The notes beneath the pieces are model-generated. The model did no database searches. It was not told where the DNA came from and worked only from the letters and a program-made list of their open reading frames with translations. Below are positions 1-64,000 of a DNA stretch of 64,000 bases, piece after piece. This stretch comes from Candidatus Bathyarchaeota archaeon (GTDB taxonomy: Archaea > Thermoproteota > Bathyarchaeia > 40CM-2-53-6): NCBI GenBank assembly GCA_005888755.1, contig VBBQ01000028.1, positions 84,736 to 148,735 on the forward strand, read 5' to 3'. Positions within the stretch are counted from its first letter, which is position 1. Each line of letters begins with the position of its first letter. The position numbers and the translations under genes were made by a program.

Positions 1-403
1 GATTCCTCAGCTTCGTCAGAACGCGGAGGGTCTTGACTGACAATCCGCCGAAAGCCCGTGACTCATCATCTCGGTACTTTTCTTGTTGGCCATCAGAGTT
101 TGGAATGTGGAAGAGCAATGGTCCCCAGCGCGTGAAAGCAATTCTCTCGGGCTGTCTCCAGACCGCTACCGCGCGTATGGCGAAGATCATTCCGGTCTCT
201 GTCTCGCCGATCTTGACGCTGGACGCATCGCATGCGGCTATTGGTACAATGTCTCTCAGTGGATTGATCGGGCTGCGTTTCAAACCCATTGCGATCGACG
301 ATGCGCCGATTTCCAGCTGCTCGTCAGAATCTCCATCATCTAATCCCATATCCACGAGAGACACGGTCCGCGGGTTGAGGGTGGACCCACGTAGCGATTG
401 CAT
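1..403 (-). CDS. NurA-like nuclease, N-terminal part, runs off the window
   Basis: The minus-strand frame is open from about 480 down to base 1. After about 60 residues it reads AACDASSVKIGETETG followed by IFAIRAVAVW, which fits the first catalytic Asp segment of NurA 5'-3' nucleases (a D-x-S/G motif ahead of a hydrophobic strand). NurA works with the HerA helicase in DNA end resection; HerA is not in the window. I use the first ATG at 403. The frame is open a further 25 codons upstream with no ATG, GTG or TTG, and an ATA with a GGAGGAG just after it could be an alternative start near 464. The C-terminal half lies outside. Family assignment is moderate. Confidence 0.5.
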   Translation of the reverse strand, partial: MQSLRGSTLNPRTVSLVDMGLDDGDSDEQLEIGASSIAMGLKRSPINPLRDIVPIAACDASSVKIGETETGMIFAIRAVAVWRQPERIAFTRWGPLLFHIPNSDGQQEKYRDDESRAFGGLSVKTLRVLTKLRN

Positions 404-535
404 CGATTTTGTCGAGAGCTGTAGAAGCGCTTCCGGTATTGGATGTTGCAGCTCCTCCGGTATGCTTTTTAATTGTGCTAGAGGTTCAGTTAGTTCCTGG
501 GTGCGGTGGAGCAAGGTTAGATTCCCCCAGTATTG

Positions 536-559
536 GGCGGGAGATCCCCCTCTCCCGCC
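536..559. terminator. Strong hairpin between convergent-free minus-strand genes
   Basis: A perfect 9-bp inverted repeat (GGCGGGAGA, loop TCCCCC, TCTCCCGCC) lies between the end of the winged-helix gene at 582 and the start of the NurA-like gene at 403. No T-tract follows it, so it may be a processing or stabilising structure rather than a terminator. Confidence 0.4.
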
Positions 560-581
560 TGTCCCCGCACCCTCTCGATTA

Positions 582-1118
582 TCATCCTGGCGCGGTCACC
601 TTTGTTTCATGCTGGGAAGTCGCCGCCCGCGCGGTTACGCCTCTCGCTATCTCGTGCGATTTGCGGATTCCCTGGATTGATAACCTGTAATTTCCTTCGT
701 GGGTCCGTTCGACGATACCGGTCTTCCCCAACATCGCCAAGGTGTTGCGGACTGTCTTAACAGATTTTCCGATAGCCTTGCTGATATTCTCAGGGCTCAT
801 ATCGACGCTAGGTCGAGCACCCACCGCGTGGGCAACCCGAGTCGCTAGAAGGACGAGCGAGATTGAGTTTTCTGCCGACATTTCCGGCTTCAGAAAGACA
901 GCCTCACCCTCAGGCGTGAGTTTGACCGTCTCCGAAAGGTCGTCTACCATCGACGAATAGTCCGGTGCAAACGTCAGTTTCGATGCAAGTGAATAGTTGG
1001 GCAGGACCTGTGCTGCGAACCGCATAACCTCCTGCACTACCGTCTCTAGGTCGCCTTCGACTGTGTGTTTGATGTCTCCCCATTCGATCTGAACCTTGAT
1101 CTTTGGACGCTCTATCAT
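582..1118 (-). CDS. Winged-helix protein, paralogue of the upstream gene
   Basis: 178 residues. The N-terminal 100 residues form an alpha/beta region (KVQIEWGDIKHTVEGD, then a helix with QEVMRFAAQVLPNYSLASKL); the C-terminal part is a winged helix (SPENISKAIGKSVKTVRNTL then GIVERTHEGNYRLS). It starts 6 bases after the stop of the gene at 1125-1673 and shares its layout, including the helix ending in LASKL, so the two look like a tandem duplication in one operon. A DNA-binding or chromatin role is inferred; no precise family is recognised. The tail (ARAATSQHETKV) is probably disordered. Confidence 0.7.
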   Translation of the reverse strand: MIERPKIKVQIEWGDIKHTVEGDLETVVQEVMRFAAQVLPNYSLASKLTFAPDYSSMVDDLSETVKLTPEGEAVFLKPEMSAENSISLVLLATRVAHAVGARPSVDMSPENISKAIGKSVKTVRNTLAMLGKTGIVERTHEGNYRLSIQGIRKSHEIARGVTARAATSQHETKVTAPG

Positions 1119-1124
1119 TGCTCT

Positions 1125-1673
1125 CTACCTCTCCGGTAACTGCGCGGCTTTTGGCATCAGGGTTTGGATGACGACTCGTTGTCCCATTGTGGTCAATCTG
1201 TAGGAGCCTTTTCCGATTCGTTCTATGAGTTGTTCTCGGACTAGTTCGCTGAGCCGACCTGCTATGGTCCCGGTTACGCGCCCCGTGATCTTGGCCAGTT
1301 CTTCCAGTGAGATTGAATCGTTCTCTTTCTTTCCCATTAGGTAGAACATCCGAGCTCCGGCAACGTGAAGCATCATCAGCTCTCGATCCTTCAAAGTCGT
1401 GGTATCTTTCAGGATCACAAGCCCCTCGGGAGAATAGGCGAGGACTCCAGCGCAGCTTTGGAGAAACTCCGCGCTGTCAATGGAGAGTACGAGCTTTGAT
1501 GCTAGTTCAAGGGAAGGGTAGGCTTTCGAGAAGAAGATGACAAGTTCGCGAACAACATTCTCGGGATTTCCTATGACCTTGGTCTCTGCCCCGTTGTGTC
1601 TAACCGTGACTTCTATCGTCCCGGTGGGCTGGCCGGGCTGAACTGAGCTCTGAACTGCTTCCAAGTCGGACAA
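1125..1673 (-). CDS. Winged-helix protein, first gene of a tandem pair
   Basis: 182 residues. Residues about 19-65 (IEVTVRHNGAETKVIG, then a helix ending in LELASKLVLS) match the downstream gene, and the C-terminal 60 residues form a winged helix (LEELAKITGRVTGTIAGRLS, then LIERIGKGSYRLT). A TATA box sits about 34 bases upstream, giving a very short leader, and the downstream paralogue starts 6 bases after this stop, so they are co-transcribed. The conserved domain in front of the winged helix may bind a ligand or partner; function unknown. Confidence 0.7.
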   Translation of the reverse strand: MSDLEAVQSSVQPGQPTGTIEVTVRHNGAETKVIGNPENVVRELVIFFSKAYPSLELASKLVLSIDSAEFLQSCAGVLAYSPEGLVILKDTTTLKDRELMMLHVAGARMFYLMGKKENDSISLEELAKITGRVTGTIAGRLSELVREQLIERIGKGSYRLTTMGQRVVIQTLMPKAAQLPER

Positions 1674-1702
1674 TTATGCTCAGCCCGAGCGTTCCTCGTT
1701 GT

Positions 1703-1712
1703 AGATATATAA
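1703..1712 (-). promoter_or_regulatory. TATA box for the winged-helix pair
   Basis: On the minus strand GTTATATATC lies about 34 bases upstream of the ATG at 1673, the usual archaeal spacing for an almost leaderless transcript. Confidence 0.6.
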
Positions 1713-1737
1713 CGATTTTCGGTCCCGAACCTCTTCC

Positions 1738-1824
1738 TACAAGGTGTTACTCTGGAAAACGGGAGTGAAAGTGAAAGTGTTTCGCCGAAACAACGGAATC
1801 GGGAAGTCATACAAGGTGTTACTC
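1738..1824. repeat. Two 15-bp direct repeats, 72 bp apart
   Basis: TACAAGGTGTTACTC occurs at 1738-1752 and again at 1810-1824, in the divergent intergenic region between the winged-helix pair (minus) and the small winged-helix gene at 1916 (plus). Both copies lie upstream of the two promoters, so they could be binding sites for one of these regulators. Confidence 0.5.
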
Positions 1825-1915
1825 CCAGCCCTCTCAAGAACACGCTAAGAGAATTCTCACGAATCGAATCTCCCACTATAGCTTTATCTGATTAGTCCTT
1901 CCACGCTTCGCACCA

Positions 1916-2167
1916 ATGCACTATAACGAGCTCAAGATCCGCGTACTCAGCCTATTCGAGTCGGCACAGGAGTTCGACAGTCTCAAAATCCGCCAGCTCC
2001 TGGCCACAGAAAAGACTCTCAAATTGACGGACAAAGCGGTCGAAATGGCTCTCATGCGCTACTGGAGACAAGGACTCCTGAGCCGTACCCGTAAGTCAGG
2101 AATGTTCCATTACTCTCTTACCAAACGAGGCCTCGCTCGAAAGGAGTGGTTGATGAATAGCAGATGA
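1916..2167 (+). CDS. Small winged-helix DNA-binding protein
   Basis: 83 residues and almost entirely one winged helix: a first helix (ELKIRVLSLFESA), then a helix-turn-helix (KLTDKAVEMALMRYWRQGLL) and a wing (RTRKSGMFHYSLTKRG). A TATA-like GCTTTATC at 1881-1888 lies about 30 bases before the ATG, so the mRNA is probably leaderless. It is divergent from the winged-helix pair and shares the intergenic region with 15-bp repeats. Probably a transcriptional regulator; target unknown. Confidence 0.65.
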   Translation: MHYNELKIRVLSLFESAQEFDSLKIRQLLATEKTLKLTDKAVEMALMRYWRQGLLSRTRKSGMFHYSLTKRGLARKEWLMNSR

Positions 2168-2595
2168 GTCCGACCTGAAGAAATCGTCTTGGACTCTAAT
2201 CTAACTTCAGAGTCATGAAGATCTCATCTACGGATTATTCAAAACCAGCAGCCCTAGAGAGCATCAACAAATTGCCTAATTCGTAACACGAATCTGAAGA
2301 CTGCGGCGGTTATTCTAACACGTCAAGATTTCATTCTAACGGAACCCTGAAACATCCCCCGGAAAAGCATCAGGATTCAAGAGTTGACAGGCGCTTGAGA
2401 GGGACTAGAGGGCCGATAGAGAGAATGAAAAGGGCTAACACCATGATCCGAAAGGTCCGAAGCGACGCCGTGGAATGGACGCTCGCCTTCGACTCTGTTG
2501 AACGCCATAATCTCGACCTACTTTGCCAGAGATGATGAGGATAGGAGGAGCCAGCTCTTAACGATTAAATAACGAGTAAGCGATCTAGGCTCGTC
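2168..2595. other. Intergenic region, no gene seen
   Basis: 428 bases with no convincing reading frame on either strand. The right end carries a TATA-like GATTAAATAA near 2562-2571, about 29 bases before the cupin ATG. Nothing else recognisable. Confidence 0.5.
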
Positions 2596-3051
2596 ATGAT
2601 AACAGCTCAGGATGCTAGTTTTGTCTCACCGGGTGAAGGAAAGAAGTGTAACGTTTTCGCGGATACGATCACGATTAAGGTACCGAGTGAAATGACCGGT
2701 GGCGCGTATTCAATATCCGAGGATGTCACCCCCGCTGGACAAGGCGCACCACTGCACATACATCGTCGCGAACTAGAGACGTTCATTGTCCTGGAGGGAG
2801 AGTACGAATTCCAATGCGGCGACCGTAAGTTCAAAGCAACTAAAGGGACGATTGTCGTTCTACCAAGAGAGGCACCGCACGCTTTCAAGAATACCGGGAA
2901 TACCATAGGCAAGACTCTCGTCGTTCTGGTACCAGGTGGGATGGAGAAAGTGTTCGAGGATATCAGCGCGATGCCGCCGGGACCACCGGACATAGGAAAG
3001 GTCAACGCGATCACGACGAAATATGGAGTCGAGTTCCTCCCAATCGGCTAG
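2596..3051 (+). CDS. Cupin-domain protein
   Basis: 151 residues forming a single cupin barrel. Motif 1 reads HIHRRELETFIVLEGEYEF, giving His-x-His and Glu ligands; motif 2 reads PREAPHAFKNTG with the last metal-binding His. This resembles the quercetinase/isomerase-like single-cupin proteins, but substrate cannot be read from sequence. TATA-like GATTAAATAA sits about 29 bases upstream, so it is probably transcribed alone and leaderless. It is followed by the repeat- and tRNA-bearing accessory region. Confidence 0.75.
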   Translation: MITAQDASFVSPGEGKKCNVFADTITIKVPSEMTGGAYSISEDVTPAGQGAPLHIHRRELETFIVLEGEYEFQCGDRKFKATKGTIVVLPREAPHAFKNTGNTIGKTLVVLVPGGMEKVFEDISAMPPGPPDIGKVNAITTKYGVEFLPIG

Positions 3052-3420
3052 CTTGATAGCCCCTTTCACACGTCCGATACAGATTGGCCGGTCGACACGT
3101 CAGAAGAACCGTTGTCGAGATTTGTAGTCCAATGCATGTCTAGGGCATATTCCCACTACGAGGTAGGACTCTCTCATCCAGGGATGAGATTACCTATGGG
3201 AAAGGGCTCGAAATTTGAGTTTTGACCGAAGCGAACGAACGCAACGCCAGCAGCTGCCTGAGGATGTGGCGATGACCTAATCTCCCGAAAGAGACGGGAT
3301 AGTCCGTGAGGTGGGATTCGCGCACCAGCTTACCGCTACATACAAGCTGCCTTACCCTTGGCCCGTAGTCGAGCCGAGAAAGATCCTTCCTGGCTCACAG
3401 TGCCAGACCCAAAGTCCAAG
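3052..3420. other. Gene-free region with several small hairpins
   Basis: No credible protein frame. Short inverted repeats are visible, for example TCTCATCC/GGATGAGA near 3171-3190 and CAGCTT/AAGCTG near 3327-3350. Near 3357 there is a fragment (GCCCGTAGTCGAGCC) resembling the 5' part of the tRNA-like gene at 3726. It may hold an unrecognised RNA or decayed tRNA material. Confidence 0.35.
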
Positions 3421-3511
3421 TGATGCGGTGCGCCACCAGCGCACCACCCTTTAGATTCAAATCGCTACCCGATTTCCAAGAATTTTGTTCGTCTCTGATG
3501 AGGTTTGGCTC
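3421..3511 (+). repeat. 90-bp repeat with hairpin end, copy 1
   Basis: Starting with a hairpin (GGTGCGC-CACCA-GCGCACC), this stretch is about 80% identical over 90 bases to the reverse complement of 3850-3943. The shared core includes CAAATCGC, ACCCGATTT and TTTTGTTCG. The two copies form a long imperfect inverted repeat around the tRNA-like gene. Confidence 0.7.
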
Positions 3512-3725
3512 CTCTCATTCAGATAGTCACAGGCCTGAACTGGATTGTGTTCGAGCGGGACGATTTTCAAAACATCCCGGCAGGCATTGTCAGATTCCTA
3601 AGACTAGTTGAGACCTGTCTCGAACTCAATCGTTTGCAAGGTTCTGAACCCGTTCAACCACAATGACTCGGTGCTCTCTCCCAATCGTAAGGCAGAAAAG
3701 ACTATGGCCTAAACGCCTTGGGCCA

Positions 3726-3847
3726 GCGGCCGTAGTCTAGCCTGGTCTAGGACATAGCCCTGAAGGCGTCCAATGGGCTTCCAACCCAACGACCCGGGAA
3801 GCCGTCTAAACAACGGCTCGGGACTTCAAATCCCGGCGGCCGCACCA
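3726..3847 (+). tRNA. Intron-containing tRNA-like gene, probably degenerate
   Basis: Acceptor strands GCGGCCG (3726-3732) and CGGCCGC (3837-3843) pair perfectly and are followed by ACCA. A good D-arm (GTCT, loop AGCCTGGTCTA, GGAC) leads to an anticodon-like arm TAGCC-CTGAAG, interrupted by about 50 bases before GGCT, as for a canonical 37/38 intron; that would give anticodon GAA (Phe). The T-loop TTCAAAT is present, but the bases before it (GGGAC) cannot pair with CCCGG after it, and the variable loop is missing. About five bases seem lost, so it is probably a tRNA remnant or attachment target rather than a working tRNA. Confidence 0.4.
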
Positions 3848-3849
3848 AA

Positions 3850-3943
3850 CTAGGCCAAATCTCACACAAGCACGAACAAAAAATTTGAAAATCGGGTTGC
3901 GATTTGCACCTAAAGGTTGGTGCGCTAGTACCGCACCGCACTA
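3850..3943 (-). repeat. 90-bp repeat with hairpin end, copy 2 (inverted)
   Basis: Reverse-complement partner of 3421-3511, ending in a hairpin (GGTGCG...CCGCACC) at 3919-3937. It lies directly after the 3' end of the tRNA-like gene. A shorter third copy in the same orientation as this one occurs at 7310-7345. Confidence 0.7.
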
Positions 3944-4171
3944 AGCGGGAAAGACGCCGGTCAGTTCCAGAGAATGGACTTATCGGTTGACGAAATGCAT
4001 GACTCAGTGCGACCGACCAACCAGACTTTTGCAGGTGAGGCTCTCCCTCGCATTGTTTACGCCTTCATTGCCGCAATTGTCTCCATGTCACTGTCGGGTG
4101 GGAGCGTCAGGACCGCGAGAGAGGTGTAGTCTCTTTTGGCGTGAAACAACGCTCGAGCTGTAGAAGAGAAA

Positions 4172-4190
4172 TTCCCAAAAAAAAGAGGGG
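4172..4190 (-). terminator. T-rich terminator of the sialidase-like gene
   Basis: Read on the minus strand, CTCCCCTC is followed by an eight-T tract about 25 bases after the stop of the sialidase-like gene at 4213. T-tracts of this kind end transcription in archaea. Confidence 0.55.
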
Positions 4191-4212
4191 AGGGTCAGCC
4201 CTAACGTTCGGT

Positions 4213-5934
4213 TCACGTACCTAGGATTCGTGTCGCGATGGTTGCCGGGGTTCGCGTTGTCATGTCAGGAAGCGTAGGCATTACCGTCACGGCAAAGCTG
4301 TCTCTTCCTGCCAGAACCGGTCCCGTAAGAGTGGTGGGTGCCACGGCGAGCATGGTGGCGGTCGTCGTGATGATGACACCCGGGCCCCCGGTCTGGACTG
4401 CAATGTTCGTGTGCTCACAGTCGATATCGTTGGTAGTGTCTCGCGTACAGAATGGGCTTGTAGATGACCGACGGGTCGCAGGCTCTGCGGTACTGTCCAC
4501 GAACTGGTCAGACGTGTAGATAATTGCAGCGAGGCCGGTAGTCGGACTCGCAGCTACACCGAAGTCGTCGAGCAGGTCCCTGTTTCCGGTGCAGGTAACA
4601 CCGGATTCGCACACGCCGCCGTAGTGTATTATTCCTGATGCCGCGATTTGGCTCCAGGTGCTTCCCGGGGTAGTTGCCTTGAGGTTCTGGCTGAAGTAGA
4701 CCTTCCATGCGGCTGTCATCGGGTAGTTGTCCGGTGGGTTTACGCCGTCGAAGTAGTTTGTCCCGTACCATACTACATCCAGCGCGCCATCGCTTCCCGC
4801 GCTGCTCCAGGGGAAGATGGCTGTTTTAGACTGTCCTTTGTTGATTTGGAACGGCCCGGACCAGGTTTGTCCGAGGGTCTTGGAGAAGCTGTAGAAGATG
4901 TTGTGGTTGTCGCTGTAGACGACGTAGATATTTCCAGCGATGTCAACGCTCACGTTGATGAACTGGTGGCCATAGTCAAGATTGGTGTTCGGGTTGTTGT
5001 ACACTATGGTGTCGGTGAACGTCAGACCCCCGTCGGTGGATACGGCTATCCAAACTGTGTGAACATGGCAGAAGATTGTGCACTGGGCCAACTCTGCAGC
5101 ACTCGCAACGGAGCTGAATACTTGGTAAACCGCATGGTTCCGTGGGTCTATGGCTAGGTTGCCGATAACGTTGTTGAACCCGGCCAGGAAAGCCACGTGT
5201 GCTGGGTCAAACGCGTTTCCCGTCTGGGTGAAAGTGGCCCCACCGTCCAGGCTGCACGTGACGAAAATATCGTTGGTGGCCGAAATAGCATGGTAGGACA
5301 CGCACACTTTGTCAGCCCCATCGGCAGCGATCCACTCCCGGTCATCAACTGGAATGCTAGCTCCGGTTGGGTTGAGAAGCCACGAGCCGCCTCCGTCTTT
5401 GCTCGTAGACACGTAAACATTCGCTAGCGGAGGGGAGGTGGCTAAACTTGCTGCGTAGATGTTGAAGAAGCCGTTCAGGTTTCGAACAGGCGCGACCGCA
5501 ATGTCAGTATCACCGCCCGCAGGAGAGAATCCAATCCTCCCCGAGGACGCACTGTTCGGCAAAGGAAGAGTGGTGAAGTGTTGGCCGCCGTCGGTTGACT
5601 TGTAGGCGAAGGTCCCACCGCACTGCCCACCGATGACGCAGAACACGTTCTCCGACGAACCGTAGAAGCTGCCATCAGGGGCTGCCCGAATTGATGGTTC
5701 TCCCTCCGTGTTCATACAGGTCCGAAGAGAGTTGGGGCAGGTCGTACCTACACTGGCACCGGTTGTGAACGGGTTCCCGGCGAGCTCATAGTTGCTGAAG
5801 GTCGGGGTCTTCGTGGAGCCTCCGTCCGCGGAGGCTGGCTGAAGGGCGCCCGGGGCTAGAAACATTAAGCCTGCAAGGGACAGAATTGAGAGAAGAGTTG
5901 TCTTGGCTATTCGTGAAGTGTTCGGAATTTTCAT
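4213..5934 (-). CDS. Secreted sialidase-like (BNR repeat) beta-propeller protein
   Basis: 573 residues. A Sec signal peptide is clear (Lys/Arg start, hydrophobic TLLSILSLAGLMFLAPGAL, then PASADGG). The mature part carries repeated Asp-box motifs typical of sialidase/BNR propellers: STDGGQHF, SKDGGGSW, SLDGGATF, STDGGLTF, and SKTLGQTWSG. Several Cys pairs (for example CPNSLRTC, CESGVTC) suggest disulfides outside the cell. The Arg triad of true sialidases cannot be confirmed, so a glycan-binding or structural role is equally possible. It lies alone inside the tRNA-bounded island, divergent from the toxin-antitoxin pair, with a T-rich terminator downstream. Confidence 0.7.
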   Translation of the reverse strand: MKIPNTSRIAKTTLLSILSLAGLMFLAPGALQPASADGGSTKTPTFSNYELAGNPFTTGASVGTTCPNSLRTCMNTEGEPSIRAAPDGSFYGSSENVFCVIGGQCGGTFAYKSTDGGQHFTTLPLPNSASSGRIGFSPAGGDTDIAVAPVRNLNGFFNIYAASLATSPPLANVYVSTSKDGGGSWLLNPTGASIPVDDREWIAADGADKVCVSYHAISATNDIFVTCSLDGGATFTQTGNAFDPAHVAFLAGFNNVIGNLAIDPRNHAVYQVFSSVASAAELAQCTIFCHVHTVWIAVSTDGGLTFTDTIVYNNPNTNLDYGHQFINVSVDIAGNIYVVYSDNHNIFYSFSKTLGQTWSGPFQINKGQSKTAIFPWSSAGSDGALDVVWYGTNYFDGVNPPDNYPMTAAWKVYFSQNLKATTPGSTWSQIAASGIIHYGGVCESGVTCTGNRDLLDDFGVAASPTTGLAAIIYTSDQFVDSTAEPATRRSSTSPFCTRDTTNDIDCEHTNIAVQTGGPGVIITTTATMLAVAPTTLTGPVLAGRDSFAVTVMPTLPDMTTRTPATIATRILGT

Positions 5935-6100
5935 AAGGGGGTTCAGCGGACGGGCACCCTATAACCAATATTCCGCACGGCAACATTCTCGGAACACGAA
6001 ATTTTCGGGTTTCGATATATCGGGTGGCGACAGCTTTCTGAGCTATCGGGGTATTATGAACGGCATTTTGCCCAAGGATATAGTTTATTCTTCTATATGC

Positions 6101-6120
6101 GCGTCTCATGGTTGAGACGT
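6101..6120. promoter_or_regulatory. Palindromic operator next to the antitoxin promoter
   Basis: CGTCTCA-TGGT-TGAGACG is a perfect 7-bp inverted repeat (6102-6119) directly abutting the TATA box at 6121. Its position over the BRE fits an autoregulatory site bound by the downstream winged-helix protein, as in AbiE systems where AbiEi represses its own operon. Confidence 0.55.
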
Positions 6121-6130
6121 ATTTATATAT
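6121..6130 (+). promoter_or_regulatory. TATA box of the AbiE-like operon
   Basis: ATTTATATAT is centred about 27 bases before the ATG at 6153. That spacing predicts transcription starting at or next to this ATG (leaderless mRNA) and argues against the upstream in-frame ATG at 6108, which would lie upstream of the TATA box. Confidence 0.65.
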
Positions 6131-6152
6131 CTACCAACACGCATATCCATGC

Positions 6153-6815
6153 ATGACACTAAGGCCGGAACTAACGATAGCACAGACAATCGGAGAAAAA
6201 CCAGTTTACCACATAAATGAGCTGCGCAAGATAACCGATTCTCGAGCTACAGCGTATAGGATATTGAGCAAACTCCGGGAAGCTGGATTTGCGGAGCAAA
6301 TTAAAGAAGGCTATTTCACAATTCGTTCCAGTCTGTTTCAACCATTCAATCTTTGGTCGAATCTCCTTCCATCATTGCAAGCCCTAAAGCAAGCGCGGTT
6401 TTTTGGCTTGTCCTACAATGAAAACGATGTGAGACTCGCTATACAAATATTGAAAGGCGTCATAACGTTGGATTATCGCGCATACGAACTTACGAAGCTC
6501 CAATCTCCGCGTTTGCTTTTCATTTATGTTGACGATGTTGACCAAGCAGCAAGAACGCTGAGAGAACACAAGTTCTCGGAAGGCACGCAGGGTAGAGTAG
6601 TCATCATCCCGCGGATAGGAGTGTTCAGAAATGAGATCCAGCGGGTCTACCTCGATTGCATTGCTTATGGAGGAAGAAGTTTACTCGATGCCATCGCGAT
6701 TGAGATCGTTCACAATGAAAGTCTGGATCCCCATGTACGAGGAATCTTCAAGGCCGAAGATGTACTGAAGGTCAGAGATGAGCTTGGCGCCCAGTCTGGA
6801 ACAAGAAGCGATTAA
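6153..6815 (+). CDS. AbiEi-like winged-helix antitoxin/regulator
   Basis: 220 residues from the ATG at 6153, chosen because the TATA box lies between it and the earlier ATG at 6108. The N-terminus is a winged helix (PVYHINELRKITDSRATAYR, then GFAEQIKEGYFTIRS), followed by a larger alpha/beta region, as in AbiEi-type antitoxins of type IV toxin-antitoxin systems. Its end overlaps the nucleotidyltransferase gene by 38 bases, showing translational coupling. A palindrome at the promoter suggests autorepression. The C-terminal domain resembles AbiEi only in layout, so the family is inferred mainly from pairing. Confidence 0.6.
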   Translation: MTLRPELTIAQTIGEKPVYHINELRKITDSRATAYRILSKLREAGFAEQIKEGYFTIRSSLFQPFNLWSNLLPSLQALKQARFFGLSYNENDVRLAIQILKGVITLDYRAYELTKLQSPRLLFIYVDDVDQAARTLREHKFSEGTQGRVVIIPRIGVFRNEIQRVYLDCIAYGGRSLLDAIAIEIVHNESLDPHVRGIFKAEDVLKVRDELGAQSGTRSD

Positions 6816-7281
6816 GATAACCGATGAGCTTGGCAGGGTGGTTTTTGTCGGCGCATTTGCCGTAAACCATTATTCCAAGTATCGAACGACAAGAGACATT
6901 GATTTAGCGATAGCTGCACCGTTGAATGAACAAAAACTAACCCGTTTGGGATACACAAAATGGCAAGGATCTAAGGGATCGTGGCTCACCTCCCGCGGAA
7001 TTAAGGTCGATTTCTACACGAGAGACGTGGGAGGGATACCTGTGCCTTGGATTTTGAAAAACGCAGTTCAACTAAGGCTTGGGGAGAAGGAAGTCAGGGT
7101 TATTTGCTTGGAGGGACTAATACTCGCAAAGCACAGAGCAGGACGCACCGCGGATGTAGCTGACCTAAGGCAACTGATGATTCATCGGGGCGGGACTGTT
7201 GTGTGGGACCTTATGGCGGAAATCGCGACGGATCATGAAATAGCTGAGTTGCAGCGAATCTCCAAGGCCTTTGCGCCCTAG
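6778..7281 (+). CDS. AbiEii-like nucleotidyltransferase toxin
   Basis: 167 residues with a minimal nucleotidyltransferase fold: GAFAVNHYSKYRTTRDIDL supplies the glycine helix and two metal-binding Asp residues, and IKVDFYT supplies the third acidic residue. A following KHRAGRTADVADLRQL segment is common in stand-alone toxin-type nucleotidyltransferases. It overlaps the AbiEi-like gene by 38 bases. Such enzymes modify tRNA or proteins to arrest growth, often in response to phage. It sits 70 bases from the right boundary of the tRNA-bounded island. MNT-type antitoxin activity (HEPN/MNT) is an alternative, but no HEPN partner is present. Confidence 0.65.
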   Translation: MSLAPSLEQEAIKITDELGRVVFVGAFAVNHYSKYRTTRDIDLAIAAPLNEQKLTRLGYTKWQGSKGSWLTSRGIKVDFYTRDVGGIPVPWILKNAVQLRLGEKEVRVICLEGLILAKHRAGRTADVADLRQLMIHRGGTVVWDLMAEIATDHEIAELQRISKAFAP

Positions 7282-7610
7282 CGTGTTGTAACCTCTGGGT
7301 GGATAACCCGAAAATCGGTCTCCGTATGCGATTTGCACTTATGCTAGGTGTCCGGCGGCCGCACCATGTCACCTGCCCTGCTTCGTTGCGGGCTCCATGT
7401 CTGGGTCTGGTTTGAAACTTGAGCTTCTAACAGGCTTACCTGGGATTGGAGTTGTTCCGATTCGTGCTACGAGGTTGCTGTTTGTTCCGCCGAGTTGTGA
7501 GTTGAACGTTTGAATCTGTGAGATCTGAGTGTTTAGTGACGAAATTTGGGCGTTCAAAGAGTCGTGTCGACCCTTTTTTCGTCAGACTCATTAGCAAATG
7601 TTATTCGATC
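7282..7610. other. Gene-free boundary region of the island
   Basis: Holds the partial repeat and the tRNA-end copy. A minus-strand frame at 7369-7557 (TTG start, coiled-coil-like NAQISSLNTQISQIQ) is open to a TGA just upstream; it may be the decayed tail of a surface or coiled-coil protein, but it has no promoter or homologue I recognise. Confidence 0.35.
7310..7345 (-). repeat. Partial third copy of the hairpin repeat
   Basis: CCGAAAATCGG followed after 8 extra bases by GCGATTTGCAC matches the core of the repeat at 3850-3943 in the same orientation, next to the second tRNA 3' end copy at 7352-7366. Confidence 0.5.
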
Positions 7611-8420
7611 ATGTGGTTCTGGGTGCCCTTGTTCGGGAGAAAACGGGACCGGCCGGAAAACCGAGTGGAGCAGTTGCTCCTGGCCGGCGCTAACGATGTC
7701 ACAGCGCGTCAGAGATTCCTCATCGAGTTCATGGATTCAGACATTTTCTGCATCGGGGAGATTAAGGGTCCAAATGTGCAGGTGGAGGGAGAACACTCTC
7801 GAACGGCGGAAAACACCGAGGTTTCGATAGCCGCTTTTGATCACAAGGGCGAAAGGATCACCGCCGCCTACACGTCCCTAGCTAGGATGAGGGAAGCACT
7901 CGGAGACGGCTTCCGCGGGAAGCCATGGTTTAGCACAAAGGCACGGAACGTGTTGAAGGCGATTCATCCCCAGTCTGTGATGGTTTTGAACTGAGGATGC
8001 ACGTTCGGGAAAGAGTTCACGCACCACGAGATTCAACTGCTCCTCGAGGGTCGATCCAAAGAATTGGACACTACGGTCCAGGTACAGGCTAGAACCGAAT
8101 ACGAGTCTAGGCCGGCAACAGAACCTCCTCAAGCCTTCCTTGACCAGGCTTGGAAATATTTCACGGAGAGGGGAGACATTCAGGAGGCCTATCTTGCCGA
8201 GGTCAGGGCAGCTTCACTCAACGAGCCTTGGCATCCAATGATCGGGGTTCGTGTAAGAGACCGTAAGAAGACCAGATTCGGAGAGATCGTTGCCGATCTA
8301 GACAGAATTGGACACACGAGACTAGCACAGGGAGTTATGATGGACATAGTCGAGATCACTCCCGAGGAAACTCGCGACCGGCGTTTCGCTGGAATAGAGC
8401 CCTTCTACAGACACCGCTGA
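7611..8420 (+). pseudogene. SseB-like protein gene interrupted by an in-frame TGA
   Basis: From the ATG at 7611 the frame encodes an SseB N-terminal-type domain (ENRVEQLLLAGANDVTARQR ... KAIHPQSVMVLN), hits TGA at 7992-7994, and continues in the same frame without another stop to 8420 (GCTFGKEFTHHEI, then an SseB C-terminal-type domain with AYLAEVRAASLNEPWH). The stop falls inside the conserved LNPG-x-GKE-type motif, exactly where a Pro would be expected. Either the gene is newly inactivated, or two halves are made (a start at 8064 is possible), or the stop is read through. Function of SseB-like proteins in archaea is unknown. Confidence 0.65.
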
Positions 8421-8464
8421 CCAGAAATCGTCCAAGAGTTTTTCCGAAAGGTAGGAAATCCGTG

Positions 8465-8902
8465 TCAGACGACCGTGACGACGTCAGAACGAAATGCCTG
8501 CATCAACTGGACCAGCCTCTCAAAGTCTCCCTTGTCGGCCAGGAGTATTTTGACAGGCTCGCCCGAGATAGTATTGATCAAGAGGTGTCCGCGGTGGACG
8601 AACGAGGGCTTCTTCAACTCGATCCGAGAGATGTTCCCTCTCGGAACCTCGAAGTCCTTCTTCTGCTCCAGATCGGAAATCACACGAGCACTCTCGTCCC
8701 GGGAAAGCCTCGACCCCAAGGCGGCTCCAACCATGCCTCCGAGCGGTGCCCCTGCCAACTGTTTGAGCAGTGCTCTCCGGCTCTTCACCCCAATTAGCCT
8801 CTTCGTGGTCGCGTAGATCCCGTAGCCGGCGATTCCACCCGCTTTGAGCATCCGCCCGCTTGACAGCCCGCCCAAGTATTCTTCGTCCTGCACTTGTCCC
8901 AA
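8465..8902 (-). CDS. PH-like domain protein, paralogue of the 28628-29956 product
   Basis: 145 residues from a TTG start; no ATG or GTG exists between it and the upstream stop. DEEYLGGLSSG...GYGIYATTKRLIGVKSRR and KDFEVPRGNISRIELKKP...RRGHLLI-type segments match, in order, the C-terminal part of the membrane protein at 28628-29956 (EEYFGGLMTGG, GYGVYFTSQRIMGVRTSR, RDFEIRREDISQIDLKTP). The pattern resembles the PH-like bacterial/archaeal membrane-associated domain. A glycine-rich helix (GAPLGGMVGAALGSRL) may contact the membrane. A TATA-like CATAAAACG lies around 8957. Confidence 0.55.
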   Translation of the reverse strand: MGQVQDEEYLGGLSSGRMLKAGGIAGYGIYATTKRLIGVKSRRALLKQLAGAPLGGMVGAALGSRLSRDESARVISDLEQKKDFEVPRGNISRIELKKPSFVHRGHLLINTISGEPVKILLADKGDFERLVQLMQAFRSDVVTVV

Positions 8903-9047
8903 AAGGATTCCAGCCCTATGTGTGCCGTACTGCTGAAGTTATTGAGACTTGGACCGACGTTTTATGGGTTTGCGGGACACTCTAAGTTCCCATAGAAGTT
9001 ATTCTTGCTAAAACTCTTAACTTGTGTGTGCGCACCATGTCACCAGT

Positions 9048-9389
9048 TTATCGCATCTTTCTAACCGGCCTGAACGCCACGATTAGCCACCACACGACAG
9101 CTTGTCCCGCGATGGTTATGGCAGTGAGCTCTAATCCGCTGATCGCGAATAGCGGAACGAAATAGGTCAGGATGGACGCCGAAGGAATACTCGCGGTCCT
9201 CCTTGGAACCTGAGAATTCTTGTTTAGCACGGTAGGCAGGCTAAAGACTGCCAATCCAGCGCTGCCAATTGAGATTAGAAGGTCTACCAGACTCAAGAAT
9301 AATGCCCCGGGTGCATTCCTATCTTTGTCCGACTTGTTAGAAGTCTCTCCAATAGAAAAGTCAAACTTACGGCCAGGCCCTTCCACCAA
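9048..9389 (-). CDS. Small membrane protein, unknown
   Basis: 113 residues with two or three hydrophobic segments (LFLSLVDLLISIGSAGLAVF, SILTYFVPLFAISGLELTAI, AVVWWLIVAF) and a basic C-terminus (RPVRKMR). The start is uncertain (TTG or the following GTG). No family recognised. Confidence 0.5.
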   Translation of the reverse strand: MVEGPGRKFDFSIGETSNKSDKDRNAPGALFLSLVDLLISIGSAGLAVFSLPTVLNKNSQVPRRTASIPSASILTYFVPLFAISGLELTAITIAGQAVVWWLIVAFRPVRKMR

Positions 9390-9435
9390 ACCCCCGGTAC
9401 TGTTGTTGTGTTACCACTGCCGCGGAGACTCGGTG

Positions 9436-10209
9436 TTACTTCTCTCTTAGAGTGAATCGGAGCCCTGACCATGTCTTGTCGATCGAACAGATCTTGAAAT
9501 CAACCATCCCGGCGGCGAGTCCTGCCTCGCGGACTACTGGCTGTCCCAAGTCCGTTTGAAGCCCAGAGCTCTGCTTGGGCCAGAGAATCCATAAGCCAGC
9601 GTTCTTCGAAAAAGGCTTCAGACGTTGTATCCTATCTTCTAGCTCTCTTCGCGACTTCGCAAACCAGAGAGTAAGGTCAGACTCATTTCTGACGCCGTCT
9701 CTTAGCATCACGTCCTTTGGTAGCTCGCCTAAGGTTTCCCGGAATCTCTGAGGCGCCCCGACAAGTGAAATTGTGTTTCCTGGTTTGATTCCGAGTTTCT
9801 TGTACAGGGGTGAATCTGCGTATCCCTCTAGGCGTGACCGAGAGCGGGGGGGTTCTTCGGGGAGATGCCCGATGACGTCTTCCAGTCTTTCGACTATTCG
9901 CTCCCAGTTTGTGTAGTCTGCGTCGGGAATCTGGGCCTTGATTATTTCTACTTTTTCCAGCTCTCCGTCAACAAAGACCAGGGGTATTGTTCTGGTCGTT
10001 TTGTAGGACCTTAACGCCATGGCTACGTCCCGTCCCTGAGATGGCAACCGGGACAGATCGATGATGACTGCTCCGGGAGGATTTTCTCGCTCGCGGAGTA
10101 GACTTGGAGTGAACTTGTCGTACTCCACGACATATCCTGCAGATCGCAGACGATCTGCTTTCTCCTTGGCTTCGGCTTCGTTCCAATGAATGAGCCTCAC
10201 ATGGTACAA
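9436..10209 (-). CDS. Receiver-like domain fused to DUF3052
   Basis: 257 residues. The first 120 resemble a response-regulator receiver (VRLIHWNEAEAKEKADRLRS, AVIIDLSRLPSQG with the central Asp, IPLVFVDGE), though the acidic pocket after the first strand is weak. The second half matches DUF3052: SPLYKKLGIKPGNTISLVGA, LWILWPKQSSG, DKTWSGLRFTLRE. DUF3052 proteins are small and usually stand alone, so the fusion is notable. Whether the Asp is phosphorylated is unknown; no histidine kinase is in the window. Downstream of, and same strand as, FKBP and the acetyltransferase. Confidence 0.65.
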   Translation of the reverse strand: MYHVRLIHWNEAEAKEKADRLRSAGYVVEYDKFTPSLLRERENPPGAVIIDLSRLPSQGRDVAMALRSYKTTRTIPLVFVDGELEKVEIIKAQIPDADYTNWERIVERLEDVIGHLPEEPPRSRSRLEGYADSPLYKKLGIKPGNTISLVGAPQRFRETLGELPKDVMLRDGVRNESDLTLWFAKSRRELEDRIQRLKPFSKNAGLWILWPKQSSGLQTDLGQPVVREAGLAAGMVDFKICSIDKTWSGLRFTLREK

Positions 10210-10243
10210 GTGAGTCTCGTCGCCATCTTGTGGTGGAATCTCG

Positions 10244-10582
10244 TTAGGGGCGTTTGATGTTGGTAACTCTGAGTTTGAACTGTAGAGTCTTACCTGCCAT
10301 GGGATGGTTTCCGGCTTTTCCGTATGCTTTCTCGGGAGGAATCACGACTTCTTTTTCCTCGTTGATTTTCATGCCGATCAAGGCTTCGTCAAATCCTTGG
10401 ATGACTTTTCCAGTTCCGAGTGTTACTTGCAAGGGTTTGTAGTCTCGGGCGGGGTTGTAGAGTCCTGCGGATTTCGCTTCTTTCTCCATTGAAGTGTCGA
10501 AGACCTTCCCCCCTGGGTATCGTCCGAGATAATGTACGGATACGGTGTCTCCTTTCTGGGCCTTGATGTCTGGGGTGCTCAA
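10244..10582 (-). CDS. FKBP-type peptidyl-prolyl cis-trans isomerase
   Basis: 112 residues from a TTG start. It carries the FKBP core: GDTVSVHYLGRYPGGKVFDTS, VTLGTGKVIQGFDEALIGMK, EKEVVIPPEKAYGKAG and LQFKLRVTNIK. This is a short archaeal FKBP without the long chaperone insert (IF domain), so a simple cytosolic prolyl isomerase. It is 20 bases downstream of the acetyltransferase gene and 34 upstream of the receiver-DUF3052 gene, all minus strand. Confidence 0.85.
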   Translation of the reverse strand: MSTPDIKAQKGDTVSVHYLGRYPGGKVFDTSMEKEAKSAGLYNPARDYKPLQVTLGTGKVIQGFDEALIGMKINEEKEVVIPPEKAYGKAGNHPMAGKTLQFKLRVTNIKRP

Positions 10583-10602
10583 TGTAGATCGCAGGCGTCG
10601 TA

Positions 10603-11214
10603 CTACGGGCTCTGTAAATAGCTAACGGTCGTTTCGCCACGCGATGTCTCCGACACTGCTTTGATTGATTCGAATTCCTGTTTAAGCAGGCCGAGAACCA
10701 TCAGGTCGTGGTACCCGTTGTCGAAGAATACGGCATCCCGTAATCGGGCTTCTTCTTTGAAGCCTAGCTTCTTGGCTAGTTGGATACTGAGGTTGTTCTC
10801 GGCGTAGGTCCACCATTCGGCTCGATGCAAGTTCAGTTGTCTAAACACTTCGTTCAGTAGTAGCTCAGCGGCCTCTGTCCCGTATCCCTTGTTCCAGGCG
10901 GTCTTTTCCCCTAATGCTAAACCGACATCGGCAGTTGTCACTCTTCGCTGGAATTGGTGGATTCGAATGGTCGCCCAGCCGATTGGCTTACGTGTGGATT
11001 TCTCTTCGATAATGTAGGCTCTTCTTCCTGTGTCTTCTCCTTTCAGCTCTTTCGCGAATTCGGCCTCCAGTGCATCCTTCGAGATCATATGGTCCGGGAA
11101 AGAGCGGGCCAAGCGCATGATTTCCTCGTCATTCTGCCACTTGTGTAGCGCGATCAGATCTTCACGTTCCAGCGCTCGAAGAACAACAAGCACTCCTGAG
11201 AGCAAGACTATCAA
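10603..11214 (-). CDS. GNAT acetyltransferase, RimJ/RimL type
   Basis: 203 residues. VVLRALEREDLIALHKWQND is the usual start of RimJ/RimL-like enzymes; the acetyl-CoA loop reads ALGEKTAWNKGYGTEAAELL and the end GFKEEARLRDAVFFDNGYHD is typical. Probably acetylates a protein N-terminus or small molecule with acetyl-CoA; substrate unknown. First of a three-gene minus-strand run with FKBP and the receiver-DUF3052 protein. Confidence 0.8.
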   Translation of the reverse strand: MIVLLSGVLVVLRALEREDLIALHKWQNDEEIMRLARSFPDHMISKDALEAEFAKELKGEDTGRRAYIIEEKSTRKPIGWATIRIHQFQRRVTTADVGLALGEKTAWNKGYGTEAAELLLNEVFRQLNLHRAEWWTYAENNLSIQLAKKLGFKEEARLRDAVFFDNGYHDLMVLGLLKQEFESIKAVSETSRGETTVSYLQSP

Positions 11215-11316
11215 TCCCTATCCGAGTTTCCACAAGTAATAACTTGAGCCCTTTGAGAGGGATGCTCTTTCCGTGAGAGATTCATCTTAATACGCCATGG
11301 GAGGCACTAGGTCATT

Positions 11317-11601
11317 ATGATGGCTGAGAGACAGAAGTACAAGGCAAGATTCTCGAGCAGACTACCGAATGGAGATTTCCTAAGCTTTACGGTTTGGCCG
11401 GGAAAGAGCGACCCGAACGCTGAGGTATTGACTATCCAGATCCGCCGCGAAGGCAGTGCTGGATGGGAGACAGTTCACAGAATCGCCATCTATCGGACCC
11501 CTGATGGCAAATTCTCACTCTTGCCCGAGCGAACCCCAGCCTCGCAACCTGCGAAGACCGAGCCTATTGGTGGAGACGAGGCGGGCGAGTCTATCGAGTA
11601 A
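11317..11601 (+). CDS. Conserved hypothetical, small beta-rich protein
   Basis: 94 residues. A beta-rich core (YKARFSSRLPNGDFLSFTVW, EVLTIQIRRE, WETVHRIAIYRTPDGKFSLL) is followed by an acidic, disordered tail. Family not recognised. Start ATG at 11317; the next codon is also ATG. Stands 68 bases before the deazaflavin-type reductase gene on the same strand. Confidence 0.55.
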   Translation: MMAERQKYKARFSSRLPNGDFLSFTVWPGKSDPNAEVLTIQIRREGSAGWETVHRIAIYRTPDGKFSLLPERTPASQPAKTEPIGGDEAGESIE

Positions 11602-11668
11602 CTGACTGCGAGGAGGCTCCAAGTTATAACTCAGGATCAGATAGGCTGATAGGAAGTCGAGAAGTGGA

Positions 11669-12070
11669 TTGGCTACTAGCGAGATTATTCTGGAAGAGAC
11701 GCCTTACCTCAACCTGACTACCAAAGGCCGACGTACCGGCTTGTTCCGATCTGTTGAGCTCTGGTTCGCTTTCGAGGATGGGAAGTTATTCTTCCTAGCT
11801 CATGACAATTCTAGTTGGTGGAAAAACCTAGGGAAGACGCCCCGGGTGGAGATCGAGGTTGGAGAGATACTTTTCGAGGGAACTGGAAATCTCGTTCAAG
11901 AGAGTCTAGAGCATGTTTTCAATCTCTTCCGGCGGAAGTATGGTGACGATCAAGTGAATCGATGGTATGGTGGTCAGAGGTCCAACCGTAGAGCTGTAGC
12001 GGTGGAGCTGAGGAAGGTCTTGGGCAAGAGGCCGTCCGAGAAGATGCGACCTATCGAACTGGCCGCGTGA
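11669..12070 (+). CDS. F420-dependent split-barrel (DDN-like) protein
   Basis: 133 residues from a TTG start. YLNLTTKGRRTGLFRSVELWF, GKLFFLAHDNSSWWKNLGKTP and VEIEVGEILFEGTG match the deazaflavin-dependent nitroreductase/FDOR-B type split beta-barrel family. Such proteins use reduced F420 to reduce quinones, nitro compounds or other electrophiles, or simply bind the cofactor. F420 use is inferred from family only. Confidence 0.7.
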   Translation: MATSEIILEETPYLNLTTKGRRTGLFRSVELWFAFEDGKLFFLAHDNSSWWKNLGKTPRVEIEVGEILFEGTGNLVQESLEHVFNLFRRKYGDDQVNRWYGGQRSNRRAVAVELRKVLGKRPSEKMRPIELAA

Positions 12071-12124
12071 CCCGATAGTCATATAGCGGGAGCGCACGGT
12101 TTCCAGAGAGAAGTTGGACTTACG

Positions 12125-12388
12125 ATGGCTTACGGTTTAGCTGAGGGTTTCAGAAAGACTGCGATACGGTTGGGTGGCAAGAAGAAGAACAGGGCGATTA
12201 TTGTCGCAACATTTGGAAACCATTTCACCCTCAACGATGCCCTAGAGAAGTTTCGCAAAGAAGGTTTGCGCTTCGAGACTGAAAAGGGTCATATTGTCAA
12301 GATCTTCTTGGACAAGAATACAGAAGAGAGAGCTGAGCAGGTGCGCAAGATCATTCGTGAAGGCTTCGGCTATGTCGAACCTCTTTGA
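12125..12388 (+). CDS. Conserved hypothetical small protein
   Basis: 87 residues. A basic N-terminus (GGKKKNRAIIVATFGNHF) is followed by alpha/beta segments ending in TEERAEQVRKIIREGFGYVE. Soluble, no metal or membrane motif. Family not recognised. Same strand and closely spaced with its neighbours. Confidence 0.5.
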   Translation: MAYGLAEGFRKTAIRLGGKKKNRAIIVATFGNHFTLNDALEKFRKEGLRFETEKGHIVKIFLDKNTEERAEQVRKIIREGFGYVEPL

Positions 12389-12458
12389 CCTTCTCGCAGA
12401 TTAGGTAGACACTTTCAAACGTCCCCCGATTCCTTGTCAGGATTCCGGTAGTGTCATA

Positions 12459-12929
12459 TTGCCTGTTCGTTCAGGATTCCGCAATGCAGTCGAGCACTCC
12501 GCCAAACCATCAGGCCAGTCAGGCCAGCCATCAGATCTCAGATATGCCCGATTCCTTATCGCGGTTCAGGTTCTCCGCCTAATCGGCTTGTCTCTGATTC
12601 CCCTTCTACAGAATAATACTTTACCAGCCAGCTTCGTTATACCCACTGTCATTGGGGACGCCAGCACCGCTGTTACGGCTCCGATTGTTGCGTATTCTCT
12701 TGGGCGTGGGGGGCCCAAGACATGGGCGGCAAGTCTAGTTTGGAACGGTCTCGGACTGGCAGACTTGTTCTATGCGCAGACTTTGGCATACGTTACGGGC
12801 ACGACCACGTACCTCTTTGGGAGTGATCCTCTGATTCTGTTCGGGGCTTATCTCGCCGCGATCTTCCACATCGTTACATTCATCCTTTTGTTGCGGAAGA
12901 AGACGATCAACCGTTTGTTCAGACAGTGA
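12459..12929 (+). CDS. Four-helix membrane protein, unknown
   Basis: 156 residues with four predicted membrane helices (LIAVQVLRLIGLSLIPLL, FVIPTVIGDASTAVTAPIVA, WAASLVWNGLGLADLFYAQ, ILFGAYLAAIFHIVTFILLL) and a basic end. Conserved-looking polar residues sit inside helices (GDAST, NGLGLAD). No family recognised; similar unnamed proteins occur widely in bacteria and archaea. Confidence 0.6.
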   Translation: MPVRSGFRNAVEHSAKPSGQSGQPSDLRYARFLIAVQVLRLIGLSLIPLLQNNTLPASFVIPTVIGDASTAVTAPIVAYSLGRGGPKTWAASLVWNGLGLADLFYAQTLAYVTGTTTYLFGSDPLILFGAYLAAIFHIVTFILLLRKKTINRLFRQ

Positions 12930-13020
12930 TTCCCGTACAGACTCTAGTCTGTGTCTCCGTCCCAAGTATACAACCTCAATTAGGCTATTTTCCGCGTTTG
13001 CGAGCCTAGTTTAGGAACGA

Positions 13021-13240
13021 AATCGCCCATTATCAGCCCTGATATCGAATTTGGGACGCCTTCCCTTGACTGCCCGAGAGATCGTTCGTGACAGGGCGAT
13101 AAGACCCCTAGTTTCGCCCCAGCATCCAACCCTGAACCACGCCCTGAATCGCGGGACTCGCCCGGAAACCCTGCCAGACCAGCAAATCCTCTCGCCGGAA
13201 AGGGGGGTACTGGACAGGGCACCTCGCGACGCACGAGAGG
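13021..13240. ncRNA. Putative structured noncoding element, copy A
   Basis: Lies in a 370-base gap without a coding frame. Four blocks recur in the same order and near-identical spacing at 51704-51907: about 30 bases starting AATCGCCCAT (one indel, one substitution), GCCCTGAATCGC at 13141 (identical), a G-run near 13201, and CTCGCGACGCACGAG at 13223 (one or two changes and hairpin-forming). AGGGCG (13093) can pair with CGCCCT (13140). The strand is undetermined. The two copies are too diverged to be a recent insertion, yet blocks are kept, which argues for a selected RNA or protein-binding element. Confidence 0.55.
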
Positions 13241-13303
13241 TTCGCCCGGCCTGCCAAGCTAGGGTTTTATCAGAGTCGAACCGATCGACGCTTCGCTCGT
13301 GTC

Positions 13304-13489
13304 ATGTCTCTTCCCAAGCCCGGCGACAACGTCAAAGTGACCTTGTTGAGCGGCGAAACTATTGAAGGCATCGTAGACTGGATTGATGGTAATGGTGCCT
13401 GGGTCAGAGGCGTACAGAAGAGTAGATGGGTTCCTCTGGAAGCCTTCGAGCCCACACCTCAAGAAGATGACCCAAAAGACAGCGAGTAG
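13304..13489 (+). CDS. Small SH3/Sm-like barrel protein
   Basis: 61 residues. KPGDNVKVTLLSGETIEGIV, then DWIDGNGAWVRGV and KSRWVPLEAFE, look like a short SH3- or Sm-like five-strand barrel, with an acidic tail. A TATA-like GTTTTATC at 13264-13271 lies 35 bases before the ATG. Could bind nucleic acid; family unproven. Convergent with the RAD55-like gene. Confidence 0.5.
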   Translation: MSLPKPGDNVKVTLLSGETIEGIVDWIDGNGAWVRGVQKSRWVPLEAFEPTPQEDDPKDSE

Positions 13490-13526
13490 CCAGCTTCTGC
13501 TTGTTCCTACCTATGAACCGAAGAGG

Positions 13527-14906
13527 CTACTTTACGAAGACGAGTCCTTTGCCCGAGTCTATCTCGAAAGTCTCTGTATCAAGCTTTGACGCGGACCCGT
13601 TGAGCTTCCTGACCTTTAGCTCTCGCCCGTTCGGGTCAGAATCGTCCTTGTCCAAGTCGATAACGCACGATGCAGTATCTTCCAGCCACTTGACAACATC
13701 CTTCGGCGCCTTCGAAAGATCAACAGTCACAACCAGTGTAACGTTCGAGTCTCTCAACTTGTCCAAAGTCTCCCCAAGTTTCTTGACAAAATCCTTTGAG
13801 GCAACCTTAGCCACAACCGGATCGATCGAGTCGAAGAGGATCTTCGTCTTCTCACCGATAAACATCGAACTGTTCTTGACAAGCGCTTCCTGTATCGAAT
13901 CGAAGTCAAACGCCTTCTCGACATAGTACGGCTCAAAACTGAACGAGTCCGACTGAGCCGAAAACCCATCGACAAGAAGGAATCTATACTGCGACTCGGC
14001 CTCCGACGGATCCGCGCCTATCTTCTTCATCTGCTCCCTAAGCGCACCAGGCGCCTTATCGTAGGTTACGAACACGCATGGGCTTCCCTGCTTCAGAAAA
14101 CTGCTCGCAAGACCAGAGCACAAGGTCGTCTTCCCAGACCCCTGAACACCATTCACAACCACCAGTCCCGGAGAGTCTAGATTACCTTGCGTAATCTCGA
14201 AAATATGGTCGAAGCTCTGCGAGACCTTTGGTGGACTGGGACGTTTTGGAGCTTCGTTCCGGATAGGCTTCTCCGACTTGTCCGTGGAAGGTGGCGGAAA
14301 GAACTTCGGCTGAAGGGCGTCCTTTGGAGTCTGCTCCACCGGCTCAGGAGGTCTCACGGACCGAACTGGAGGTGCTGGAGGCGGAGGGGGCGCGGTGGTC
14401 GCTGGCGGTGAGGGAGCTGTAGCAGGATTATCTGGCTCAGCGCCTTTCTTCCCCCCCGGGACTATCACCATCGGCCGGCTCGTAGGTGTCGCTCTCGGCG
14501 GGACCCATTCCGAAATACCCTCGGTCGTAAACGCTCTCGGCGGATCGCCGCTAATCGAGTTCGCATCAGATGGCATATCTTTGAGAAGAGACTGTAGTAG
14601 TCTACTCAACGAGCTGTCCTCATCTCCCTGCGGAGGAGCAGACCAGGTTCTTTGCAGTTGATACGAGCTGGGAGCGTTCAATGGTGAAGGGTTTGGAGGA
14701 GTAGGCGAAGTCGCCTGAGCGGGAGGAGGTTGGATTAGAGTAGATGTTGTTGGAGAGTTGGGCGTCGATGCGGCCATGGTTGTCGAGGCCTCTCCGTTTT
14801 GTCCGTCTTCTTTCTCGTCTTTCTTCTTCTTCCCGAACAGGGTGAGTATTCCTATGACGGTAAAAAGGGTCCAGATGGGATCCAAACCGGTAAGTTGGAC
14901 TAGCAT
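13527..14906 (-). CDS. Membrane-anchored RAD55/KaiC-like ATPase
   Basis: 459 residues. A single N-terminal membrane helix (PIWTLFTVIGILTLFG) is followed by a charged KKKKDEKED stretch and about 200 residues of Pro/Ser/Thr-rich linker. The C-terminal 230 residues form a RecA-fold ATPase: Walker A GVQGSGKT, a strand CVFVTYDKAP typical of KaiC/RAD55-like proteins (GLALREQMKKIG-type follow-up), and Walker B ILFDSID. RAD55-like ATPases in archaea take part in signalling, motility (FlaH) or repair; the anchor and linker suggest a membrane-bound regulator rather than recombination. Confidence 0.75.
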   Translation of the reverse strand: MLVQLTGLDPIWTLFTVIGILTLFGKKKKDEKEDGQNGEASTTMAASTPNSPTTSTLIQPPPAQATSPTPPNPSPLNAPSSYQLQRTWSAPPQGDEDSSLSRLLQSLLKDMPSDANSISGDPPRAFTTEGISEWVPPRATPTSRPMVIVPGGKKGAEPDNPATAPSPPATTAPPPPPAPPVRSVRPPEPVEQTPKDALQPKFFPPPSTDKSEKPIRNEAPKRPSPPKVSQSFDHIFEITQGNLDSPGLVVVNGVQGSGKTTLCSGLASSFLKQGSPCVFVTYDKAPGALREQMKKIGADPSEAESQYRFLLVDGFSAQSDSFSFEPYYVEKAFDFDSIQEALVKNSSMFIGEKTKILFDSIDPVVAKVASKDFVKKLGETLDKLRDSNVTLVVTVDLSKAPKDVVKWLEDTASCVIDLDKDDSDPNGRELKVRKLNGSASKLDTETFEIDSGKGLVFVK

Positions 14907-15094
14907 TCGTTCAACTCATTTCTGTTGATCATTCAGGTTCATCCAAGGATACTTGTCTCAGCAGTATTTCGAACAGGAGAACACAGCATGAGTTGTTCTT
15001 GGATAGGAATGATGTTACCCTAGTGAATAGTCAACGGAAACAACACGGGACACTTCACTCGGGAGCCGGACTGCACATACCCGGATTACCGAAA

Positions 15095-15655
15095 TTACCT
15101 CTTTGTCTTCAGAATATCCGACTTCGTAAGAATACCAACAATATTCTCGCCCTTCGCAACGAGGACGCCGTAGTTGCTCTGCAACAACCCTAGGACCAGA
15201 TCAATGGGAGTATCACTATTAACCACCGGCAACGGCGAATCCATAATCTCCCGAACCTTGAGACCAAGCACCGACTCTAGGGACTCGCCCCGCGCCGCCC
15301 GATCCAGAATCGTTTTCTCGGAAACACTTCCCACAGATCTTCCGCCCTCAAAGACCGGGAGCTGCGAATAGCCCCTACGCCTCATCAAGTCTACAGCATC
15401 GCGGACAAGCTGCGTTCTTGCCACAGACACGACAGGACGACTGATCAGCTCATCCACCCGACGCGCAGGACTCTCAACACCCGCTCGTTCTAAAGCACTG
15501 AAAAGTCTCTGCACCACCGAATAAGATGGATCAACTGAGCCCGCTTCGATCTTCGCGATTATCGACTGACTTACTCCAGCAGATACGGCGAGTCTGGACT
15601 GCGTTAGCCCGAGCTCTTTCCTCTTCTTTGGAATCTCCCCCAAGGATGGAAGCAT
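15095..15655 (-). CDS. HTH-CBS transcriptional regulator of the methionine genes
   Basis: 186 residues from the ATG at 15655 (a TTG at 15664 is in frame). The N-terminus is a Cro/XRE helix-turn-helix (RKELGLTQSRLAVSAGVSQS, IIAKIEAGSVDPSYS). Two CBS domains follow (ISRPVVSVARTQLVRDAVDL, GYSQLPVFEGG, then MDSPLPVVNSDTPIDLVLGL, GILTKSDIL), forming a Bateman module that binds adenosyl ligands such as SAM or ATP. It is divergent from the two MetE-like genes and a MetF-like gene, with two palindromes between, so SAM-responsive repression of methionine synthesis and of itself is a reasonable inference. Confidence 0.75.
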   Translation of the reverse strand: MLPSLGEIPKKRKELGLTQSRLAVSAGVSQSIIAKIEAGSVDPSYSVVQRLFSALERAGVESPARRVDELISRPVVSVARTQLVRDAVDLMRRRGYSQLPVFEGGRSVGSVSEKTILDRAARGESLESVLGLKVREIMDSPLPVVNSDTPIDLVLGLLQSNYGVLVAKGENIVGILTKSDILKTKR

Positions 15656-15683
15656 GCTTCCCAAGATATCGGACGGTGCTCTT

Positions 15684-15724
15684 ATTCCTATCGGAATACA
15701 GAAAGCCCCTATTCCTAACGGAAT
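15684..15724. promoter_or_regulatory. Twin palindromic operators in the methionine control region
   Basis: ATTCCTATCGGAAT (15684-15697) and ATTCCTAACGGAAT (15711-15724) are the same 14-bp palindrome (ATTCC-N4-GGAAT) 27 bases apart. They lie between the HTH-CBS regulator (minus) and the first MetE-like gene (plus), directly upstream of the plus-strand TATA box. Best explained as binding sites for the adjacent regulator. Confidence 0.75.
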
Positions 15725-15740
15725 ATGAGTATAACAGAAC

Positions 15741-15750
15741 TTATATAATT
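15741..15750 (+). promoter_or_regulatory. TATA box of the methionine operon
   Basis: TTATATAATT ends 26 bases before the ATG at 15777, predicting a leaderless or nearly leaderless mRNA. It lies 16 bases after the second palindrome. Confidence 0.7.
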
Positions 15751-15776
15751 AGAATAACTGGAACGACAACGAAAAC

Positions 15777-16754
15777 ATGTCCCCTGAGATCCAGCTTGCG
15801 GGGATTCATCCGCGGTCGGAGAAGCTGATTGAGCTTACGCGCTCTTACGAGCGGGCAAAAACCAGCTGGAGCCAAGTAGAGGTCCAACTTGAGCAGGACA
15901 CAAAAGAACTCGTCAAACTCCAAAAGAGCCTTGGCATCCGACATATCTCTGACGGAGCCCTAGGATGGCAAGATCAGCTAAGACCCATCTCGCGATCTCT
16001 CAAAGGAATAGAGTCAGGGACACGATACTCAAGATGGTTTGACACCAACACATTCTACCAAAAGCCCATCGTCGTAGGCAAGATTTCGGCCGGCGAGACC
16101 GACCCCAAGAACTTTCTCCAAACAAGACTCTTAGCAGGAGAAAAGAACCGGAAAATCACCCTACCTGGACCATATACATTCTCACAGCTCTCAGAAAACA
16201 AGTATTACGAAAAGTATCCAGACCTGCTCTTCGACATTGCAGCTGCCGAGCGCGAGATTATCAAGAACCTCAGGAATGAGGGCGTTTTGCTCTTCCAACT
16301 ATCGGAACCATGTCTGGTCTATCAACCATACCGAGAGACCTTCAGAGACGAGTCGGAAGTTGAACTCGCCCTCAGAGCAATTCGATCGGTGGTCGAAAAC
16401 AATCCCGGAGAATTTGTTATCCAGACCTATTTTGGCGACGCTTCCCCAATATTCTCCAAACTTCTAGACCTACCCGTTCGCGGTATCGGTATCGATTTGT
16501 TCGAAACTGATGTTTCCTCGCTTAGCGATCAGACCTCGAAAACACTCGTATTGGGCGTTGTTGACTCACGAGAGTCCTACGTCGAGGACCCTCGCTGGAT
16601 TGCTGACACCGCGAGAAAATTCCGCGAGCAAGTAGACGTTCAAGATCTGGTTTTCGCTTCAAATTCGGACCTCAAATTCGTGCCGCAAGGAATCGCGAAC
16701 CAAAAGCTGGAAGCTTTGTCGAAGGCATCTGAACTGTTCAAGGGGAACCGATAG
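15777..16754 (+). CDS. MetE-like protein, N-terminal-half type
   Basis: 325 residues of MetE/UROD-type barrel: SLGIRHISDGALGWQDQLRP, SRWFDTNTFYQKPIV, KITLPGPYTFSQLSEN, LLFQLSEPCLVYQPY and GIGIDLFETD. It lacks the full zinc set of the catalytic domain (its neighbour has it), so it may be a non-catalytic partner or a second methyltransferase. Its stop is followed at once by the ATG of the second MetE-like gene. Short archaeal core MetE proteins are thought to take the methyl group from a corrinoid protein instead of methyl-folate polyglutamate. Confidence 0.75.
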   Translation: MSPEIQLAGIHPRSEKLIELTRSYERAKTSWSQVEVQLEQDTKELVKLQKSLGIRHISDGALGWQDQLRPISRSLKGIESGTRYSRWFDTNTFYQKPIVVGKISAGETDPKNFLQTRLLAGEKNRKITLPGPYTFSQLSENKYYEKYPDLLFDIAAAEREIIKNLRNEGVLLFQLSEPCLVYQPYRETFRDESEVELALRAIRSVVENNPGEFVIQTYFGDASPIFSKLLDLPVRGIGIDLFETDVSSLSDQTSKTLVLGVVDSRESYVEDPRWIADTARKFREQVDVQDLVFASNSDLKFVPQGIANQKLEALSKASELFKGNR

Positions 16755-17960
16755 ATGTCGAAGCTCTTTCCAGTTCAGGAGATCGGAAGTCTCGCCAAGC
16801 CCAAATGGAGAACGAAGGGACTGCGACAACCCCTCTCCGCACAGGACCTTTCCGAGGCCGAAGGATGGGCTGAGAAGCTCGGGATTGATGACTTTCATGA
16901 CCGAGCCAAAAGCATTCTCAAGACTAGCGACGACAAGACTCGAACAAAGGAAGTTCTGGAACTCTCCACTATGTACGGCCTCCGCCTCTTCGAAACCGCT
17001 GGGATAGACAACGACGGCGTTGGGGGAGAGCAGCAGCGAGTCGAAATGTACGAGCATGTAATCAAGGCCGTACAGGGAATGCACCTCCTTGGCCACGTCC
17101 ACTCCTTTGACTACAAATACTTCAACAAGGGAGTCGCAGAATCAAAGATTTCGCGGAAGCATCCCATCTACGCTCCGGAATTCTCTGATGTCAAGAAATA
17201 CGCCCATCGAGCCGTGAAGGTTCCGATTACTGGACCGTACACGCTAGTGGATTGGTCCTTCAGCGGATACTACGTCCAGAAGCAGCGCGCGTCTTCTCCT
17301 AAGACACGAAAGATCGAGGCAAAGCGAGAATTCCTACAAGATATCGTAGAGCAAGTCGTACGGCCTGAAATCCGAGACCTAGTCAATGCCGGAGCGTCTT
17401 GGATCCAGATAGATGAGCCAGCGGTGACCGCGCATCCAGAACCTCAGGAGATGGAGCTGTTTGTCGAAGCATGGAACGAAACAGTTAGGGGATTCAGCTG
17501 CAAGTTCAGCGACCACACCTGCTACCCATCCGAGATAGGATACAAAGTTCTCGCAGAGTACGCACCGAAGCTGGACAAGTGCGACCAGCTCGCGTTAGAG
17601 TTTGCCAACCGAGATACTTCCCGTCTCGGAGTCGATGCGAGCTCAAGAGAAGGATACAGCGACCTCAAACACTTCGTCGATGCTGGTTTCAGCGGAGAAT
17701 TCGGGCTTGGTGTCGCTCACGTGCACGACTTCACAGGAAACGTGTCCTCCGGCGCCGGAGAGGCCGTGGGTCGAGACCTGATCGAGTCTCCGGAACTAGT
17801 GCGGGACCGGCTCCTCTACGCCACGAAAATCGTCGGGAATCCAGCAAAGATCTGGGCGAACCCGGACTGCGGCCTCAGAACCAGGACATGGGACGTTTCA
17901 TTTGCGAAGCTTGCAAACATCACGAAGGGTGCTGAACTAGCCAGGGAGGCGTTCGAATGA
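16755..17960 (+). CDS. metE: Methionine synthase, catalytic MetE (core type)
   Basis: 401 residues covering only the C-terminal catalytic barrel of cobalamin-independent methionine synthase. Zinc ligands are visible: DHTCYPSE (His and Cys) and ANPDCGLRTR (final Cys). Homocysteine-binding EIGSLAKPKWR and WIQIDEPAV are also present. It transfers a methyl group to homocysteine to make methionine. It begins directly at the stop of the other MetE-like gene and overlaps the MetF-like gene by 4 bases (ATGA), so the three are an operon under the HTH-CBS regulator. Confidence 0.85.
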   Translation: MSKLFPVQEIGSLAKPKWRTKGLRQPLSAQDLSEAEGWAEKLGIDDFHDRAKSILKTSDDKTRTKEVLELSTMYGLRLFETAGIDNDGVGGEQQRVEMYEHVIKAVQGMHLLGHVHSFDYKYFNKGVAESKISRKHPIYAPEFSDVKKYAHRAVKVPITGPYTLVDWSFSGYYVQKQRASSPKTRKIEAKREFLQDIVEQVVRPEIRDLVNAGASWIQIDEPAVTAHPEPQEMELFVEAWNETVRGFSCKFSDHTCYPSEIGYKVLAEYAPKLDKCDQLALEFANRDTSRLGVDASSREGYSDLKHFVDAGFSGEFGLGVAHVHDFTGNVSSGAGEAVGRDLIESPELVRDRLLYATKIVGNPAKIWANPDCGLRTRTWDVSFAKLANITKGAELAREAFE

Positions 17961-18862
17961 GACTGAGTGATCGTGCTAGGCACCATAACCTCGTTACCAT
18001 TGAGCTTATTCCGGACAGAGTTGTTCCGAGTGATTTAGCCCTCTTGAAGGGCCGAGTTGACGCTATCACGGTTCCCGCCCTAAGGAATGGCCACGATGAC
18101 CCTAGCTATCCAAGGTCTTTCCCGGTGACCCCGCAGCGGAGAAGCCTCGCTTCCGCCACTATCATCAACAGGGCTGGGATAACCGCTGTTCCTTCGCTAA
18201 CATGTCGCGATTGCCGCAGGTCAGATCTCTCGATGATCGCGAACCAAGTGGAAGACGGGCTTGGAAACGTTCTGATCGTATATGGAGACCCTTACCCAGA
18301 GCCGCGTCCCGGGACTTACGAGTTCACCAAAACGAACGAGCTAATTCGAGAGATCTCTTCGCTGAGCGGTGGACGCCATCCGTGCATTGGGGCGGTGACC
18401 AACCAGCACGCTAATGACAGGGAAAACGAAATCTCTCGAACAATATCACGTGTCGATGCAGGCGCAGACTTCATCGTTACAAACGTCGCCTTCGACGCAG
18501 ACAGGGTACTTGAGCATAGAGACTCTCTGCTCGAAGCAGGGTTAAACGTACCACTCTTCATCCAAGTCTCCATTCCCCTCAGCCTAGACAATGTATTGTT
18601 TGTGAGCCAAAAATTCGACATCCCTGTCCCAGTTCACGTTAAGAACAAACTGTTGAACGATCCTATTGGAGGAAGTCTAGCTGTTGCAACAGAAGCCTAC
18701 GAGGCTCTACGCGGAGAGGCGAACGGTATACACTTCTCATATCTATTCAGACAACGAAACCCGATCCCCACCTATCGGCATTTGTTGGAGACAATTGGAG
18801 TAGGAGGCCCGGAGCTGGCTCCGCTAGCCGCCTCCACCGTGAAAACACTCTCCTCCTCGTAG
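17957..18862 (+). CDS. MetF-like methylenetetrahydrofolate reductase
   Basis: 301 residues of TIM-barrel MTHFR type: NLVTIELIPDRV, AITVPALRNG, PSLTCRDCRRSDL, NVLIVYGDPY, and GADFIVTNVAFDADRV. The segments match MetF (E..P near the start, TCR, GD-P, DF-TQ-FD replaced by DFIVTNVAFD). It probably supplies methyl-tetrahydrofolate or a pterin analogue for methionine synthesis. The ATG overlaps the metE stop by 4 bases. No C-terminal SAM-regulatory domain, so regulation is probably transcriptional. Confidence 0.75.
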   Translation: MRLSDRARHHNLVTIELIPDRVVPSDLALLKGRVDAITVPALRNGHDDPSYPRSFPVTPQRRSLASATIINRAGITAVPSLTCRDCRRSDLSMIANQVEDGLGNVLIVYGDPYPEPRPGTYEFTKTNELIREISSLSGGRHPCIGAVTNQHANDRENEISRTISRVDAGADFIVTNVAFDADRVLEHRDSLLEAGLNVPLFIQVSIPLSLDNVLFVSQKFDIPVPVHVKNKLLNDPIGGSLAVATEAYEALRGEANGIHFSYLFRQRNPIPTYRHLLETIGVGGPELAPLAASTVKTLSSS

Positions 18863-18895
18863 CCTCTTTCGAGGTCTAGGGCGAGCTTCGGATAG

Positions 18896-19489
18896 TCAAC
18901 TAGCAGTCTTTGTTGGTTCGAGAGATAATGCTGCGTCTTCACCGAGCTGAAGAGCTTTTTTCAATTCTTTCTTCATGAGTGACGGGTCATGGTTGAGGTT
19001 GAAGTAGTCCGCGAAAGTGCTTGTGGTCCTTAGCATTCTGGTTCTCCCGATCCTCTCGTCACTAATCAGATCCATATCCTTCAGCTGTTTTACATGAACA
19101 TAGGCCAGTTTTCCTCTGACGCGGACAACATAAGACTGTGTGACAGGCTGCTTGAGGGCTATGAAAGATAAGGTTCGAAGAGGTCCTGGTGTTAGAAGCG
19201 GCCTATTCGCCAGTTTCCTAACGTGTTTGGCAAATTCTGCCTTTAGTTGCATGACAAAGCGTCCATCAGGAAGTTCTACAACTTGAATCGGGCTTCCAGC
19301 CATTCTGTACCGTTCCGAAACTGCCGAGGCGATTCCACGTATTTTGTCCTCGGATCGCGCGCCTATGACAGACCCGATCATCTTGAGGTCCAGCGGACGT
19401 CCGGAGACGTATAGTGCGGCCTCGCAGAGTTGCTGTTGAAGGTCGGCAGTTTTCGGTCGAGCCGTGTTAGTCGAAACTTGTGCTTCCAT
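18896..19489 (-). CDS. scpB: ScpB, condensin-type chromosome segregation protein
   Basis: 197 residues with the two winged helices of ScpB: QLCEAALYVSGRPLDLKMIG, GSPIQVVELPDGRFVMQLK, LLTPGPLRTLSFIALKQPVT, then RTRMLRTTSTFADYFNL. It binds ScpA in the SMC-ScpA-ScpB complex that compacts and organises the chromosome. Its start overlaps the end of scpA by 23 bases. The last gene of the SMC run. Confidence 0.85.
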   Translation of the reverse strand: MEAQVSTNTARPKTADLQQQLCEAALYVSGRPLDLKMIGSVIGARSEDKIRGIASAVSERYRMAGSPIQVVELPDGRFVMQLKAEFAKHVRKLANRPLLTPGPLRTLSFIALKQPVTQSYVVRVRGKLAYVHVKQLKDMDLISDERIGRTRMLRTTSTFADYFNLNHDPSLMKKELKKALQLGEDAALSLEPTKTAS

Positions 19490-20144
19490 CGTTTTTCAGC
19501 TCGATTTCGATATCACCGAATTCGAAGGGCTGGGCGAGACCAACTCGTCCCTCTACCGCCAAGAATAGTAGCATGATGAACATTCTCACAGCCTCAAGGG
19601 GGTCCCCTTTTCCGAGGAGGGTTAGGAATGAGAGTTTCTTCCGTGTGGGGCCGGCTTCTGCGAATAATCTCTGGAGAAAGGCCTTGATGTTCTCTTCAAT
19701 CTTGACGAAGAAATCGTCAACCTGTTCGAACACTTCAGGCGTTCTGAGGATCAGTTGTGCGCTGGGCGGAAGCATCCTCTCTGCCGTCAGAACCTCAAGC
19801 AGTCCCTTGATGACCTCTTCGACAGACGTGGTCGTCGATTCATATCTCAGGGGAAAGGCTAGCGGTGGTGGGACGAAATCCGTGGGCCTCTCAAGCGGTG
19901 GCTTCGGAGGTTCTTCCATCTTGAGGATGAGTTCTGATTTCATACGAAGAAGGATTGCTGAGGAGAGGAGGGCTGTTCCGGAAACGGAGAAGTCTATGAA
20001 TCCTCGACCTCTCATCTCGTGGAGCAGCTCATCCAGCAGATTCGCGAGGTTTACGTCCCAGGGTTTGACGCGGTGAAGATGAATTAGGTCGAAGAGGACG
20101 GCATAAGGTGCTTTGAGCCAGTAGGCTTCCTCGTGAGCTGTCAG
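19467..20144 (-). CDS. scpA: ScpA, SMC kleisin subunit, probably CTG start
   Basis: The kleisin N-terminal motif is encoded upstream of the first ATG (20015): APYAVLFDLIHLHRVKPWD, then LANLLDELLHEMRGRG. An ATG start would remove this SMC-neck-binding helix. The frame is open back to a TGA about 50 bases inside smc, with no ATG, GTG or TTG. I therefore place the start at CTG 20144, which overlaps the smc stop and has AAGGAG 9 bases upstream. Length is then 225 residues, normal for short archaeal ScpA. The C-terminal winged helix (KLSFLTLLGKGDPLEAVRMF) binds the SMC head. Confidence 0.75.
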   Translation of the reverse strand: MTAHEEAYWLKAPYAVLFDLIHLHRVKPWDVNLANLLDELLHEMRGRGFIDFSVSGTALLSSAILLRMKSELILKMEEPPKPPLERPTDFVPPPLAFPLRYESTTTSVEEVIKGLLEVLTAERMLPPSAQLILRTPEVFEQVDDFFVKIEENIKAFLQRLFAEAGPTRKKLSFLTLLGKGDPLEAVRMFIMLLFLAVEGRVGLAQPFEFGDIEIELKNDGSTSFD

Positions 20145-23100
20145 TTGTTCTCGCTCCTTGATGGCAGGGACACTACCTGGCTGCTGCCTTTGTCAATGAA
20201 GACCCCGAACACTCTCTCTGCTCTGGATATTGTTGTGTCCTTGAGAGAGATTACTATGAACTGGGACATGGTGCTCCTAGATCTAAGAAGGGTCGCCAGG
20301 CGTTTTGCGTTGACCACATCCAAATGTGCGTCGATCTCATCCATTACGTAGAATGGCATCGGATGGATTTGTTGTAGTGCGAGAAGATAGCAGACCGTTG
20401 AGACAGATTTCTCTCCTCCACTGGCGCTGCCGATCGTGAGCTCGGTTTTTCCCGGGAACTGAAGCAAGACATCGAGTCCGCCCTCAAACGGGTTTTCGGG
20501 ATTGTCCAGGGCCATTCTTCCATTTCCCTCGCCTGTCATCTCGCGGAAGATGCTCTGGAATGTCTCGTTGACTTTGTTGTACGCGCTCATGAATGTGTCA
20601 AGCTTCTTCCTTTCTAGTTCGTTCATGAATTCGAGGATGGCTAGTTTCTCCCGTTCGAGTTCTCCGATCCTGACGGAGAGGTGTTTGTATCCTTCTTTTT
20701 GCGATTCGTATTGTTGCGCAGCAAGCTGGTTGATAGCGCCTATCTCGTCCCGTTCCTGTTCGAGGACGCGTTTCATGTCTTCAGCCTCCTTGATCAGGTC
20801 GGGATGAGTCTCGAGCGGTTTCTCGAAGCCGAGACCTTTGAGTTGTCCTTTGAAGATTGTTAGTTGAGCGTCGACTTCCCTAAGGCCCGATTTTAGATCG
20901 GTCACGCTTGCGTTGAGCGGGTCCATCATTTGCAGAAGCTTCCGAGTGGCTTTTTCGACTTCTACAAACTGTTCTTCGTACTTCTTTCTCTCATCTACAA
21001 CGCTGTCCAGATTCCCGACTAGCCGTTCTTTCTCCTCGTTGAACTGTTTCATCTCTTTCTCTAGTGTTTCGAGTCGGTCATGCGCTTCGTTTGCGCGGGT
21101 CTCTTCGTGATGAATTTCGGAGTCAAGTGAGCGCAGTTGTATGCGGATTTGGTCGATTCCCGGCCGGAGTGTCTCAAGAGTGGATTGTTGGGAGGATAGA
21201 TGTGATTCTAGTTCGAGCTTCTCCCGAAGAATGACCTGGTTTTCTGCGGCGGCCTGATCTCGCTCCGTCTCGAGTTGAGAGAGCGCTGACCTTCTCGAGT
21301 CAATCCTAAGCTTCGTCCTCTCTTCTTCGATAACTGCGAGGTGCCTCTTCATTTCTCCCTGCTTTTCCGCGGTCTCTTCTAGCAGCGCTCGCTCTTTTGT
21401 CATGGAGCTTACGAGGCTGTCAATTCGTCGGGTGGTCTGTTGGAGGAAGGTTCTTGTTCTCTCGAAACTTTTCTTGGCAGTTTCTACGTCTCTTGCCAAG
21501 GCTTCTCGGGTCTTGCTCGCGGACACTCGGTCCTCCAAGAGCTCGTCAAGCTCGGTCTCGATCCGATCAACGTCGGACCGTGAACGTTGCACAACCGTCT
21601 CCAGGGACTTGACGGTTTTCTCAAGAGTTTCAAGAGCGGTAGATCGCGGAACTATGTTCGAAATCTCGAGTGGGGCTCTGTAGTAACCGCTCTCGAGGCC
21701 TCCTCCGGGTTCGTACAAGTCTCCGCTGGTTACAACGCATCTCTGTCCTTTGGCTGCAGTTAGAAACGCTGCTCTTTGCGTAGTGGCGAGTATAGTATCG
21801 CCGAATACGAATTGGACGGCGGGAGCAATGGACCTATCGGATCTTATGACCTTTGAAAGTGGACCGATTATCCCTGGTGCCTGGTCAGCGTTGAGCTCGT
21901 CGTCTGGTAACTCGAGATCGTCTAGGGGTACCATCTTGACGCGTCCTAGCTTGGTGCGTTTTAGGCTCTCTATGCACTTGATTGCCACCTCAAGGTTCTT
22001 GACGACTAGCGCTTTCATCCAGCCTGCGCTCGCCGCTTGGATTGCCTTGCCGTATTCTTCTGGAAACTTGACGAGCTCTTCGAGCCGTCCGTAGACGCCT
22101 TTCAGCGCGCCTTCATCGGACATTTCTTCGATCTTCTCGATCGCTCTGTCTTCTGCTCCAAGGCTGTCCGCTAGGTTCTTTTGGGTGTTGAATTCGACGA
22201 CTGTGACACGCGCTCTCTTTGCGATTTCAAGGGCTTCGTCGATCTCTTTTCTCCGCTGGTCTTTGAGTTCGCCGTAGTCCTTTGTTTTCTGCTCGATTGA
22301 TTCGAGTCGTTTTTCTTCTTCCTTCTGAAGCTTCTCCATTTCGCGGATTCTGCTCTTCAGCTCTTCCGAGAGCTGGGCGAACTCTTTCTGGCGTGCTTCT
22401 AGCGTTTGCAAGTGGCTGGCGGTGAGGTCGAGTTTTGTGGAACTGCCTTTGCTCTGGGCGGTTAGGTTTGAGAGTTCTTTGCCAAGACCATCGATCTCGT
22501 CCTGGACCTCGCTTAGCTTCTTAGCGTCCTGGTCAATTGATGATCTGGCCGCAGTTACTTTTTGGCTTAGTTTTTCAACGTTGGACGTGGACTCCTCCAG
22601 CTTGTCTTCGACGATTTTCCTATGTGACTGGAGGCTTTTGATAGAGCTGGCTAGTGGTTTGCTCGATGTTTCCATCTCTTCCGCTTGTCTTGTGAATGAG
22701 TCGCGTTGTTTTGTCCGGGTTGAAACTAGAATCTTAGCTGTCTCCGCGGTGGATCTTGCTTCGACGATGCCCTTGCTGGCTGCGGCGATGCGTCGTTCGA
22801 TGTCAAAGAGTTCCTGATTTCCTTGGGTGACTGTCCTTTCCTCAAAGCTGCGTCTTTCCGCTTCGATCTTCGCTCTTTGCTGCGTTAGCTCTTCTCTTTC
22901 GCGTCTCACTTGATCGAGCTTGATCTGTTCCTGATCGAGCGTCTGTAACATTTCCTGGTGTCGTGTTTCGAGTGCTAGGATCTGGGCGGAGAGGATGCGG
23001 GCTTGTTGGCTGTTTATCTCGGTCTTGAGAAGGTTGGACCGTAGAAGGTCGTTTCTTTCTCTTTCAAGCTGTTCTATTCTCTGTCGGACCTCGTCAACTC

Positions 23101-23677
23101 TCGCGGAGGCGACTTTGAGGTTCAGATCCGCTTCCGATAACTGCACTCTTGCTTCGGCTTTCTTTGTCTCGAAGGTTCCGATTCCGATTAGGCTCTCCAG
23201 AATCCTTCTTCGTTCTTCTGTGCTAATCTCCGCAAGCCGGGTGATGGCGTGTTGGGAGATGAGATTGAATCCGGTGACTTGTATGTCAGCGGAGCTCATT
23301 ATGTCCTGGACTTGTTTTCGGGAGAGGCGTCGTCCGTTGAGCCGGTAGATTCCCTCTCCACCTTTCGAGAATTCTCTGGATATTGTTACGAGGTCAGAGT
23401 CGACTGGTAGCTTCCGGTCGCTGTTGTCGAACTGGACTGCGACATAGGCTGACCGTGCTCCTTCACCCTGGGACTTGTGGACTAGGTCGGATAGGCTTCT
23501 GCCTCGGAGTTCTCTTGGGCTGAGTTCGCCGAGCGCGAACTTTAGACTGTCAAGGATGTTTGATTTGCCGGATCCGTTGGGTCCGGTTATGACGGTGAAT
23601 CCGGTTCCGAGGTTGATAGAGACCTTCTTGTTGAAGGTCTTGAATCCTCGGATGTCGATTCTCTTGATGAACACCAA
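20141..23677 (-). CDS. smc: Chromosome segregation protein SMC
   Basis: 1178 residues, full length. The N-terminal ATPase half has Walker A GPNGSGKSN (residues 32-40); two long coiled coils flank a hinge in the middle (GVYGRLEELVKFPEEYGKAI ... GQRCVVTSGDLYEPGGG). The C-terminal head has signature SASGGEKSVS and Walker B FYVMDEIDAHLD. It dimerises and, with ScpA and ScpB encoded directly downstream, extrudes or holds DNA loops. The gene overlaps scpA at its stop. Confidence 0.95.
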   Translation of the reverse strand: MVFIKRIDIRGFKTFNKKVSINLGTGFTVITGPNGSGKSNILDSLKFALGELSPRELRGRSLSDLVHKSQGEGARSAYVAVQFDNSDRKLPVDSDLVTISREFSKGGEGIYRLNGRRLSRKQVQDIMSSADIQVTGFNLISQHAITRLAEISTEERRRILESLIGIGTFETKKAEARVQLSEADLNLKVASARVDEVRQRIEQLERERNDLLRSNLLKTEINSQQARILSAQILALETRHQEMLQTLDQEQIKLDQVRREREELTQQRAKIEAERRSFEERTVTQGNQELFDIERRIAAASKGIVEARSTAETAKILVSTRTKQRDSFTRQAEEMETSSKPLASSIKSLQSHRKIVEDKLEESTSNVEKLSQKVTAARSSIDQDAKKLSEVQDEIDGLGKELSNLTAQSKGSSTKLDLTASHLQTLEARQKEFAQLSEELKSRIREMEKLQKEEEKRLESIEQKTKDYGELKDQRRKEIDEALEIAKRARVTVVEFNTQKNLADSLGAEDRAIEKIEEMSDEGALKGVYGRLEELVKFPEEYGKAIQAASAGWMKALVVKNLEVAIKCIESLKRTKLGRVKMVPLDDLELPDDELNADQAPGIIGPLSKVIRSDRSIAPAVQFVFGDTILATTQRAAFLTAAKGQRCVVTSGDLYEPGGGLESGYYRAPLEISNIVPRSTALETLEKTVKSLETVVQRSRSDVDRIETELDELLEDRVSASKTREALARDVETAKKSFERTRTFLQQTTRRIDSLVSSMTKERALLEETAEKQGEMKRHLAVIEEERTKLRIDSRRSALSQLETERDQAAAENQVILREKLELESHLSSQQSTLETLRPGIDQIRIQLRSLDSEIHHEETRANEAHDRLETLEKEMKQFNEEKERLVGNLDSVVDERKKYEEQFVEVEKATRKLLQMMDPLNASVTDLKSGLREVDAQLTIFKGQLKGLGFEKPLETHPDLIKEAEDMKRVLEQERDEIGAINQLAAQQYESQKEGYKHLSVRIGELEREKLAILEFMNELERKKLDTFMSAYNKVNETFQSIFREMTGEGNGRMALDNPENPFEGGLDVLLQFPGKTELTIGSASGGEKSVSTVCYLLALQQIHPMPFYVMDEIDAHLDVVNAKRLATLLRSRSTMSQFIVISLKDTTISRAERVFGVFIDKGSSQVVSLPSRSENN

Positions 23678-23716
23678 GGCTGGGGCCCTGGACTCACTCG
23701 TAATCGTAGCGTGTTC

Positions 23717-24499
23717 TCATCGGCCGAATCTTCTGTAGCGCCTCTGGTAGAGTCTGATGGCCCTTAAGAAATCGATTCTTCGAAACTCCGGCCAGTAAAC
23801 ATCCACGAAGACAAGCTCGCTATAAGCGGCCTGCCACAGAAGGAAGCCGCTCAACCGTTCTTCGCCCGATGTCCGTATGACGAGGTCGGGGTTCGGGTTG
23901 GGGAGGTGCGCGGTATAGAGGTATTTGTGGAATATTCCCTCGTCGATATCTTGAGGTCTCAGGTGTCCTTGGTAGACATCGTCGACGATCTTCTTGGTAG
24001 CGTCGACGATCTCTGCGCGTCCGGTGTAGGCGATTGCGATGTTCAGGAAGTGTCCGGAGTACTGGCTTGTCTCATCCTCTAGTTTCTTCAGGGCGTCTTG
24101 GAGGCTTTCTGGGAGGAGGTCTGTTCTGCCAAGGGCTTTGACCCTGACTTTCTGTGTGTGGAGGCGCTTGTCTCTCCCGAGTTTCCGGGCTTCTTCCTCG
24201 ACGAGTTTGAGGACGGCGTTGACCTCTTCGGCGGGACGATCGAAGTTCTCCGTTGAGAACGTGTAGAGGGTGAGAGTCTTGATTCCGTATTCAAGGCACC
24301 AGTCCAGCACTTCTTCTCCTACTTTGGCGCCGATAATGTGCCCGTCGTTGGGCTGGAGTGCTTTTGCCTCCGCCCATCTTCTGTTGCCGTCTAGTATGAT
24401 TCCGATATGTTCGGGCAGAGGTTTTCCCTTGACCTGTTCGGTTAGCCATTTTTCGTAGGCGGTGTATACTCCCGCGATTCTGAGCAGGCTGTCTAACAT
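23717..24499 (-). CDS. uppS: cis-Prenyl (undecaprenyl-type) diphosphate synthase
   Basis: 260 residues from ATG 24499, which overlaps the mtnP stop (ATGTTAG); an upstream in-frame start at 24556 would lie well inside mtnP and is less likely. Key motifs: HIGIILDGNRRWAEA (catalytic Asp), TLYTFSTENFDRP, and RTSGEERLSGFLLWQAAYSE. The enzyme condenses isopentenyl diphosphate onto an allylic starter to build the dolichyl-type lipid carrier for glycosylation and envelope glycans. In the same minus-strand run as mtnP and smc. Confidence 0.9.
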   Translation of the reverse strand: MLDSLLRIAGVYTAYEKWLTEQVKGKPLPEHIGIILDGNRRWAEAKALQPNDGHIIGAKVGEEVLDWCLEYGIKTLTLYTFSTENFDRPAEEVNAVLKLVEEEARKLGRDKRLHTQKVRVKALGRTDLLPESLQDALKKLEDETSQYSGHFLNIAIAYTGRAEIVDATKKIVDDVYQGHLRPQDIDEGIFHKYLYTAHLPNPNPDLVIRTSGEERLSGFLLWQAAYSELVFVDVYWPEFRRIDFLRAIRLYQRRYRRFGR

Positions 24500-25299
24500 G
24501 TTTGTTCTTTGACCTCCGGTTTGTTCAGCTGGGCTTGGGCGAGCGCTCTTCCACAAGAGCAGCCCTCTCTCGAGTCAGGTGTCTTACCTATAGCTTCTAT
24601 GAGAATCTTGTTCAGGATCTGACCAGTTTCTCTCCCTTTCTCTTCTACCTCTCTGGCTGAAAGTGTTCGCTGGAGTCCGGCCGCCATGTTGGAGACGAAA
24701 CTGATGGATGCATAGCAGAGTTCGAGCTCTCTTGCAAGGAAAGCCTCTGGGGCACCCGTCATTCCGACGATTCCGCCGCCGAGGGCCTTGAGCATCCGGA
24801 TCTCTGCCGGCGTCTCGTATCTGGGGCCTTCAGTGCACGCCATCACAATATCATTTCGGAGGTTCTTCTTATTGTCGGAGCCGGCGCTGGCTATCGCATT
24901 TCTCAGGGTTGGACAGTATGGCTCGGACACGTCAACGTGGGTGACTGGGGAGCCATCGTAGAAGGTTCCTCGCCGCGATTTTGTAAAATCGATCAAGTCT
25001 GAGGGAATAACGATCTCGCCTGGTGCGAGTGAAGCGTCGATTGCACCGACAGCGTTGGTCGCGATTATACGCTCGACGCCGAGACTTTTGAGTCCCCAAA
25101 TGTTAGCTCGATAGTTTACGTTGTGGGGTGGGGCCGTGTGTCCTTCGCCGTGTCGTGGCAGATAGATTGCATCGCGTCCTTTGACTTGTCCAATGGTCAG
25201 GGATGGGGTTGGACCGTAAGGTGTTCCTATGATCTTTTCTTCGCCTCTGACGATGGATTTGACTCCTGAGCCGCCGATGACCGCAATTGGAGGTTTCAT
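24493..25299 (-). CDS. mtnP: S-methyl-5'-thioadenosine phosphorylase
   Basis: 268 residues of the MTAP/PNP family: AVIGGSGV at the N-terminus, LPRHGEGHTAPPHNVNYRAN (phosphate site), ATNAVGAID, and CTEGPRYETPAEIRML, GMTGAPEAFLARELELCYAS. A Cys-rich end, EGCSCGRAL, is usual for thermophile-type MTAP. It splits methylthioadenosine into adenine and methylthioribose-1-phosphate for methionine salvage. It overlaps the coiled-coil gene upstream by 4 bases and uppS downstream by 7. Confidence 0.9.
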   Translation of the reverse strand: MKPPIAVIGGSGVKSIVRGEEKIIGTPYGPTPSLTIGQVKGRDAIYLPRHGEGHTAPPHNVNYRANIWGLKSLGVERIIATNAVGAIDASLAPGEIVIPSDLIDFTKSRRGTFYDGSPVTHVDVSEPYCPTLRNAIASAGSDNKKNLRNDIVMACTEGPRYETPAEIRMLKALGGGIVGMTGAPEAFLARELELCYASISFVSNMAAGLQRTLSAREVEEKGRETGQILNKILIEAIGKTPDSREGCSCGRALAQAQLNKPEVKEQTC

Positions 25300-26060
25300 T
25301 CTTCTTCCTCGTAGAGCGCGCCTAGCTCGTGGAGCGAGAGCTTTGCGCCCTGGCTGAGTTTCTTCTTCGCCGTTTCCTTCAGGTTTTGTTTGTGGGTTTC
25401 TTCTTTTTGGCGCTGGCTCATCTTATCAGCTAGATCGATTGATTTTCTGACAACCTGGTATTGCTCGTCTGTGTCTTTGTATTCTCCGCGGAGCTGGTTT
25501 AGGGATTTTCTGACATCTTCCTGTTTTATCTTGAGTGCTTGGAACCGTTCGGAGAATATCACAGTCTCTTCATGATGTTTCTGGCTTTCTTCTGCGAGTT
25601 CCTGGATTTTGGAGTGGAGCTTGTCTGCTTCCTCGTTATCTTTGGCAACCTCGTCTCGTAGTCGTAGGAGCTTCTTTGACGCTGTTACCTGGATTTCTAG
25701 GGCTCGGATCTTTATCATCAAACGCTTCTCTTCCTCTTTGCCTAACGGGACTGCTTGTACCTGCCACTCAAGCTGTTGCAGCTCGTGTTCGGCTGTTACG
25801 GACGCGAGTAGTTTGGGCGCTGTTTTCTGGAGAGTCTTGAGCTTTGTAATGTTCTGTCTTGCTTTGTCTCTTAGGTTATCGCGGGTTTTCTTGAGGGCTC
25901 GGACTGTCTCGTTCAGCTCGTCGCGGATCTTCCTACTTTCTTGTAGTTCACTCCGGGTCTTATCGAGCTTTCCTCTTATTTCAGAGAATTCTCCTAGAAG
26001 TTTTCGTTCGTCGGTTTTGATCCGCTGGCGCTCGTCTGCGAGCGTGTCGAGATTGGTCAT
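25296..26060 (-). CDS. Archaeal coiled-coil protein (COG1340-like)
   Basis: 254 residues, nearly all predicted coiled coil rich in Lys, Glu and Arg (for example ELQESRKIRDELNETVRALK), interrupted near the middle by LQQLEWQVQAVPLGKEEEKR, which is typical of the uncharacterised archaeal coiled-coil family COG1340. First gene of the overlapping run with mtnP and uppS. Function unknown; the link with SMC genes may hint at chromosome organisation. Confidence 0.75.
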   Translation of the reverse strand: MTNLDTLADERQRIKTDERKLLGEFSEIRGKLDKTRSELQESRKIRDELNETVRALKKTRDNLRDKARQNITKLKTLQKTAPKLLASVTAEHELQQLEWQVQAVPLGKEEEKRLMIKIRALEIQVTASKKLLRLRDEVAKDNEEADKLHSKIQELAEESQKHHEETVIFSERFQALKIKQEDVRKSLNQLRGEYKDTDEQYQVVRKSIDLADKMSQRQKEETHKQNLKETAKKKLSQGAKLSLHELGALYEEEE

Positions 26061-26158
26061 AGCTGGATCCCCCGTTTGGATGGGCGACGGGTTCTGATCC
26101 TTGGCATTGGGGAAGCCGCCTTATAGACGTTCAACTCTCAATATCCACGAGGAGGCTG

Positions 26159-26848
26159 GTGGCGTTGGAGCGGGTTGGGACTCGCTTGTCCATGTTCGGG
26201 ACTGTTCACGTGGACCCTGCCAGCGGAGCTGCTGTTAGGGATACTATTGTCGCGTTGAAGCCGGAGGTTGTGGCCTTGGAGTTGGATGAGGCTCGGATGA
26301 TGGCTCTTGAGAATCCGAAGGCTCAGAGCGGACGCGGCGCTGGAGTATCGTTTCTTACAATGGCCTTGTTGGAGAAGTTTGCGGGCCAGATGACCGGGTC
26401 GCCGCCGGGAACTGAGATGCTGGAGGCGGCGAAGGCTGCGAAGGCTGTCGGGTCCCGAGTGGAGTTTATCGATCTGCCAATCACGAGTACTGGTGCGGCG
26501 TTGAGGAAGCTGCCGAGGAAGGAGAAGGCGAAGCTGATGGTTGACGCGCTGCTCAGCCTTGTGGTCTTGCCTTTCAGCAGGATAAACTGGTCGAAGGTGA
26601 CCGAGGATATGGACTCACAGATCGGGGCTTTCCGGAAGAGGTATCCGGTCTTGAGCAGAATACTGATCGACACGCGCGAGGAGTACATGATCAACCGGTT
26701 GAAACGGGTATTGGACTCGACGACTGGGCAGGTCTTGGCGGTGGTAGGGTTCGGGCACCGAGCCTCGCTGGCGCGAGCCTTAACAGGGTATATGGAGGGA
26801 CCAGGGTTTGCAACGGGCTACTCCTGGCAAGTGTCAACGGGCAGCTGA
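26159..26848 (+). CDS. TraB/PrgY family protein
   Basis: 229 residues. The family signature GTVHVDPASGAAVRDTI and VVALELDEARMMAL is clear, followed by RVEFIDLPI and the C-terminal VLAVVGFGHRASL. TraB-like proteins share a fold with GumN and EreA-type hydrolases and, in plasmid systems, with pheromone shut-down proteins; cellular role in archaea is unknown. This copy is shorter than many archaeal ones, lacking their C-terminal membrane part. GTG start. Confidence 0.75.
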   Translation: MALERVGTRLSMFGTVHVDPASGAAVRDTIVALKPEVVALELDEARMMALENPKAQSGRGAGVSFLTMALLEKFAGQMTGSPPGTEMLEAAKAAKAVGSRVEFIDLPITSTGAALRKLPRKEKAKLMVDALLSLVVLPFSRINWSKVTEDMDSQIGAFRKRYPVLSRILIDTREEYMINRLKRVLDSTTGQVLAVVGFGHRASLARALTGYMEGPGFATGYSWQVSTGS

Positions 26849-27002
26849 AGGGAAACCTAGGGTTCTGCTGGCGGCGGTTTTAGGACCATTTCACGAAGGG
26901 CCACGGAGGAAGGAAGCATAGGCACAGGGAAGTGAACGTGGATTCCAAGCGTTTTCACGAAGGAAGCGGCGCGGGAAAAACGACCACCCATGGGGTCACA
27001 TA

Positions 27003-27036
27003 ATAGTTAGCAGAAAAAAATAGTTACAGAAAAAGA
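27003..27036 (-). terminator. T-rich terminator region after the CinA-like gene
   Basis: Read on the minus strand, two T-rich tracts (CTTTTCTTTTTCTG and TATTTTTTTCTG) follow the stop of the CinA-like gene at 27041. This fits archaeal termination. Confidence 0.55.
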
Positions 27037-27040
27037 AAAG

Positions 27041-27871
27041 TTACGACTCAAGCACTGTCTTGTCAGGCTTTTCTTGACCTTTCGGGTCGTGGTGGGCTGA
27101 TTTCGATAGCTCCCGAAGGAGGTAGGCTATGGCGTTGTCAAGCCTAGCACTAGAATCGGGGTCCACGCTGTAAACATGGAGTTGGATTAGGGTTCTGATT
27201 CCGCCCTCGCGGCCACGCGGATGGGACTTAAAATAAAGTCCGGGAAACGCCTTGCGCGTACGGTCTAGAGCGGGCGCAAGCGCTGACTCGATAATTCCCA
27301 CTAGGTCTACGGACACTTCCTCAGGGGCTTCCCCCTTTGAGGCTCTCAGCATCGGAATGACCGAGCCGGTGAAGATCGCTTTCATCTCGGAAGGAACGCC
27401 TGGAAGGGAGACTAGCCTCGTTGTGCCAACGCTGATCATAACCCCTGGCGCGGTCCCAACAGGATTTGGCAAGGGCTTAGCTCCCTCTGGGAAAGTGGCC
27501 ATTTTTCTGCGAAACCGGGTTAGACCCGTGGAAGCTTCCAGCTTACTGTAACGGGCTTTGACCATTGCCAAGGCTCCCGGGTTCAGTATGAGCCGCTTGT
27601 GAAGGGCAAGTGCGACGCCTTTGAGGGTCATGTCATCATGGGTTGGCCCGAGACCCCCAAGTGTGATCAAGAGATCCGGCTTTCGGCGAAGCGCACCTGT
27701 AACCCCATCCTTTATCGCCGCTAGAGAGTCGCGAAGAACTGTGATCCTCAGAAGAGTCCAACCGAACCTTGTGAAACGTTTCGCCATCCAGTGGGAATTG
27801 GTATCCAGCGTATGCCCGATTAGCAACTCGTTGCCAACAGAGATTATCTCCGCCGTCGGCGATTTCTTCAC
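27041..27871 (-). CDS. CinA-like / MoaB-type molybdopterin-binding domain protein
   Basis: 276 residues. The MoCF_biosynth fold is clear: EIISVGNELLIGHTLDTNSH, DLLITLGGLGPTHDDMT (the GGxGPTxDD motif), and GVMISVGTTRLVSLPGVPSE. This matches CinA N-terminal domains; the C-terminal nicotinamide-nucleotide amidase domain is absent, as in many archaea. Likely an ADP-ribose/NAD-related pyrophosphatase or uncharacterised pterin-binding protein. GTG start; 25 bases after the DUF4443-like gene stop. Confidence 0.75.
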   Translation of the reverse strand: MKKSPTAEIISVGNELLIGHTLDTNSHWMAKRFTRFGWTLLRITVLRDSLAAIKDGVTGALRRKPDLLITLGGLGPTHDDMTLKGVALALHKRLILNPGALAMVKARYSKLEASTGLTRFRRKMATFPEGAKPLPNPVGTAPGVMISVGTTRLVSLPGVPSEMKAIFTGSVIPMLRASKGEAPEEVSVDLVGIIESALAPALDRTRKAFPGLYFKSHPRGREGGIRTLIQLHVYSVDPDSSARLDNAIAYLLRELSKSAHHDPKGQEKPDKTVLES

Positions 27872-27896
27872 TCAGCCATGCCCTCGAAGAACCGGA

Positions 27897-28592
27897 CTAG
27901 TGTTTCTCCAATGAGAGAACAGCGGCCAGTGCCCCAGAGAGAGCGCGGTTCGCGTCCTTCCCGAAACCGATAATCACGAGGTCATTTTCAGATGGATGGA
28001 AGAATTCTCGAATTCGAGCGTCTTCACGTGGTGATAGCTCGGCAACCTTCTTGTTGTCAGGTGGAATCGAGAGCTTTCCGTTGACAACAGCTATTGTTAG
28101 GGTTCCTTCGGCGCCTACCTTGATAGCTTCGTCCCTTTGTGAGACTCCTGTTATCCCGGGCTTGTACATTTTCGCCAGGTGGACTCCTACCGAGACTTTG
28201 CCAGGGACGAGTTCTGTCTCATCTAGTGTTTTGATCTCGCGCACGGCGATCTGCTTGAGATATTTCTGCAATGTCTCTCGTCCTTGCCTGGAAAGCTTGA
28301 CGCCCGTTCCTTCACCAACTTCAACCAGGCCCTGTTCCGCGAGCCTCTCCAACAAACCACGGGTAACACCGTCGTTGATCTGAAGCGCCTGGGCAAGAGC
28401 GCGGCGTCCAACAGGACCTTGTTCGTCGATGAGAACTAGGGCGTTTAGAAGCTGGACTGTAGTAAGCTGGGGAAGCGGACCCCTCGCTCCACGACGCCAC
28501 TTGTCCAGCATTTCCTCTAACATAAGATTCGACAGCCGGAGCGATCCGGCCGATGAAAAGTTAACTCTTCCCAAGAGACCAGGTGTGTTCAT
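27897..28592 (-). CDS. DUF4443-type winged-helix protein
   Basis: 231 residues. A winged helix (QLLNALVLIDEQGPVGRRAL, QALQINDGVTRGLLERLAEQ) precedes a second alpha/beta domain (GVSQRDEAIKVGAEGTLTIA, ENDLVIIGFGKDANRALSGA) characteristic of the archaeal DUF4443 group. Probably a ligand-sensing regulator. An alternative start at ATG 28523 would drop the first 23 residues and place a TTAACTTTT box at about the right distance, so the true start is unsettled. Followed by the CinA-like gene. Confidence 0.65.
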   Translation of the reverse strand: MNTPGLLGRVNFSSAGSLRLSNLMLEEMLDKWRRGARGPLPQLTTVQLLNALVLIDEQGPVGRRALAQALQINDGVTRGLLERLAEQGLVEVGEGTGVKLSRQGRETLQKYLKQIAVREIKTLDETELVPGKVSVGVHLAKMYKPGITGVSQRDEAIKVGAEGTLTIAVVNGKLSIPPDNKKVAELSPREDARIREFFHPSENDLVIIGFGKDANRALSGALAAVLSLEKH

Positions 28593-28627
28593 TAAGACTT
28601 CATTGTCCGGCGCGTATCATCGAAGCA

Positions 28628-29956
28628 CTAGTTGCTCACTGTTTTCCCGCAGTTAGGGCAGACGAGTGTCCCACGGGAGACCATTGTGGCGCAATGGGGA
28701 CACCATTCAAAGTCTCTTTGCTCAACATGTCTCTCATCAAGGACTCCCTGTGCCTTGTCAGACTCGGTCTGGGCATTATCCACCTTCCCCGCATACGTGT
28801 AATCGAGCTTCGGAAAGTTGGTCGTTAGCGGCCTTCCTTTGATCCAAGCGGGAGGTGGTACGAAGCAAAATCCTGACACTAATCCCCTCAACCTTTCAAA
28901 AACGCCAGCTTCCTGAGTAATCATGACAGTGAGACTCCTCCCCGCCTTGGGTCTGACTATCAGGTGTCCACGTCTTATTGTGCCAGGCGTCTTGAGATCT
29001 ATCTGGGAGATATCCTCCCTCCGAATCTCAAAGTCTCTCTTGCGTTCCAGTTCGTCTATGGACACAGGATCTCCGAAACGCAATCTTCTCTGCCCCCAAG
29101 CAATGATAACTAGAATGATCGGGAGGGCGATGAAATAGGCGTACGCAGGCGAAACTCCGACAAGGATGCCAATTGCTGAGACTCCGCCGATTGCCGCCAA
29201 CGCGGCAAGGACGAGTATTACAACAAACCATCGGCTGGTCCTAACTCCCATGATTCTCTGAGAAGTAAAGTAGACTCCATACCCTCCCCCAAAGTTGCCC
29301 TTTTTCTTCAAGCCCCCGGTCATGAGGCCACCGAAGTATTCTTCTTTCTCGCGAGTGAACTCACGCCAAGCGGCGACTCCAGCGGACAGCTGTTCTTGTT
29401 CGACTAGTAGGGATTCGAGATTTCTACCTTCAGGGTGAAGAAGCAGCCATTTGTTTCTGAACATCTTAGTAACAAAGTGCAAGTCAGCTAGATCCAAGAC
29501 CAAAACTACTCCGACTAGGACAAATCCGAGTAGCCACCAATTGGAAAATGCGTCCAGAGAAGGCAGGATGCCGACTAGTACGCCAACTCCAATTATATAG
29601 ACGAAAGAGAACATCGCGAAGATGCTACTCCAGCGATTCCAACTGACGTCCCATTTGTAGAAGCCAGGGTGACTACTCTGGAAATGCGAAGATCGGGAAA
29701 GTTTGCCCTCCCGGCCTCCGCCGAACTCAGTCCCACAAAGCTGACAAACATAGTTCCGAGCGTAGATTTTCCACGGTGCAATTCCGATAATGCCGACAAT
29801 CAGTCCTACAACGAAAACTGTGGTGCCAGCGGGCGTGAAGTGGCAATCTGGAGTTGGCTGGCCGGGGGCAGCCAAGCATTGATTAATTCGACCGCTATAA
29901 TACACCATCCCCAGTCCAAGAAACGCCATAACGGTTTCGATGGTGTTCCTTTTCAT
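28628..29956 (-). CDS. Membrane protein with two zinc motifs and a PH-like domain
   Basis: 442 residues. Two N-terminal helices (TVMAFLGLGMVYYSG, TVFVVGLIVGIIGIAP) precede a CQLCGTEF...H-x-H zinc-like segment, two more helices, a PH-like domain split by two helices (GVYFTSQRIMGVRTSR; ISQIDLKTPGTIRRGHLIV), and a C-terminal zinc ribbon CPHCATMVSRGTLVCPNCG. The PH-like part is paralogous to the protein at 8465-8902. Probably a membrane-stress or lipid-interacting protein; no function established. Confidence 0.65.
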   Translation of the reverse strand: MKRNTIETVMAFLGLGMVYYSGRINQCLAAPGQPTPDCHFTPAGTTVFVVGLIVGIIGIAPWKIYARNYVCQLCGTEFGGGREGKLSRSSHFQSSHPGFYKWDVSWNRWSSIFAMFSFVYIIGVGVLVGILPSLDAFSNWWLLGFVLVGVVLVLDLADLHFVTKMFRNKWLLLHPEGRNLESLLVEQEQLSAGVAAWREFTREKEEYFGGLMTGGLKKKGNFGGGYGVYFTSQRIMGVRTSRWFVVILVLAALAAIGGVSAIGILVGVSPAYAYFIALPIILVIIAWGQRRLRFGDPVSIDELERKRDFEIRREDISQIDLKTPGTIRRGHLIVRPKAGRSLTVMITQEAGVFERLRGLVSGFCFVPPPAWIKGRPLTTNFPKLDYTYAGKVDNAQTESDKAQGVLDERHVEQRDFEWCPHCATMVSRGTLVCPNCGKTVSN

Positions 29957-30042
29957 TTTCTCCTTCCGTCGCTAGCCTCAATTGGGGTTTCCAGTTTAAT
30001 AATGGACGATTTCCGTAACTTCGCAACCTACAGGATCTTAGG

Positions 30043-30543
30043 GTGAAGATCAACGTGAGCGAACTTCGGGTGAGGCCTCTTCAGACATCGGATCGCAATT
30101 GGGTCGCGTCCTTCACCAAGTCTCACTGGGGTTCCGAAATTATCGTCGCCAAGGGCCGGATAATTCGCCCGGCTGAACTTGATGGTTTTGCAGCTTCCAA
30201 GGGAAAAGAACCAATCGGTTTGCTGACCTATAGAATCGAGGGTCTTGATTGCGAGATTGTTACGATAGATAGCACCGTTGAAGGTGCCGGAGTTGGAACA
30301 GCACTGATCAACGCTGTCAGGAAAATAGCGAAGGCGAAGCGCTGTAAGCGGCTCTGGCTCATAACTACGAATGACAATCTAAACGCCTTAGGGTTCTATC
30401 AGAAAAGAGGTTTCCGAATCATAGCGGTCCGTCCCAATGCTGTGGATGAGGCTAGGAAATTGAAGCCTCAGATTTCCTTGAAGGCGGCGAACGGGATTCC
30501 GATTAGGGATGAGTTGGAACTAGAACTTGAGCTGTCAGAGTAA
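30043..30543 (+). CDS. GNAT acetyltransferase
   Basis: 166 residues from a GTG start. It has VRPLQTSDRNWVASFTKSHW, the acetyl-CoA loop DSTVEGAGVGTALINAVRKI (a variant of the R/Q-x-x-G-x-G/A motif) and LWLITTNDNLNALGFYQKRG, the standard GNAT motif B. Substrate unknown. The last residues are strongly acidic (ELELELELSE). Confidence 0.8.
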   Translation: MKINVSELRVRPLQTSDRNWVASFTKSHWGSEIIVAKGRIIRPAELDGFAASKGKEPIGLLTYRIEGLDCEIVTIDSTVEGAGVGTALINAVRKIAKAKRCKRLWLITTNDNLNALGFYQKRGFRIIAVRPNAVDEARKLKPQISLKAANGIPIRDELELELELSE

Positions 30544-30597
30544 GACGGTTCTTCCAAGATGGGATACTGTCAGACGGGATTTCTAAGAATACTATCG

Positions 30598-30849
30598 CTA
30601 CGGTTTCTTCTTATCGCTGAGCCACCATTTCAGATAATCTTTGTGGCGTCGTTTTTTCTCTTCGTCCGCGGATTCCTCGGTGCGAAGCATCTTCTCTCTT
30701 CCTTCGAGAAGGTTTTGCTGGGTGAAGGTTAGGCCGCAACTCTTGCACGCGTACGACTTGATTGCAGGGTCATAACTTAGGTTTCCACCGCACTCCAAGC
30801 AATAGTTCGGCAAACTTCTCCTCAAGAAGAAATTCGGCTCCGGAACCAA
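30598..30849 (-). CDS. Small zinc-ribbon protein
   Basis: 83 residues. CLECGGNL ... CKSCGL gives a four-Cys zinc ribbon (C-x2-C, 15 residues, C-x2-C) like that of archaeal transcription-associated or ribosomal-associated proteins, followed by a highly charged helix (ESADEEKKRRHKDYLKWWL). Convergent with the acetyltransferase gene upstream. Role unknown. Confidence 0.65.
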   Translation of the reverse strand: MVPEPNFFLRRSLPNYCLECGGNLSYDPAIKSYACKSCGLTFTQQNLLEGREKMLRTEESADEEKKRRHKDYLKWWLSDKKKP

Positions 30850-31126
30850 ATAAAGATTCGGTTACTCAAACGGGCCAAGGACGAAAAAATCGGACCTTGC
30901 AGCTAGAAAATCGTCTGTCCCCATGTACTTGCCAGACGCATTAGACCGTTGACACCTAGTCGTTCAGTTCAAGGGACTGAAAGATCGCCTGGGAGGCTTG
31001 ATATTTGGGAAGGTCGGCTCGCGTCACGGCGAACGAGACCGGGAGCTTTGAAAAGAATCCCGTTTGGGCTCTGTTCAATTGTTTTGGATTAAATCATGGG
31101 TTCCTAGTCCGATGGTCTGAGAGAAA

Positions 31127-31690
31127 ATGGCACAGGACACACACCAACCCATGGCAAAGCGCGGAAAGAGGACAATACTGCTGGCTCTTGTACTAGTATT
31201 GGTGGTCGTTGGAGGGGTCGTGGGATTCCTCTTCTACGCGCCCTCGAACGCGCAGATAAGCATCAGGGACCCTCCACAGCAACCCTACGACTCGAGCGTT
31301 CAAGCGATCTACGTGAGCTTCACCAGTATCGAGATACACTCTGCTAACGCCGGTGACGCTAGCGGATGGCACACAGTAACCACAAGCGCGACAGTAAACC
31401 TGTTTACAGTGCTCAACGTATCCAAGGTTCTTGGCAAGGCTTCATTGCCAGCCGGAAGGTACACCGAACTGAGATTCAACGTCAGCGCGATCATCGTGAC
31501 CATATCCGGGATTAACGTGACCTTCACTATGCCCAGCGCATCTCCAAAGATACCGATAACCGGCGCAGGAGCACAAGCTTACGGTGCGCTGACTGTGAAC
31601 ATTGTGCTGGACCTTTCCTTCAAGAATAGCGAGATTCTGAACAATCCGACGCTGAAGCTAAACCCGGTTGCCACGGCAGAGGTAGCCTAG
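31127..31690 (+). CDS. Membrane-anchored DUF4382-type extracellular protein
   Basis: 187 residues. A Lys/Arg patch (AKRGKRT) and one long helix (ILLALVLVLVVVGGVVGFLF) anchor the protein; the rest lies outside: YVSFTSIEIHSANAGDASGW, NLFTVLNVSKVLGKASLPAG, RYTELRFNVS fit the DUF4382 beta-sandwich. An in-frame ATG at 31151 could also serve. A TATA-like GATTAAATC lies about 35 bases upstream. Probably a surface protein of unknown ligand. Confidence 0.7.
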   Translation: MAQDTHQPMAKRGKRTILLALVLVLVVVGGVVGFLFYAPSNAQISIRDPPQQPYDSSVQAIYVSFTSIEIHSANAGDASGWHTVTTSATVNLFTVLNVSKVLGKASLPAGRYTELRFNVSAIIVTISGINVTFTMPSASPKIPITGAGAQAYGALTVNIVLDLSFKNSEILNNPTLKLNPVATAEVA

Positions 31691-31889
31691 CCCAGCTCTG
31701 CTGAACAGCAATCCTACCACACCATCGATTCCTGAGAACAGTACTTTAGGCTAATCTCCCTCTTTTTCCATGTTGAACAATATTACTGCTAATTGGAAGG
31801 TTCATGCTTTCGAGTCCACAAGATCAAAATCGCGCTTGCATAGGAGGAACGGTTAATATGCAGAATACGCCGGTCAGAATTCGATTCGA

Positions 31890-32288
31890 ATGCCTCGATA
31901 TCATGGCAACATGCACAAGAAGAAAGCCACCGGCGGGATTAAGCGCCCATGGCGCGGAAAACGCGCCTACGAGGCTGGTGGAGAACCAGTCGAGACAACC
32001 CTTGGTAAAGTCAAGCAGAGAAGAGTTGGAATTCGAGGCGGGGCTCAAAAGATCAGATTGGCATCGGCTGACTGGGCTGTCGTCACCGACAAATCGACAG
32101 GAAAGTCGTCGAAGTCGAAGCTTCTACGGGTTGTCAAGAATCCAGCAAATATTGACTATCAGAGGAGAGGCGTAATTACGAAAGGTGCGATCGTCGATAC
32201 GGAGCTAGGCCAAGCGCGCGTCACTTCTCGTCCCGGACAAGACGGAGTCATCAACGCGGTCCTCGTATCCCAAGCCAGCAAATCCTAA
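31890..32288 (+). CDS. rps8e: Ribosomal protein S8e (eS8)
   Basis: 132 residues. KKKATGGIKRPWRGKRAYEA near the start, VGIRGGAQKIRLASADWAVV, then VVKNPANIDYQRRGVITKGA are hallmark archaeal S8e segments. A component of the small ribosomal subunit, found only in archaea and eukaryotes. A TATA-like GGTTAATATG sits about 35 bases before the ATG. SRP19 follows 19 bases later, a pairing often seen in archaea. Confidence 0.95.
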   Translation: MPRYHGNMHKKKATGGIKRPWRGKRAYEAGGEPVETTLGKVKQRRVGIRGGAQKIRLASADWAVVTDKSTGKSSKSKLLRVVKNPANIDYQRRGVITKGAIVDTELGQARVTSRPGQDGVINAVLVSQASKS

Positions 32289-32307
32289 GAAAGAATGTGA
32301 AGCCAGG

Positions 32308-32631
32308 GTGAAAAACCCGGGTCACATTATCATCTGGCCATTCCACATCGACAGCACAAAGACCAGAGGACAGGGAAGAAAACTCCCAATAGCGAGAGCG
32401 CTCAAGCAACCGAATCTTAGAGAGATCATCCAAGCCGCAACGATACTGGGTTATGTTCCGGAACCGAAGGAAAAATCGGCAATGCCCAGCCTTCACTGGG
32501 AGAAGGCAGGATACGTTACCGTCAAGAAGACAGCTCCGAAGGTTGCAATGCTGAAATCGATCGCCGGAGAGATCGTGAAGATCCGACAGAAGGAGGCCCA
32601 GGCCGCCGAACCGAAAAAAGACCGGCGATAG
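32308..32631 (+). CDS. srp19: Signal recognition particle protein SRP19
   Basis: 107 residues from a GTG start. HIIIWPFHIDSTKTRGQGRK, LPIARALKQPNLREIIQAAT and the basic C-terminus fit SRP19. It binds 7S RNA helices 6 and 8 and readies the particle for SRP54. It sits 19 bases after rps8e. The 7S RNA itself is not in the window. Confidence 0.92.
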   Translation: MKNPGHIIIWPFHIDSTKTRGQGRKLPIARALKQPNLREIIQAATILGYVPEPKEKSAMPSLHWEKAGYVTVKKTAPKVAMLKSIAGEIVKIRQKEAQAAEPKKDRR

Positions 32632-32638
32632 ACTCGAC

Positions 32639-33694
32639 CTACGCGTGTTTCTTGTTCGGATACAAGATGATCTTTCCCGAACGTCCAGATTTCATCAACG
32701 CAAAGGCCTTAGAGAACTCTTCAAGATCGAACCGGTGAGTTATCAGCTTCGAAAGATCAACCTGACCCGCCTTCAACACCGCAGCTGTCTTGTACCAGGT
32801 TCCGAAGAGCCGACGGCCGAAGACGCCTCGGACATGAGCATCCTTGAAAACAATCCAGTTTGCCACGTCAAGTTCGATTTTCTTCGAAGGAAGACCGAAG
32901 AGGATGGCTGTTCCGCCGGGACGAAGAACCTTGAACCCTTCCTCGAACGAGGGCTGCGCGCCTGACATCTCAAAGAAGGCATCAACTCCACGCCCATCTG
33001 TTTGACGCATGATCTCTTTCACGACATCTTGTTGAGACCCGTTGATCAAGACATCTCCACCCATATCCTTCGCCAGCTTCAGCCGGTAATCGACGATGTC
33101 CACTCCGAAGATCTTAGTCGCACCGAACGACTTGCAGAGCCCGATTAGACAAGCTCCGATTGGACCACAGCCAAAGACTGCGACGGTATTGCCCGAGATC
33201 TCTGCCGCGGAGGCTGCGTGAACCGCGTTACCGAGCGGCTCTTGAGCTGATGCCACCTCGATCGGAATCTTGCGATCGTTGAGCCATGCATGCTGCTCGT
33301 TGAGAGCATGGTACTCTGCGAAACAGCCGTCTGTATCTACTCCCCGCAGAAGCATTCGCTCGCAGATGTGAGCGTTACCGGTTCTGCACTGGAAGCATTT
33401 GCCACAGAAGATGTGCGTCTCGCCGGAGACAATATCGCCTTCGCGAAGATCGGAAACCTCCTTGCCTACCTCGATAATCTTGCCGGCGAACTCGTGTCCC
33501 ATAACCATGGGAGGCTTGACCTTGTCCCGGATCGATTCATGCCAATCGTAGATGTGCATGTCCGTCCCACAGATCGATGTGGCTTCTATCCGGACGAGAA
33601 TGTCTCGGAGACCGGGTTTAGGTGTGGGCCATTTCTCGAAGACCGCGCCAGGACCCGGAGATGGCTTTACGACAGCGTGCATCTTTTCTTTCAC
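32639..33694 (-). CDS. tdh: L-threonine 3-dehydrogenase
   Basis: 351 residues, zinc-dependent medium-chain dehydrogenase. Catalytic zinc segment ICGTDMHIYDWHE and GHEFAGKIIEVG; structural zinc lobe CGKCFQCRTGNAHIC; NAD-binding VAVFGCGPIGACLIGLC. HIYDWHE is diagnostic of Tdh among this family. It oxidises L-threonine to 2-amino-3-ketobutyrate, the substrate of the divergent kbl product, so the two form one pathway to glycine and acetyl-CoA. An 85-base shared promoter region separates them; TTTTAGATTAGG near 33745 may include the minus- or plus-strand TATA. Confidence 0.9.
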   Translation of the reverse strand: MKEKMHAVVKPSPGPGAVFEKWPTPKPGLRDILVRIEATSICGTDMHIYDWHESIRDKVKPPMVMGHEFAGKIIEVGKEVSDLREGDIVSGETHIFCGKCFQCRTGNAHICERMLLRGVDTDGCFAEYHALNEQHAWLNDRKIPIEVASAQEPLGNAVHAASAAEISGNTVAVFGCGPIGACLIGLCKSFGATKIFGVDIVDYRLKLAKDMGGDVLINGSQQDVVKEIMRQTDGRGVDAFFEMSGAQPSFEEGFKVLRPGGTAILFGLPSKKIELDVANWIVFKDAHVRGVFGRRLFGTWYKTAAVLKAGQVDLSKLITHRFDLEEFSKAFALMKSGRSGKIILYPNKKHA

Positions 33695-33779
33695 CTGATT
33701 TCCTCGAAGCTGAGGGTTAGCCGCGCGAGATGCGCTGTAAAACGTTTTAGATTAGGAACGAATTCTCGATCTTGAGATT

Positions 33780-34982
33780 ATGAGCCAAGAGTCCGGTTTG
33801 CAAAGAGCGCCGCTTCTAGATGCTTTGAGGGAAGAACTTAGAGGACTGGACGAGCAGGATCTGTTGTGGCGTGTCAGGACTCTTCAAAGTCCGTCCGCGC
33901 CGCACGCCAGAGTCGATGGTAAGAGCGTCATAGTTCTCTGCTCGAACAACTATCTTGGACTCGCAAACCATCCCAAGCTCAAACAGGCAGCTCTTGCGGC
34001 AACAAGAAAGTATGGAGCCGGCAGCGGGTCTGTACGCGTTATCGCTGGAACCATGGACCTTCACGTTAAGCTCGAAAAAGAACTGGCAGACTACAGGAGA
34101 TCAGAATCGTCGATTACTTTCCAATCAGGCTACGCTACGAACCTGGGAGTAATCATGTCCCTCGTTGACGAACGTGATCTGATCATCAGCGACGAACTGA
34201 ACCATGGCAGCATAATCGATGGTTGTCGCCTGACGAAAGCCGAGAGGCGAGTCTACAAGCACAAGGACATGGACGATCTAGAAAAACGGCTGCAGGGAAC
34301 GGAACGGTTCCGTAGGGTCCTCGTAATTACTGACGGCGTCTTCAGCATGGATGGAGACGTCGCTCCGCTGAAGGATATTGTCAGACTATCCCAGGAGCAT
34401 AACGCGGTGACTTATGTTGACGATGCTCACGGAGACGGTGTCTTAGGTGAGAACGGCCGTGGGATTACCAATCATTTTCATCTGGAGGGAAAGGTGGACA
34501 TCGACATGGGAACTTTCTCGAAAGCCTTCGGATGCGTCGGTGGATATGTTGTCGGCTCGAAAGACCTCTGCAAATACCTCCAGAACAAGGTCCGTAGCTA
34601 TCTCCTCTCCGGGTCCCACCCGCCCGCCGTCGTAGGCGCGTGCATCGCGGCGTTACAGATCGTCCAGAAACAACCATCTTTGGTCAAGAAGCTCTGGGAC
34701 AACACACGATACTTCAAGAAAGGACTGAAAGACATTGGCTTCGACACTGGGAATAGCGAGACTCCTATCACCCCGGTGATAGTTGGAGAAGCGGGTAAGG
34801 CTCGTGAACTAGCTGATAGCCTCTTCAAGCTTGGAATATTCGTCCTACCGATCGTCTTCCCAATGGTAGCAAGAGACAAGGCAAGAGTCAGGACAATTGT
34901 GACAAGTGCCCATACGAGGAAGGATCTAGATGTGGCGCTGGCAGCCTTCGAGAAAGCTGGCAAGCAACTAGCGCTGCTGTAA
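33780..34982 (+). CDS. kbl: 2-Amino-3-ketobutyrate CoA ligase (glycine C-acetyltransferase)
   Basis: 400 residues of the alpha-oxoamine synthase family: VLCSNNYLGLANHPKLKQAA, GAGSGSVRVIAGTMDLHVKL, DDAHGDGVLGENGRG and the PLP lysine in DMGTFSKAFGCVGGY. It cleaves 2-amino-3-ketobutyrate with CoA to give glycine and acetyl-CoA. Divergent from tdh. 7-keto-8-aminopelargonate synthase (BioF) is a related alternative, but pairing with tdh makes Kbl much more likely. Confidence 0.9.
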   Translation: MSQESGLQRAPLLDALREELRGLDEQDLLWRVRTLQSPSAPHARVDGKSVIVLCSNNYLGLANHPKLKQAALAATRKYGAGSGSVRVIAGTMDLHVKLEKELADYRRSESSITFQSGYATNLGVIMSLVDERDLIISDELNHGSIIDGCRLTKAERRVYKHKDMDDLEKRLQGTERFRRVLVITDGVFSMDGDVAPLKDIVRLSQEHNAVTYVDDAHGDGVLGENGRGITNHFHLEGKVDIDMGTFSKAFGCVGGYVVGSKDLCKYLQNKVRSYLLSGSHPPAVVGACIAALQIVQKQPSLVKKLWDNTRYFKKGLKDIGFDTGNSETPITPVIVGEAGKARELADSLFKLGIFVLPIVFPMVARDKARVRTIVTSAHTRKDLDVALAAFEKAGKQLALL

Positions 34983-34995
34983 CGACAATTGTACT

Positions 34996-35532
34996 TTGCT
35001 CGGGTTAGAGTTGGCAACAAAGAAAAGGAAACGAGTAAAGAAACCCCGAAGACCAAGATTCATCGTTCGCAAGGTTACGTTGAAGGATCTTCCGATTCTG
35101 GTTCACCAGCGAAGAGCGATGTGGCGTGATCTTGGGGCGAGAGAACAGAGAGAGCTGGATAGGGCGGACAAGGTCTATGCAGGATGGGCTAGATCAAGGA
35201 TGAAGAGCGGAACTCTGATGGGCTGGGTAGCCGAGAATGAAGACAAGGTCCTTGGTGGAGGATGCGTATGGCTGCAGCCCGTTCAACCGAGGCCCGGATA
35301 CAAGCTCATGATCCAACCGTATTTGCTTTCAATGTACACGGAGCCTCTCTATAGAGGACTTGGCGTGGCCTCAGGAGTAGTCGAAAAAGCGTTGGAGTGG
35401 TGCAGATCGAATGGGTTTCTCCAGCTCCGATTACACGCGAGCAAGATGGGACGCAAGGTCTACCTCAAACATGGTTTCGAGCGCACTTGGGAAATGAGAC
35501 GCAGAATCAAGAAGCTCAGAGAAGACAGCTAG
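34996..35532 (+). CDS. GNAT acetyltransferase
   Basis: 178 residues from TTG 34996, with another TTG at 35011 equally possible. A Lys/Arg-rich start (KKRKRVKKPRRPRF) precedes a GNAT fold: VRKVTLKDLPILVHQRRAMW, LYRGLGVASGVVEKALEWCR (acetyl-CoA loop) and LRLHASKMGRKVYLKHGFE. The resemblance is to small-molecule or protein acetyltransferases. 13 bases after kbl, so possibly the same transcript. Confidence 0.75.
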   Translation: MLGLELATKKRKRVKKPRRPRFIVRKVTLKDLPILVHQRRAMWRDLGAREQRELDRADKVYAGWARSRMKSGTLMGWVAENEDKVLGGGCVWLQPVQPRPGYKLMIQPYLLSMYTEPLYRGLGVASGVVEKALEWCRSNGFLQLRLHASKMGRKVYLKHGFERTWEMRRRIKKLREDS

Positions 35533-35585
35533 CGGGTTACATGAGGAAAGAAGTTTAGCTATCCAGTCATCGTGTAAAACTCATC

Positions 35586-35753
35586 TTGTCGCGAGTGGTT
35601 CCGAGATGCTCCTGCGGTGGAGAGCTAGTGATTGTAGGAGAGGATCGTACTTCGGAAGGCTGGCGGACCGGCTTCAAGCTTCAATGCAAGAAATGCCACA
35701 AAAGATGGACATACACAGGTGGAACCTACCGCGCAGACCCGAGTCAGGGCTGA
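35586..35753 (+). CDS. Mini zinc-ribbon protein
   Basis: 55 residues from TTG 35586. RCSCGGELVIVGEDR, then KLQCKKCHKRWTYTGGTYR give a C-x-C ... C-x2-C zinc site, as in small archaeal zinc-ribbon proteins. It ends 7 bases before the ATG of the SIS-domain gene. No automatic frame call covers it because it is short; the motif and tight spacing support it. Confidence 0.6.
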   Translation: MSRVVPRCSCGGELVIVGEDRTSEGWRTGFKLQCKKCHKRWTYTGGTYRADPSQG

Positions 35754-35760
35754 GAACGAA

Positions 35761-36699
35761 ATGTCTATCCAAGCAATGGCGGAAGAAATCTCTAATCAGG
35801 AGCTAGATCTTCCAAGGTTTGGTTCTCAACTTCGAGAAATACACCTTCCGAGGCTCGACCGCTCCTCATTCGTATTTGCTGGATCAGGCGACTCATACGC
35901 AGCAGCCGTATTCGCCCAAGAACTCTCTCATGGAGAAGCCATTGCTTCGGACCCTTACGAGTTACTCACGAACATCCAGCGAGTAAGAGGGAAGAACCTC
36001 GTCATCGTCTCGGTCAGTGGCAGAACGAGAACGAACATCAAACTTGCCAGGAAGGCAAAGGAAATCGCTGCCAAGCGAATAGCCATCTCAGCCAATCAAG
36101 AGAGCCCACTATCTAGAGAGTGTGATGAGACTCTACAGCTTAGGTACAGAAACGCCGGGACACTAACGTCTGGCACAGTCAGTTTCACGACCAGCTTATT
36201 GGCCTGCGCCTACCTTCTCGGAAGTCTGCCTAGATCCATCAAGGGAAAGACCGCCCTCTTAGGCACCGCACTCTCGACTAGAAGTATGACACAAGTTGCG
36301 AAAGGATCATTTGTCTTTACGGGATCAGGAGTGAATTATGCTCTTTCGCTTTACGGGGCAGGGAAAATCAACGAAGTATTGGGTTCCAAAGCTGAAGCGG
36401 TATACCCTGAACAAGTGGGGCATGCGAAGCTGTTCACGATAGACAAGAAACGGGACATTATTGTGTGCATATCATCGGAGCGAGACAAGGCCATGAAAAC
36501 GCATGAATTGCTCCGCAAAGACGGCTTCCAAAGTTCATTGCTTGCGATCCCAGGAAGAAATGCGGTCATCCGAAGTTTGGAAAATGCTGCTCATCTACAG
36601 CAACTTAGCATCGCCATGGCGAAGAAAAGGCGAATTACAGAATGCGCATTTCTCTCAAACAAGAAGAGTCTTAGTCTAAGCAGTCGCCTCATCTACTAG
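35761..36699 (+). CDS. Double SIS-domain sugar-phosphate isomerase-like protein
   Basis: 312 residues from ATG 35761, chosen because the mini zinc-ribbon gene ends just before it (a GTG at 35719 is in frame). Two SIS folds: FVFAGSGDSYAAAVFAQELS, VIVSVSGRTRTNIKLARKAK, then FVFTGSGVNYALSLYGAGKI and DIIVCISSERDKAMKTHELL. Like the isomerase half of GlmS or FrlB-type deglycases. It lacks a glutaminase domain. Substrate unknown. Confidence 0.75.
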   Translation: MSIQAMAEEISNQELDLPRFGSQLREIHLPRLDRSSFVFAGSGDSYAAAVFAQELSHGEAIASDPYELLTNIQRVRGKNLVIVSVSGRTRTNIKLARKAKEIAAKRIAISANQESPLSRECDETLQLRYRNAGTLTSGTVSFTTSLLACAYLLGSLPRSIKGKTALLGTALSTRSMTQVAKGSFVFTGSGVNYALSLYGAGKINEVLGSKAEAVYPEQVGHAKLFTIDKKRDIIVCISSERDKAMKTHELLRKDGFQSSLLAIPGRNAVIRSLENAAHLQQLSIAMAKKRRITECAFLSNKKSLSLSSRLIY

Positions 36700-36798
36700 A
36701 TTCGTAGCGACGAAAAGGTCGAATGCAACGATCGTTCGGGTAAGAATAGGCTTGAGGGGTTATCAAACTGGGAAGCAGTCAATGACAGGAGGATCCAC

Positions 36799-37101
36799 AT
36801 GAAAATCGAGTCGAACCCTAATGATGATAGACCAGTAGCATACCAAGTCGAAATTAGAGGATTTCCAACTTACTATGCCAAATTATTCGCGGATACGGGC
36901 TTCGGCGTGGTTTTCGAAGATGATGGCGAGACAGGATATGTTTACGCCACGAACGATAAAGCAGACAAAATATTTGACGCACTTCATCTCTACAATTCGA
37001 AAAACCCCAACAAGCCATCATCTGGCGATAAGTTCTTCATCGTTTGGAATCCGAAGATGGAGAAGGCTGGATATTCTATAATAACAAGTTTCAAGGGATA
37101 A
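36799..37101 (+). CDS. DUF2251-like small protein
   Basis: 100 residues. GFGVVFEDDGETGYVYATND and KIFDALHLYNSKNPNKPSSG resemble DUF2251 family proteins (an alpha/beta fold of unknown role). A spaced SD-like GGAGGATCC lies 10 bases before the ATG. No neighbours hint at function. Confidence 0.6.
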   Translation: MKIESNPNDDRPVAYQVEIRGFPTYYAKLFADTGFGVVFEDDGETGYVYATNDKADKIFDALHLYNSKNPNKPSSGDKFFIVWNPKMEKAGYSIITSFKG

Positions 37102-37287
37102 TAGATTTCAAGAAATTGCTCGCATGTTGCAGAAGCGGATTTCCACCGAAACTCGGAGAATGGTGCAGATCTTCGCACACTTGGAGTGATGAAATGATGA
37201 AGGGACTCGAGTGATAGTCGCTTCTCAATTCGGCCGTCTTACAATTAGCTTGGTCCCATATCCAACGCAGAAGCGAGCCCTAATTCC

Positions 37288-37911
37288 TCAATTTGTCGAT
37301 TGAAGATGGCGGTATACGTCTAGGAGATCGTCAGTCTCTATGTGGTGTGATGCTGACGCCTTTACCTTCTCAGTCTGAGCGTTCAAGGCTACGGAATATC
37401 GCACTACTCGGAAGACAGGGACGTCGTTTATCCAATCGCCGACGTGTGCACATCTGGACAGGGGGATGCCCGTCCATGCAGCGTATTTCCGCAACCCTAG
37501 TCTTTTGTCAGGCAGCGGTTCTATTTCGCTGGTGATGATTCCGTCTTTGATTCCGACTTTGGATCCGACGTAGCCTTCGAACCCGAACCTTTCAATCAAG
37601 TATCCGCACAGGAAGTCTGGATTGTCTGTCAATAGGACAACGCGGATTCTATGACCTTGAAGTTTCTCGACTGTCTCCCTGACGTTCTTGATGACTTCGA
37701 CCTTCGAGACCGCTTGAAGAATATCGGTGAGCTTCATTCCTTGGAGAAGCTTGTATTGAGAGGTCAGGAGTTCTCTCTTGTTGATCCTTTGATGAAGGAA
37801 CATTTCTTCGAGCGAATCCCATTTCTCTCCGATTCCCAAGGAACGGGATGCTTGGGTGAGGGCGGCTTTCCGAAAGATCGTACCGTCGACATCGAACGAT
37901 ACCATTGACAA
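37288..37911 (-). CDS. HAD-superfamily phosphatase, phosphoserine phosphatase-like
   Basis: 207 residues. Motif I is SFDVDGTI (nucleophile Asp), motif II VVLLTDNPDFL, and motif III/IV LGLRKYAA ... HVGDWINDVPVF. An alpha-helical cap follows motif I, as in SerB-like enzymes. The next gene downstream in transcription order is none; upstream lies SHMT on the same strand, 68 bases away, so a role in serine/glycine metabolism is possible but unproven. Confidence 0.75.
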   Translation of the reverse strand: MSMVSFDVDGTIFRKAALTQASRSLGIGEKWDSLEEMFLHQRINKRELLTSQYKLLQGMKLTDILQAVSKVEVIKNVRETVEKLQGHRIRVVLLTDNPDFLCGYLIERFGFEGYVGSKVGIKDGIITSEIEPLPDKRLGLRKYAAWTGIPLSRCAHVGDWINDVPVFRVVRYSVALNAQTEKVKASASHHIETDDLLDVYRHLQSTN

Positions 37912-37979
37912 CGATGAGAGCGGCAGGATCCTTCCTCCTCTACCGTCAATAACTGACGGAGCGTTTGAACTCTTCGAGG

Positions 37980-39155
37980 TCAGGTATACTCGATAGTCTT
38001 GAATTCCTTCCGCAATCTTGTCGCGGCTCTGCGAACGCTACCCGGTTCTTCGCCCTTGTAGACTCTTATGATTAGTTCGGCAACTCTCTCCATGTCTCGT
38101 ACTTTCATTCCACGACGAGTAGACTCGTTTGTTCCAAGCCTGATTCCATGATCGACGATCATGTTTGCGTCCTCCAACTTCTCTGAGAAACGGTTCACAT
38201 TCTCCTCGCCGTTAATGTCGAGAAAAACCTGGTGCGACTCGGTAAAACCATAATCCGCGCATTTGACGGGCAGGCCGCCTTCGTGGAGCGCCTTAGCTAG
38301 AGCCTTAGCGTTTGCTACTACCTGAGAGGCGTATTTTGCGCCTCGCCTTCGAATCTCGTCCAATGCCCAAATGAGAGCCGCCATCCTGTTCCAGTGAGCA
38401 TTATCGACCAGTCCAGGAAACTGTCTGTCTTTGACAAGTTCTTTGACCCGACTTGTTCCTAGGATTATCCCTCCTTGTGGACCGAACAAGGTCTTGTGAG
38501 TGGATCCCAACATGACAGCTGCACCTTCCTTCAGTGGACGCTGAAACTCTCCCCCACCGATCAGTCCTAGAACATGGGACGCATCGTAGGCGACTTGGGA
38601 CCCTGCTGCTTGACAAGCGTCTGCAAGTTCAGTTATAGGGTGGGGAAATAGAAAGTAGGATTGTCCGAAGACGACGAGAGAGGGTTTCTCGTCTTCGATG
38701 AGAGCTTTAGCCTTGTTCACGTCGATGTTCATTCTTTCTGAATCAAACGGGAAAAAGAGATTCTTCACATTGACAAAGGGTGGATACCCTTTTCCGCCGA
38801 TGCCGTCATACCCCCCGTTGACAGGGTTAACAGAGAGGATCGATCCACCGGGCTTGGTAAGGGTGGAAATCACGATCATATCAGCCATATGTCCTGATAG
38901 CGGCCTCAGGCTCGCCCAGTCGGCGCCATATACTTCGCAGGCCAGTTTATCGCCTAGGGCTTCGAGCTCATCGATGAAGCGTGTTCCCTTGTAGAACCCG
39001 TCGATGGCCGTGTATCGATGGCCCATGTCAATACTGAGAAGTTGGCGAACTGTATGACTGGTTACGTTCTCGGATGGTATGAGGTTGAGGCATTCTTCTG
39101 CGCGCCAGCGTTGATGTTTGTCAACGATTCGTCTGATCTGGGATGCGTAGGACGT
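37980..39155 (-). CDS. glyA: Serine hydroxymethyltransferase, apparent ACG start
   Basis: The PLP lysine is in MLGSTHKTLFGPQGG, and VAYDASHVLGLIGGGEF, FTESHQVFLDI and RLGTNESTRRGM are typical of archaeal SHMT. The first ATG (39026) would delete the conserved N-terminus, which is encoded upstream in the same frame: SYASQIRRIVDKHQRWRAEE, then CLNLIPSENVTSHTVRQLLS. Between this and the in-frame TAG at 39170 there is no ATG, GTG or TTG; the codon where the initiator Met is expected is ACG (39155-39153), with AGGGTAG 8 bases upstream. 391 residues from ACG. It interconverts serine and glycine and sits 23 bases after rps11. Confidence 0.85.
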   Translation of the reverse strand, partial: TSYASQIRRIVDKHQRWRAEECLNLIPSENVTSHTVRQLLSIDMGHRYTAIDGFYKGTRFIDELEALGDKLACEVYGADWASLRPLSGHMADMIVISTLTKPGGSILSVNPVNGGYDGIGGKGYPPFVNVKNLFFPFDSERMNIDVNKAKALIEDEKPSLVVFGQSYFLFPHPITELADACQAAGSQVAYDASHVLGLIGGGEFQRPLKEGAAVMLGSTHKTLFGPQGGIILGTSRVKELVKDRQFPGLVDNAHWNRMAALIWALDEIRRRGAKYASQVVANAKALAKALHEGGLPVKCADYGFTESHQVFLDINGEENVNRFSEKLEDANMIVDHGIRLGTNESTRRGMKVRDMERVAELIIRVYKGEEPGSVRRAATRLRKEFKTIEYT

Positions 39156-39178
39156 TGAAAGTCTACCCTAGTTGGGAT

Positions 39179-39586
39179 CTAGACTCTGCGACCGCGTCGA
39201 CCGCCGGGCCGTCGGGTCCCATCATGCGGAACCGGTGTAACGTCTTCTATTCTTCCAATTCTAAACCCGTGACGGGCAAGCATTCTGATGGCAGCTTGCG
39301 CTCCGGGACCAGGGGTCCTAGCACCGTGACCACCAGGAGCTCTTACTCGAATGTGTAGAGAGGTAATTCCTTTGTCTTTTGCTGTCTTGGCTGCTGCTGC
39401 AGCGGCCTGCATCGCAGCGTACGGTGTTCCTTGGAGCCTGTCGGCTTTGACGTGTTGTCCTCCGGCGCTTCGGGATATTGTCTCGGCGCCTGTGAGGTCT
39501 GTTATGTGGACCATGGTGTTGTTGAAGGATGAGTAGATGTGGGCGATTCCCCATCTGTCCGCCGGTGTCTTAGGCTTCTCTGCCAT
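39179..39586 (-). CDS. rps11: Ribosomal protein S11 (uS11)
   Basis: 135 residues: [40 protein letters not shown], and a C-terminus [20 protein letters not shown]-type that is highly conserved in archaea. Small-subunit platform protein. In most archaea it is encoded with S13, S4 and RNA polymerase subunit D; here it leads a transcript with SHMT instead. A TATA-like GTTTAAAT lies about 45 bases upstream. Confidence 0.95.
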
Positions 39587-39762
39587 ACCAGAATTACCTG
39601 ATAGGTTCGGGTTTGAGCCCTACGCGAATTTAAACTCTCCCCGGCAGATGTTCTGGATAGTACGACTACAAGGTTGGCGGATTCGCCCGTGCGACGCGTG
39701 TAATCACTCAGAAAGGCTTTGAGTTCCAGTTGAGATTCGCAATCCTCTCGGTCAGCGTGGGC

Positions 39763-40404
39763 CTACCGTTCATAAGCTCCGACGAGAATGGATAACCCCT
39801 CCTCGAGGTCTACTAGTCCTAGGGCTTTCATCTTTTCCAGCACTCTCTCCAGAGTTTCTCTCCCGACACGCTCTGCTGCAAGCCTATCGGCTTCTAGCCT
39901 CAGTCGCCTTGAGAACCATTTGGACAGGAACCCACTTAGGAAAAAAGCAGGGAACAACCACGCGATGTCTAGGATCAGCAAAAGGGCGGGTATGCCTGAG
40001 GCTGGAGTCGAAACAGCAAATAGCTCCCACCATCCTAGCGCATCGACAATGATTGGAGTCGAAACTAAGATGGTTCCGAGATAGCGTTTGACCCTCAGCT
40101 TCGCCTCGTAGATCAGAGAGGAAGCCAGTAGAGGCCGCCACTCTTCAGGATCGAGTTTTCCCCTCATCGCGGTAGGCAGGAGGACTCTGTCCCAGCTGAA
40201 GACGCACCAGCCGATCGGGATATCTCGTTTGATGCTCCCGGCCATCTCCGGGAGGATGTTTTCGGAGTCGTGCAGCGTCAACTGAACGTACTCGTCCCAA
40301 GAAACCGAGACTGGTCTGAAAATAGATATGCTGAGTTGTTCTATGAGTTCCTTTGCGATTCTAAGAATGCGTTGTTCATCGGCGACGCTGGTCGATGAAT
40401 CCAA
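39763..40404 (-). CDS. Membrane protein resembling an M48 peptidase without HExxH
   Basis: 213 residues. Two helices in the middle (LGTILVSTPIIVDALGWWEL, ALLLILDIAWLFPAFFLSGF) are followed by RRLRLEADRLAAERVGRETL, which looks like the E-x2-AD-x2-A segment of HtpX/Ste24-type M48 peptidases. The HExxH metal site is absent, so it is probably not an active protease. Divergent from polB. Confidence 0.55.
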   Translation of the reverse strand: MDSSTSVADEQRILRIAKELIEQLSISIFRPVSVSWDEYVQLTLHDSENILPEMAGSIKRDIPIGWCVFSWDRVLLPTAMRGKLDPEEWRPLLASSLIYEAKLRVKRYLGTILVSTPIIVDALGWWELFAVSTPASGIPALLLILDIAWLFPAFFLSGFLSKWFSRRLRLEADRLAAERVGRETLERVLEKMKALGLVDLEEGLSILVGAYER

Positions 40405-40579
40405 ACAGTAATCCAGCAGCTGACAGAATGGTATGGGTTTGAACTAAGCCTTTCGGATTGCCCGACACAATATTGTGAGGAAAGAGACCGCCAGCGAGTC
40501 GACGCTCCTCCATCATTCTTGTTACACAACTCGCCTTTGCAAGAAACTTTACACAGCCCCAGGCTGACGTAATCCCAAG

Positions 40580-42916
40580 TTGAGACTTGACTTCTGGCTC
40601 TTAGACCTCAACCATGAGGCTCACGAGGGCAGGTCAGCGATCTGGCTTTGGGGAGTCACGCATGACAACAAGCGAGTCCTAGTTATCGACCCCAACTTTC
40701 AGCCCTACTTCTATCTCCTACCCAAGAAAGACCAAGACATTAGTCAACTCAAGAAGAGGATTGAAACCGAGAAGCCTCATCCGTCGATTGAACGAGCGAT
40801 CATTGAAAAGAGGAAACGTCTAGCTGAGAAGAGACAAGTTATCGAAATATTCTGCGAAGATCCTGATACATTGGAGAAATGCGCCAGAGAATGCGTAAAG
40901 CTGCTTGGCGTTGAGAGGAGTTTTGAGGAGAAGCTTCGTTATTCGATAAAGTATCAGAATGAGTTTGAGATCAGACCCTGCCAGTGGTACAGCGTCGAGG
41001 GATCAGAATCTGACATTGACCCGGGAAAGTATCACGTAGACAAAGTCCTTGACGCAAGCGGACACCCAACTTCTATCCCGAGGATAAATGCTCCTGAGCT
41101 AAGAGTCCTCTCCTTCGCTATCCTAGCCGTTAGTCCGACGGGCTCTCCAAGCCCGCTTCGGGACCCTCTGGGACTCGTTGCATGGAAAAATAGCGAAGGC
41201 CAATCCGGCACCATCCAGTCAGAAAAGAATTCGGATGAAGAGATAATCGACGGATTATCGGAGATTTATCGGAAATTTGACCCTGACGTTGTCTTCTCGT
41301 TTGGCGGCAACACGTTCGATTGGCCCTATCTAATCAAGCGAGCTGAAAAGACCAAGGCGAAACTTTCCGTCGGAAGAGACGATGGTCCGGCCCGCCAGAG
41401 TCTCTACGGCCACTTCTCGCTAACGGGACGGGCAAACGTGGACCTGCTAGATTTCTCAGGAGACCTCTACGATGTGAAGATCAAGACTGTTGAGAATGTT
41501 GCGAGGTTTCTCGGAGTTGAAGCTGTGACTCCGACAATTGACGAGACCGAATACTACGATCAGTGGACTGGTCGTGATCGCCCAGGCTTAGAGGGACAGA
41601 TGAAAGCCCACGCAGCCTCAATCTTCAATGTTGGAGAGGACGCGCTCGATTATACACTGCAGCTCTCCAATCTCTCAGCACTTCCACCAGACCAGGTCCT
41701 CGCTGCAGCTGTTGGTTTCAGAGTTGACAGCTACCTGATGATGGAAGCTCACAGACTCGGAGAGCTGATACCAGTTAGAGAAGAGCTCAATATCATTCCA
41801 TACAAAGGGGCAATCGTCCTTGAGCCAAGCGTGGGACTGCACGACAGCGTTGCCGTTCTCGACTTCTCAGCCATGTATCCTAGCCTCATGGTCAAGTACA
41901 ACATCTCCCCGGACACGCTTGTCGATAAGGCAGGAGAGGATGTCTTTGAGGTCCCCGAGGTTGGTCATCACTTCCGAAAGAATCCTCCGGGACTCTACAA
42001 GATCGTTCTATCCCAGCTCATAGCGAGCCGTCAGGCAGCGAAGAGGGAAGCGGCTAGGACGCCGCGGGGAACTCCAGAGCACAAGATCCTGAAAGCGCGT
42101 GAAAAGGCCACCAAGGTCATCACCAACGCCACCTACGGGTACGCGGGCTGGGCCGGATCCAGATGGTACTCCAGAGAGGTTGCAGAATCCGCCGCCGCCC
42201 TCGGTCGCGACACCATCAACAAATCCATCAATCTCGCCAAGACCCTCGGGCTCAAAGTTCTCTACGGAGACACGGACAGCCTCTTCATCGAGTACAAGGA
42301 GAAACTCGTCAACCAGTTCATCAAAGATATCGACAAGAACCTAGGACTCGAAATCAACCTAGGACAGTTGTACAAGAGAATCCTGTTCACAGAAGCCAAG
42401 AAGAAATATGCTGGACTAACGGACGATGGCGAACTTGACGTTGTCGGAATGGAGGCTATCAGAGGAGACTGGTCCAACCTTGCCAGGAATGTCCAGAACG
42501 AAGCTCTTAGACTGGTTCTAGAAGACGCGAATCCAACCAGGGCAAAATCCTACGTGACGAACCTGATCAAAGACCTGGAATCCGCAAAGGTCCCCAAGTC
42601 TTCCCTAGTGATATGGAAGACCCTCACCAAACGCCCAGATCAGTACGAAGTCAATGCGCCACATGTGGCAGTTGCCCGGAAAATGGCGAAAGAGGGATGG
42701 CCAGTCTCCGTAGGGGACAAAGTCGGCTTCATCATCACAAAGAGATCAGGCAAACTCTACCAGAAGGCAGAGCCCCACTTCAAAGTCTCACTTGATCAAG
42801 TTGACTACGACTATTATGTACGCAATCAGATTGTGCCTGCCGCAGCTAGAGTTCTAGAAGTCTTTGGAATCGCGGAGAAAGACTTGTTCGGGACGAGCGG
42901 TCAGGTCAGCTTGTAA
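40580..42916 (+). CDS. Family B DNA polymerase with degraded exonuclease motifs
   Basis: 778 residues from a TTG start. Polymerase motifs are intact: A, VLDFSAMYPSLMVKYN (Asp near residue 428); B, KVITNATYGYAGWAGSR (about 512); C, LYGDTDSLFIEY (about 561). The 3'-5' exonuclease motifs are not: the usual DIE of Exo I reads AIL (VLSFAILAVS, near 176); Exo II is FGGNTFDWPYL, keeping the Asp but not the first Asn; Exo III reads YTLQLS where YxxxD is expected. So it should polymerise but not proofread. Its end overlaps dnaG (convergent) by 11 bases. Confidence 0.9.
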   Translation: MRLDFWLLDLNHEAHEGRSAIWLWGVTHDNKRVLVIDPNFQPYFYLLPKKDQDISQLKKRIETEKPHPSIERAIIEKRKRLAEKRQVIEIFCEDPDTLEKCARECVKLLGVERSFEEKLRYSIKYQNEFEIRPCQWYSVEGSESDIDPGKYHVDKVLDASGHPTSIPRINAPELRVLSFAILAVSPTGSPSPLRDPLGLVAWKNSEGQSGTIQSEKNSDEEIIDGLSEIYRKFDPDVVFSFGGNTFDWPYLIKRAEKTKAKLSVGRDDGPARQSLYGHFSLTGRANVDLLDFSGDLYDVKIKTVENVARFLGVEAVTPTIDETEYYDQWTGRDRPGLEGQMKAHAASIFNVGEDALDYTLQLSNLSALPPDQVLAAAVGFRVDSYLMMEAHRLGELIPVREELNIIPYKGAIVLEPSVGLHDSVAVLDFSAMYPSLMVKYNISPDTLVDKAGEDVFEVPEVGHHFRKNPPGLYKIVLSQLIASRQAAKREAARTPRGTPEHKILKAREKATKVITNATYGYAGWAGSRWYSREVAESAAALGRDTINKSINLAKTLGLKVLYGDTDSLFIEYKEKLVNQFIKDIDKNLGLEINLGQLYKRILFTEAKKKYAGLTDDGELDVVGMEAIRGDWSNLARNVQNEALRLVLEDANPTRAKSYVTNLIKDLESAKVPKSSLVIWKTLTKRPDQYEVNAPHVAVARKMAKEGWPVSVGDKVGFIITKRSGKLYQKAEPHFKVSLDQVDYDYYVRNQIVPAAARVLEVFGIAEKDLFGTSGQVSL

Positions 42917-44183
42917 TCGTAGGACCTGGACTGAACGATGATAGATCGCTCAACGTCATAACGTTCACGTTTGGTGGTTTTTTGGCTCCATCGGATACTC
43001 TGTCGCCGATGACGATTCGGATGTTCTTGCCTGCGGCAATGTCCAACAGTCTCTGGGTGACTACCCCATCGAAGAGTACCAGGTGTGCGCCTTCGACGCC
43101 CGGAATCTTTTCTGCCAGCTCGCTGACTGGCATTCTGCCTAGCTCTTTTCCGGCCTCGTCGAATATTACAGCCTCCAGAGTTCCTCGCAGGTCTTTCGCG
43201 ACGTCAAACACTTGTGGTGCTAGGCTGGGTCTCGGGATAGGCGGCGCTTCAACGCGAGGTTCCGATGGACCGTACCCTCTTTCGTAGGGTCGCTCGTATC
43301 GTTCCTGTCTTTCCGGCCTTTCCTGGCGCACAAATTGTGGCCTCTCAGGCCTTTCGATTGGTCTAGCGAGATTGATAGGGACCCTTTCACGAAGAGCCTT
43401 CATTATTTCCTTCGGAGTTAGCTCTTCGACTTCTTTCCCGAAGGACGCACGTGCTACGTAGTCAATGTCTGCGACCTGTTGTAGTTCTTTGAGAATGAGG
43501 TCTCCGGCCCTGTCTCCGTCGAGGAAGGCTGTGACTTCCTTGTCCTTCGTGAGTTTGATGATGGTGTCAGGAACCTTGGTCCCGTTGAGCGCGACCACGT
43601 TCTTGATCCCGACCTTCATGAGGAGAATGACGTCTGCTCTGCCTTCAACCACTATCAGTGAGCCGCTCTCGACCTCTGGGCCCGCAGGCAGCTTCTCGGG
43701 ACCATACTCGATAAGATCGACTCCTCGTAGGGACGATGCAACTTCCTTGACGACCTCTTCTGTGCTTGGGGATGATTCGACAACCCATTTGCGGAGAATA
43801 TCCTTCGCTTTGGTCAGGATAGCGTTTCTTTTCTCTTCGCGGACATCTTCGACTTTTTCCAGCGTGATCTTGGCTTCACAGGGGCCGATTCTGTCGACGC
43901 TCTCGATAGCTGCTGCGATAATTGCCGTTGAGACTTTGTCTAGGCTTGAGGGTATTACGATGGATCCTGTTGTCTTGTCGCGTTTGGAATCGAGGTTGAT
44001 CTCGATTCGTCCTATTCTCCCTGATTTTTGTAGTTCTCTAAGGTCTAGATCCGGTCCGAAGAGTCCTTCGGTCTGCCCGAAAACTGCACCAACAACGTCT
44101 GGTTTCTCGACGACACCTTGGACGTCGAAGTGTGCTTTTACTATGTATTTTGTAGTCGTAGCGTACTGAGACTGTTCAACCAT
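42906..44183 (-). CDS. dnaG: Archaeal DnaG-like primase / exosome subunit
   Basis: 425 residues. The TOPRIM domain shows VVEGRADVI with Glu180 and LDGDRAGDLI with Asp222 and Asp224. The N-terminal segment (KYIVKAHFDVQGVVEKPDVV, FGQTEGLFGPDLDLRELQ) is the archaeal type, unlike bacterial DnaG with its zinc finger. A charged Arg/Glu/Pro linker joins it to a C-terminal domain. Archaeal DnaG makes short primers and is a stable part of the RNA exosome. Convergent with polB, overlapping by 11 bases. Confidence 0.9.
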   Translation of the reverse strand: MVEQSQYATTTKYIVKAHFDVQGVVEKPDVVGAVFGQTEGLFGPDLDLRELQKSGRIGRIEINLDSKRDKTTGSIVIPSSLDKVSTAIIAAAIESVDRIGPCEAKITLEKVEDVREEKRNAILTKAKDILRKWVVESSPSTEEVVKEVASSLRGVDLIEYGPEKLPAGPEVESGSLIVVEGRADVILLMKVGIKNVVALNGTKVPDTIIKLTKDKEVTAFLDGDRAGDLILKELQQVADIDYVARASFGKEVEELTPKEIMKALRERVPINLARPIERPERPQFVRQERPERQERYERPYERGYGPSEPRVEAPPIPRPSLAPQVFDVAKDLRGTLEAVIFDEAGKELGRMPVSELAEKIPGVEGAHLVLFDGVVTQRLLDIAAGKNIRIVIGDRVSDGAKKPPNVNVMTLSDLSSFSPGPTITS

Positions 44184-44365
44184 GAAAGTTTAACCTCCAA
44201 AATTCATTACCTTCTATCTGATACCTTCTCTTTTCGATTTGTAAGCGGTAAAGCTTGAGAGCGTAAAGGGTCCAGCCCTAGTATTAAAGCCCGTCTCCAG
44301 AACCACGACCATGAGTATTGCTAGTTATGTCTAAAGCGTCCATCCGAACATAGACTGTTACGGCA
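44184..44365. other. Intergenic, upstream region of dnaG
   Basis: No coding frame. It carries the dnaG promoter (TTTAACC-type A/T-rich stretch near 44188) and, beyond it, nothing recognisable. Confidence 0.4.
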
Positions 44366-44591
44366 CTACGGCCGATCTCTACAAAGATCAAGCATCCTTT
44401 GGAAGCGGGTGATTAATCGCAACGAAAATATCACGAGCAGAAAAACAACGAAAACCAACAAGCCATACATCTCAGCAAAAAGTGTCAGCGCGCCAACCGA
44501 ACATGATACCAACTAGTAACATTGCAACCGCAAGGGAAAGCACCATCGGTGGCTGAACCCAGAATGTAACCCGTCTTCCTGCTCGTTCACT
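44366..44591 (-). pseudogene. Frameshifted small membrane protein
   Basis: Minus-strand reading gives WVQPPMVLSLAVAMLLVGIM then FGWRADTFC and a TGA; dropping one T from the five-T run (A5 at 44477-44481 on plus) continues FGWRADTFAEMYGLLVFVVF and LLVIFSLRLITRF to a TAG at 44366. The continuous product would have two membrane helices. So this is a frameshifted gene, or a sequencing slip in a homopolymer. ATG at 44546 is the only canonical start. It follows the membrane protein at 44592-44945, in its frame. Confidence 0.4.
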
Positions 44592-44945
44592 CTACTGTCC
44601 GCGCAACCTGTATAATTCGCTCCTCATAGTCGTCTTATTCAATAACTGAGAAGTGGCAAACGCATTAACGACAGCGTGCTCAAACAGCTTCACCTTATGA
44701 CTCCTAAGAAATGTCTCATATTCCTCCAACCCATAGTGCATTAAGACGCCTGACAAACTCCCGTACAATACAACTCGAAACATAGAATATGCAACCGCGG
44801 CTGCTATCGCAAGCGCTCCAAGCTGGAGGGACCACCGAGGACCTACGCCTACTATTGATTCGCGGACTTGAATCAGGGTGAAAAATGTGACAATAAACCC
44901 GACTATCATACTAAACCCGACTATCATACTCGCGTGCGACGTCAA
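44592..44945 (-). CDS. Small membrane protein, unknown
   Basis: 117 residues with two membrane helices (MIVGFSMIVGFIVTFFTLI; LQLGALAIAAAVAYSMFRVV), then an amphipathic tail (LRSHKVKLFEHAVVNAFATS). The N-terminal helix contains two copies of SMIVGF, encoded by an 18-base tandem repeat. The start is uncertain: ATG codons occur at both repeat copies. A second, frameshifted membrane gene follows. Confidence 0.45.
   Translation of the reverse strand: MTSHASMIVGFSMIVGFIVTFFTLIQVRESIVGVGPRWSLQLGALAIAAAVAYSMFRVVLYGSLSGVLMHYGLEEYETFLRSHKVKLFEHAVVNAFATSQLLNKTTMRSELYRLRGQ
44895..44930. repeat. Perfect 18-bp tandem duplication
   Basis: AAACCCGACTATCATACT occurs twice head to tail (44895-44912, 44913-44930), duplicating six residues of a membrane helix. 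Confidence 0.85.
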
Positions 44946-45197
44946 CTGAGAACCATAGAACGAAAGTACGCTAGAAACTACTTCCCTGAAAGACTACTCC
45001 TGATCCGGCATGAAACTTAGCCTCCGAAATCCGCATGAAAAACCAGATCTTCGCTAGGAGGAACATAGATCGCCTCAACAAAGGCGGGTAGAGATCCTTC
45101 GAGATTGCTAGGCTAACCATGTTGTAGAAGATACGCGGGTAAAGTAGGGTTATGTCTAAAAGAAACCATTCTCGAACCTTGAGCCAGATCGATTGCA
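44946..45197. other. Divergent intergenic region before GAPDH
   Basis: No gene supported. A minus-strand frame (44971-45198) would start across the GAPDH start codon and has no promoter or homologue. TATA-like GGGTTATGTCTAAAAG near 45147-45162 probably serves GAPDH. Confidence 0.4.
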
Positions 45198-46235
45198 ATG
45201 CCTAAGCAAATTGCTAAGGTTGGAGTGAACGGGTTCGGTGTCATCGGCAAGCGTGTCGCCGAGGCCTTGTCGAAGCAGAAGGACATGAAACTAATCGGCG
45301 TCTCTGACGTCGTCGCGGATTATCGTGTGAAGATGGGGCAGAAGAAGAATTTCGCGATATACAGCTCCATTCCCGAGAGACTTCCCGATATGAAAAAGGC
45401 GGGAATAGAGGTTTCAGGAGTTCTAGAGGACCTGATCAAAAAGGTCGACGTTATGATCGACTGCACCCCAGCAGGACTGGGAGCGAAGAACAAAGCACTC
45501 TACGACAAGCTCGGGGTCAAGTCGGTCTTCCAGGGCGGTGAGAAACACGAGCTTACAGGATCATCGTTCGTTGCCCAGTGCAACTACGCTGAGAATCTGA
45601 ACAAGAACGCCACCCGGGTTGTGAGCTGCAACACGACCGGAATCTGCAGAACCATCGGAGCACTCCAGAATGGGATTGGTGTGAGAAAAGCGAGAGTTGT
45701 CGTGTTCCGGAGGGGAACAGACCCGTGGGAGAGCCACAAGAACGGACTCATCAATACTGTGGTCCCGGAGGCTCATATTCCGTCTCATCAGGGACCTGAC
45801 GCGCAAACAGTCCTTCCCAAATTAGACATCACAACAATGGCCGCGAAAGGACCCTTCAACATCGGCCACCTCCACTTCGCTATGGTCCAGCTGAAGAACA
45901 ACCCGGAGAGGAAGGATGTCCTGAAGGTCTTGAAGAACGCGCCTAGGCTCGCTGCTGTCCGGACGACTGATGGAGTTGACAGCATGAACGCTGTAGCTGA
46001 GATGATGCGAGACATGCTTAGAGCTAGGGCTGACATGTGGGAGGTAGCCTACTGGGAAGACATACTCAACGTCACTGATGGTGAAGCGAACATGGTCTAC
46101 CAAGTCCACAACGAGAGCGTTGTCGTTCCAGAGAACGTTGACGCCGTAAGGGCGCTTACTGGCCTGGAGACTGAAGGCAAGAGATCGATTGCCAAGACGG
46201 ACGAGGCCCTCGGGATCACTAACAAGTTCCTCTAA
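45198..46235 (+). CDS. gap: Archaeal type II glyceraldehyde-3-phosphate dehydrogenase
   Basis: 345 residues. KVGVNGFGVIGKRVAEA is the NAD(P)-binding start; the catalytic Cys lies in VVSCNTTGICRTIGA, a context seen in archaeal type II GAPDH. VFRRGTDPWESHKNG and FNIGHLHFAMVQLK are also diagnostic. It interconverts glyceraldehyde-3-phosphate and 1,3-bisphosphoglycerate; in archaea it mostly serves gluconeogenesis. Stands alone on the plus strand. Confidence 0.93.
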   Translation: MPKQIAKVGVNGFGVIGKRVAEALSKQKDMKLIGVSDVVADYRVKMGQKKNFAIYSSIPERLPDMKKAGIEVSGVLEDLIKKVDVMIDCTPAGLGAKNKALYDKLGVKSVFQGGEKHELTGSSFVAQCNYAENLNKNATRVVSCNTTGICRTIGALQNGIGVRKARVVVFRRGTDPWESHKNGLINTVVPEAHIPSHQGPDAQTVLPKLDITTMAAKGPFNIGHLHFAMVQLKNNPERKDVLKVLKNAPRLAAVRTTDGVDSMNAVAEMMRDMLRARADMWEVAYWEDILNVTDGEANMVYQVHNESVVVPENVDAVRALTGLETEGKRSIAKTDEALGITNKFL

Positions 46236-46372
46236 ACGGATACAAACCGAAGACTCAGCAGGGCACAACCGCAGAGCGCCTCATTCATTGGCCAACTGAA
46301 AACAAACTTTCTCGTTTTCAAATCAAATATAGCGGTTGGAGTGCTGACCGGTGTTTCTAGCCTCGGAGACCG

Positions 46373-47887
46373 TTGCAAGTGGATTTGCGCGAAAACGACG
46401 TAAAGGTTCTGAGAACTCTCCGCGACGTCGGCGGGACGGCTTCTGTCGAAGAGGTTGCCCGAAGAACGGGGCTAGCCGATGCCGCGATTGCCCGCTCCTC
46501 ACTCACTCTATCAGAGCAGGGCCTGGTCAAGGAGCAGACAACAAGAACGACTGAGGTGTTTTGCACTGAAGAAGGACATGACTACCTTGCGAATGGACTG
46601 CCCGAACGAAGGGTGGCAACGGTGGTCCACGACGCCGGGGGAAAACTCTCGGTCAGCGACGCTGTTGAGCAAGCGGGGCTACCAACCGATTTTGTCTCGA
46701 TAGTTACTGGCTGGATTGCCCGCAAAGGCTGGGGAAAAATCGAGAAAACAAGCTCAGGCAATATTCTAGTGATCTCGAAGAATCCACCCAAAGACGAGGA
46801 TGAAGAGGTTCTAGCTAGAATCGGCCAGGTCAGTATTCCAATAGAAGAACTGCCTCCTAACTTGAAACAGGCCGTCGATAGGCTCCTCAAAAGAAACATT
46901 CTGGCGTCGAAGGAGAGAACGCAGCGGAAGCTAGAGATCACTCCTCATGGGTCGAACACGATTCCCACTCAAGCTCCTGTAGATGAGGTCAGCGGTCTAA
47001 CGAGCGAGATGATTCTCTCCGGTGACTGGGAAAAGATTCGTCTTCGAGCATACAATGTTTCTTCTCCCGTCCCTTCACTCAATCCTGGAAAATATCATCC
47101 GTACCTGCGATTCCTGCGAATGGTCAAACGGAAACTCGTCACCTTAGGCTTCAAGGAGGCTGTTGGGCCTCTCGTCGAGACCGCTTTCATCAACGACGAC
47201 TGCCTCTACATGCCACAAGATCATCCAGCAAGAGAGATCCACGATCTCTACTATCTGAAACACCCGTCAAAAGCGAGCTTGGAACCATGGAAGGACATAT
47301 TGGAGAAGGTATCTCAGACGCATGAGAACGGGTGGAAAACAGGGTCCACGGGCTGGGGCTACAAGTATTCGAAAGAAGAAGCTTCCAAGCTAGTCCTCCG
47401 CAGCCACGGAACAGCCCTAAGCGTCCGATCGATGATCTCGAAGGACCTTCAGATCCCAGGCAAATATTTCGCGATTGCACGCTGTTTCCGCCCGGAACTC
47501 CTCGATAGAACACATCTAACAGAGTTTAACCAGGCAGAGGGGATTGTTCTCGATCCCAGCCTCAGCCTACGCAATCTACTCGGGGTCTTGGAGATGTTCG
47601 CCCGCGAGGTCGCAGGGGCGGACAAGGTCCGATTCAAGCCAGATTATTTCCCCTTCACCGAACCGAGCGTGGAACTGCAAGCCTACAAGGAAGGATACGG
47701 ATGGATGGAATTCGGCGGAAGCGGGATATTCAGACCCGAGGTCACCGAACCCCTCGGCATCAAAGTGCCCGTGATCGCGTGGGGTCTCGGAATTGACAGG
47801 CTCTACATGATGAACCAGCAGATCCAAGACATCAGACAACTCTTCACGACAGACCTCGAATGGATAAGACAGCAGAAGGTAGGCTAG
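46373..47887 (+). CDS. pheS: Phenylalanyl-tRNA synthetase alpha subunit
   Basis: 504 residues from a TTG start. The N-terminal 170 residues are winged helices (NDVKVLRTLRDVGGTASVEE, ATVVHDAGGKLSVSDAVEQA) for tRNA binding, as in archaeal PheS. Class II catalytic motifs follow: motif 2 IARCFRPELLDRTHLTEFNQ, and motif 3 WGLGIDRLYMMN; LRSHGTALSVR is motif-2-adjacent. Charges tRNA-Phe as an alpha2beta2 enzyme with PheT, which starts one base after this stop. Confidence 0.93.
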   Translation: MQVDLRENDVKVLRTLRDVGGTASVEEVARRTGLADAAIARSSLTLSEQGLVKEQTTRTTEVFCTEEGHDYLANGLPERRVATVVHDAGGKLSVSDAVEQAGLPTDFVSIVTGWIARKGWGKIEKTSSGNILVISKNPPKDEDEEVLARIGQVSIPIEELPPNLKQAVDRLLKRNILASKERTQRKLEITPHGSNTIPTQAPVDEVSGLTSEMILSGDWEKIRLRAYNVSSPVPSLNPGKYHPYLRFLRMVKRKLVTLGFKEAVGPLVETAFINDDCLYMPQDHPAREIHDLYYLKHPSKASLEPWKDILEKVSQTHENGWKTGSTGWGYKYSKEEASKLVLRSHGTALSVRSMISKDLQIPGKYFAIARCFRPELLDRTHLTEFNQAEGIVLDPSLSLRNLLGVLEMFAREVAGADKVRFKPDYFPFTEPSVELQAYKEGYGWMEFGGSGIFRPEVTEPLGIKVPVIAWGLGIDRLYMMNQQIQDIRQLFTTDLEWIRQQKVG

Positions 47888-47888
47888 A

Positions 47889-49574
47889 ACGCCCTCAGTC
47901 CAGTTCTCCCTAAGAGATCTAGAGGATCTTCTAGGACAGAAGGTTCCTCGGGACGAGGACGGGCTCAACCAGATGCTCGCCTATGTCAAAGGCGACGTGG
48001 AATCTCTTGACGAACAGAACGATGGCGTCAGCATCGAAGTCAAAGACAGCAACCATCCGGACATCTGGTCGGTCGAGGGAATAGCACGCGCCCTTAGAAC
48101 TCATCTCGGTATCGCTAAGCCCAAGGCTCCAATACTCTCCGGAAAATCTGGTCTGACAGTTACAGTGGACCGTAGACTGGGGCCAATCCGGCCCTTCATC
48201 GCCACATCCATTGTGAGAAACGTCAAGCCCAGCGAAAACGCTCTGAAGAGCTGGATAAGCCTACAAGAGAAAATGGACCTAACGTATGGAAGGAAGAGGA
48301 AACGAGCGTCCATCGGGTTTTACCAAGCCGACCTGATCAAGTCACCTCTTCGCTATACCGTTGGCGACCCTGACGACGCGGCCTTCGTCCCGTTAGGCTC
48401 GACCGAGAAGATGACCCTTCGAGAGATTGTAGAGAAGCACCCTAAGGGATTAGAATATGGCACAATAATCTCATCATTCAAAGAATGGCCAGTGCTAACA
48501 GATGGAGAGGGCAAAATTCTCTCTCTCCCCCCGATCATCAACTCCAACGACCTAGGCAAAGTCAGCACAGACACCAAGAATATCCTTGTAGAAGTTACAG
48601 GGACGAATGCCACCACCGTAGGCAACACTCTGAAGATAGTGGTGGCCGCCCTCGCCGAGAGAGGAGGCAAGGTCTACAGCAGCACTCAGACATACGCCGA
48701 CAAGGGCGCCAAGCCGGTAATTACGCCGGACCTGAAATCTAGCTTCAAGGAATTGTCAGTCAGGTACGCTAACAGACTACTTGGAGCCGAGTTCAAACCA
48801 GCGGAGATGATACGAGCGTTTGTTAGAGCCGGCCATCCCGCTCGACAAGTGAGTAAAGACATACTGCGAGTGGAGAGCCTCTGCTACCGCATAGACATCA
48901 TGCACCAAGTCGATCTAGTTGAAGACTTAGCGATCGCGCTAGACATTAACCAACTAGATCCTGAATGGCCGAGAATCTGGACCCTCGGAGGACTCGCACC
49001 CGAAACGGAAAGAAATGAGACCCTTGCAGAGGTCATGATCGGGTTAGGGTACCAGGAGCTCCTGACCTACAGTCTCACATCGCCAGAAGTCTTCATTGAC
49101 AAGATGGGCATAGAGCATGAAAATTACGCAGAACTTCTGAATCCGAAAATGTCAACCCACACCGCGATGAGAAGCTGGCTTCTGCCAAGCATTCTCAACT
49201 TGCTCAAGGACAATACTCATGTCGATTATCCTCAGAGAGTGTTCGAAATTGGACCATGCGTTCTTGTCAAAGAAAATGGAGAGGGTCGGACTGAAACTCG
49301 ATACAAGATCGCCGCGGTGACAATTCACACGGCAGCCGGTTTCACCGAGATCCGATCATGCCTCGATACACTCCTTGCCAGCATCGAGCTCCAGTTCCAG
49401 GTCGTACCTACCACCCAGCCAAGCTTTCTCGAGGGACGAACCGGCGAGGTGATGTCAGGGCAAAAGCGAATTGGAGTAGTTGGCGAATTACATCCTAAGA
49501 TAATACGCGCATGGGGCCTTAGCCTTCCTGTAGCAGCGTTCGAACTGGAGATTCCACCGACGGCGGTTGCCTAG
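47889..49574 (+). CDS. pheT: Phenylalanyl-tRNA synthetase beta subunit, apparent ACG start
   Basis: The archaeal PheT N-terminus (M-P-x-V-x-F-S-x-x-D-L-E-x-L-L-G) is encoded in frame from 47889: PSVQFSLRDLEDLLGQKVPR. The first ATG, at 47973, would delete 28 residues. In place of the initiator codon lies ACG (47889-47891), two bases after the pheS TAG, with AAGGTAGG 6 bases upstream. 561 residues from ACG, which matches archaeal PheT lengths. Other marks: DTNRPDIW-type SNHPDIWSVEGIARALRTHL, B3/B4 editing region, and a C-terminal catalytic-like fold. No ATG, GTG or TTG fits the expected position. Confidence 0.88.
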   Translation, partial: TPSVQFSLRDLEDLLGQKVPRDEDGLNQMLAYVKGDVESLDEQNDGVSIEVKDSNHPDIWSVEGIARALRTHLGIAKPKAPILSGKSGLTVTVDRRLGPIRPFIATSIVRNVKPSENALKSWISLQEKMDLTYGRKRKRASIGFYQADLIKSPLRYTVGDPDDAAFVPLGSTEKMTLREIVEKHPKGLEYGTIISSFKEWPVLTDGEGKILSLPPIINSNDLGKVSTDTKNILVEVTGTNATTVGNTLKIVVAALAERGGKVYSSTQTYADKGAKPVITPDLKSSFKELSVRYANRLLGAEFKPAEMIRAFVRAGHPARQVSKDILRVESLCYRIDIMHQVDLVEDLAIALDINQLDPEWPRIWTLGGLAPETERNETLAEVMIGLGYQELLTYSLTSPEVFIDKMGIEHENYAELLNPKMSTHTAMRSWLLPSILNLLKDNTHVDYPQRVFEIGPCVLVKENGEGRTETRYKIAAVTIHTAAGFTEIRSCLDTLLASIELQFQVVPTTQPSFLEGRTGEVMSGQKRIGVVGELHPKIIRAWGLSLPVAAFELEIPPTAVA

Positions 49575-49577
49575 GAA

Positions 49578-50732
49578 ATGGTTGAAGAAAGGTTCGTTGT
49601 GACACCATGGGAAGTGACGGGCGCTGTTGACTATGACCGACTCATTCGGGACTTCGGAACCCAACCACTAGCCGGCCCGCTCGCCAAGAAACTGGAAGAG
49701 ATACTTGGAGACGCTGCCTACCTTATCCGCCGGCACATCTTCTTCTCACACCGCGACCTCAACCTCGTACTCGACGACTACTCGAAGGGCAAGGGGCTAT
49801 TCCTGTATACGGGTCGTGGACCCAGCGGACCCATGCATATTGGCCACATACTCAGCTTCTATTTCACCAAGTGGCTCCAAGACAAATTTCACACAAATGT
49901 CTACATCCAGATAACCGACGACGAAAAATTCCTCGAAGAGAAGCGGAACCTATCCTATGAAGACGCCCAGCGATGGGCAGTTGACAATATTCTGGAAATT
50001 GCCGCAGTAGGCTTCGATCCAGATCGGACTTTCATACTTCAAGACACCGAGTTCATCGGTCAAGCATATCCACTAATCCTGAAGATAGCCCGCCGGGTTA
50101 ATTTCAGCACCGCCAAGTCAGTGTTCGGCTTCACCGGCGAGACAAACATCGGTTTCTCCTTCTACCCATCTATCCAGATCCTTCCAAGTCTACTCGAGAA
50201 ACGGCGCTGCCTCATTCCTTCGGCCATAGACCAGGACCCGTACTGGAGGATACAACGGGACATTGCGGAGTCGATGGGGTACTACAAGGCGGCTGCTGTC
50301 CACAGCAAGTTCCTTCCCCCGCTTACAGGGATGAAGGATAAGATGAGCTCTTCAAAGCCTGAGACTGCAATCTACCTCAGCGATGATGACAAGACGGTGC
50401 GAAACAAAGTGTACCGTTACGCCTTCTCCGGTGGACAAGCGACAAAAGAGGAGCATCGGAAGAAAGGCGGAGACCCCGACGTCGATGTTCCTTTCCAGTG
50501 GCTCTACATGTTCTTCGAACCCGATGATAAGCGGATAGAGCAGATACGTGCCGAGTACAAGAGCGGCCGGATGCTCACAGGAGACTTGAAGGACATACTC
50601 ATCGAGAAGGTGTCAACATTTCTCAGCGAACACAGGCAAAGGAGAGTGAAAGCTCGCGATTTGGTGCATTTGTACAAGAGAGACGGGACATTAGCACGGG
50701 AAATGTGGAAGCGTGACTTCAGTAAGGCGTAG
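49578..50732 (+). CDS. trpS: Tryptophanyl-tRNA synthetase
   Basis: 384 residues, class I. GPSGPMHIGHILSFYF is the HIGH motif (near residue 85) and TGMKDKMSSSKPETAIYL the KMSKS loop. VTPWEVTGAVDYDRLIRDFG at the N-terminus is characteristic of archaeal and eukaryotic TrpRS. It begins 3 bases after the pheT stop, so pheS-pheT-trpS form one transcript. Confidence 0.93.
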   Translation: MVEERFVVTPWEVTGAVDYDRLIRDFGTQPLAGPLAKKLEEILGDAAYLIRRHIFFSHRDLNLVLDDYSKGKGLFLYTGRGPSGPMHIGHILSFYFTKWLQDKFHTNVYIQITDDEKFLEEKRNLSYEDAQRWAVDNILEIAAVGFDPDRTFILQDTEFIGQAYPLILKIARRVNFSTAKSVFGFTGETNIGFSFYPSIQILPSLLEKRRCLIPSAIDQDPYWRIQRDIAESMGYYKAAAVHSKFLPPLTGMKDKMSSSKPETAIYLSDDDKTVRNKVYRYAFSGGQATKEEHRKKGGDPDVDVPFQWLYMFFEPDDKRIEQIRAEYKSGRMLTGDLKDILIEKVSTFLSEHRQRRVKARDLVHLYKRDGTLAREMWKRDFSKA

Positions 50733-50786
50733 TTCATACGTCAGTGACACCCAACTGCCATGATAGACAGGCCAAGCGTGGAATAA

Positions 50787-51692
50787 TTGTACGACACTGA
50801 AGCTCTCAGCTCGTTCCGGAAGTCAGGCCTGATCATCGCAAAGATCCGAAAAGAAGTACCTGACATAGTCAAACCGGGAAAACACGCGCTAAGGATCTGC
50901 GTAGAAATCGAGAGTAGGATTCGGGAGCTTGGAGGAAAACCGGCCTTCCCGGTGAATATTGGAATCAATGAGATTGCGGCGCACTACACCTCGCCCCCAG
51001 GCGATACTCTAACGATTCCTTCTGGTTCGATGGTGAAAGTCGACTTCGGGGTCCACGTAAACGGCTACGTCACCGACACGGCAGTGACCGTCTTCTATGA
51101 TCCCAAGTTCGAACCGATGGTCAAAGCTGCCGATGACGCGTTGCAGAACGCGATCAAAGCCTTCAGAGGCGGAGTCAAACTGTCAGATATCGGACGGGTC
51201 ATTCAGACAACCATAGGGAAGTACGGGTTCCGCCCAATCAGTAACCTCACCGGTCACAGTATTGAGAGGTACAGCATACATGCAGGTAAATCAGTGCCAA
51301 ACGTTCCGGTACTCGCAGCAGGAAAAGCGAACGAAGGGGAAGTGTTCGCCATAGAGCCCTTCGTAACCCTACCCGACGCCGCAGGCTCCGTCACAAACAT
51401 GCTACCCGCCCAGATTTACCGCTACATCAAATCCAAAGGAGTCAAGAATGATGAGTCCAAGAAAGTCCTCGACGACATTTACTCCAGATTCTCAACCCTA
51501 CCCTTCGCGCCGCGCTGGCTGGAAGACAAGTTCCCCAGAGAAACCGCAAAACGCGCGATGCTGGACTTGACCCACAGCAAGTGTGTAGGCGGATACCCTG
51601 TCCTGGTGGAGGAGACCCGAAGACCGGTCGCCCAGTCAGAACATACAGTTCTAGTTGGACGGGATGACTGTACCGTGCTTACTGCAGAATAA
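50787..51692 (+). CDS. map: Methionine aminopeptidase, archaeal (type II)
   Basis: 301 residues from TTG 50787. The metal ligands are visible: KVDFGVHVNGYVTDTAVTV (two Asp), NLTGHSIERYSIH (His), FAIEPFVT (Glu) and the final Glu before the C-terminus (SEHTVLV region). The 60-residue insert with YIKSKGVKNDESKKVLDDIY marks type II. It removes the N-terminal Met of new proteins. 54 bases after trpS; could share its transcript. Confidence 0.92.
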   Translation: MYDTEALSSFRKSGLIIAKIRKEVPDIVKPGKHALRICVEIESRIRELGGKPAFPVNIGINEIAAHYTSPPGDTLTIPSGSMVKVDFGVHVNGYVTDTAVTVFYDPKFEPMVKAADDALQNAIKAFRGGVKLSDIGRVIQTTIGKYGFRPISNLTGHSIERYSIHAGKSVPNVPVLAAGKANEGEVFAIEPFVTLPDAAGSVTNMLPAQIYRYIKSKGVKNDESKKVLDDIYSRFSTLPFAPRWLEDKFPRETAKRAMLDLTHSKCVGGYPVLVEETRRPVAQSEHTVLVGRDDCTVLTAE

Positions 51693-51703
51693 CCTGATTC
51701 CAG

Positions 51704-51907
51704 AATCGCCCATTTATCAGCCCTGATTTCGAATCTGCGAGGTACTCTTAACAAGCTGCCAAGATCTACTGGGTTAATCGAGTTTTTCGCCGAGCCATCT
51801 AAGCCTGATGTATGCCCTGAATCGCCTGTCTCGGGCATAATCGCTGGCAGACGGCGAGCGTTCTAGAGATAAGGGGGTCTTAGCGAGTGTGTCTCGCGTC
51901 GCATGAG
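51704..51907. ncRNA. Putative structured noncoding element, copy B
   Basis: Between map and a convergent membrane protein gene. Co-linear with the element at 13021-13240: AATCGCCCATTTATCAGCC and following bases (51704-51734), GCCCTGAATCGC (51814-51825), G-run (51872-51877), CTCGCGTCGCATGAG (51893-51907). Block spacings differ by 10 bases or less between copies. GCCC/GGGC pairing around 51814-51836 could close a hairpin. The last block ends next to the stop codon of the minus-strand gene at 51909. Strand unknown. Confidence 0.55.
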
Positions 51908-51908
51908 T

Positions 51909-52298
51909 CTACTTCTTTGGTGAGCCTTCGGTGTAGATCCCGTTGATTGTAAGATCCCCGGTCATGCACTGGGTGCATTTGCCGAGCGCTTTGAAGACAA
52001 AGTCGCCGATGGCGAAGTTTTTGATCTGTTTGAAGCTGCATTGGCCACACTTGACCACGGACAACACCTTGACAGGCGTGTACGCGCCTATCCTGATCCC
52101 ACGCCTCATCCTTGTCATGGTGAGAAGAACGAACGTGAACGCGAGAACCGCGATGGTAACGTAGAGGATTGTGATGTTGGGGTCTGTGATGACTCCTCCG
52201 AAGACGAGCCCGATAAAGTAGAGGCCGACAACGGCCATAACAGCGGCTAGTATCGTGAGTACTAGTGATGAGCCACTACGTGGCTTTGGCTGCGACAC
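51909..52298 (-). CDS. Membrane protein with C-terminal zinc ribbon
   Basis: 129 residues. Two membrane helices (LVLTILAAVMAVVGLYFIG; ITILYVTIAVLAFTFVLLT) are followed by VVKCGQCSFKQIKNFAIGD and LGKCTQCMTGDL, two C-x2-C pairs forming a zinc ribbon in the cytosol. 14 bases after the DUF1512 gene start-to-stop order on the same strand, so probably co-transcribed with it. Function unknown. Confidence 0.65.
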   Translation of the reverse strand: MSQPKPRSGSSLVLTILAAVMAVVGLYFIGLVFGGVITDPNITILYVTIAVLAFTFVLLTMTRMRRGIRIGAYTPVKVLSVVKCGQCSFKQIKNFAIGDFVFKALGKCTQCMTGDLTINGIYTEGSPKK

Positions 52299-52311
52299 GG
52301 TAGAGATTCAC

Positions 52312-53445
52312 TTATTGGCCGATGCCGATGGTGTTGCCGATACCGGCGACTATTATAGTATCGCCCGGTTTGCTTCTCTCCAGAATCAGGCTCTTGATTC
52401 TCTCGATAACTTTCTCTCCAGCGTCCATTATCTCCTTCTTCATCGGCGTAATTGCTTCTTGAAGGCTCTCCTTGACGATAACTGCGTAGACGGGTATCTT
52501 GTGGAGAGTTGCTTCCTGTTCAATCTTGAACCGTTCCGTCCCGACGCCGCCTATCGCTGCGCCGATTCCTTCGCTGACCTCGCCTGAGTTTTCGCCCTCG
52601 AACTTTACTGCCGCGTCCACCATGATCACCATGGAGACCTTATCGACATTTTCCTCGATGATCGTCTTGATGGCGTCCCCCGGTTTCCCGACGTTTCCGC
52701 CAGGACCCTCCGCCTTCAAAGCGATAACCCTGCGATCCTCCATCATCGTCTCCGCAACAACAACGTCCTTCTCGACCTTCCGCTGCACCTTATCCTTCAT
52801 CAACCGCGAGGCCACAAGCGGGCCGATCCCGTCTCCTATCGGCTGGCCCTCGGCGAAAGCCTTCGCCGCACCCAAGTAAGCCTCCGCCTCCTGAATAATC
52901 AAAGGAAGCAACGCCTGAAGCTGGATGATGATGAAAATACTGTTAGTCTTCTTCCCCATCAAATAGAAATGTCGAATAATCCTGTAGATCGTATTGAGAG
53001 CCCATGACGCCTCGACCAGGTTCTCGAGATTCATGACCTGTGAAGAGTCAGCGCCTGGCGCAATCCTTCGAACGTCTTCCTTGAACTTCTCATCCCTGAC
53101 ATCAAGCAGATGATCAATCTTACCGACAATTCCAGCCGGATCCATGTCAACCGGCGAGATGAGGAACTGCTCCATCAAAACATTGATCGAAGGACCCGGA
53201 TCTGTAGTAGGCTTTCCGATCTCCTTCACAGTCTTCAACGTCAGATCTTTCGCAGAGTTTCGAAACATGTCTAGCCTGCGCAATCCTTTGTCGATATCCC
53301 AGAGGAACTGGCGCATCTGCAATTTCTGACCGAAACCGAAAAACAGCGCGATAAAGAGAACGGTAAACAGCAACTGGCTGATGGTGCCTAGATTTCCGAA
53401 CAGCGAACCAAGAAGATCGTTCTCGTGGAGAGAGACTGGCAGCAC
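52312..53445 (-). CDS. DUF1512-family archaeal membrane-associated protein
   Basis: 377 residues. One N-terminal helix (QLLFTVLFIALFFGFGQ) is followed by a soluble domain with LISPVDMDPAGIVGKIDHLL, LENLVEASWALNTIYRIIRH, KAEGPGGNVGKPGDAIKTII and GDTIIVAGIGNTIGIGQ, which matches the archaeal DUF1512 family. Function unknown. A TATA-like TTTATAAC lies about 45 bases upstream. The downstream membrane zinc-ribbon gene is 13 bases away. Confidence 0.8.
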   Translation of the reverse strand: MLPVSLHENDLLGSLFGNLGTISQLLFTVLFIALFFGFGQKLQMRQFLWDIDKGLRRLDMFRNSAKDLTLKTVKEIGKPTTDPGPSINVLMEQFLISPVDMDPAGIVGKIDHLLDVRDEKFKEDVRRIAPGADSSQVMNLENLVEASWALNTIYRIIRHFYLMGKKTNSIFIIIQLQALLPLIIQEAEAYLGAAKAFAEGQPIGDGIGPLVASRLMKDKVQRKVEKDVVVAETMMEDRRVIALKAEGPGGNVGKPGDAIKTIIEENVDKVSMVIMVDAAVKFEGENSGEVSEGIGAAIGGVGTERFKIEQEATLHKIPVYAVIVKESLQEAITPMKKEIMDAGEKVIERIKSLILERSKPGDTIIVAGIGNTIGIGQ

Positions 53446-53554
53446 TTAGAGGGCACCGGAATATGCTCAATATTCCCGTCTGATTGTTATAAACGTTGAT
53501 CCCTAAGACTAGCCCAAACTAGACCGAAAGATATCCATCAACGAAAACGCGTCT

Positions 53555-53573
53555 TTTCGAAAAAATAGAAAAT
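53555..53573 (-). terminator. T-rich terminator after the PQQ-propeller gene
   Basis: On the minus strand CATTTTCTATTTTTTCG lies about 155 bases past the stop of the gene at 53729, a T-rich tract suitable for archaeal termination. The 53446-53728 gap otherwise has no coding frame. Confidence 0.4.
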
Positions 53574-53728
53574 GAGGTTGGCAGCGGTCTAAGCTTCGCG
53601 TGGGCGTTAGCACCACACTACCACAGAGATCGCATGGGAGATTCACTTCCGTGCTTCCGGTACGAGTTAAGCATCGCTTTCAGCGTTCCTGCCTTGCCTT
53701 CCTCATTCTTTCGGAATGGGTACGGGTC

Positions 53729-55753
53729 CTAGCTCCCACCTATGGCCGCCAACCCCGTGAGCAATCCGCTTAGGAATCGGCTAGATAAGCCTTCTCCGAA
53801 ATCAGGACTTGAAGAATACGTTGGCGGTTCCGCTTCAACTGGATGGTAATATGGTGAAGTAGGTTCGCTCTTTCTCCTAGAGACCAGCGCAATCAGGACA
53901 ACGAGGAATAGAAGAGCCAATCCAGCGATGAGGAAGAAGGCGGGAATCCCGGAGACTTTCAAGTTCGTCAGGTTTGGAATACCATTCACGGTGACGGTCA
54001 CAGTGTTTTGCCCTGAAGAGAACCCGGGCTTCGACGCTTGAATGGTAACTGTTGGGCTTGAGGCTTGAAGGGGAGTAGTGTAGATCGCAGTGTAGTTGCC
54101 GTTTCCGCCGTCCGTCGCGGCTGAGAAGCTTCCTCCTTCTGAGGAGGATAGAAAGATTGTGGCTCCTTGTACAGCGCTAGTTCCATTTGTGACGCGAATC
54201 ATCAAGACGATCTCGCCCCCCGGAGTAATGGATGTCGGAGTCGGGGCAGCCGCGACAGTCAAGGGGGGAAACGGGGTCAAAATAATCAAGGTCTGTGCAG
54301 ACCCGCTAAGAAAGCCGTTCTCGCTGGCCACGACCTGAATCAGCGTACTAACGGTAGAACTGACTAGAGGGGCTGTAAAATTGGAGTAGTACAAGCCGGG
54401 ACTACCCATGACTGGTTGAGTGAAACCGCCTCCAACCGACGACGTTAGAGAAAGGATGACCCCGGTTTGGGGAGCCGACCCATTCGTCACCGTGATTGTT
54501 AGTGTGGAGATTTGCCCCGGTTTTAGGCTTGTCGTGCTTGGAAACACTGACGCTTGCAAACTGGGCGCTACTACACCCAACGCGTATACGTTATAGTCGT
54601 CAGAGCCGAAGAATGCTCTTCCATCAGCAATTGCGGGAGAGGACCAGATTGGTGCCGCGGTTAGGTATCTCCATAGCCTGACGCCCGATGTAGCGTTTAG
54701 CGCGTAGAGATAGTGGTCGTTGGATCCGACGAGAATCATGTTCGAGCCTAGCGAGAGCGCGGGAGAGGATGAGACGGCTGCTCCGGTCGTAGCCACCCAC
54801 TTTTGCAGCCCCGTGGTGGCGTTGACCGCGTAAATGTTGCCTTTGCCCGTTCCGAAGTAGACAATCCCGTTGCTGACCGCGGCTGAGGTAGAGTTTGAGT
54901 TTCCTGTGTTGAACGACCAATCAGTCGCACCTGTAATCTCGTCTAGTGCGAAGAACTTAGTTGCGGTGCCGACGTAAACCCGTCCATAAGCTATCGCTGG
55001 CGCGTTTCTGATGGTTACTGCTCCCCCGGGCACTACTCTCCATATTGCCTTGCCAGTAGTCTCGTTTAGCGCCGTGACGGACCCATCGTCGAGTCCAAAG
55101 AATACCCGTCCGTTATGCACCGCTGGCGAGGAGGATACTGAAGAGGAGGGAAGGGTCGCGTTCGCCCAGACAACAGCACCTGTGCTTGCGTCGAGCGCAA
55201 CGAATTGTCCGTTCTGGAAGCAGCTCGCAGAGCACCAGCTGCTGTAGAATACTTTCCCATCCGCTACTGCAGGAGATGCGGCGATGAAGTAGTTGAGGTA
55301 GCCTCTCCCCCAGACCTCAGAGCCAGTCTGCTCGTTGAGCGCGTATAGAATGCCTCCGTTCCTGGAGGCAAAATATACCATCCCGTTCGCGACGGCTGGC
55401 GAGGAAAAGATGACACTTCCAGTGTTGAAGGCCCATTTTTGCTGGCCACTATATTCGTCGATTGCGTATGCGTTCATGTCGTATGAGGTTACGAAGACGA
55501 GTCCGTCCGAAACCGCGGGAGATGAGTAGACGAAAGATCCTGTTGCGAATCTCCACATCTGGTTCGCGGTACTCGGCGCGCTCGCTAGGGTTGCCCCTGC
55601 CCTAAACTGGTCGTCGTGGAACATGGTCCAGGGATAATCGGTCGACCCCAAGGGCCCAGCTGAATACGGCTGGAGATGATTTGTTCCGGCTCCGGAGATT
55701 CCGATGGCCAGCATGAAAAGGGAAAAGATTGTGAAAACGGCTACCCTTCTCAA
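53729..55753 (-). CDS. Surface PQQ-like beta-propeller protein with Ig-like domains
   Basis: 674 residues. A signal peptide (FTIFSLFMLAIGISGAG) leads to about seven propeller blades with repeating W-x-F/Y-x-T-G...SSPAV motifs (WRFATGSFVYSSPAVSDGLV, WSFNTGNSNSTSAAVSNGIV). Two Ig-like domains follow (ASVFPSTTSLKPGQISTLTI; VAAAPTPTSITPGGEIVLMI), then a C-terminal helix (FFLIAGLALLFLVVLIALVS) anchoring it. Probably a cell-surface binding or enzyme scaffold; PQQ use itself is not established and the PQQ-like fold often lacks cofactor. Confidence 0.75.
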   Translation of the reverse strand: MRRVAVFTIFSLFMLAIGISGAGTNHLQPYSAGPLGSTDYPWTMFHDDQFRAGATLASAPSTANQMWRFATGSFVYSSPAVSDGLVFVTSYDMNAYAIDEYSGQQKWAFNTGSVIFSSPAVANGMVYFASRNGGILYALNEQTGSEVWGRGYLNYFIAASPAVADGKVFYSSWCSASCFQNGQFVALDASTGAVVWANATLPSSSVSSSPAVHNGRVFFGLDDGSVTALNETTGKAIWRVVPGGAVTIRNAPAIAYGRVYVGTATKFFALDEITGATDWSFNTGNSNSTSAAVSNGIVYFGTGKGNIYAVNATTGLQKWVATTGAAVSSSPALSLGSNMILVGSNDHYLYALNATSGVRLWRYLTAAPIWSSPAIADGRAFFGSDDYNVYALGVVAPSLQASVFPSTTSLKPGQISTLTITVTNGSAPQTGVILSLTSSVGGGFTQPVMGSPGLYYSNFTAPLVSSTVSTLIQVVASENGFLSGSAQTLIILTPFPPLTVAAAPTPTSITPGGEIVLMIRVTNGTSAVQGATIFLSSSEGGSFSAATDGGNGNYTAIYTTPLQASSPTVTIQASKPGFSSGQNTVTVTVNGIPNLTNLKVSGIPAFFLIAGLALLFLVVLIALVSRRKSEPTSPYYHPVEAEPPTYSSSPDFGEGLSSRFLSGLLTGLAAIGGS

Positions 55754-55940
55754 TTGAAACCCCTACAGCAACGTCTGGTCTAGCACTCTTCTCCATGGGA
55801 GAATTCGTGAAGTCCACGACTAAAGAGACATGTAACCCACGCTTCCATAATCGGAGATATGCTCCGGATCATCGGAGCTAAGCCGAAAACTAGATTAGTC
55901 TAGACCCGGCCCAACGCCCGAGCAAGGTGCAACCTGTCTG
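55754..55940. other. Short gene-free region
   Basis: No coding frame apart from the upstream part of the next entry. It would contain its promoter; no strong TATA box is obvious. Confidence 0.35.
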
Positions 55941-56219
55941 ATATTCGCCTTCCTAATATTCTATCGAGTAAGACCCCTGTCCGAAGCGGATAAGAAGAAA
56001 GCGACAGCCGACTGGACACGGTTCAAGAAGACTCTTTCCAAAGAGCTTGCCATAGTGGCAGAGTACGCGCACATCTGGGGAACAACCTACAACGGCATGA
56101 TCCTCGTCGAGTCACGCGACCTATCCACATTCCACGACTTTTGGCACCGCTTCCGAGAGGCGACAAGATGGTACGTGCCGGAGACGAGAACATACATCGC
56201 CCAGAAAGAAGAAGACTAA
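55941..56219 (+). CDS. DUF3303-like small protein without a canonical start codon
   Basis: The frame reads FAFLIFYRVRPLSEADKKKA, TADWTRFKKTLSKELAIVAE, YAHIWGTTYNGMILVESRDL, STFHDFWHRFREATRWYVPE and ends at TAA 56217. Small dimeric alpha/beta proteins of the DUF3303 type start with M-x-F-L-V-x-Y and contain the W-G-T-x-Y-N-G motif. The only ATG is internal (NGM). The expected initiator position holds ATA (55941-55943), preceded by CTG (55938); the frame is open to a TAG 42 bases further up without ATG, GTG or TTG. 92 residues. Real gene by homology of layout; start uncertain. Confidence 0.55.
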   Translation: MFAFLIFYRVRPLSEADKKKATADWTRFKKTLSKELAIVAEYAHIWGTTYNGMILVESRDLSTFHDFWHRFREATRWYVPETRTYIAQKEED

Positions 56220-56316
56220 GCGAGATCCCTCGCTAGTCTTTCGACTAAGCTTTATGCCAAGAATTTCCGACACCCGCCTTTCGGTGGTGCACTGCACGGA
56301 GCCTTCGTTAAAACAC

Positions 56317-56336
56317 GGGGCCGTAGTCTAGCCAGA
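56317..56336 (+). other. Orphan tRNA 5' segment in front of the homing endonuclease
   Basis: GGGGCCGTAGTCTAGCCAG is identical to the first 19 bases of the tRNA gene at 57146. It carries the acceptor strand, bases 8-9, D-stem and half a D-loop; then a hairpin (GACCCA/TGGGTC) follows. A TATA-like AAGCTTTATG near 56248 lies about 65 bases upstream, mirroring the second copy. No matching tRNA 3' end is found before 57341. Either a tRNA with a very large intron holding the homing gene, or a duplicated fragment. Confidence 0.5.
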
Positions 56337-56443
56337 CCCAACCAAAACGCTGGGTCCTAGAAACGAATCCTTCTGGCAACTCGTTCCCTTCACTTTGACT
56401 TACGTCTGTCTTAAACGAAGCCGCCCAATTCGAGAGGACAGCG

Positions 56444-57055
56444 TTGCTAACCGAACAAGAATCTGAGATTCTAGGCATCTTGTTTGGTGACGGATGTCTT
56501 TCAAGAACTGAACGTTCTGTCCTGATTACGATAACCGGGAACAAAGTAGACGATGAGAAATACCTTCTTGGGCATGTCAGAGGTCTTTTTCTGAAGGCTT
56601 TCGATCTTGAACTTACGAGTCGTTACAGGCATGGCGAAAACACTATGGATCTTTACCGGCACTCCAAGAAAGTCGCATCGGTTCTGCATTCTTGGGGAAT
56701 GCCTTTCGGACTGAAGAAACTGGAAGACCTTAGACCGAAAATAGAGGTGATTCCTAGCGCGTTCATCAGAGGTGTATTTGACACGGACGGCTCCGTTTAT
56801 CGTAAGTATGGTCCCTATGCTCAGATCCAATTCAAGGCAGCTTCCAATGGATTCATGGGTTTCGTCAGAGAACATTTGGTAGCGCTGGGGTTCCATCCGA
56901 CTCGCCTTCGGCCCGACGAAACAAAGTTTAGGTTTTCACTATGCAGACAGAACGAAATCGACGCCTTCTTCAGAATAGTGTCCCCCACGAATCCCAAACA
57001 TCTGGAGCGGCTAAGGCGGATCAGACACCCTGATTTGCTGACCGCTGCGAGATAG
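56444..57055 (+). CDS. LAGLIDADG homing endonuclease
   Basis: 203 residues from TTG 56444. Two LAGLIDADG motifs are visible: ILGILFGDGCLS (residues about 9-20) and FIRGVFDTDGSVY (about 107-119), so a monomeric two-motif enzyme with an active-site Asp in each. KVDDEKYLLGHVRGLFLKAF and GFHPTRLRPDETKFRFSLCR complete the typical fold. It lies between two copies of a tRNA 5' end, which suggests that it spreads a tRNA intron, as LAGLIDADG enzymes do in archaeal rRNA introns. Its recognition site would be the intronless tRNA. Confidence 0.8.
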   Translation: MLTEQESEILGILFGDGCLSRTERSVLITITGNKVDDEKYLLGHVRGLFLKAFDLELTSRYRHGENTMDLYRHSKKVASVLHSWGMPFGLKKLEDLRPKIEVIPSAFIRGVFDTDGSVYRKYGPYAQIQFKAASNGFMGFVREHLVALGFHPTRLRPDETKFRFSLCRQNEIDAFFRIVSPTNPKHLERLRRIRHPDLLTAAR

Positions 57056-57145
57056 CCTTCGTCCTACTACTAGGTTTTATAGCGAGAATCTGCCCTTGGC
57101 CAATTTGGTGGGGCACAGGACAGGAGCTCATGGCAGGACCCAAAC
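57056..57145 (+). promoter_or_regulatory. Promoter region of the intron-bearing tRNA
   Basis: A TATA-like GGTTTTATAG at about 57071-57080 lies about 70 bases upstream of the tRNA 5' end. A similar box precedes the orphan 5' segment at the same distance, showing that the upstream region was duplicated or conserved with it. Confidence 0.4.
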
Positions 57146-57351
57146 GGGGCCGTAGTCTAGCCAGGGATGACACTGAGCCCGGCGACTGTTCTAGGAACGT
57201 TGTCAGCTCAGCATTATGACGGGCTCCAGAATCCATTACAATAGGATAACCGACCTAGATTAGGGGATGAGGAAATTCGGGAGCGCGTGAAGATACCCGT
57301 AGACGAGAGACTCGGCGGATGTCGTGGGTTCAAATCCCACCGGCCCCACCA
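57146..57351 (+). tRNA. tRNA gene with intron(s), isotype unresolved
   Basis: Acceptor strands GGGGCCG (57146-57152) and CGGCCCC (57341-57347) pair perfectly, followed by ACCA (CCA encoded). The T-arm is flawless (GTGGG-TTCAAAT-CCCAC). The 5' side gives TA and D-stem GTCT with AGCCAGG. The total is about 130 bases longer than a mature tRNA, so one or more introns (likely in the D-loop and anticodon arm) must be removed. The anticodon 3' stem may be GGCGG with 44-48 ATGTC, but I could not find its 5' partner, so no isotype is given; Pro or Val acceptor and D-arm type are possible. Confidence 0.6.
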
Positions 57352-57357
57352 TCTGAT

Positions 57358-57819
57358 CTATTTTGCTGTTGAACGAAGATGCTTTGCGTCTAGCATCTTG
57401 GCTCGTTCTATGAGCTCGGCGTCAGTTCCAGTGGTAACGGCACTGTGTGAAAACCATGAGTCCAGAATCTCTTTTGCAATGGCGGTTGATGTGCTTCTGA
57501 GACTTAGCGCCAACACATTTGCATCGTCCCACGTGCGCGCGCCCTTCGCTGTTTCAGCGTCCCAGCATAGAGCAGCTCGGACCCCCGGAACTTTGTTAGC
57601 GGCAATGGTAACTCCAGTTCCAGTCCAACAGAAGACGATCCCTTGGTCTGCTCTTCCGCTGCTCACTTCTAGCCCGATTTTCTCTCCAACGTCAGGCCAG
57701 CCCATCGCCTCTCCCTTCAGCGGACCGGACAGGGTTATGGTGTGACCTCGTCTCTTCAACTCCTCGACAACAAAGTCTGTTAGAACGGTCTTCTCGTCGC
57801 TTCCAACAGAGATCTTCAA
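57358..57819 (-). CDS. rpiB: RpiB/LacAB-family sugar-phosphate isomerase
   Basis: 153 residues. MKISVGSDEKTVLTDFVVEE, GIVFCWTGTGVTIAANKVPG (the active-site Cys-x-G-T-G segment) and RAALCWDAETAKGARTWDDA, NVLALSLRSTSTAIAKEILD match ribose-5-phosphate isomerase B. It interconverts ribose-5-phosphate and ribulose-5-phosphate. Starts divergent from the thioesterase gene. Other LacAB-type substrates are possible; the usual N-terminal D-H-x-G reads SDEKT here. Confidence 0.75.
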   Translation of the reverse strand: MKISVGSDEKTVLTDFVVEELKRRGHTITLSGPLKGEAMGWPDVGEKIGLEVSSGRADQGIVFCWTGTGVTIAANKVPGVRAALCWDAETAKGARTWDDANVLALSLRSTSTAIAKEILDSWFSHSAVTTGTDAELIERAKMLDAKHLRSTAK

Positions 57820-57897
57820 GTCTCGATCGAGAACCGAGATGCCACAACATAGGTTTTGTTCTGGGAAAGCTAAAGTCTCTCTAGATTACTCCGTGAG

Positions 57898-58401
57898 GTG
57901 AGCAAGATGAGCCGGCCCTCGAAGCCCGTAAGCGCCTCTAAGACAATTCTCTCGAGTCAGATGATGCCTTTCGATGCGAACCCGATGGGAAACGTCCACG
58001 GTGGCACAATACTCAAGCTGGTCGATGAGGCAGCCGGAGTCACAGCCCTCCGACACTCGAGGACAGTGGTAGTCACAGCAAGCATTGACCGCATGGACTT
58101 CTATCATCCCGTCTACGTCGGAAACCTCCTCAGCCTCAAAGCCTCCGTTAACTACGCTGGGACAACATCGATGGAGGTTGGGGTCAAAATAGAAGCCGAG
58201 GACTTAAGGACGGGCAGAATTACACACACGGGCTCATCCTATCTCACCTACGTTGCTATCGATGAAAACGGACAGCCCGTCGAAATCCCTGACGTCCTCC
58301 CTGAGACACCTGAAGAGAAGCGACGATGGAGAGAGGGAAAGCAGCGCAGAGCCGAGCGCCTCAAGATCCTACAAGACCGAAAAAAGAAAGCCAAGGCATA
58401 G
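57898..58401 (+). CDS. Acyl-CoA thioesterase, hotdog fold
   Basis: 167 residues from a GTG start. LSSQMMPFDANPMGNVHGGT, ILKLVDEAAGVTALRHSRTV (catalytic Asp near DEAA) and ASIDRMDFYHPVYVGNLLSL match YciA/BFIT-type acyl-CoA hydrolases. It releases CoA from acyl-CoA esters, a drain or proof-reading role in CoA-thioester pathways. First gene of a plus-strand run of eight CoA-related genes, 13 bases before the 3-hydroxyacyl-CoA dehydrogenase. The C-terminal 40 residues are a charged helix. Confidence 0.85.
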   Translation: MSKMSRPSKPVSASKTILSSQMMPFDANPMGNVHGGTILKLVDEAAGVTALRHSRTVVVTASIDRMDFYHPVYVGNLLSLKASVNYAGTTSMEVGVKIEAEDLRTGRITHTGSSYLTYVAIDENGQPVEIPDVLPETPEEKRRWREGKQRRAERLKILQDRKKKAKA

Positions 58402-58414
58402 GTCCCGATCAGGA

Positions 58415-59296
58415 ATGAAGGTCGCGATCATCGGCTTCGGCATGATGGGGCGACAGATAGCCCAAGTATTCGCCCAACACGGACATGAAGTAGAGGTCAC
58501 AGACGAAGACCAACGGGCTCTAAAAACAGGGATTGACGAAATAGCAAACGGCCCGTACGGAATCCACTCATCTGTCTCAAAGGGAAAACTGACGCTCGAG
58601 CAGGCAAGCGGGTCTCTAGCAAGGATCAAGACAAGTCCCAAGTTAGACGATGTTTGCAAGAATTCGGATCTCGTGATCGAGGCCGCCTTCGAGGATTTGC
58701 GACTTAAACAGGATCTCTTTCAAAAGATAGAATTTGCAGCACCGCCAGCCGCGATCATAGCATCAAACACGTCGACACTGAGCCTCGACAAAATATCCCA
58801 AAAAATTTCAAAGAGAGACAGAGCCCTCGGTATGCACTTCTTCAATCCAGCCCAGTTGACAAAGCTCGTCGAGATAATTCGAGGACCGGCGACATCGCCT
58901 GAGACTGTCGAGAAAGGGTCTCGGATTGTCCGAGAGATTGGCAAGATCCCCGTCCTCGCCCAAGATGAGCCTGGCTTCATCGCCAACCGCCTCGGACTAA
59001 CGCTCTACATGGAGGCTTCAAAACTGCTCGAAGACGGAATCGCAAGTCTGCAGGACATCGACACGTGCATGAAACTTGGCTACAACCATCCCATGGGACC
59101 CTTCGAACTGGCCGACTTTGTCGGGCTCGATACTAGGCTCCGGAACATAGAATCACTCCAACGAGCTACGAACGACAACAAATGGATAGCGCCCAAGCTT
59201 CTGAGAGAGATGATCCAACAAGGATACCTCGGCGACCCTGCTCGAAAGAAGGCGAGCAAGGGCGGATACTACGAGTACCTGCAGATCAAACGCTGA
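58415..59296 (+). CDS. 3-Hydroxyacyl-CoA dehydrogenase
   Basis: 293 residues from ATG 58415, with the NAD-binding loop at the very start (VAIIGFGMMGRQIAQVFAQH); earlier in-frame starts overlap the thioesterase gene and are discarded. Then NTSTLSLDKIS, the catalytic His in ALGMHFFNPAQLTKLVEIIR, and DEPGFIANRLGLTLYMEASK. The C-terminal dimer domain ends GYNHPMGPFELADFVGLDTR. It oxidises 3-hydroxyacyl-CoA (Hbd, or PaaH if acting on 3-hydroxyadipyl-CoA). Confidence 0.9.
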   Translation: MKVAIIGFGMMGRQIAQVFAQHGHEVEVTDEDQRALKTGIDEIANGPYGIHSSVSKGKLTLEQASGSLARIKTSPKLDDVCKNSDLVIEAAFEDLRLKQDLFQKIEFAAPPAAIIASNTSTLSLDKISQKISKRDRALGMHFFNPAQLTKLVEIIRGPATSPETVEKGSRIVREIGKIPVLAQDEPGFIANRLGLTLYMEASKLLEDGIASLQDIDTCMKLGYNHPMGPFELADFVGLDTRLRNIESLQRATNDNKWIAPKLLREMIQQGYLGDPARKKASKGGYYEYLQIKR

Positions 59297-59348
59297 CAAA
59301 ATCCTAACCCTTTTTACAGAACACGAGCCACGAACTCTCTGATGGCTA

Positions 59349-60122
59349 TTGCCGTACGTCAATATACTAGTCGAGACTGAGCCGCCAATCGGAATAATCC
59401 GGCTAAACCGCCCGAAAGCGCTCAACGCCCTCAACTTCGAACTCATCCGAGAAACGGTAGAAGCACTCGAGGACTTCGACAAAGACGACAGGATCAAGGC
59501 AACGGTTTTGACCGGGGGAGACGACGCCTTCTCTGCAGGGGCAGATATCAAAGAACTGGCGGAAGCGACTCCCGTCACGTTGATCGAGGAGAACAAGTTC
59601 GCGCTCTGGGACCGCTTGAAGAAAATCGCTAAGCCGATTATTGGAGCGGTCAGCGGCTACATCTACGGCGGAGGCTGCGAACTAGCCATGAATTGTGACA
59701 TCATCATCGCATCCGAGACCGCACGGTTCGCCCAGCCCGAGATCAACATTGGAATCATGCCCGGGGCAGGTGGAACACAGCGTCTCACAAGAACGATCGG
59801 AAAGTATAGGGCAATGGAGATGGTTCTAACCGGTCAGCCGATGACCGCGAGAGAGATGGAGAAACATGGACTCGTCAACAGAGTAGTTCCGGTCGAAGCA
59901 TACTTCGACGAAGCGCGAAAGCTTGCGATGCAGATCGCCCAGAAAGCTCCCATAGCAACGCGCCTAGCCAAGGAAGCCGTTTTGAAAGCTCTCGACACCC
60001 CACTCGACGAAGGACTACAGTTCGAAAGGAAGAATTTCTATCTCCTGTTCTCGACCGAAGACATGAAAGAGGGCATGAAAGCGTTCACAGAAAAACGGCC
60101 ACCGAACTTCAAAGGACGATAA
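59349..60122 (+). CDS. Enoyl-CoA hydratase, two-Glu crotonase
   Basis: 257 residues, TTG start. Both crotonase Glu residues are present: [11 protein letters not shown] and [20 protein letters not shown], so it should hydrate enoyl-Co[15 protein letters not shown] supplies the oxyanion hole. 52 bases after the 3-hydroxyacyl-CoA dehydrogenase. In a phenylacetate-type cluster it would be the PaaF role; in fatty acid oxidation simply the hydratase. Confidence 0.9.
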
Positions 60123-60125
60123 TCC

Positions 60126-60920
60126 TTGGCACACGAAACACTCATCGTCATAGAACACGACCATATTACTGAGATCACTCTAAACCGTCCGAATGCACTG
60201 AACGCGATAAACGACAAGATGGGAGAAGAACTACTATCAACTCTCAAGGAAGCGGAGAAGAGCGAGACCGTCCGATGTCTAGTCATAACTGGAGCCGGCA
60301 GAGCCTTCTCAGCAGGCGAAGATGTGTCAGGATTGAAAGACCGTTATGGAGCAGGAGAACACCCCTCACTAGGAGATCATCTGCGGAAGAAGTATCATCC
60401 CATCATAACCCGCATTCGAAGTATAGAGAAGCCGATTATCGCCCGTTTGAACGGTATCGCGGCAGGAAGTGGGGCAAGCATAGCCCTCGCCTGCGATATC
60501 CGAGTAGCCTCAGAGGAGGCCGGCCTCAAACAAGCCTTCATCGGAGTAGGCTTGGTACCAGATTCTGGAAGTAGCTACTTCCTAACACGTATGATCGGCC
60601 CTGGAAGAGCCCTCGAACTAATCATGACCGGAAAAACAATCCCGGCTAGAGAAGCCGAACAGCTCGGCCTCATCAACAAAGTCGTGCCAGCCGCCGAACT
60701 TGACAAGCACACGGACGAGCTTGCGCACCGGCTTGCAACCGGCCCAACCAAGGCCCTAGGACTGTCCAAGCGAATTGTCAACCGAGTAACAGGCCTCGAA
60801 CTCTCCGACGCCCTCGAGTACGAAGCGTACAATCAAGACATCGCTGGAAAAACCAGCGATCATCTGGAAGCTGTCAAAGCCTTTCTGGAAAAACGCCAGC
60901 CCAGGTTCTCAGGAAAATGA
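60126..60920 (+). CDS. Crotonase with one acidic residue, PaaG-like isomerase
   Basis: 264 residues, TTG start, 3 bases after the previous gene. The oxyanion hole is FSAGEDVSGLKDRYG. The first catalytic Glu is replaced (AAGSGASIALACDIRVAS); the second segment is LKQAFIGVGLVPDSGSSYFL, with Asp as the only acidic group. This V-P-D-S-G-S-S pattern is that of PaaG (1,2-epoxyphenylacetyl-CoA isomerase) and related delta3,delta2-isomerases, so an isomerase rather than hydratase is expected. Confidence 0.8.
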   Translation: MAHETLIVIEHDHITEITLNRPNALNAINDKMGEELLSTLKEAEKSETVRCLVITGAGRAFSAGEDVSGLKDRYGAGEHPSLGDHLRKKYHPIITRIRSIEKPIIARLNGIAAGSGASIALACDIRVASEEAGLKQAFIGVGLVPDSGSSYFLTRMIGPGRALELIMTGKTIPAREAEQLGLINKVVPAAELDKHTDELAHRLATGPTKALGLSKRIVNRVTGLELSDALEYEAYNQDIAGKTSDHLEAVKAFLEKRQPRFSGK

Positions 60921-60986
60921 GACATCTCACATTATCGAGTTTCACGTTTAAGTAACAAGCTCCTCAATCGCGAGAGTCGAAAGACC

Positions 60987-61991
60987 GTGCCGGGAAAGAC
61001 CAAGAAGACTCGTCCGAAACTGGACCTCAACATCTTCCCCGGAAATTGGAATGTTACGAACGATCGGATGTTCAAGGCTTTCGACCTGTCCTTTGCCCAG
61101 AACTGGAACCCGGCAACTTTTGCATGGGACGAACTTGACCAGAAGAACTTCGACTCGAAGGAACGGATAGCGCAAGCCTACTGGATGTCCAAACTCGCCC
61201 TCTTCGAAAAATCCGGAATCGGAGCATTCGGCTTCGGTGCCGTAAGAGCTGCAGAGCTAAACATGGAAGACCCTACAAAAAAGATGCTTGCCTCTATCAC
61301 ATACGATGAGTGCCGACATGATGAGGTTTGCAGGAGAGCGTGTGAGAAACTATGCCCCAACTGGCCGTACGGATACAAGCCACAGTCCGACTTCGAGGCA
61401 AGGGCTCTGCGAAACATAACCGCCCTCTACGACGACGGCAGACGCTACTGGGAAGGATTTCTAAAGGCGTGGGAGTACCTACCCCCCGAGATCCTGTTCG
61501 CAGGCTTCTTCTTCGCGGAAATAGGCGCAGAAACAATCTTCAACGCGATGCGTCAGACAAGCAAACTCGGAATCTACCAGCAAACCTTCCGTAACATAAC
61601 TAGAGACGAGACGCGTCACCTCGTAGCCACGATGGCTTTGCTCCGAGCCATGGCCGAGAAGTTCACACTGGAGCAGAAGCAAACTATAACACGCCAGATG
61701 AAACAGGGATTCATCTTTCTCTCACCCCTCCTCTACCAGCACAAGCCCGAGTTTTGGCACCTGCCCGCAGATTTCGACAAGGTCGACCTAGAGATGGAAG
61801 AAGCAGCCAGAGACGCGGGACTTGGGGTATTGACTCTCGAAGAGAAGGTGAAATACTGGAGAGAAGCGATCGAGAAAAAACGGTCGGAGATCGAAGAGAT
61901 GGGGATCAAGGTGCCCGCAATACCTGAACTGGGAGTTGAGGGCGAAGAGGTTCAAGTTCGGAAGAACGAAACAATAGCCACGAGTTTCTAG
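60987..61991 (+). CDS. Ferritin-like diiron protein, possible oxygenase
   Basis: 334 residues in a mainly helical ferritin-like fold with both halves of the diiron site: Glu near residue 74 or 90, ITYDECRHDEV (E108-x2-H111), FFAEIGAETIF (E178 or E182) and ITRDETRHLVA (E208-x2-H211). Spacings are like those in bacterial multicomponent mono-oxygenases and R2. The C-terminus (EEMGIKVPAIPELG) recalls the LGM-x-VPDP end of PaaA. It could be an oxygenase acting on CoA esters within this cluster, an aldehyde-deformylating enzyme, or a chaperone. No reductase or ferredoxin subunit lies beside it. Confidence 0.7.
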   Translation: MPGKTKKTRPKLDLNIFPGNWNVTNDRMFKAFDLSFAQNWNPATFAWDELDQKNFDSKERIAQAYWMSKLALFEKSGIGAFGFGAVRAAELNMEDPTKKMLASITYDECRHDEVCRRACEKLCPNWPYGYKPQSDFEARALRNITALYDDGRRYWEGFLKAWEYLPPEILFAGFFFAEIGAETIFNAMRQTSKLGIYQQTFRNITRDETRHLVATMALLRAMAEKFTLEQKQTITRQMKQGFIFLSPLLYQHKPEFWHLPADFDKVDLEMEEAARDAGLGVLTLEEKVKYWREAIEKKRSEIEEMGIKVPAIPELGVEGEEVQVRKNETIATSF

Positions 61992-62004
61992 GAGGGCGTA
62001 ACAA

Positions 62005-62316
62005 ATGACAAAGATCATAGTCCTATTTGGACAACCGAAAGACCCGAAGCTTTTCGATGAACAATACTGGAAAGATCACGTTCCAATGGTGAAGGCAATG
62101 CCAGGTTTGAAAAAATACACGGTTCACAAGATCGTTGGGGCACCGCGGGGAGAACCCGCGTTCTACCAGGTCGTGGAGCTCGAGTTTGAAAACATGGACA
62201 GCTTGAAGAAAGCGTTAGAGAGCCCAGCCGGACGCGAGTCAGGCCGGCACGGCATCAAGATCGCCACCGGAGGCATCACGTTCCTGTATGCGGAATCAAA
62301 AGAAGCAATGTGGTAA
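62005..62316 (+). CDS. EthD-type dimeric alpha/beta protein
   Basis: 103 residues. KIIVLFGQPKDPKLFDEQYW, KDHVPMVKAMPGLKKYTVHK and ASPAGRESGRHGIKIATGG-like end (AGRESGRHGIKIATGGITFL) match the EthD/dabb family. These proteins support oxidative degradation pathways, often adjacent to oxygenases, acting as isomerase, dehydratase or binding partner. 13 bases after the diiron protein gene, with an SD-like AGGAGGG before the ATG, strongly suggesting a shared role. Confidence 0.8.
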   Translation: MTKIIVLFGQPKDPKLFDEQYWKDHVPMVKAMPGLKKYTVHKIVGAPRGEPAFYQVVELEFENMDSLKKALESPAGRESGRHGIKIATGGITFLYAESKEAMW

Positions 62317-62408
62317 GATGCCTCGAATCCGAGTCTTCTTTACCTAACCACAGAAAACATTCTTCTAAATGAGGAAGTAAGAAGTCTGGCATAGGAAGCG
62401 TAGAAGTT

Positions 62409-63563
62409 TTGGGCCGCGTCGCAATCATCGGAGTCGGACATTCAAAGTTCGGAAAGAGAAGCGATGCCTCCCTCCGGGAACTGGCCTTCGAAGCGTATAG
62501 CTCCGCCCTTGACGACGCTGATATAGAGTCCTCCAGAATAGACGGCTCAGTAGTTTGCTCCGCCACGCACTACGATAAACAACGGTCGCCGGCGGGCGTT
62601 GTGGCGGAATACCTCGGACTTAACCCTCAACCAACCTTCAATATTGAGGCTGCTTGCGCGTCCAGCGCGGTCGGCCTTCGCACCGCATGGGCACTTGTCT
62701 CATCAAAACTCCACGATGTCATCACGGTCGTAGGGGTCCAGAAGATGACCGAACTCTCCAATGAAGAGATCCAGGAACTCATGGGCAGAGCTGGAGATGT
62801 CATGTGGGAATCTCCGTTCGGGACGACGATGCCAGCATACTACGCGATGTACGCGACCGCCCACATGGCAAAATATGGGACAACGGAGGAGCAGATGGCC
62901 CTTGTCCCGGTGAAGAACCGAAAATATGGATCGAAAAACCCGAACGCAATGTTTCAGAAACCGATAACCATAGAAGAAGTTCTCAAGTCACGACCCGTAT
63001 CAGCTCCGTTGAAACTGTTCGACTGCTGTGCGAACGCGGACGGCGCAGCATGCCTTATTATCGCAAACGCGGAGAAGGCCAGGAAGCTGACCGATAGATC
63101 AGTATGGGTTGCCGGTCTCGGTCTTGCCTCTAGCCCAATGTCCTTGGCTGGACGTAAGGGTCCAATGACCAGTTTCGAGGTCACGAAGAACGCTGCTAAG
63201 GCTGCCTACCAGATGGCGCGAATAAGTCCGAACGATGTGGACGTTGCTGAGGTGCACGACTCGTTCTCGATCACCGAGATTCTGAACTATGAGGATCTCG
63301 GGTTTGCAAAGCCTGGGGGTGGAACTAGACTTCTCGAGAAAGGGGAGACTGAACTAGGAGGAAAGATTCCGGTAAACATTGACGGAGGGCTCATATCGAA
63401 AGGCCATCCTGTCGGCGCTACTGGCGCCTCCCAGCTGTTCGCACTAGCAAAACAACTCAGAGGCGAAGCGGGCTCTACACAAGTCGATGGCGCGAAGATT
63501 GGCCTCGCTCAGAATATCGGGGGAATAGGAATGTACTCCGCTGTGACCATATTGAGGGCGTAG
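62409..63563 (+). CDS. Thiolase (acetyl-CoA acetyltransferase, SCP2-thiolase type)
   Basis: 384 residues, TTG start. VAIIGVGHSKFGKRSDASLR begins the thiolase fold; the active Cys is in IEAACASSAVGLRTAW; DVAEVHDSFSITEIL, and SKGHPVGATGASQL supply His residues. The second thiolase Cys motif is replaced by LAQNIGGIGMYSAV, as in SCP2-type thiolases. Followed 5 bases later by a DUF35 gene; archaeal thiolase/DUF35 pairs join HMG-CoA synthase to make mevalonate, but no HMG-CoA synthase is nearby, so a catabolic thiolase role in this cluster is equally likely. Confidence 0.85.
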   Translation: MGRVAIIGVGHSKFGKRSDASLRELAFEAYSSALDDADIESSRIDGSVVCSATHYDKQRSPAGVVAEYLGLNPQPTFNIEAACASSAVGLRTAWALVSSKLHDVITVVGVQKMTELSNEEIQELMGRAGDVMWESPFGTTMPAYYAMYATAHMAKYGTTEEQMALVPVKNRKYGSKNPNAMFQKPITIEEVLKSRPVSAPLKLFDCCANADGAACLIIANAEKARKLTDRSVWVAGLGLASSPMSLAGRKGPMTSFEVTKNAAKAAYQMARISPNDVDVAEVHDSFSITEILNYEDLGFAKPGGGTRLLEKGETELGGKIPVNIDGGLISKGHPVGATGASQLFALAKQLRGEAGSTQVDGAKIGLAQNIGGIGMYSAVTILRA

Positions 63564-63568
63564 CCTGG

Positions 63569-63976
63569 TTGGGTTTTGAAAAGTTCGGGAGATTCGGTTA
63601 TGTGTCCCAGACCAAGATCAATCCCTTGCTATCCTATCTAGAGAAGGGGCAGATTGCTGCGACAAAATGCAAGAAGTGTGGAAGAACGTACTTTCCACCA
63701 AGAGCTGACTGCCTGGACGATCGCCATAGTGGAATCGAATGGGTTGTGCTCGACGGGAAAAGCAACCTGGTCACTTTCACCAAGGTTTTCTTCGCCCCAC
63801 CCGCGTTTCAGCCCGAAACCCCATACCTTCTAGGGCTCGCAGAACTCTCGAATGGGCTTCGCGTCTTCGCACCGATCAGCGCCTCAGTAGACGAGAAACA
63901 GTTGAAACCCGGGACGGAACTGAACTTGAAGGTTGCAAAAGGCGCCCGTGACAACCTGTTCTACTGGCTCGAATAG
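63569..63976 (+). CDS. DUF35 zinc-ribbon/OB-fold acyl-CoA-associated protein
   Basis: 135 residues, TTG start. The N-terminal helix contacts the thiolase partner; CKKCGRTYFPPRADC is the zinc ribbon (three Cys visible, fourth ligand uncertain) and NLVTFTKVFFAPPAFQPETP, YLLGLAELSNGLRVFAPISA the OB-fold. DUF35 proteins channel acyl-CoA between thiolase and HMG-CoA synthase or partner other thiolases. 5 bases after the thiolase gene; the pairing is standard. Confidence 0.85.
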   Translation: MGFEKFGRFGYVSQTKINPLLSYLEKGQIAATKCKKCGRTYFPPRADCLDDRHSGIEWVVLDGKSNLVTFTKVFFAPPAFQPETPYLLGLAELSNGLRVFAPISASVDEKQLKPGTELNLKVAKGARDNLFYWLE

Positions 63977-64000
63977 AGAACTCTTCCCGAGCGCGAGTAA

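Follow-up and report, generated by a model that had tools for sequence, protein, structure and literature searches.

Two gaps between genes, some 38 kb apart in the window (the whole 64,000-nucleotide stretch of Candidatus Bathyarchaeota DNA analysed here), hold short blocks that recur in the same order, and the locus raises the question of what kind of element these blocks compose. The original prediction was of a two-copy structured noncoding element, with the conservation of the blocks read as the mark of a selected RNA or a bound DNA site. The four blocks are indeed present in both copies, in the claimed order, positions and spacing: the block AATCGCC-ATTATCAGCCCTGAT lies at 13021 in copy A and 51704 in copy B, GCCCTGAATCGC at 13141 and 51814 (120 and 110 bases from the first block), and a CTCGCG(A/T)CGCA box at 13223 and 51893. 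The description of the element as two-copy is wrong: their own genome holds at least 68 units, A and B among them.

Repeat family and unit architecture

A genome-wide nucleotide search (BLAST) with copy A returned 52 places in its own genome. One of them is copy B (E 5e-6), and the strongest place other than copy A itself reaches E 1.9e-81. This result rules out a chance recurrence of the blocks. Built from 29 units and applied at a threshold of E 0.01 or better, a sequence-only model counts 68 units in the 2.0-Mb genome, which amounts to about 0.75% of it. Copies A and B are both among the 29 model-building units, thus the BLAST result serves as independent evidence. Judged by sequence comparison, A and B are members of a DNA repeat family of about 240 bases. 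The family is apparently undescribed: no description was found in the open-access literature searched. The genomes compared are MAGs in many contigs and genes were called with a simple hexamer scorer.

Units are about 231 or about 247 bp in length. Each opens at a sharp left edge, AAATCGCCCATTATCAGCCCTGATC, followed in turn by a variable middle, the middle boxes GCCCTGAATC and CTCGCCCA-AATC--TGCCAGACAG and a G-run, and ends in the right box CTCGCGACGCAAGAG and a tail of about 30 bases, the right edge of the family being soft. The left-to-right box distance is about 199-205 bases in long units and 186-190 in short ones. A unit stands alone or follows another head-to-tail, in pairs and occasionally triplets of fixed phase, with the next left box 43-45 bases after the start of the right box. 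Inside the unit the left-box motif returns at offset 134, with a score of 10.7 against 3.9 for the best of 30 column-shuffled controls, and the internal motif is found three times in the consensus of genome G019. A diverged type-2 unit has the left box in common with type 1 and, where present, generally stands ahead of a type-1 unit.

Copy A is a single and complete type-1 long unit at 13020-13264 on the forward strand, between two co-directional genes (model match 13020-13254, E 1.4e-50; the extent of its tail, to 13264, was set from the tandem spacing and the family alignment). Its left box AAATCGCCCATTATCAGCCCTGATATCGAATTTGGGAC (13020-13057) marks the sharp left edge of the family. The middle boxes GCCCTGAATCGC and CTCGCCCGGAAACCCTGCCAGAC occupy 13138-13182, and within them CTCGCCCA--ATC repeats the left box internally; the right box CTCGCGACGCACGAG (13223-13237) is followed by the tail of about 30 bases. 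Copy B, a type-1 short unit at 51704-51915 on the same strand (model match E 4.4e-36), fills the gap between two convergent genes and has its left box at 51704-51739, its middle box GCCCTGAATCGCC at 51814-51826 and its right box CTCGCGTCGCATGAG at 51893-51907.

The units carry no coding signal. Over 136 units the open frames are of the length found in shuffles (66 vs 62 codons), and A and B have no reading frame in common. Terminal inverted repeats were not found (the two ends give an inverted score of -0.3 at best, against a null mean of 1.2) and the inverted self-similarity of the unit is not above null. In 120 arrays, matching k-mers showed no positional excess that would indicate a target-site duplication, a test in which short duplications could be hidden by the decay of old insertions.

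Folding of the repeat

A family of noncoding RNA genes, as first suggested, would account for conserved blocks set among diverged spacers in noncoding DNA, an arrangement also seen in the structured RNA families of Rfam, and for the short complementary segment that lies in the neighbourhood of the right box in some copies. The folding data argue against it. Mean folding z is +0.26 and +0.07 on the two strands of 50 type-1 units and +0.19 and +0.32 on those of 13 type-2 units, near zero like that of the flanking DNA (0.04). RNAalifold found almost no structure at the level of the 29-unit alignment, where the fold reaches no more than -3.56 kcal/mol (covariation term -0.39). The one plausible hairpin, which spans the right box, has its bases paired in half of the cells, the same as in shuffled sequence, and the compensating base changes that had been looked for in support of an RNA do not exceed those of the shuffles. 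Rfam gave no match up to E 1, which bears out the statement that no known RNA family is represented, and no tRNA was found. Directly upstream of the units neither an A+T-rich peak nor a TATA-like word recurs at a constant position; in a set of 128 sequences, partly related to one another, nine TATAA words occur some 60-50 bases upstream.

Nor is the orientation of the repeat linked to genes. The 92 arrays lie in 31 convergent, 22 divergent and 39 co-directional intergenic contexts, and the co-directional arrays show little strand preference (16 in the direction of the genes, 23 against). The repeat thus differs from the Rfam families in that no fold, covariation, match or promoter signal was found for it. 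It does not appear to act through folded RNA; the claim of a structured RNA is not supported, and we regard a family of noncoding RNA genes as highly improbable. Conserved blocks alone would have given a false RNA-gene call, which the data from paralogues and orthologues correct.

Distribution and turnover

In a search of one genome per GTDB r220 species, the exact left-box pattern matched only soil MAGs, which are named Candidatus Bathyarchaeota or Crenarchaeota 13_1_40CM. No viral contig matched this pattern, and virus, phage or plasmid carriers of the repeat were not found. The model search identifies eleven genomes, forming one clade of the window's genus and including its own genome, with at least 49 units each (at least 49-57 in each of the ten relatives). 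The remaining members of the GTDB family mostly hold 2-30 units, with none in one incomplete genome, and the model found no unit in 17 genomes that belong to other families of the order. As far as searched, these matches would confine the repeat to soil archaea of a single GTDB family. The skeleton of boxes is kept across genera, and copies in a distant genome follow that genome's own consensus, which points to lineage-specific spread or homogenisation.

The noncoding element is real and is present at orthologous places in related genomes. Most tested loci are common to the closest sister species, and at L007/L210 and L083/L222 the repeat adjoins the same gene across a deep split. Along contigs the spacing of units is irregular. 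The site of copy B is single in four species, a tandem dimer in G007 (L108) and empty in G015 and G017 (L109, L111). Locus L005 is empty in G013 and G006, L019 is empty in G015 and G006, and the dimer of L025 is missing from G013 and G006. L014 has been cut down to its two ends in G013, L011 is inverted in G011, L016 holds a type-1 unit in one species and a type-2 unit in another, and some orthologous sites hold a different unit of the ancestral array. At L022 one unit has been lost by recombination inside the left box, the loss joining two left boxes, which is the pattern expected from recombination between units. All variable sites that could be polarised look like loss and none is a clear recent gain, hence the comparison gives no evidence of present mobility.

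Over 212 bp copy A matches its paralogue L002 at 91% identity; the similarity stops at the unit borders, and relatives hold different units at both loci. This suggests copying without new insertion, and gene conversion would be the simplest reading of the likeness. In G013 an inversion of some 6.5 kb spans the segment between L004 and L017, two copies in opposite orientation, and both of its break points fall inside units. A second rearrangement breaks at the L021/L013 pair, which lies on separate contigs of the window's own genome, so that an assembly error is possible. The two cases indicate that units serve as break points for genome rearrangements.

Some further features of these loci were observed. 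At the locus of copy A in a relative (L092) the unit is of a subtype only about 59% identical, in flanking DNA that is 74-84% identical. At a single point, opposite window positions ~50730-50734, the relative BA_21 carries some 1.3 kb of additional DNA (L058 1491-2804). At L080 (123-4432) two same-direction tandem pairs of the repeat flank a stretch of about 3.4 kb; the gene inside it resembles, by eye, a family B DNA polymerase and has its stop codon inside the left box of the second pair.

Divergence of boxes, units and flanks

Among 14 pairs of orthologous loci retrieved through their flanks, mismatch is 9.9% in conserved columns and 14.6% in variable ones, an excess of box-column conservation with an odds ratio of 1.55 (p = 0.0025). 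Strong selection in place was rejected. An apparent 2.7- to 3.7-fold effect shrank to this odds ratio with the flank-fetched loci; the larger estimate was biased because its pairs had been fetched by the exact left box and were, in effect, chosen for intact boxes. Left-box columns diverge by 8.2%, no slower than the unit tail (7.5%). Whole units diverge by 9.3%, with 13.9% for upstream and 7.8% for downstream flanks, which are partly coding. Most copies look near-neutral, with at most weak constraint. The view that block conservation is in itself a mark of selection is weakened by these comparisons, and what stands of it is the slight excess in the boxes, which leaves room for weak selection. 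The blocks would mostly reflect the common descent and homogenisation of the repeat family.

Origin and possible function

We propose that copies A and B are probably members of an ancient, lineage-specific family of interspersed DNA repeats, reshaped and homogenised by recombination, that would once have spread as a non-autonomous mobile repeat. Comparison of loci shows that recombination between units alters their number at a locus, that whole sites disappear, that in a sister species the stretch enclosed by two inverted copies has been turned round, its break points lying inside units, and that individual copies diverge about as fast as the DNA beside them. Gene conversion between copies would keep those within one genome alike. 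The earlier dispersal may have depended on a putative trans-acting enzyme that read the conserved boxes.

Against a mobile origin stand the lack of terminal inverted repeats and of a target-site duplication signal, and two further searches. No larger element with the same left box was found in 74 loci, whose exact left boxes all lie in full units, one of them cut by a contig end; and Y1 transposase (PF01797) is absent from eight genomes in which the controls were positive. No mobiliser was thus identified. The repeat resembles MITEs in being short, noncoding and multi-copy (~231-247 bp, 68 units, no coding signal), and differs from them in having no terminal inverted repeats and no target-site duplication signal. 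It is not the short palindrome with a stable hairpin that defines REP/BIME elements, given inverted self-similarity at the null level and z near zero, and the absence of PF01797 from the eight genomes speaks against a derivative of IS200/IS605-type (HUH Y1) elements. Our best reading is of a repeat without the marks of MITEs, REPs or Y1-type elements, and we claim no membership of a known family.

Alu and other dimeric interspersed repeats, like higher-order satellites, consist of two related monomers in fixed order that are homogenised by recombination or conversion. By analogy only, the present repeat shares the fixed order of related monomers and the homogenisation, but it has no sign of RNA origin, no retroposition tail and no long satellite arrays. 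Among archaea, the elements of Sulfolobus and Haloquadratum (reviewed in PMC10969869) are likewise short, noncoding, multi-copy and intergenic, vary in presence and absence and are substrates for rearrangement; in contrast to them, the repeat has no terminal inverted repeats or target-site duplication signal, no autonomous partner with the same ends was found in the 74 loci, and its tandem units are in fixed phase. Extragenic palindromic repeats, REP/BIME among them (PMC12306157), are also dispersed between genes with a lineage-specific consensus, whereas the present repeat is about 240 bp long, is not palindromic and forms no stable hairpin.

Two other accounts deserve weighing. Were the units remnants of non-autonomous rolling-circle (HUH-type) transposons, their head-to-tail arrays would need neither inverted ends nor target duplications, and a sharp left edge with a soft right one would be natural; yet no Y1 transposase is encoded in the eight genomes, no covarying hairpin lies near the right end, and random tandem read-through would not be expected to give the fixed order of type 2 before type 1, which leaves us with very little confidence in such an origin. 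The arrays could instead be multi-site platforms for a chromosome-organising or regulatory protein, kept by the host at dozens of sites. Several boxes at fixed spacing, a motif repeated within the unit (three times in the G019 consensus), a skeleton conserved across genera, the sharing of most tested loci with the closest sister species, the same neighbouring gene across the deep split (L007/L210, L083/L222), the slight constraint on boxes and the weak orientation preference all fit a host-functional element bound by protein. We nevertheless consider it unlikely, since box columns diverge by 8-10% between sister species, about as much as the tail (7.5%) and flanks, sites are freely lost, truncated and inverted, and spacing along contigs is irregular. 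A broader possibility, to which we would give only tentative credence, is that of a novel type of element in archaeal genomes: a DNA platform with several boxes and tandem phasing, found across the whole GTDB family, whose boxes would be read by a putative undescribed lineage-specific protein, either a recombinase or a chromosome-organising factor. Recombination between such platforms would then shape the chromosome.

Under the preferred reading, that of an old repeat family reshaped by recombination, a soil archaeal lineage carries a sizeable set of repeats (68 units, ~0.75% of the genome) without the hallmarks used to find prokaryotic mobile repeats. In the family, inversions and the turnover of units in the lineage would have a concrete source, and the paralogue and orthologue data make it testable what moved the repeat or reads its boxes.

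5S rRNA gene in the window

After ...CCGAA, the 5S rRNA gene at window positions 53576-53753 (reverse strand) contains some 56-57 inserted bases, which are missing from the otherwise nearly identical orthologue in L093. Across the family the gene is mostly 122 bases long, with lengths of 148-158 in G010, G014, G019 and G013 and 178 in the window, a spread that marks the insertion (intron or expansion segment) as variable and recurrent. The insert with its borders has a folding z of -1.8.
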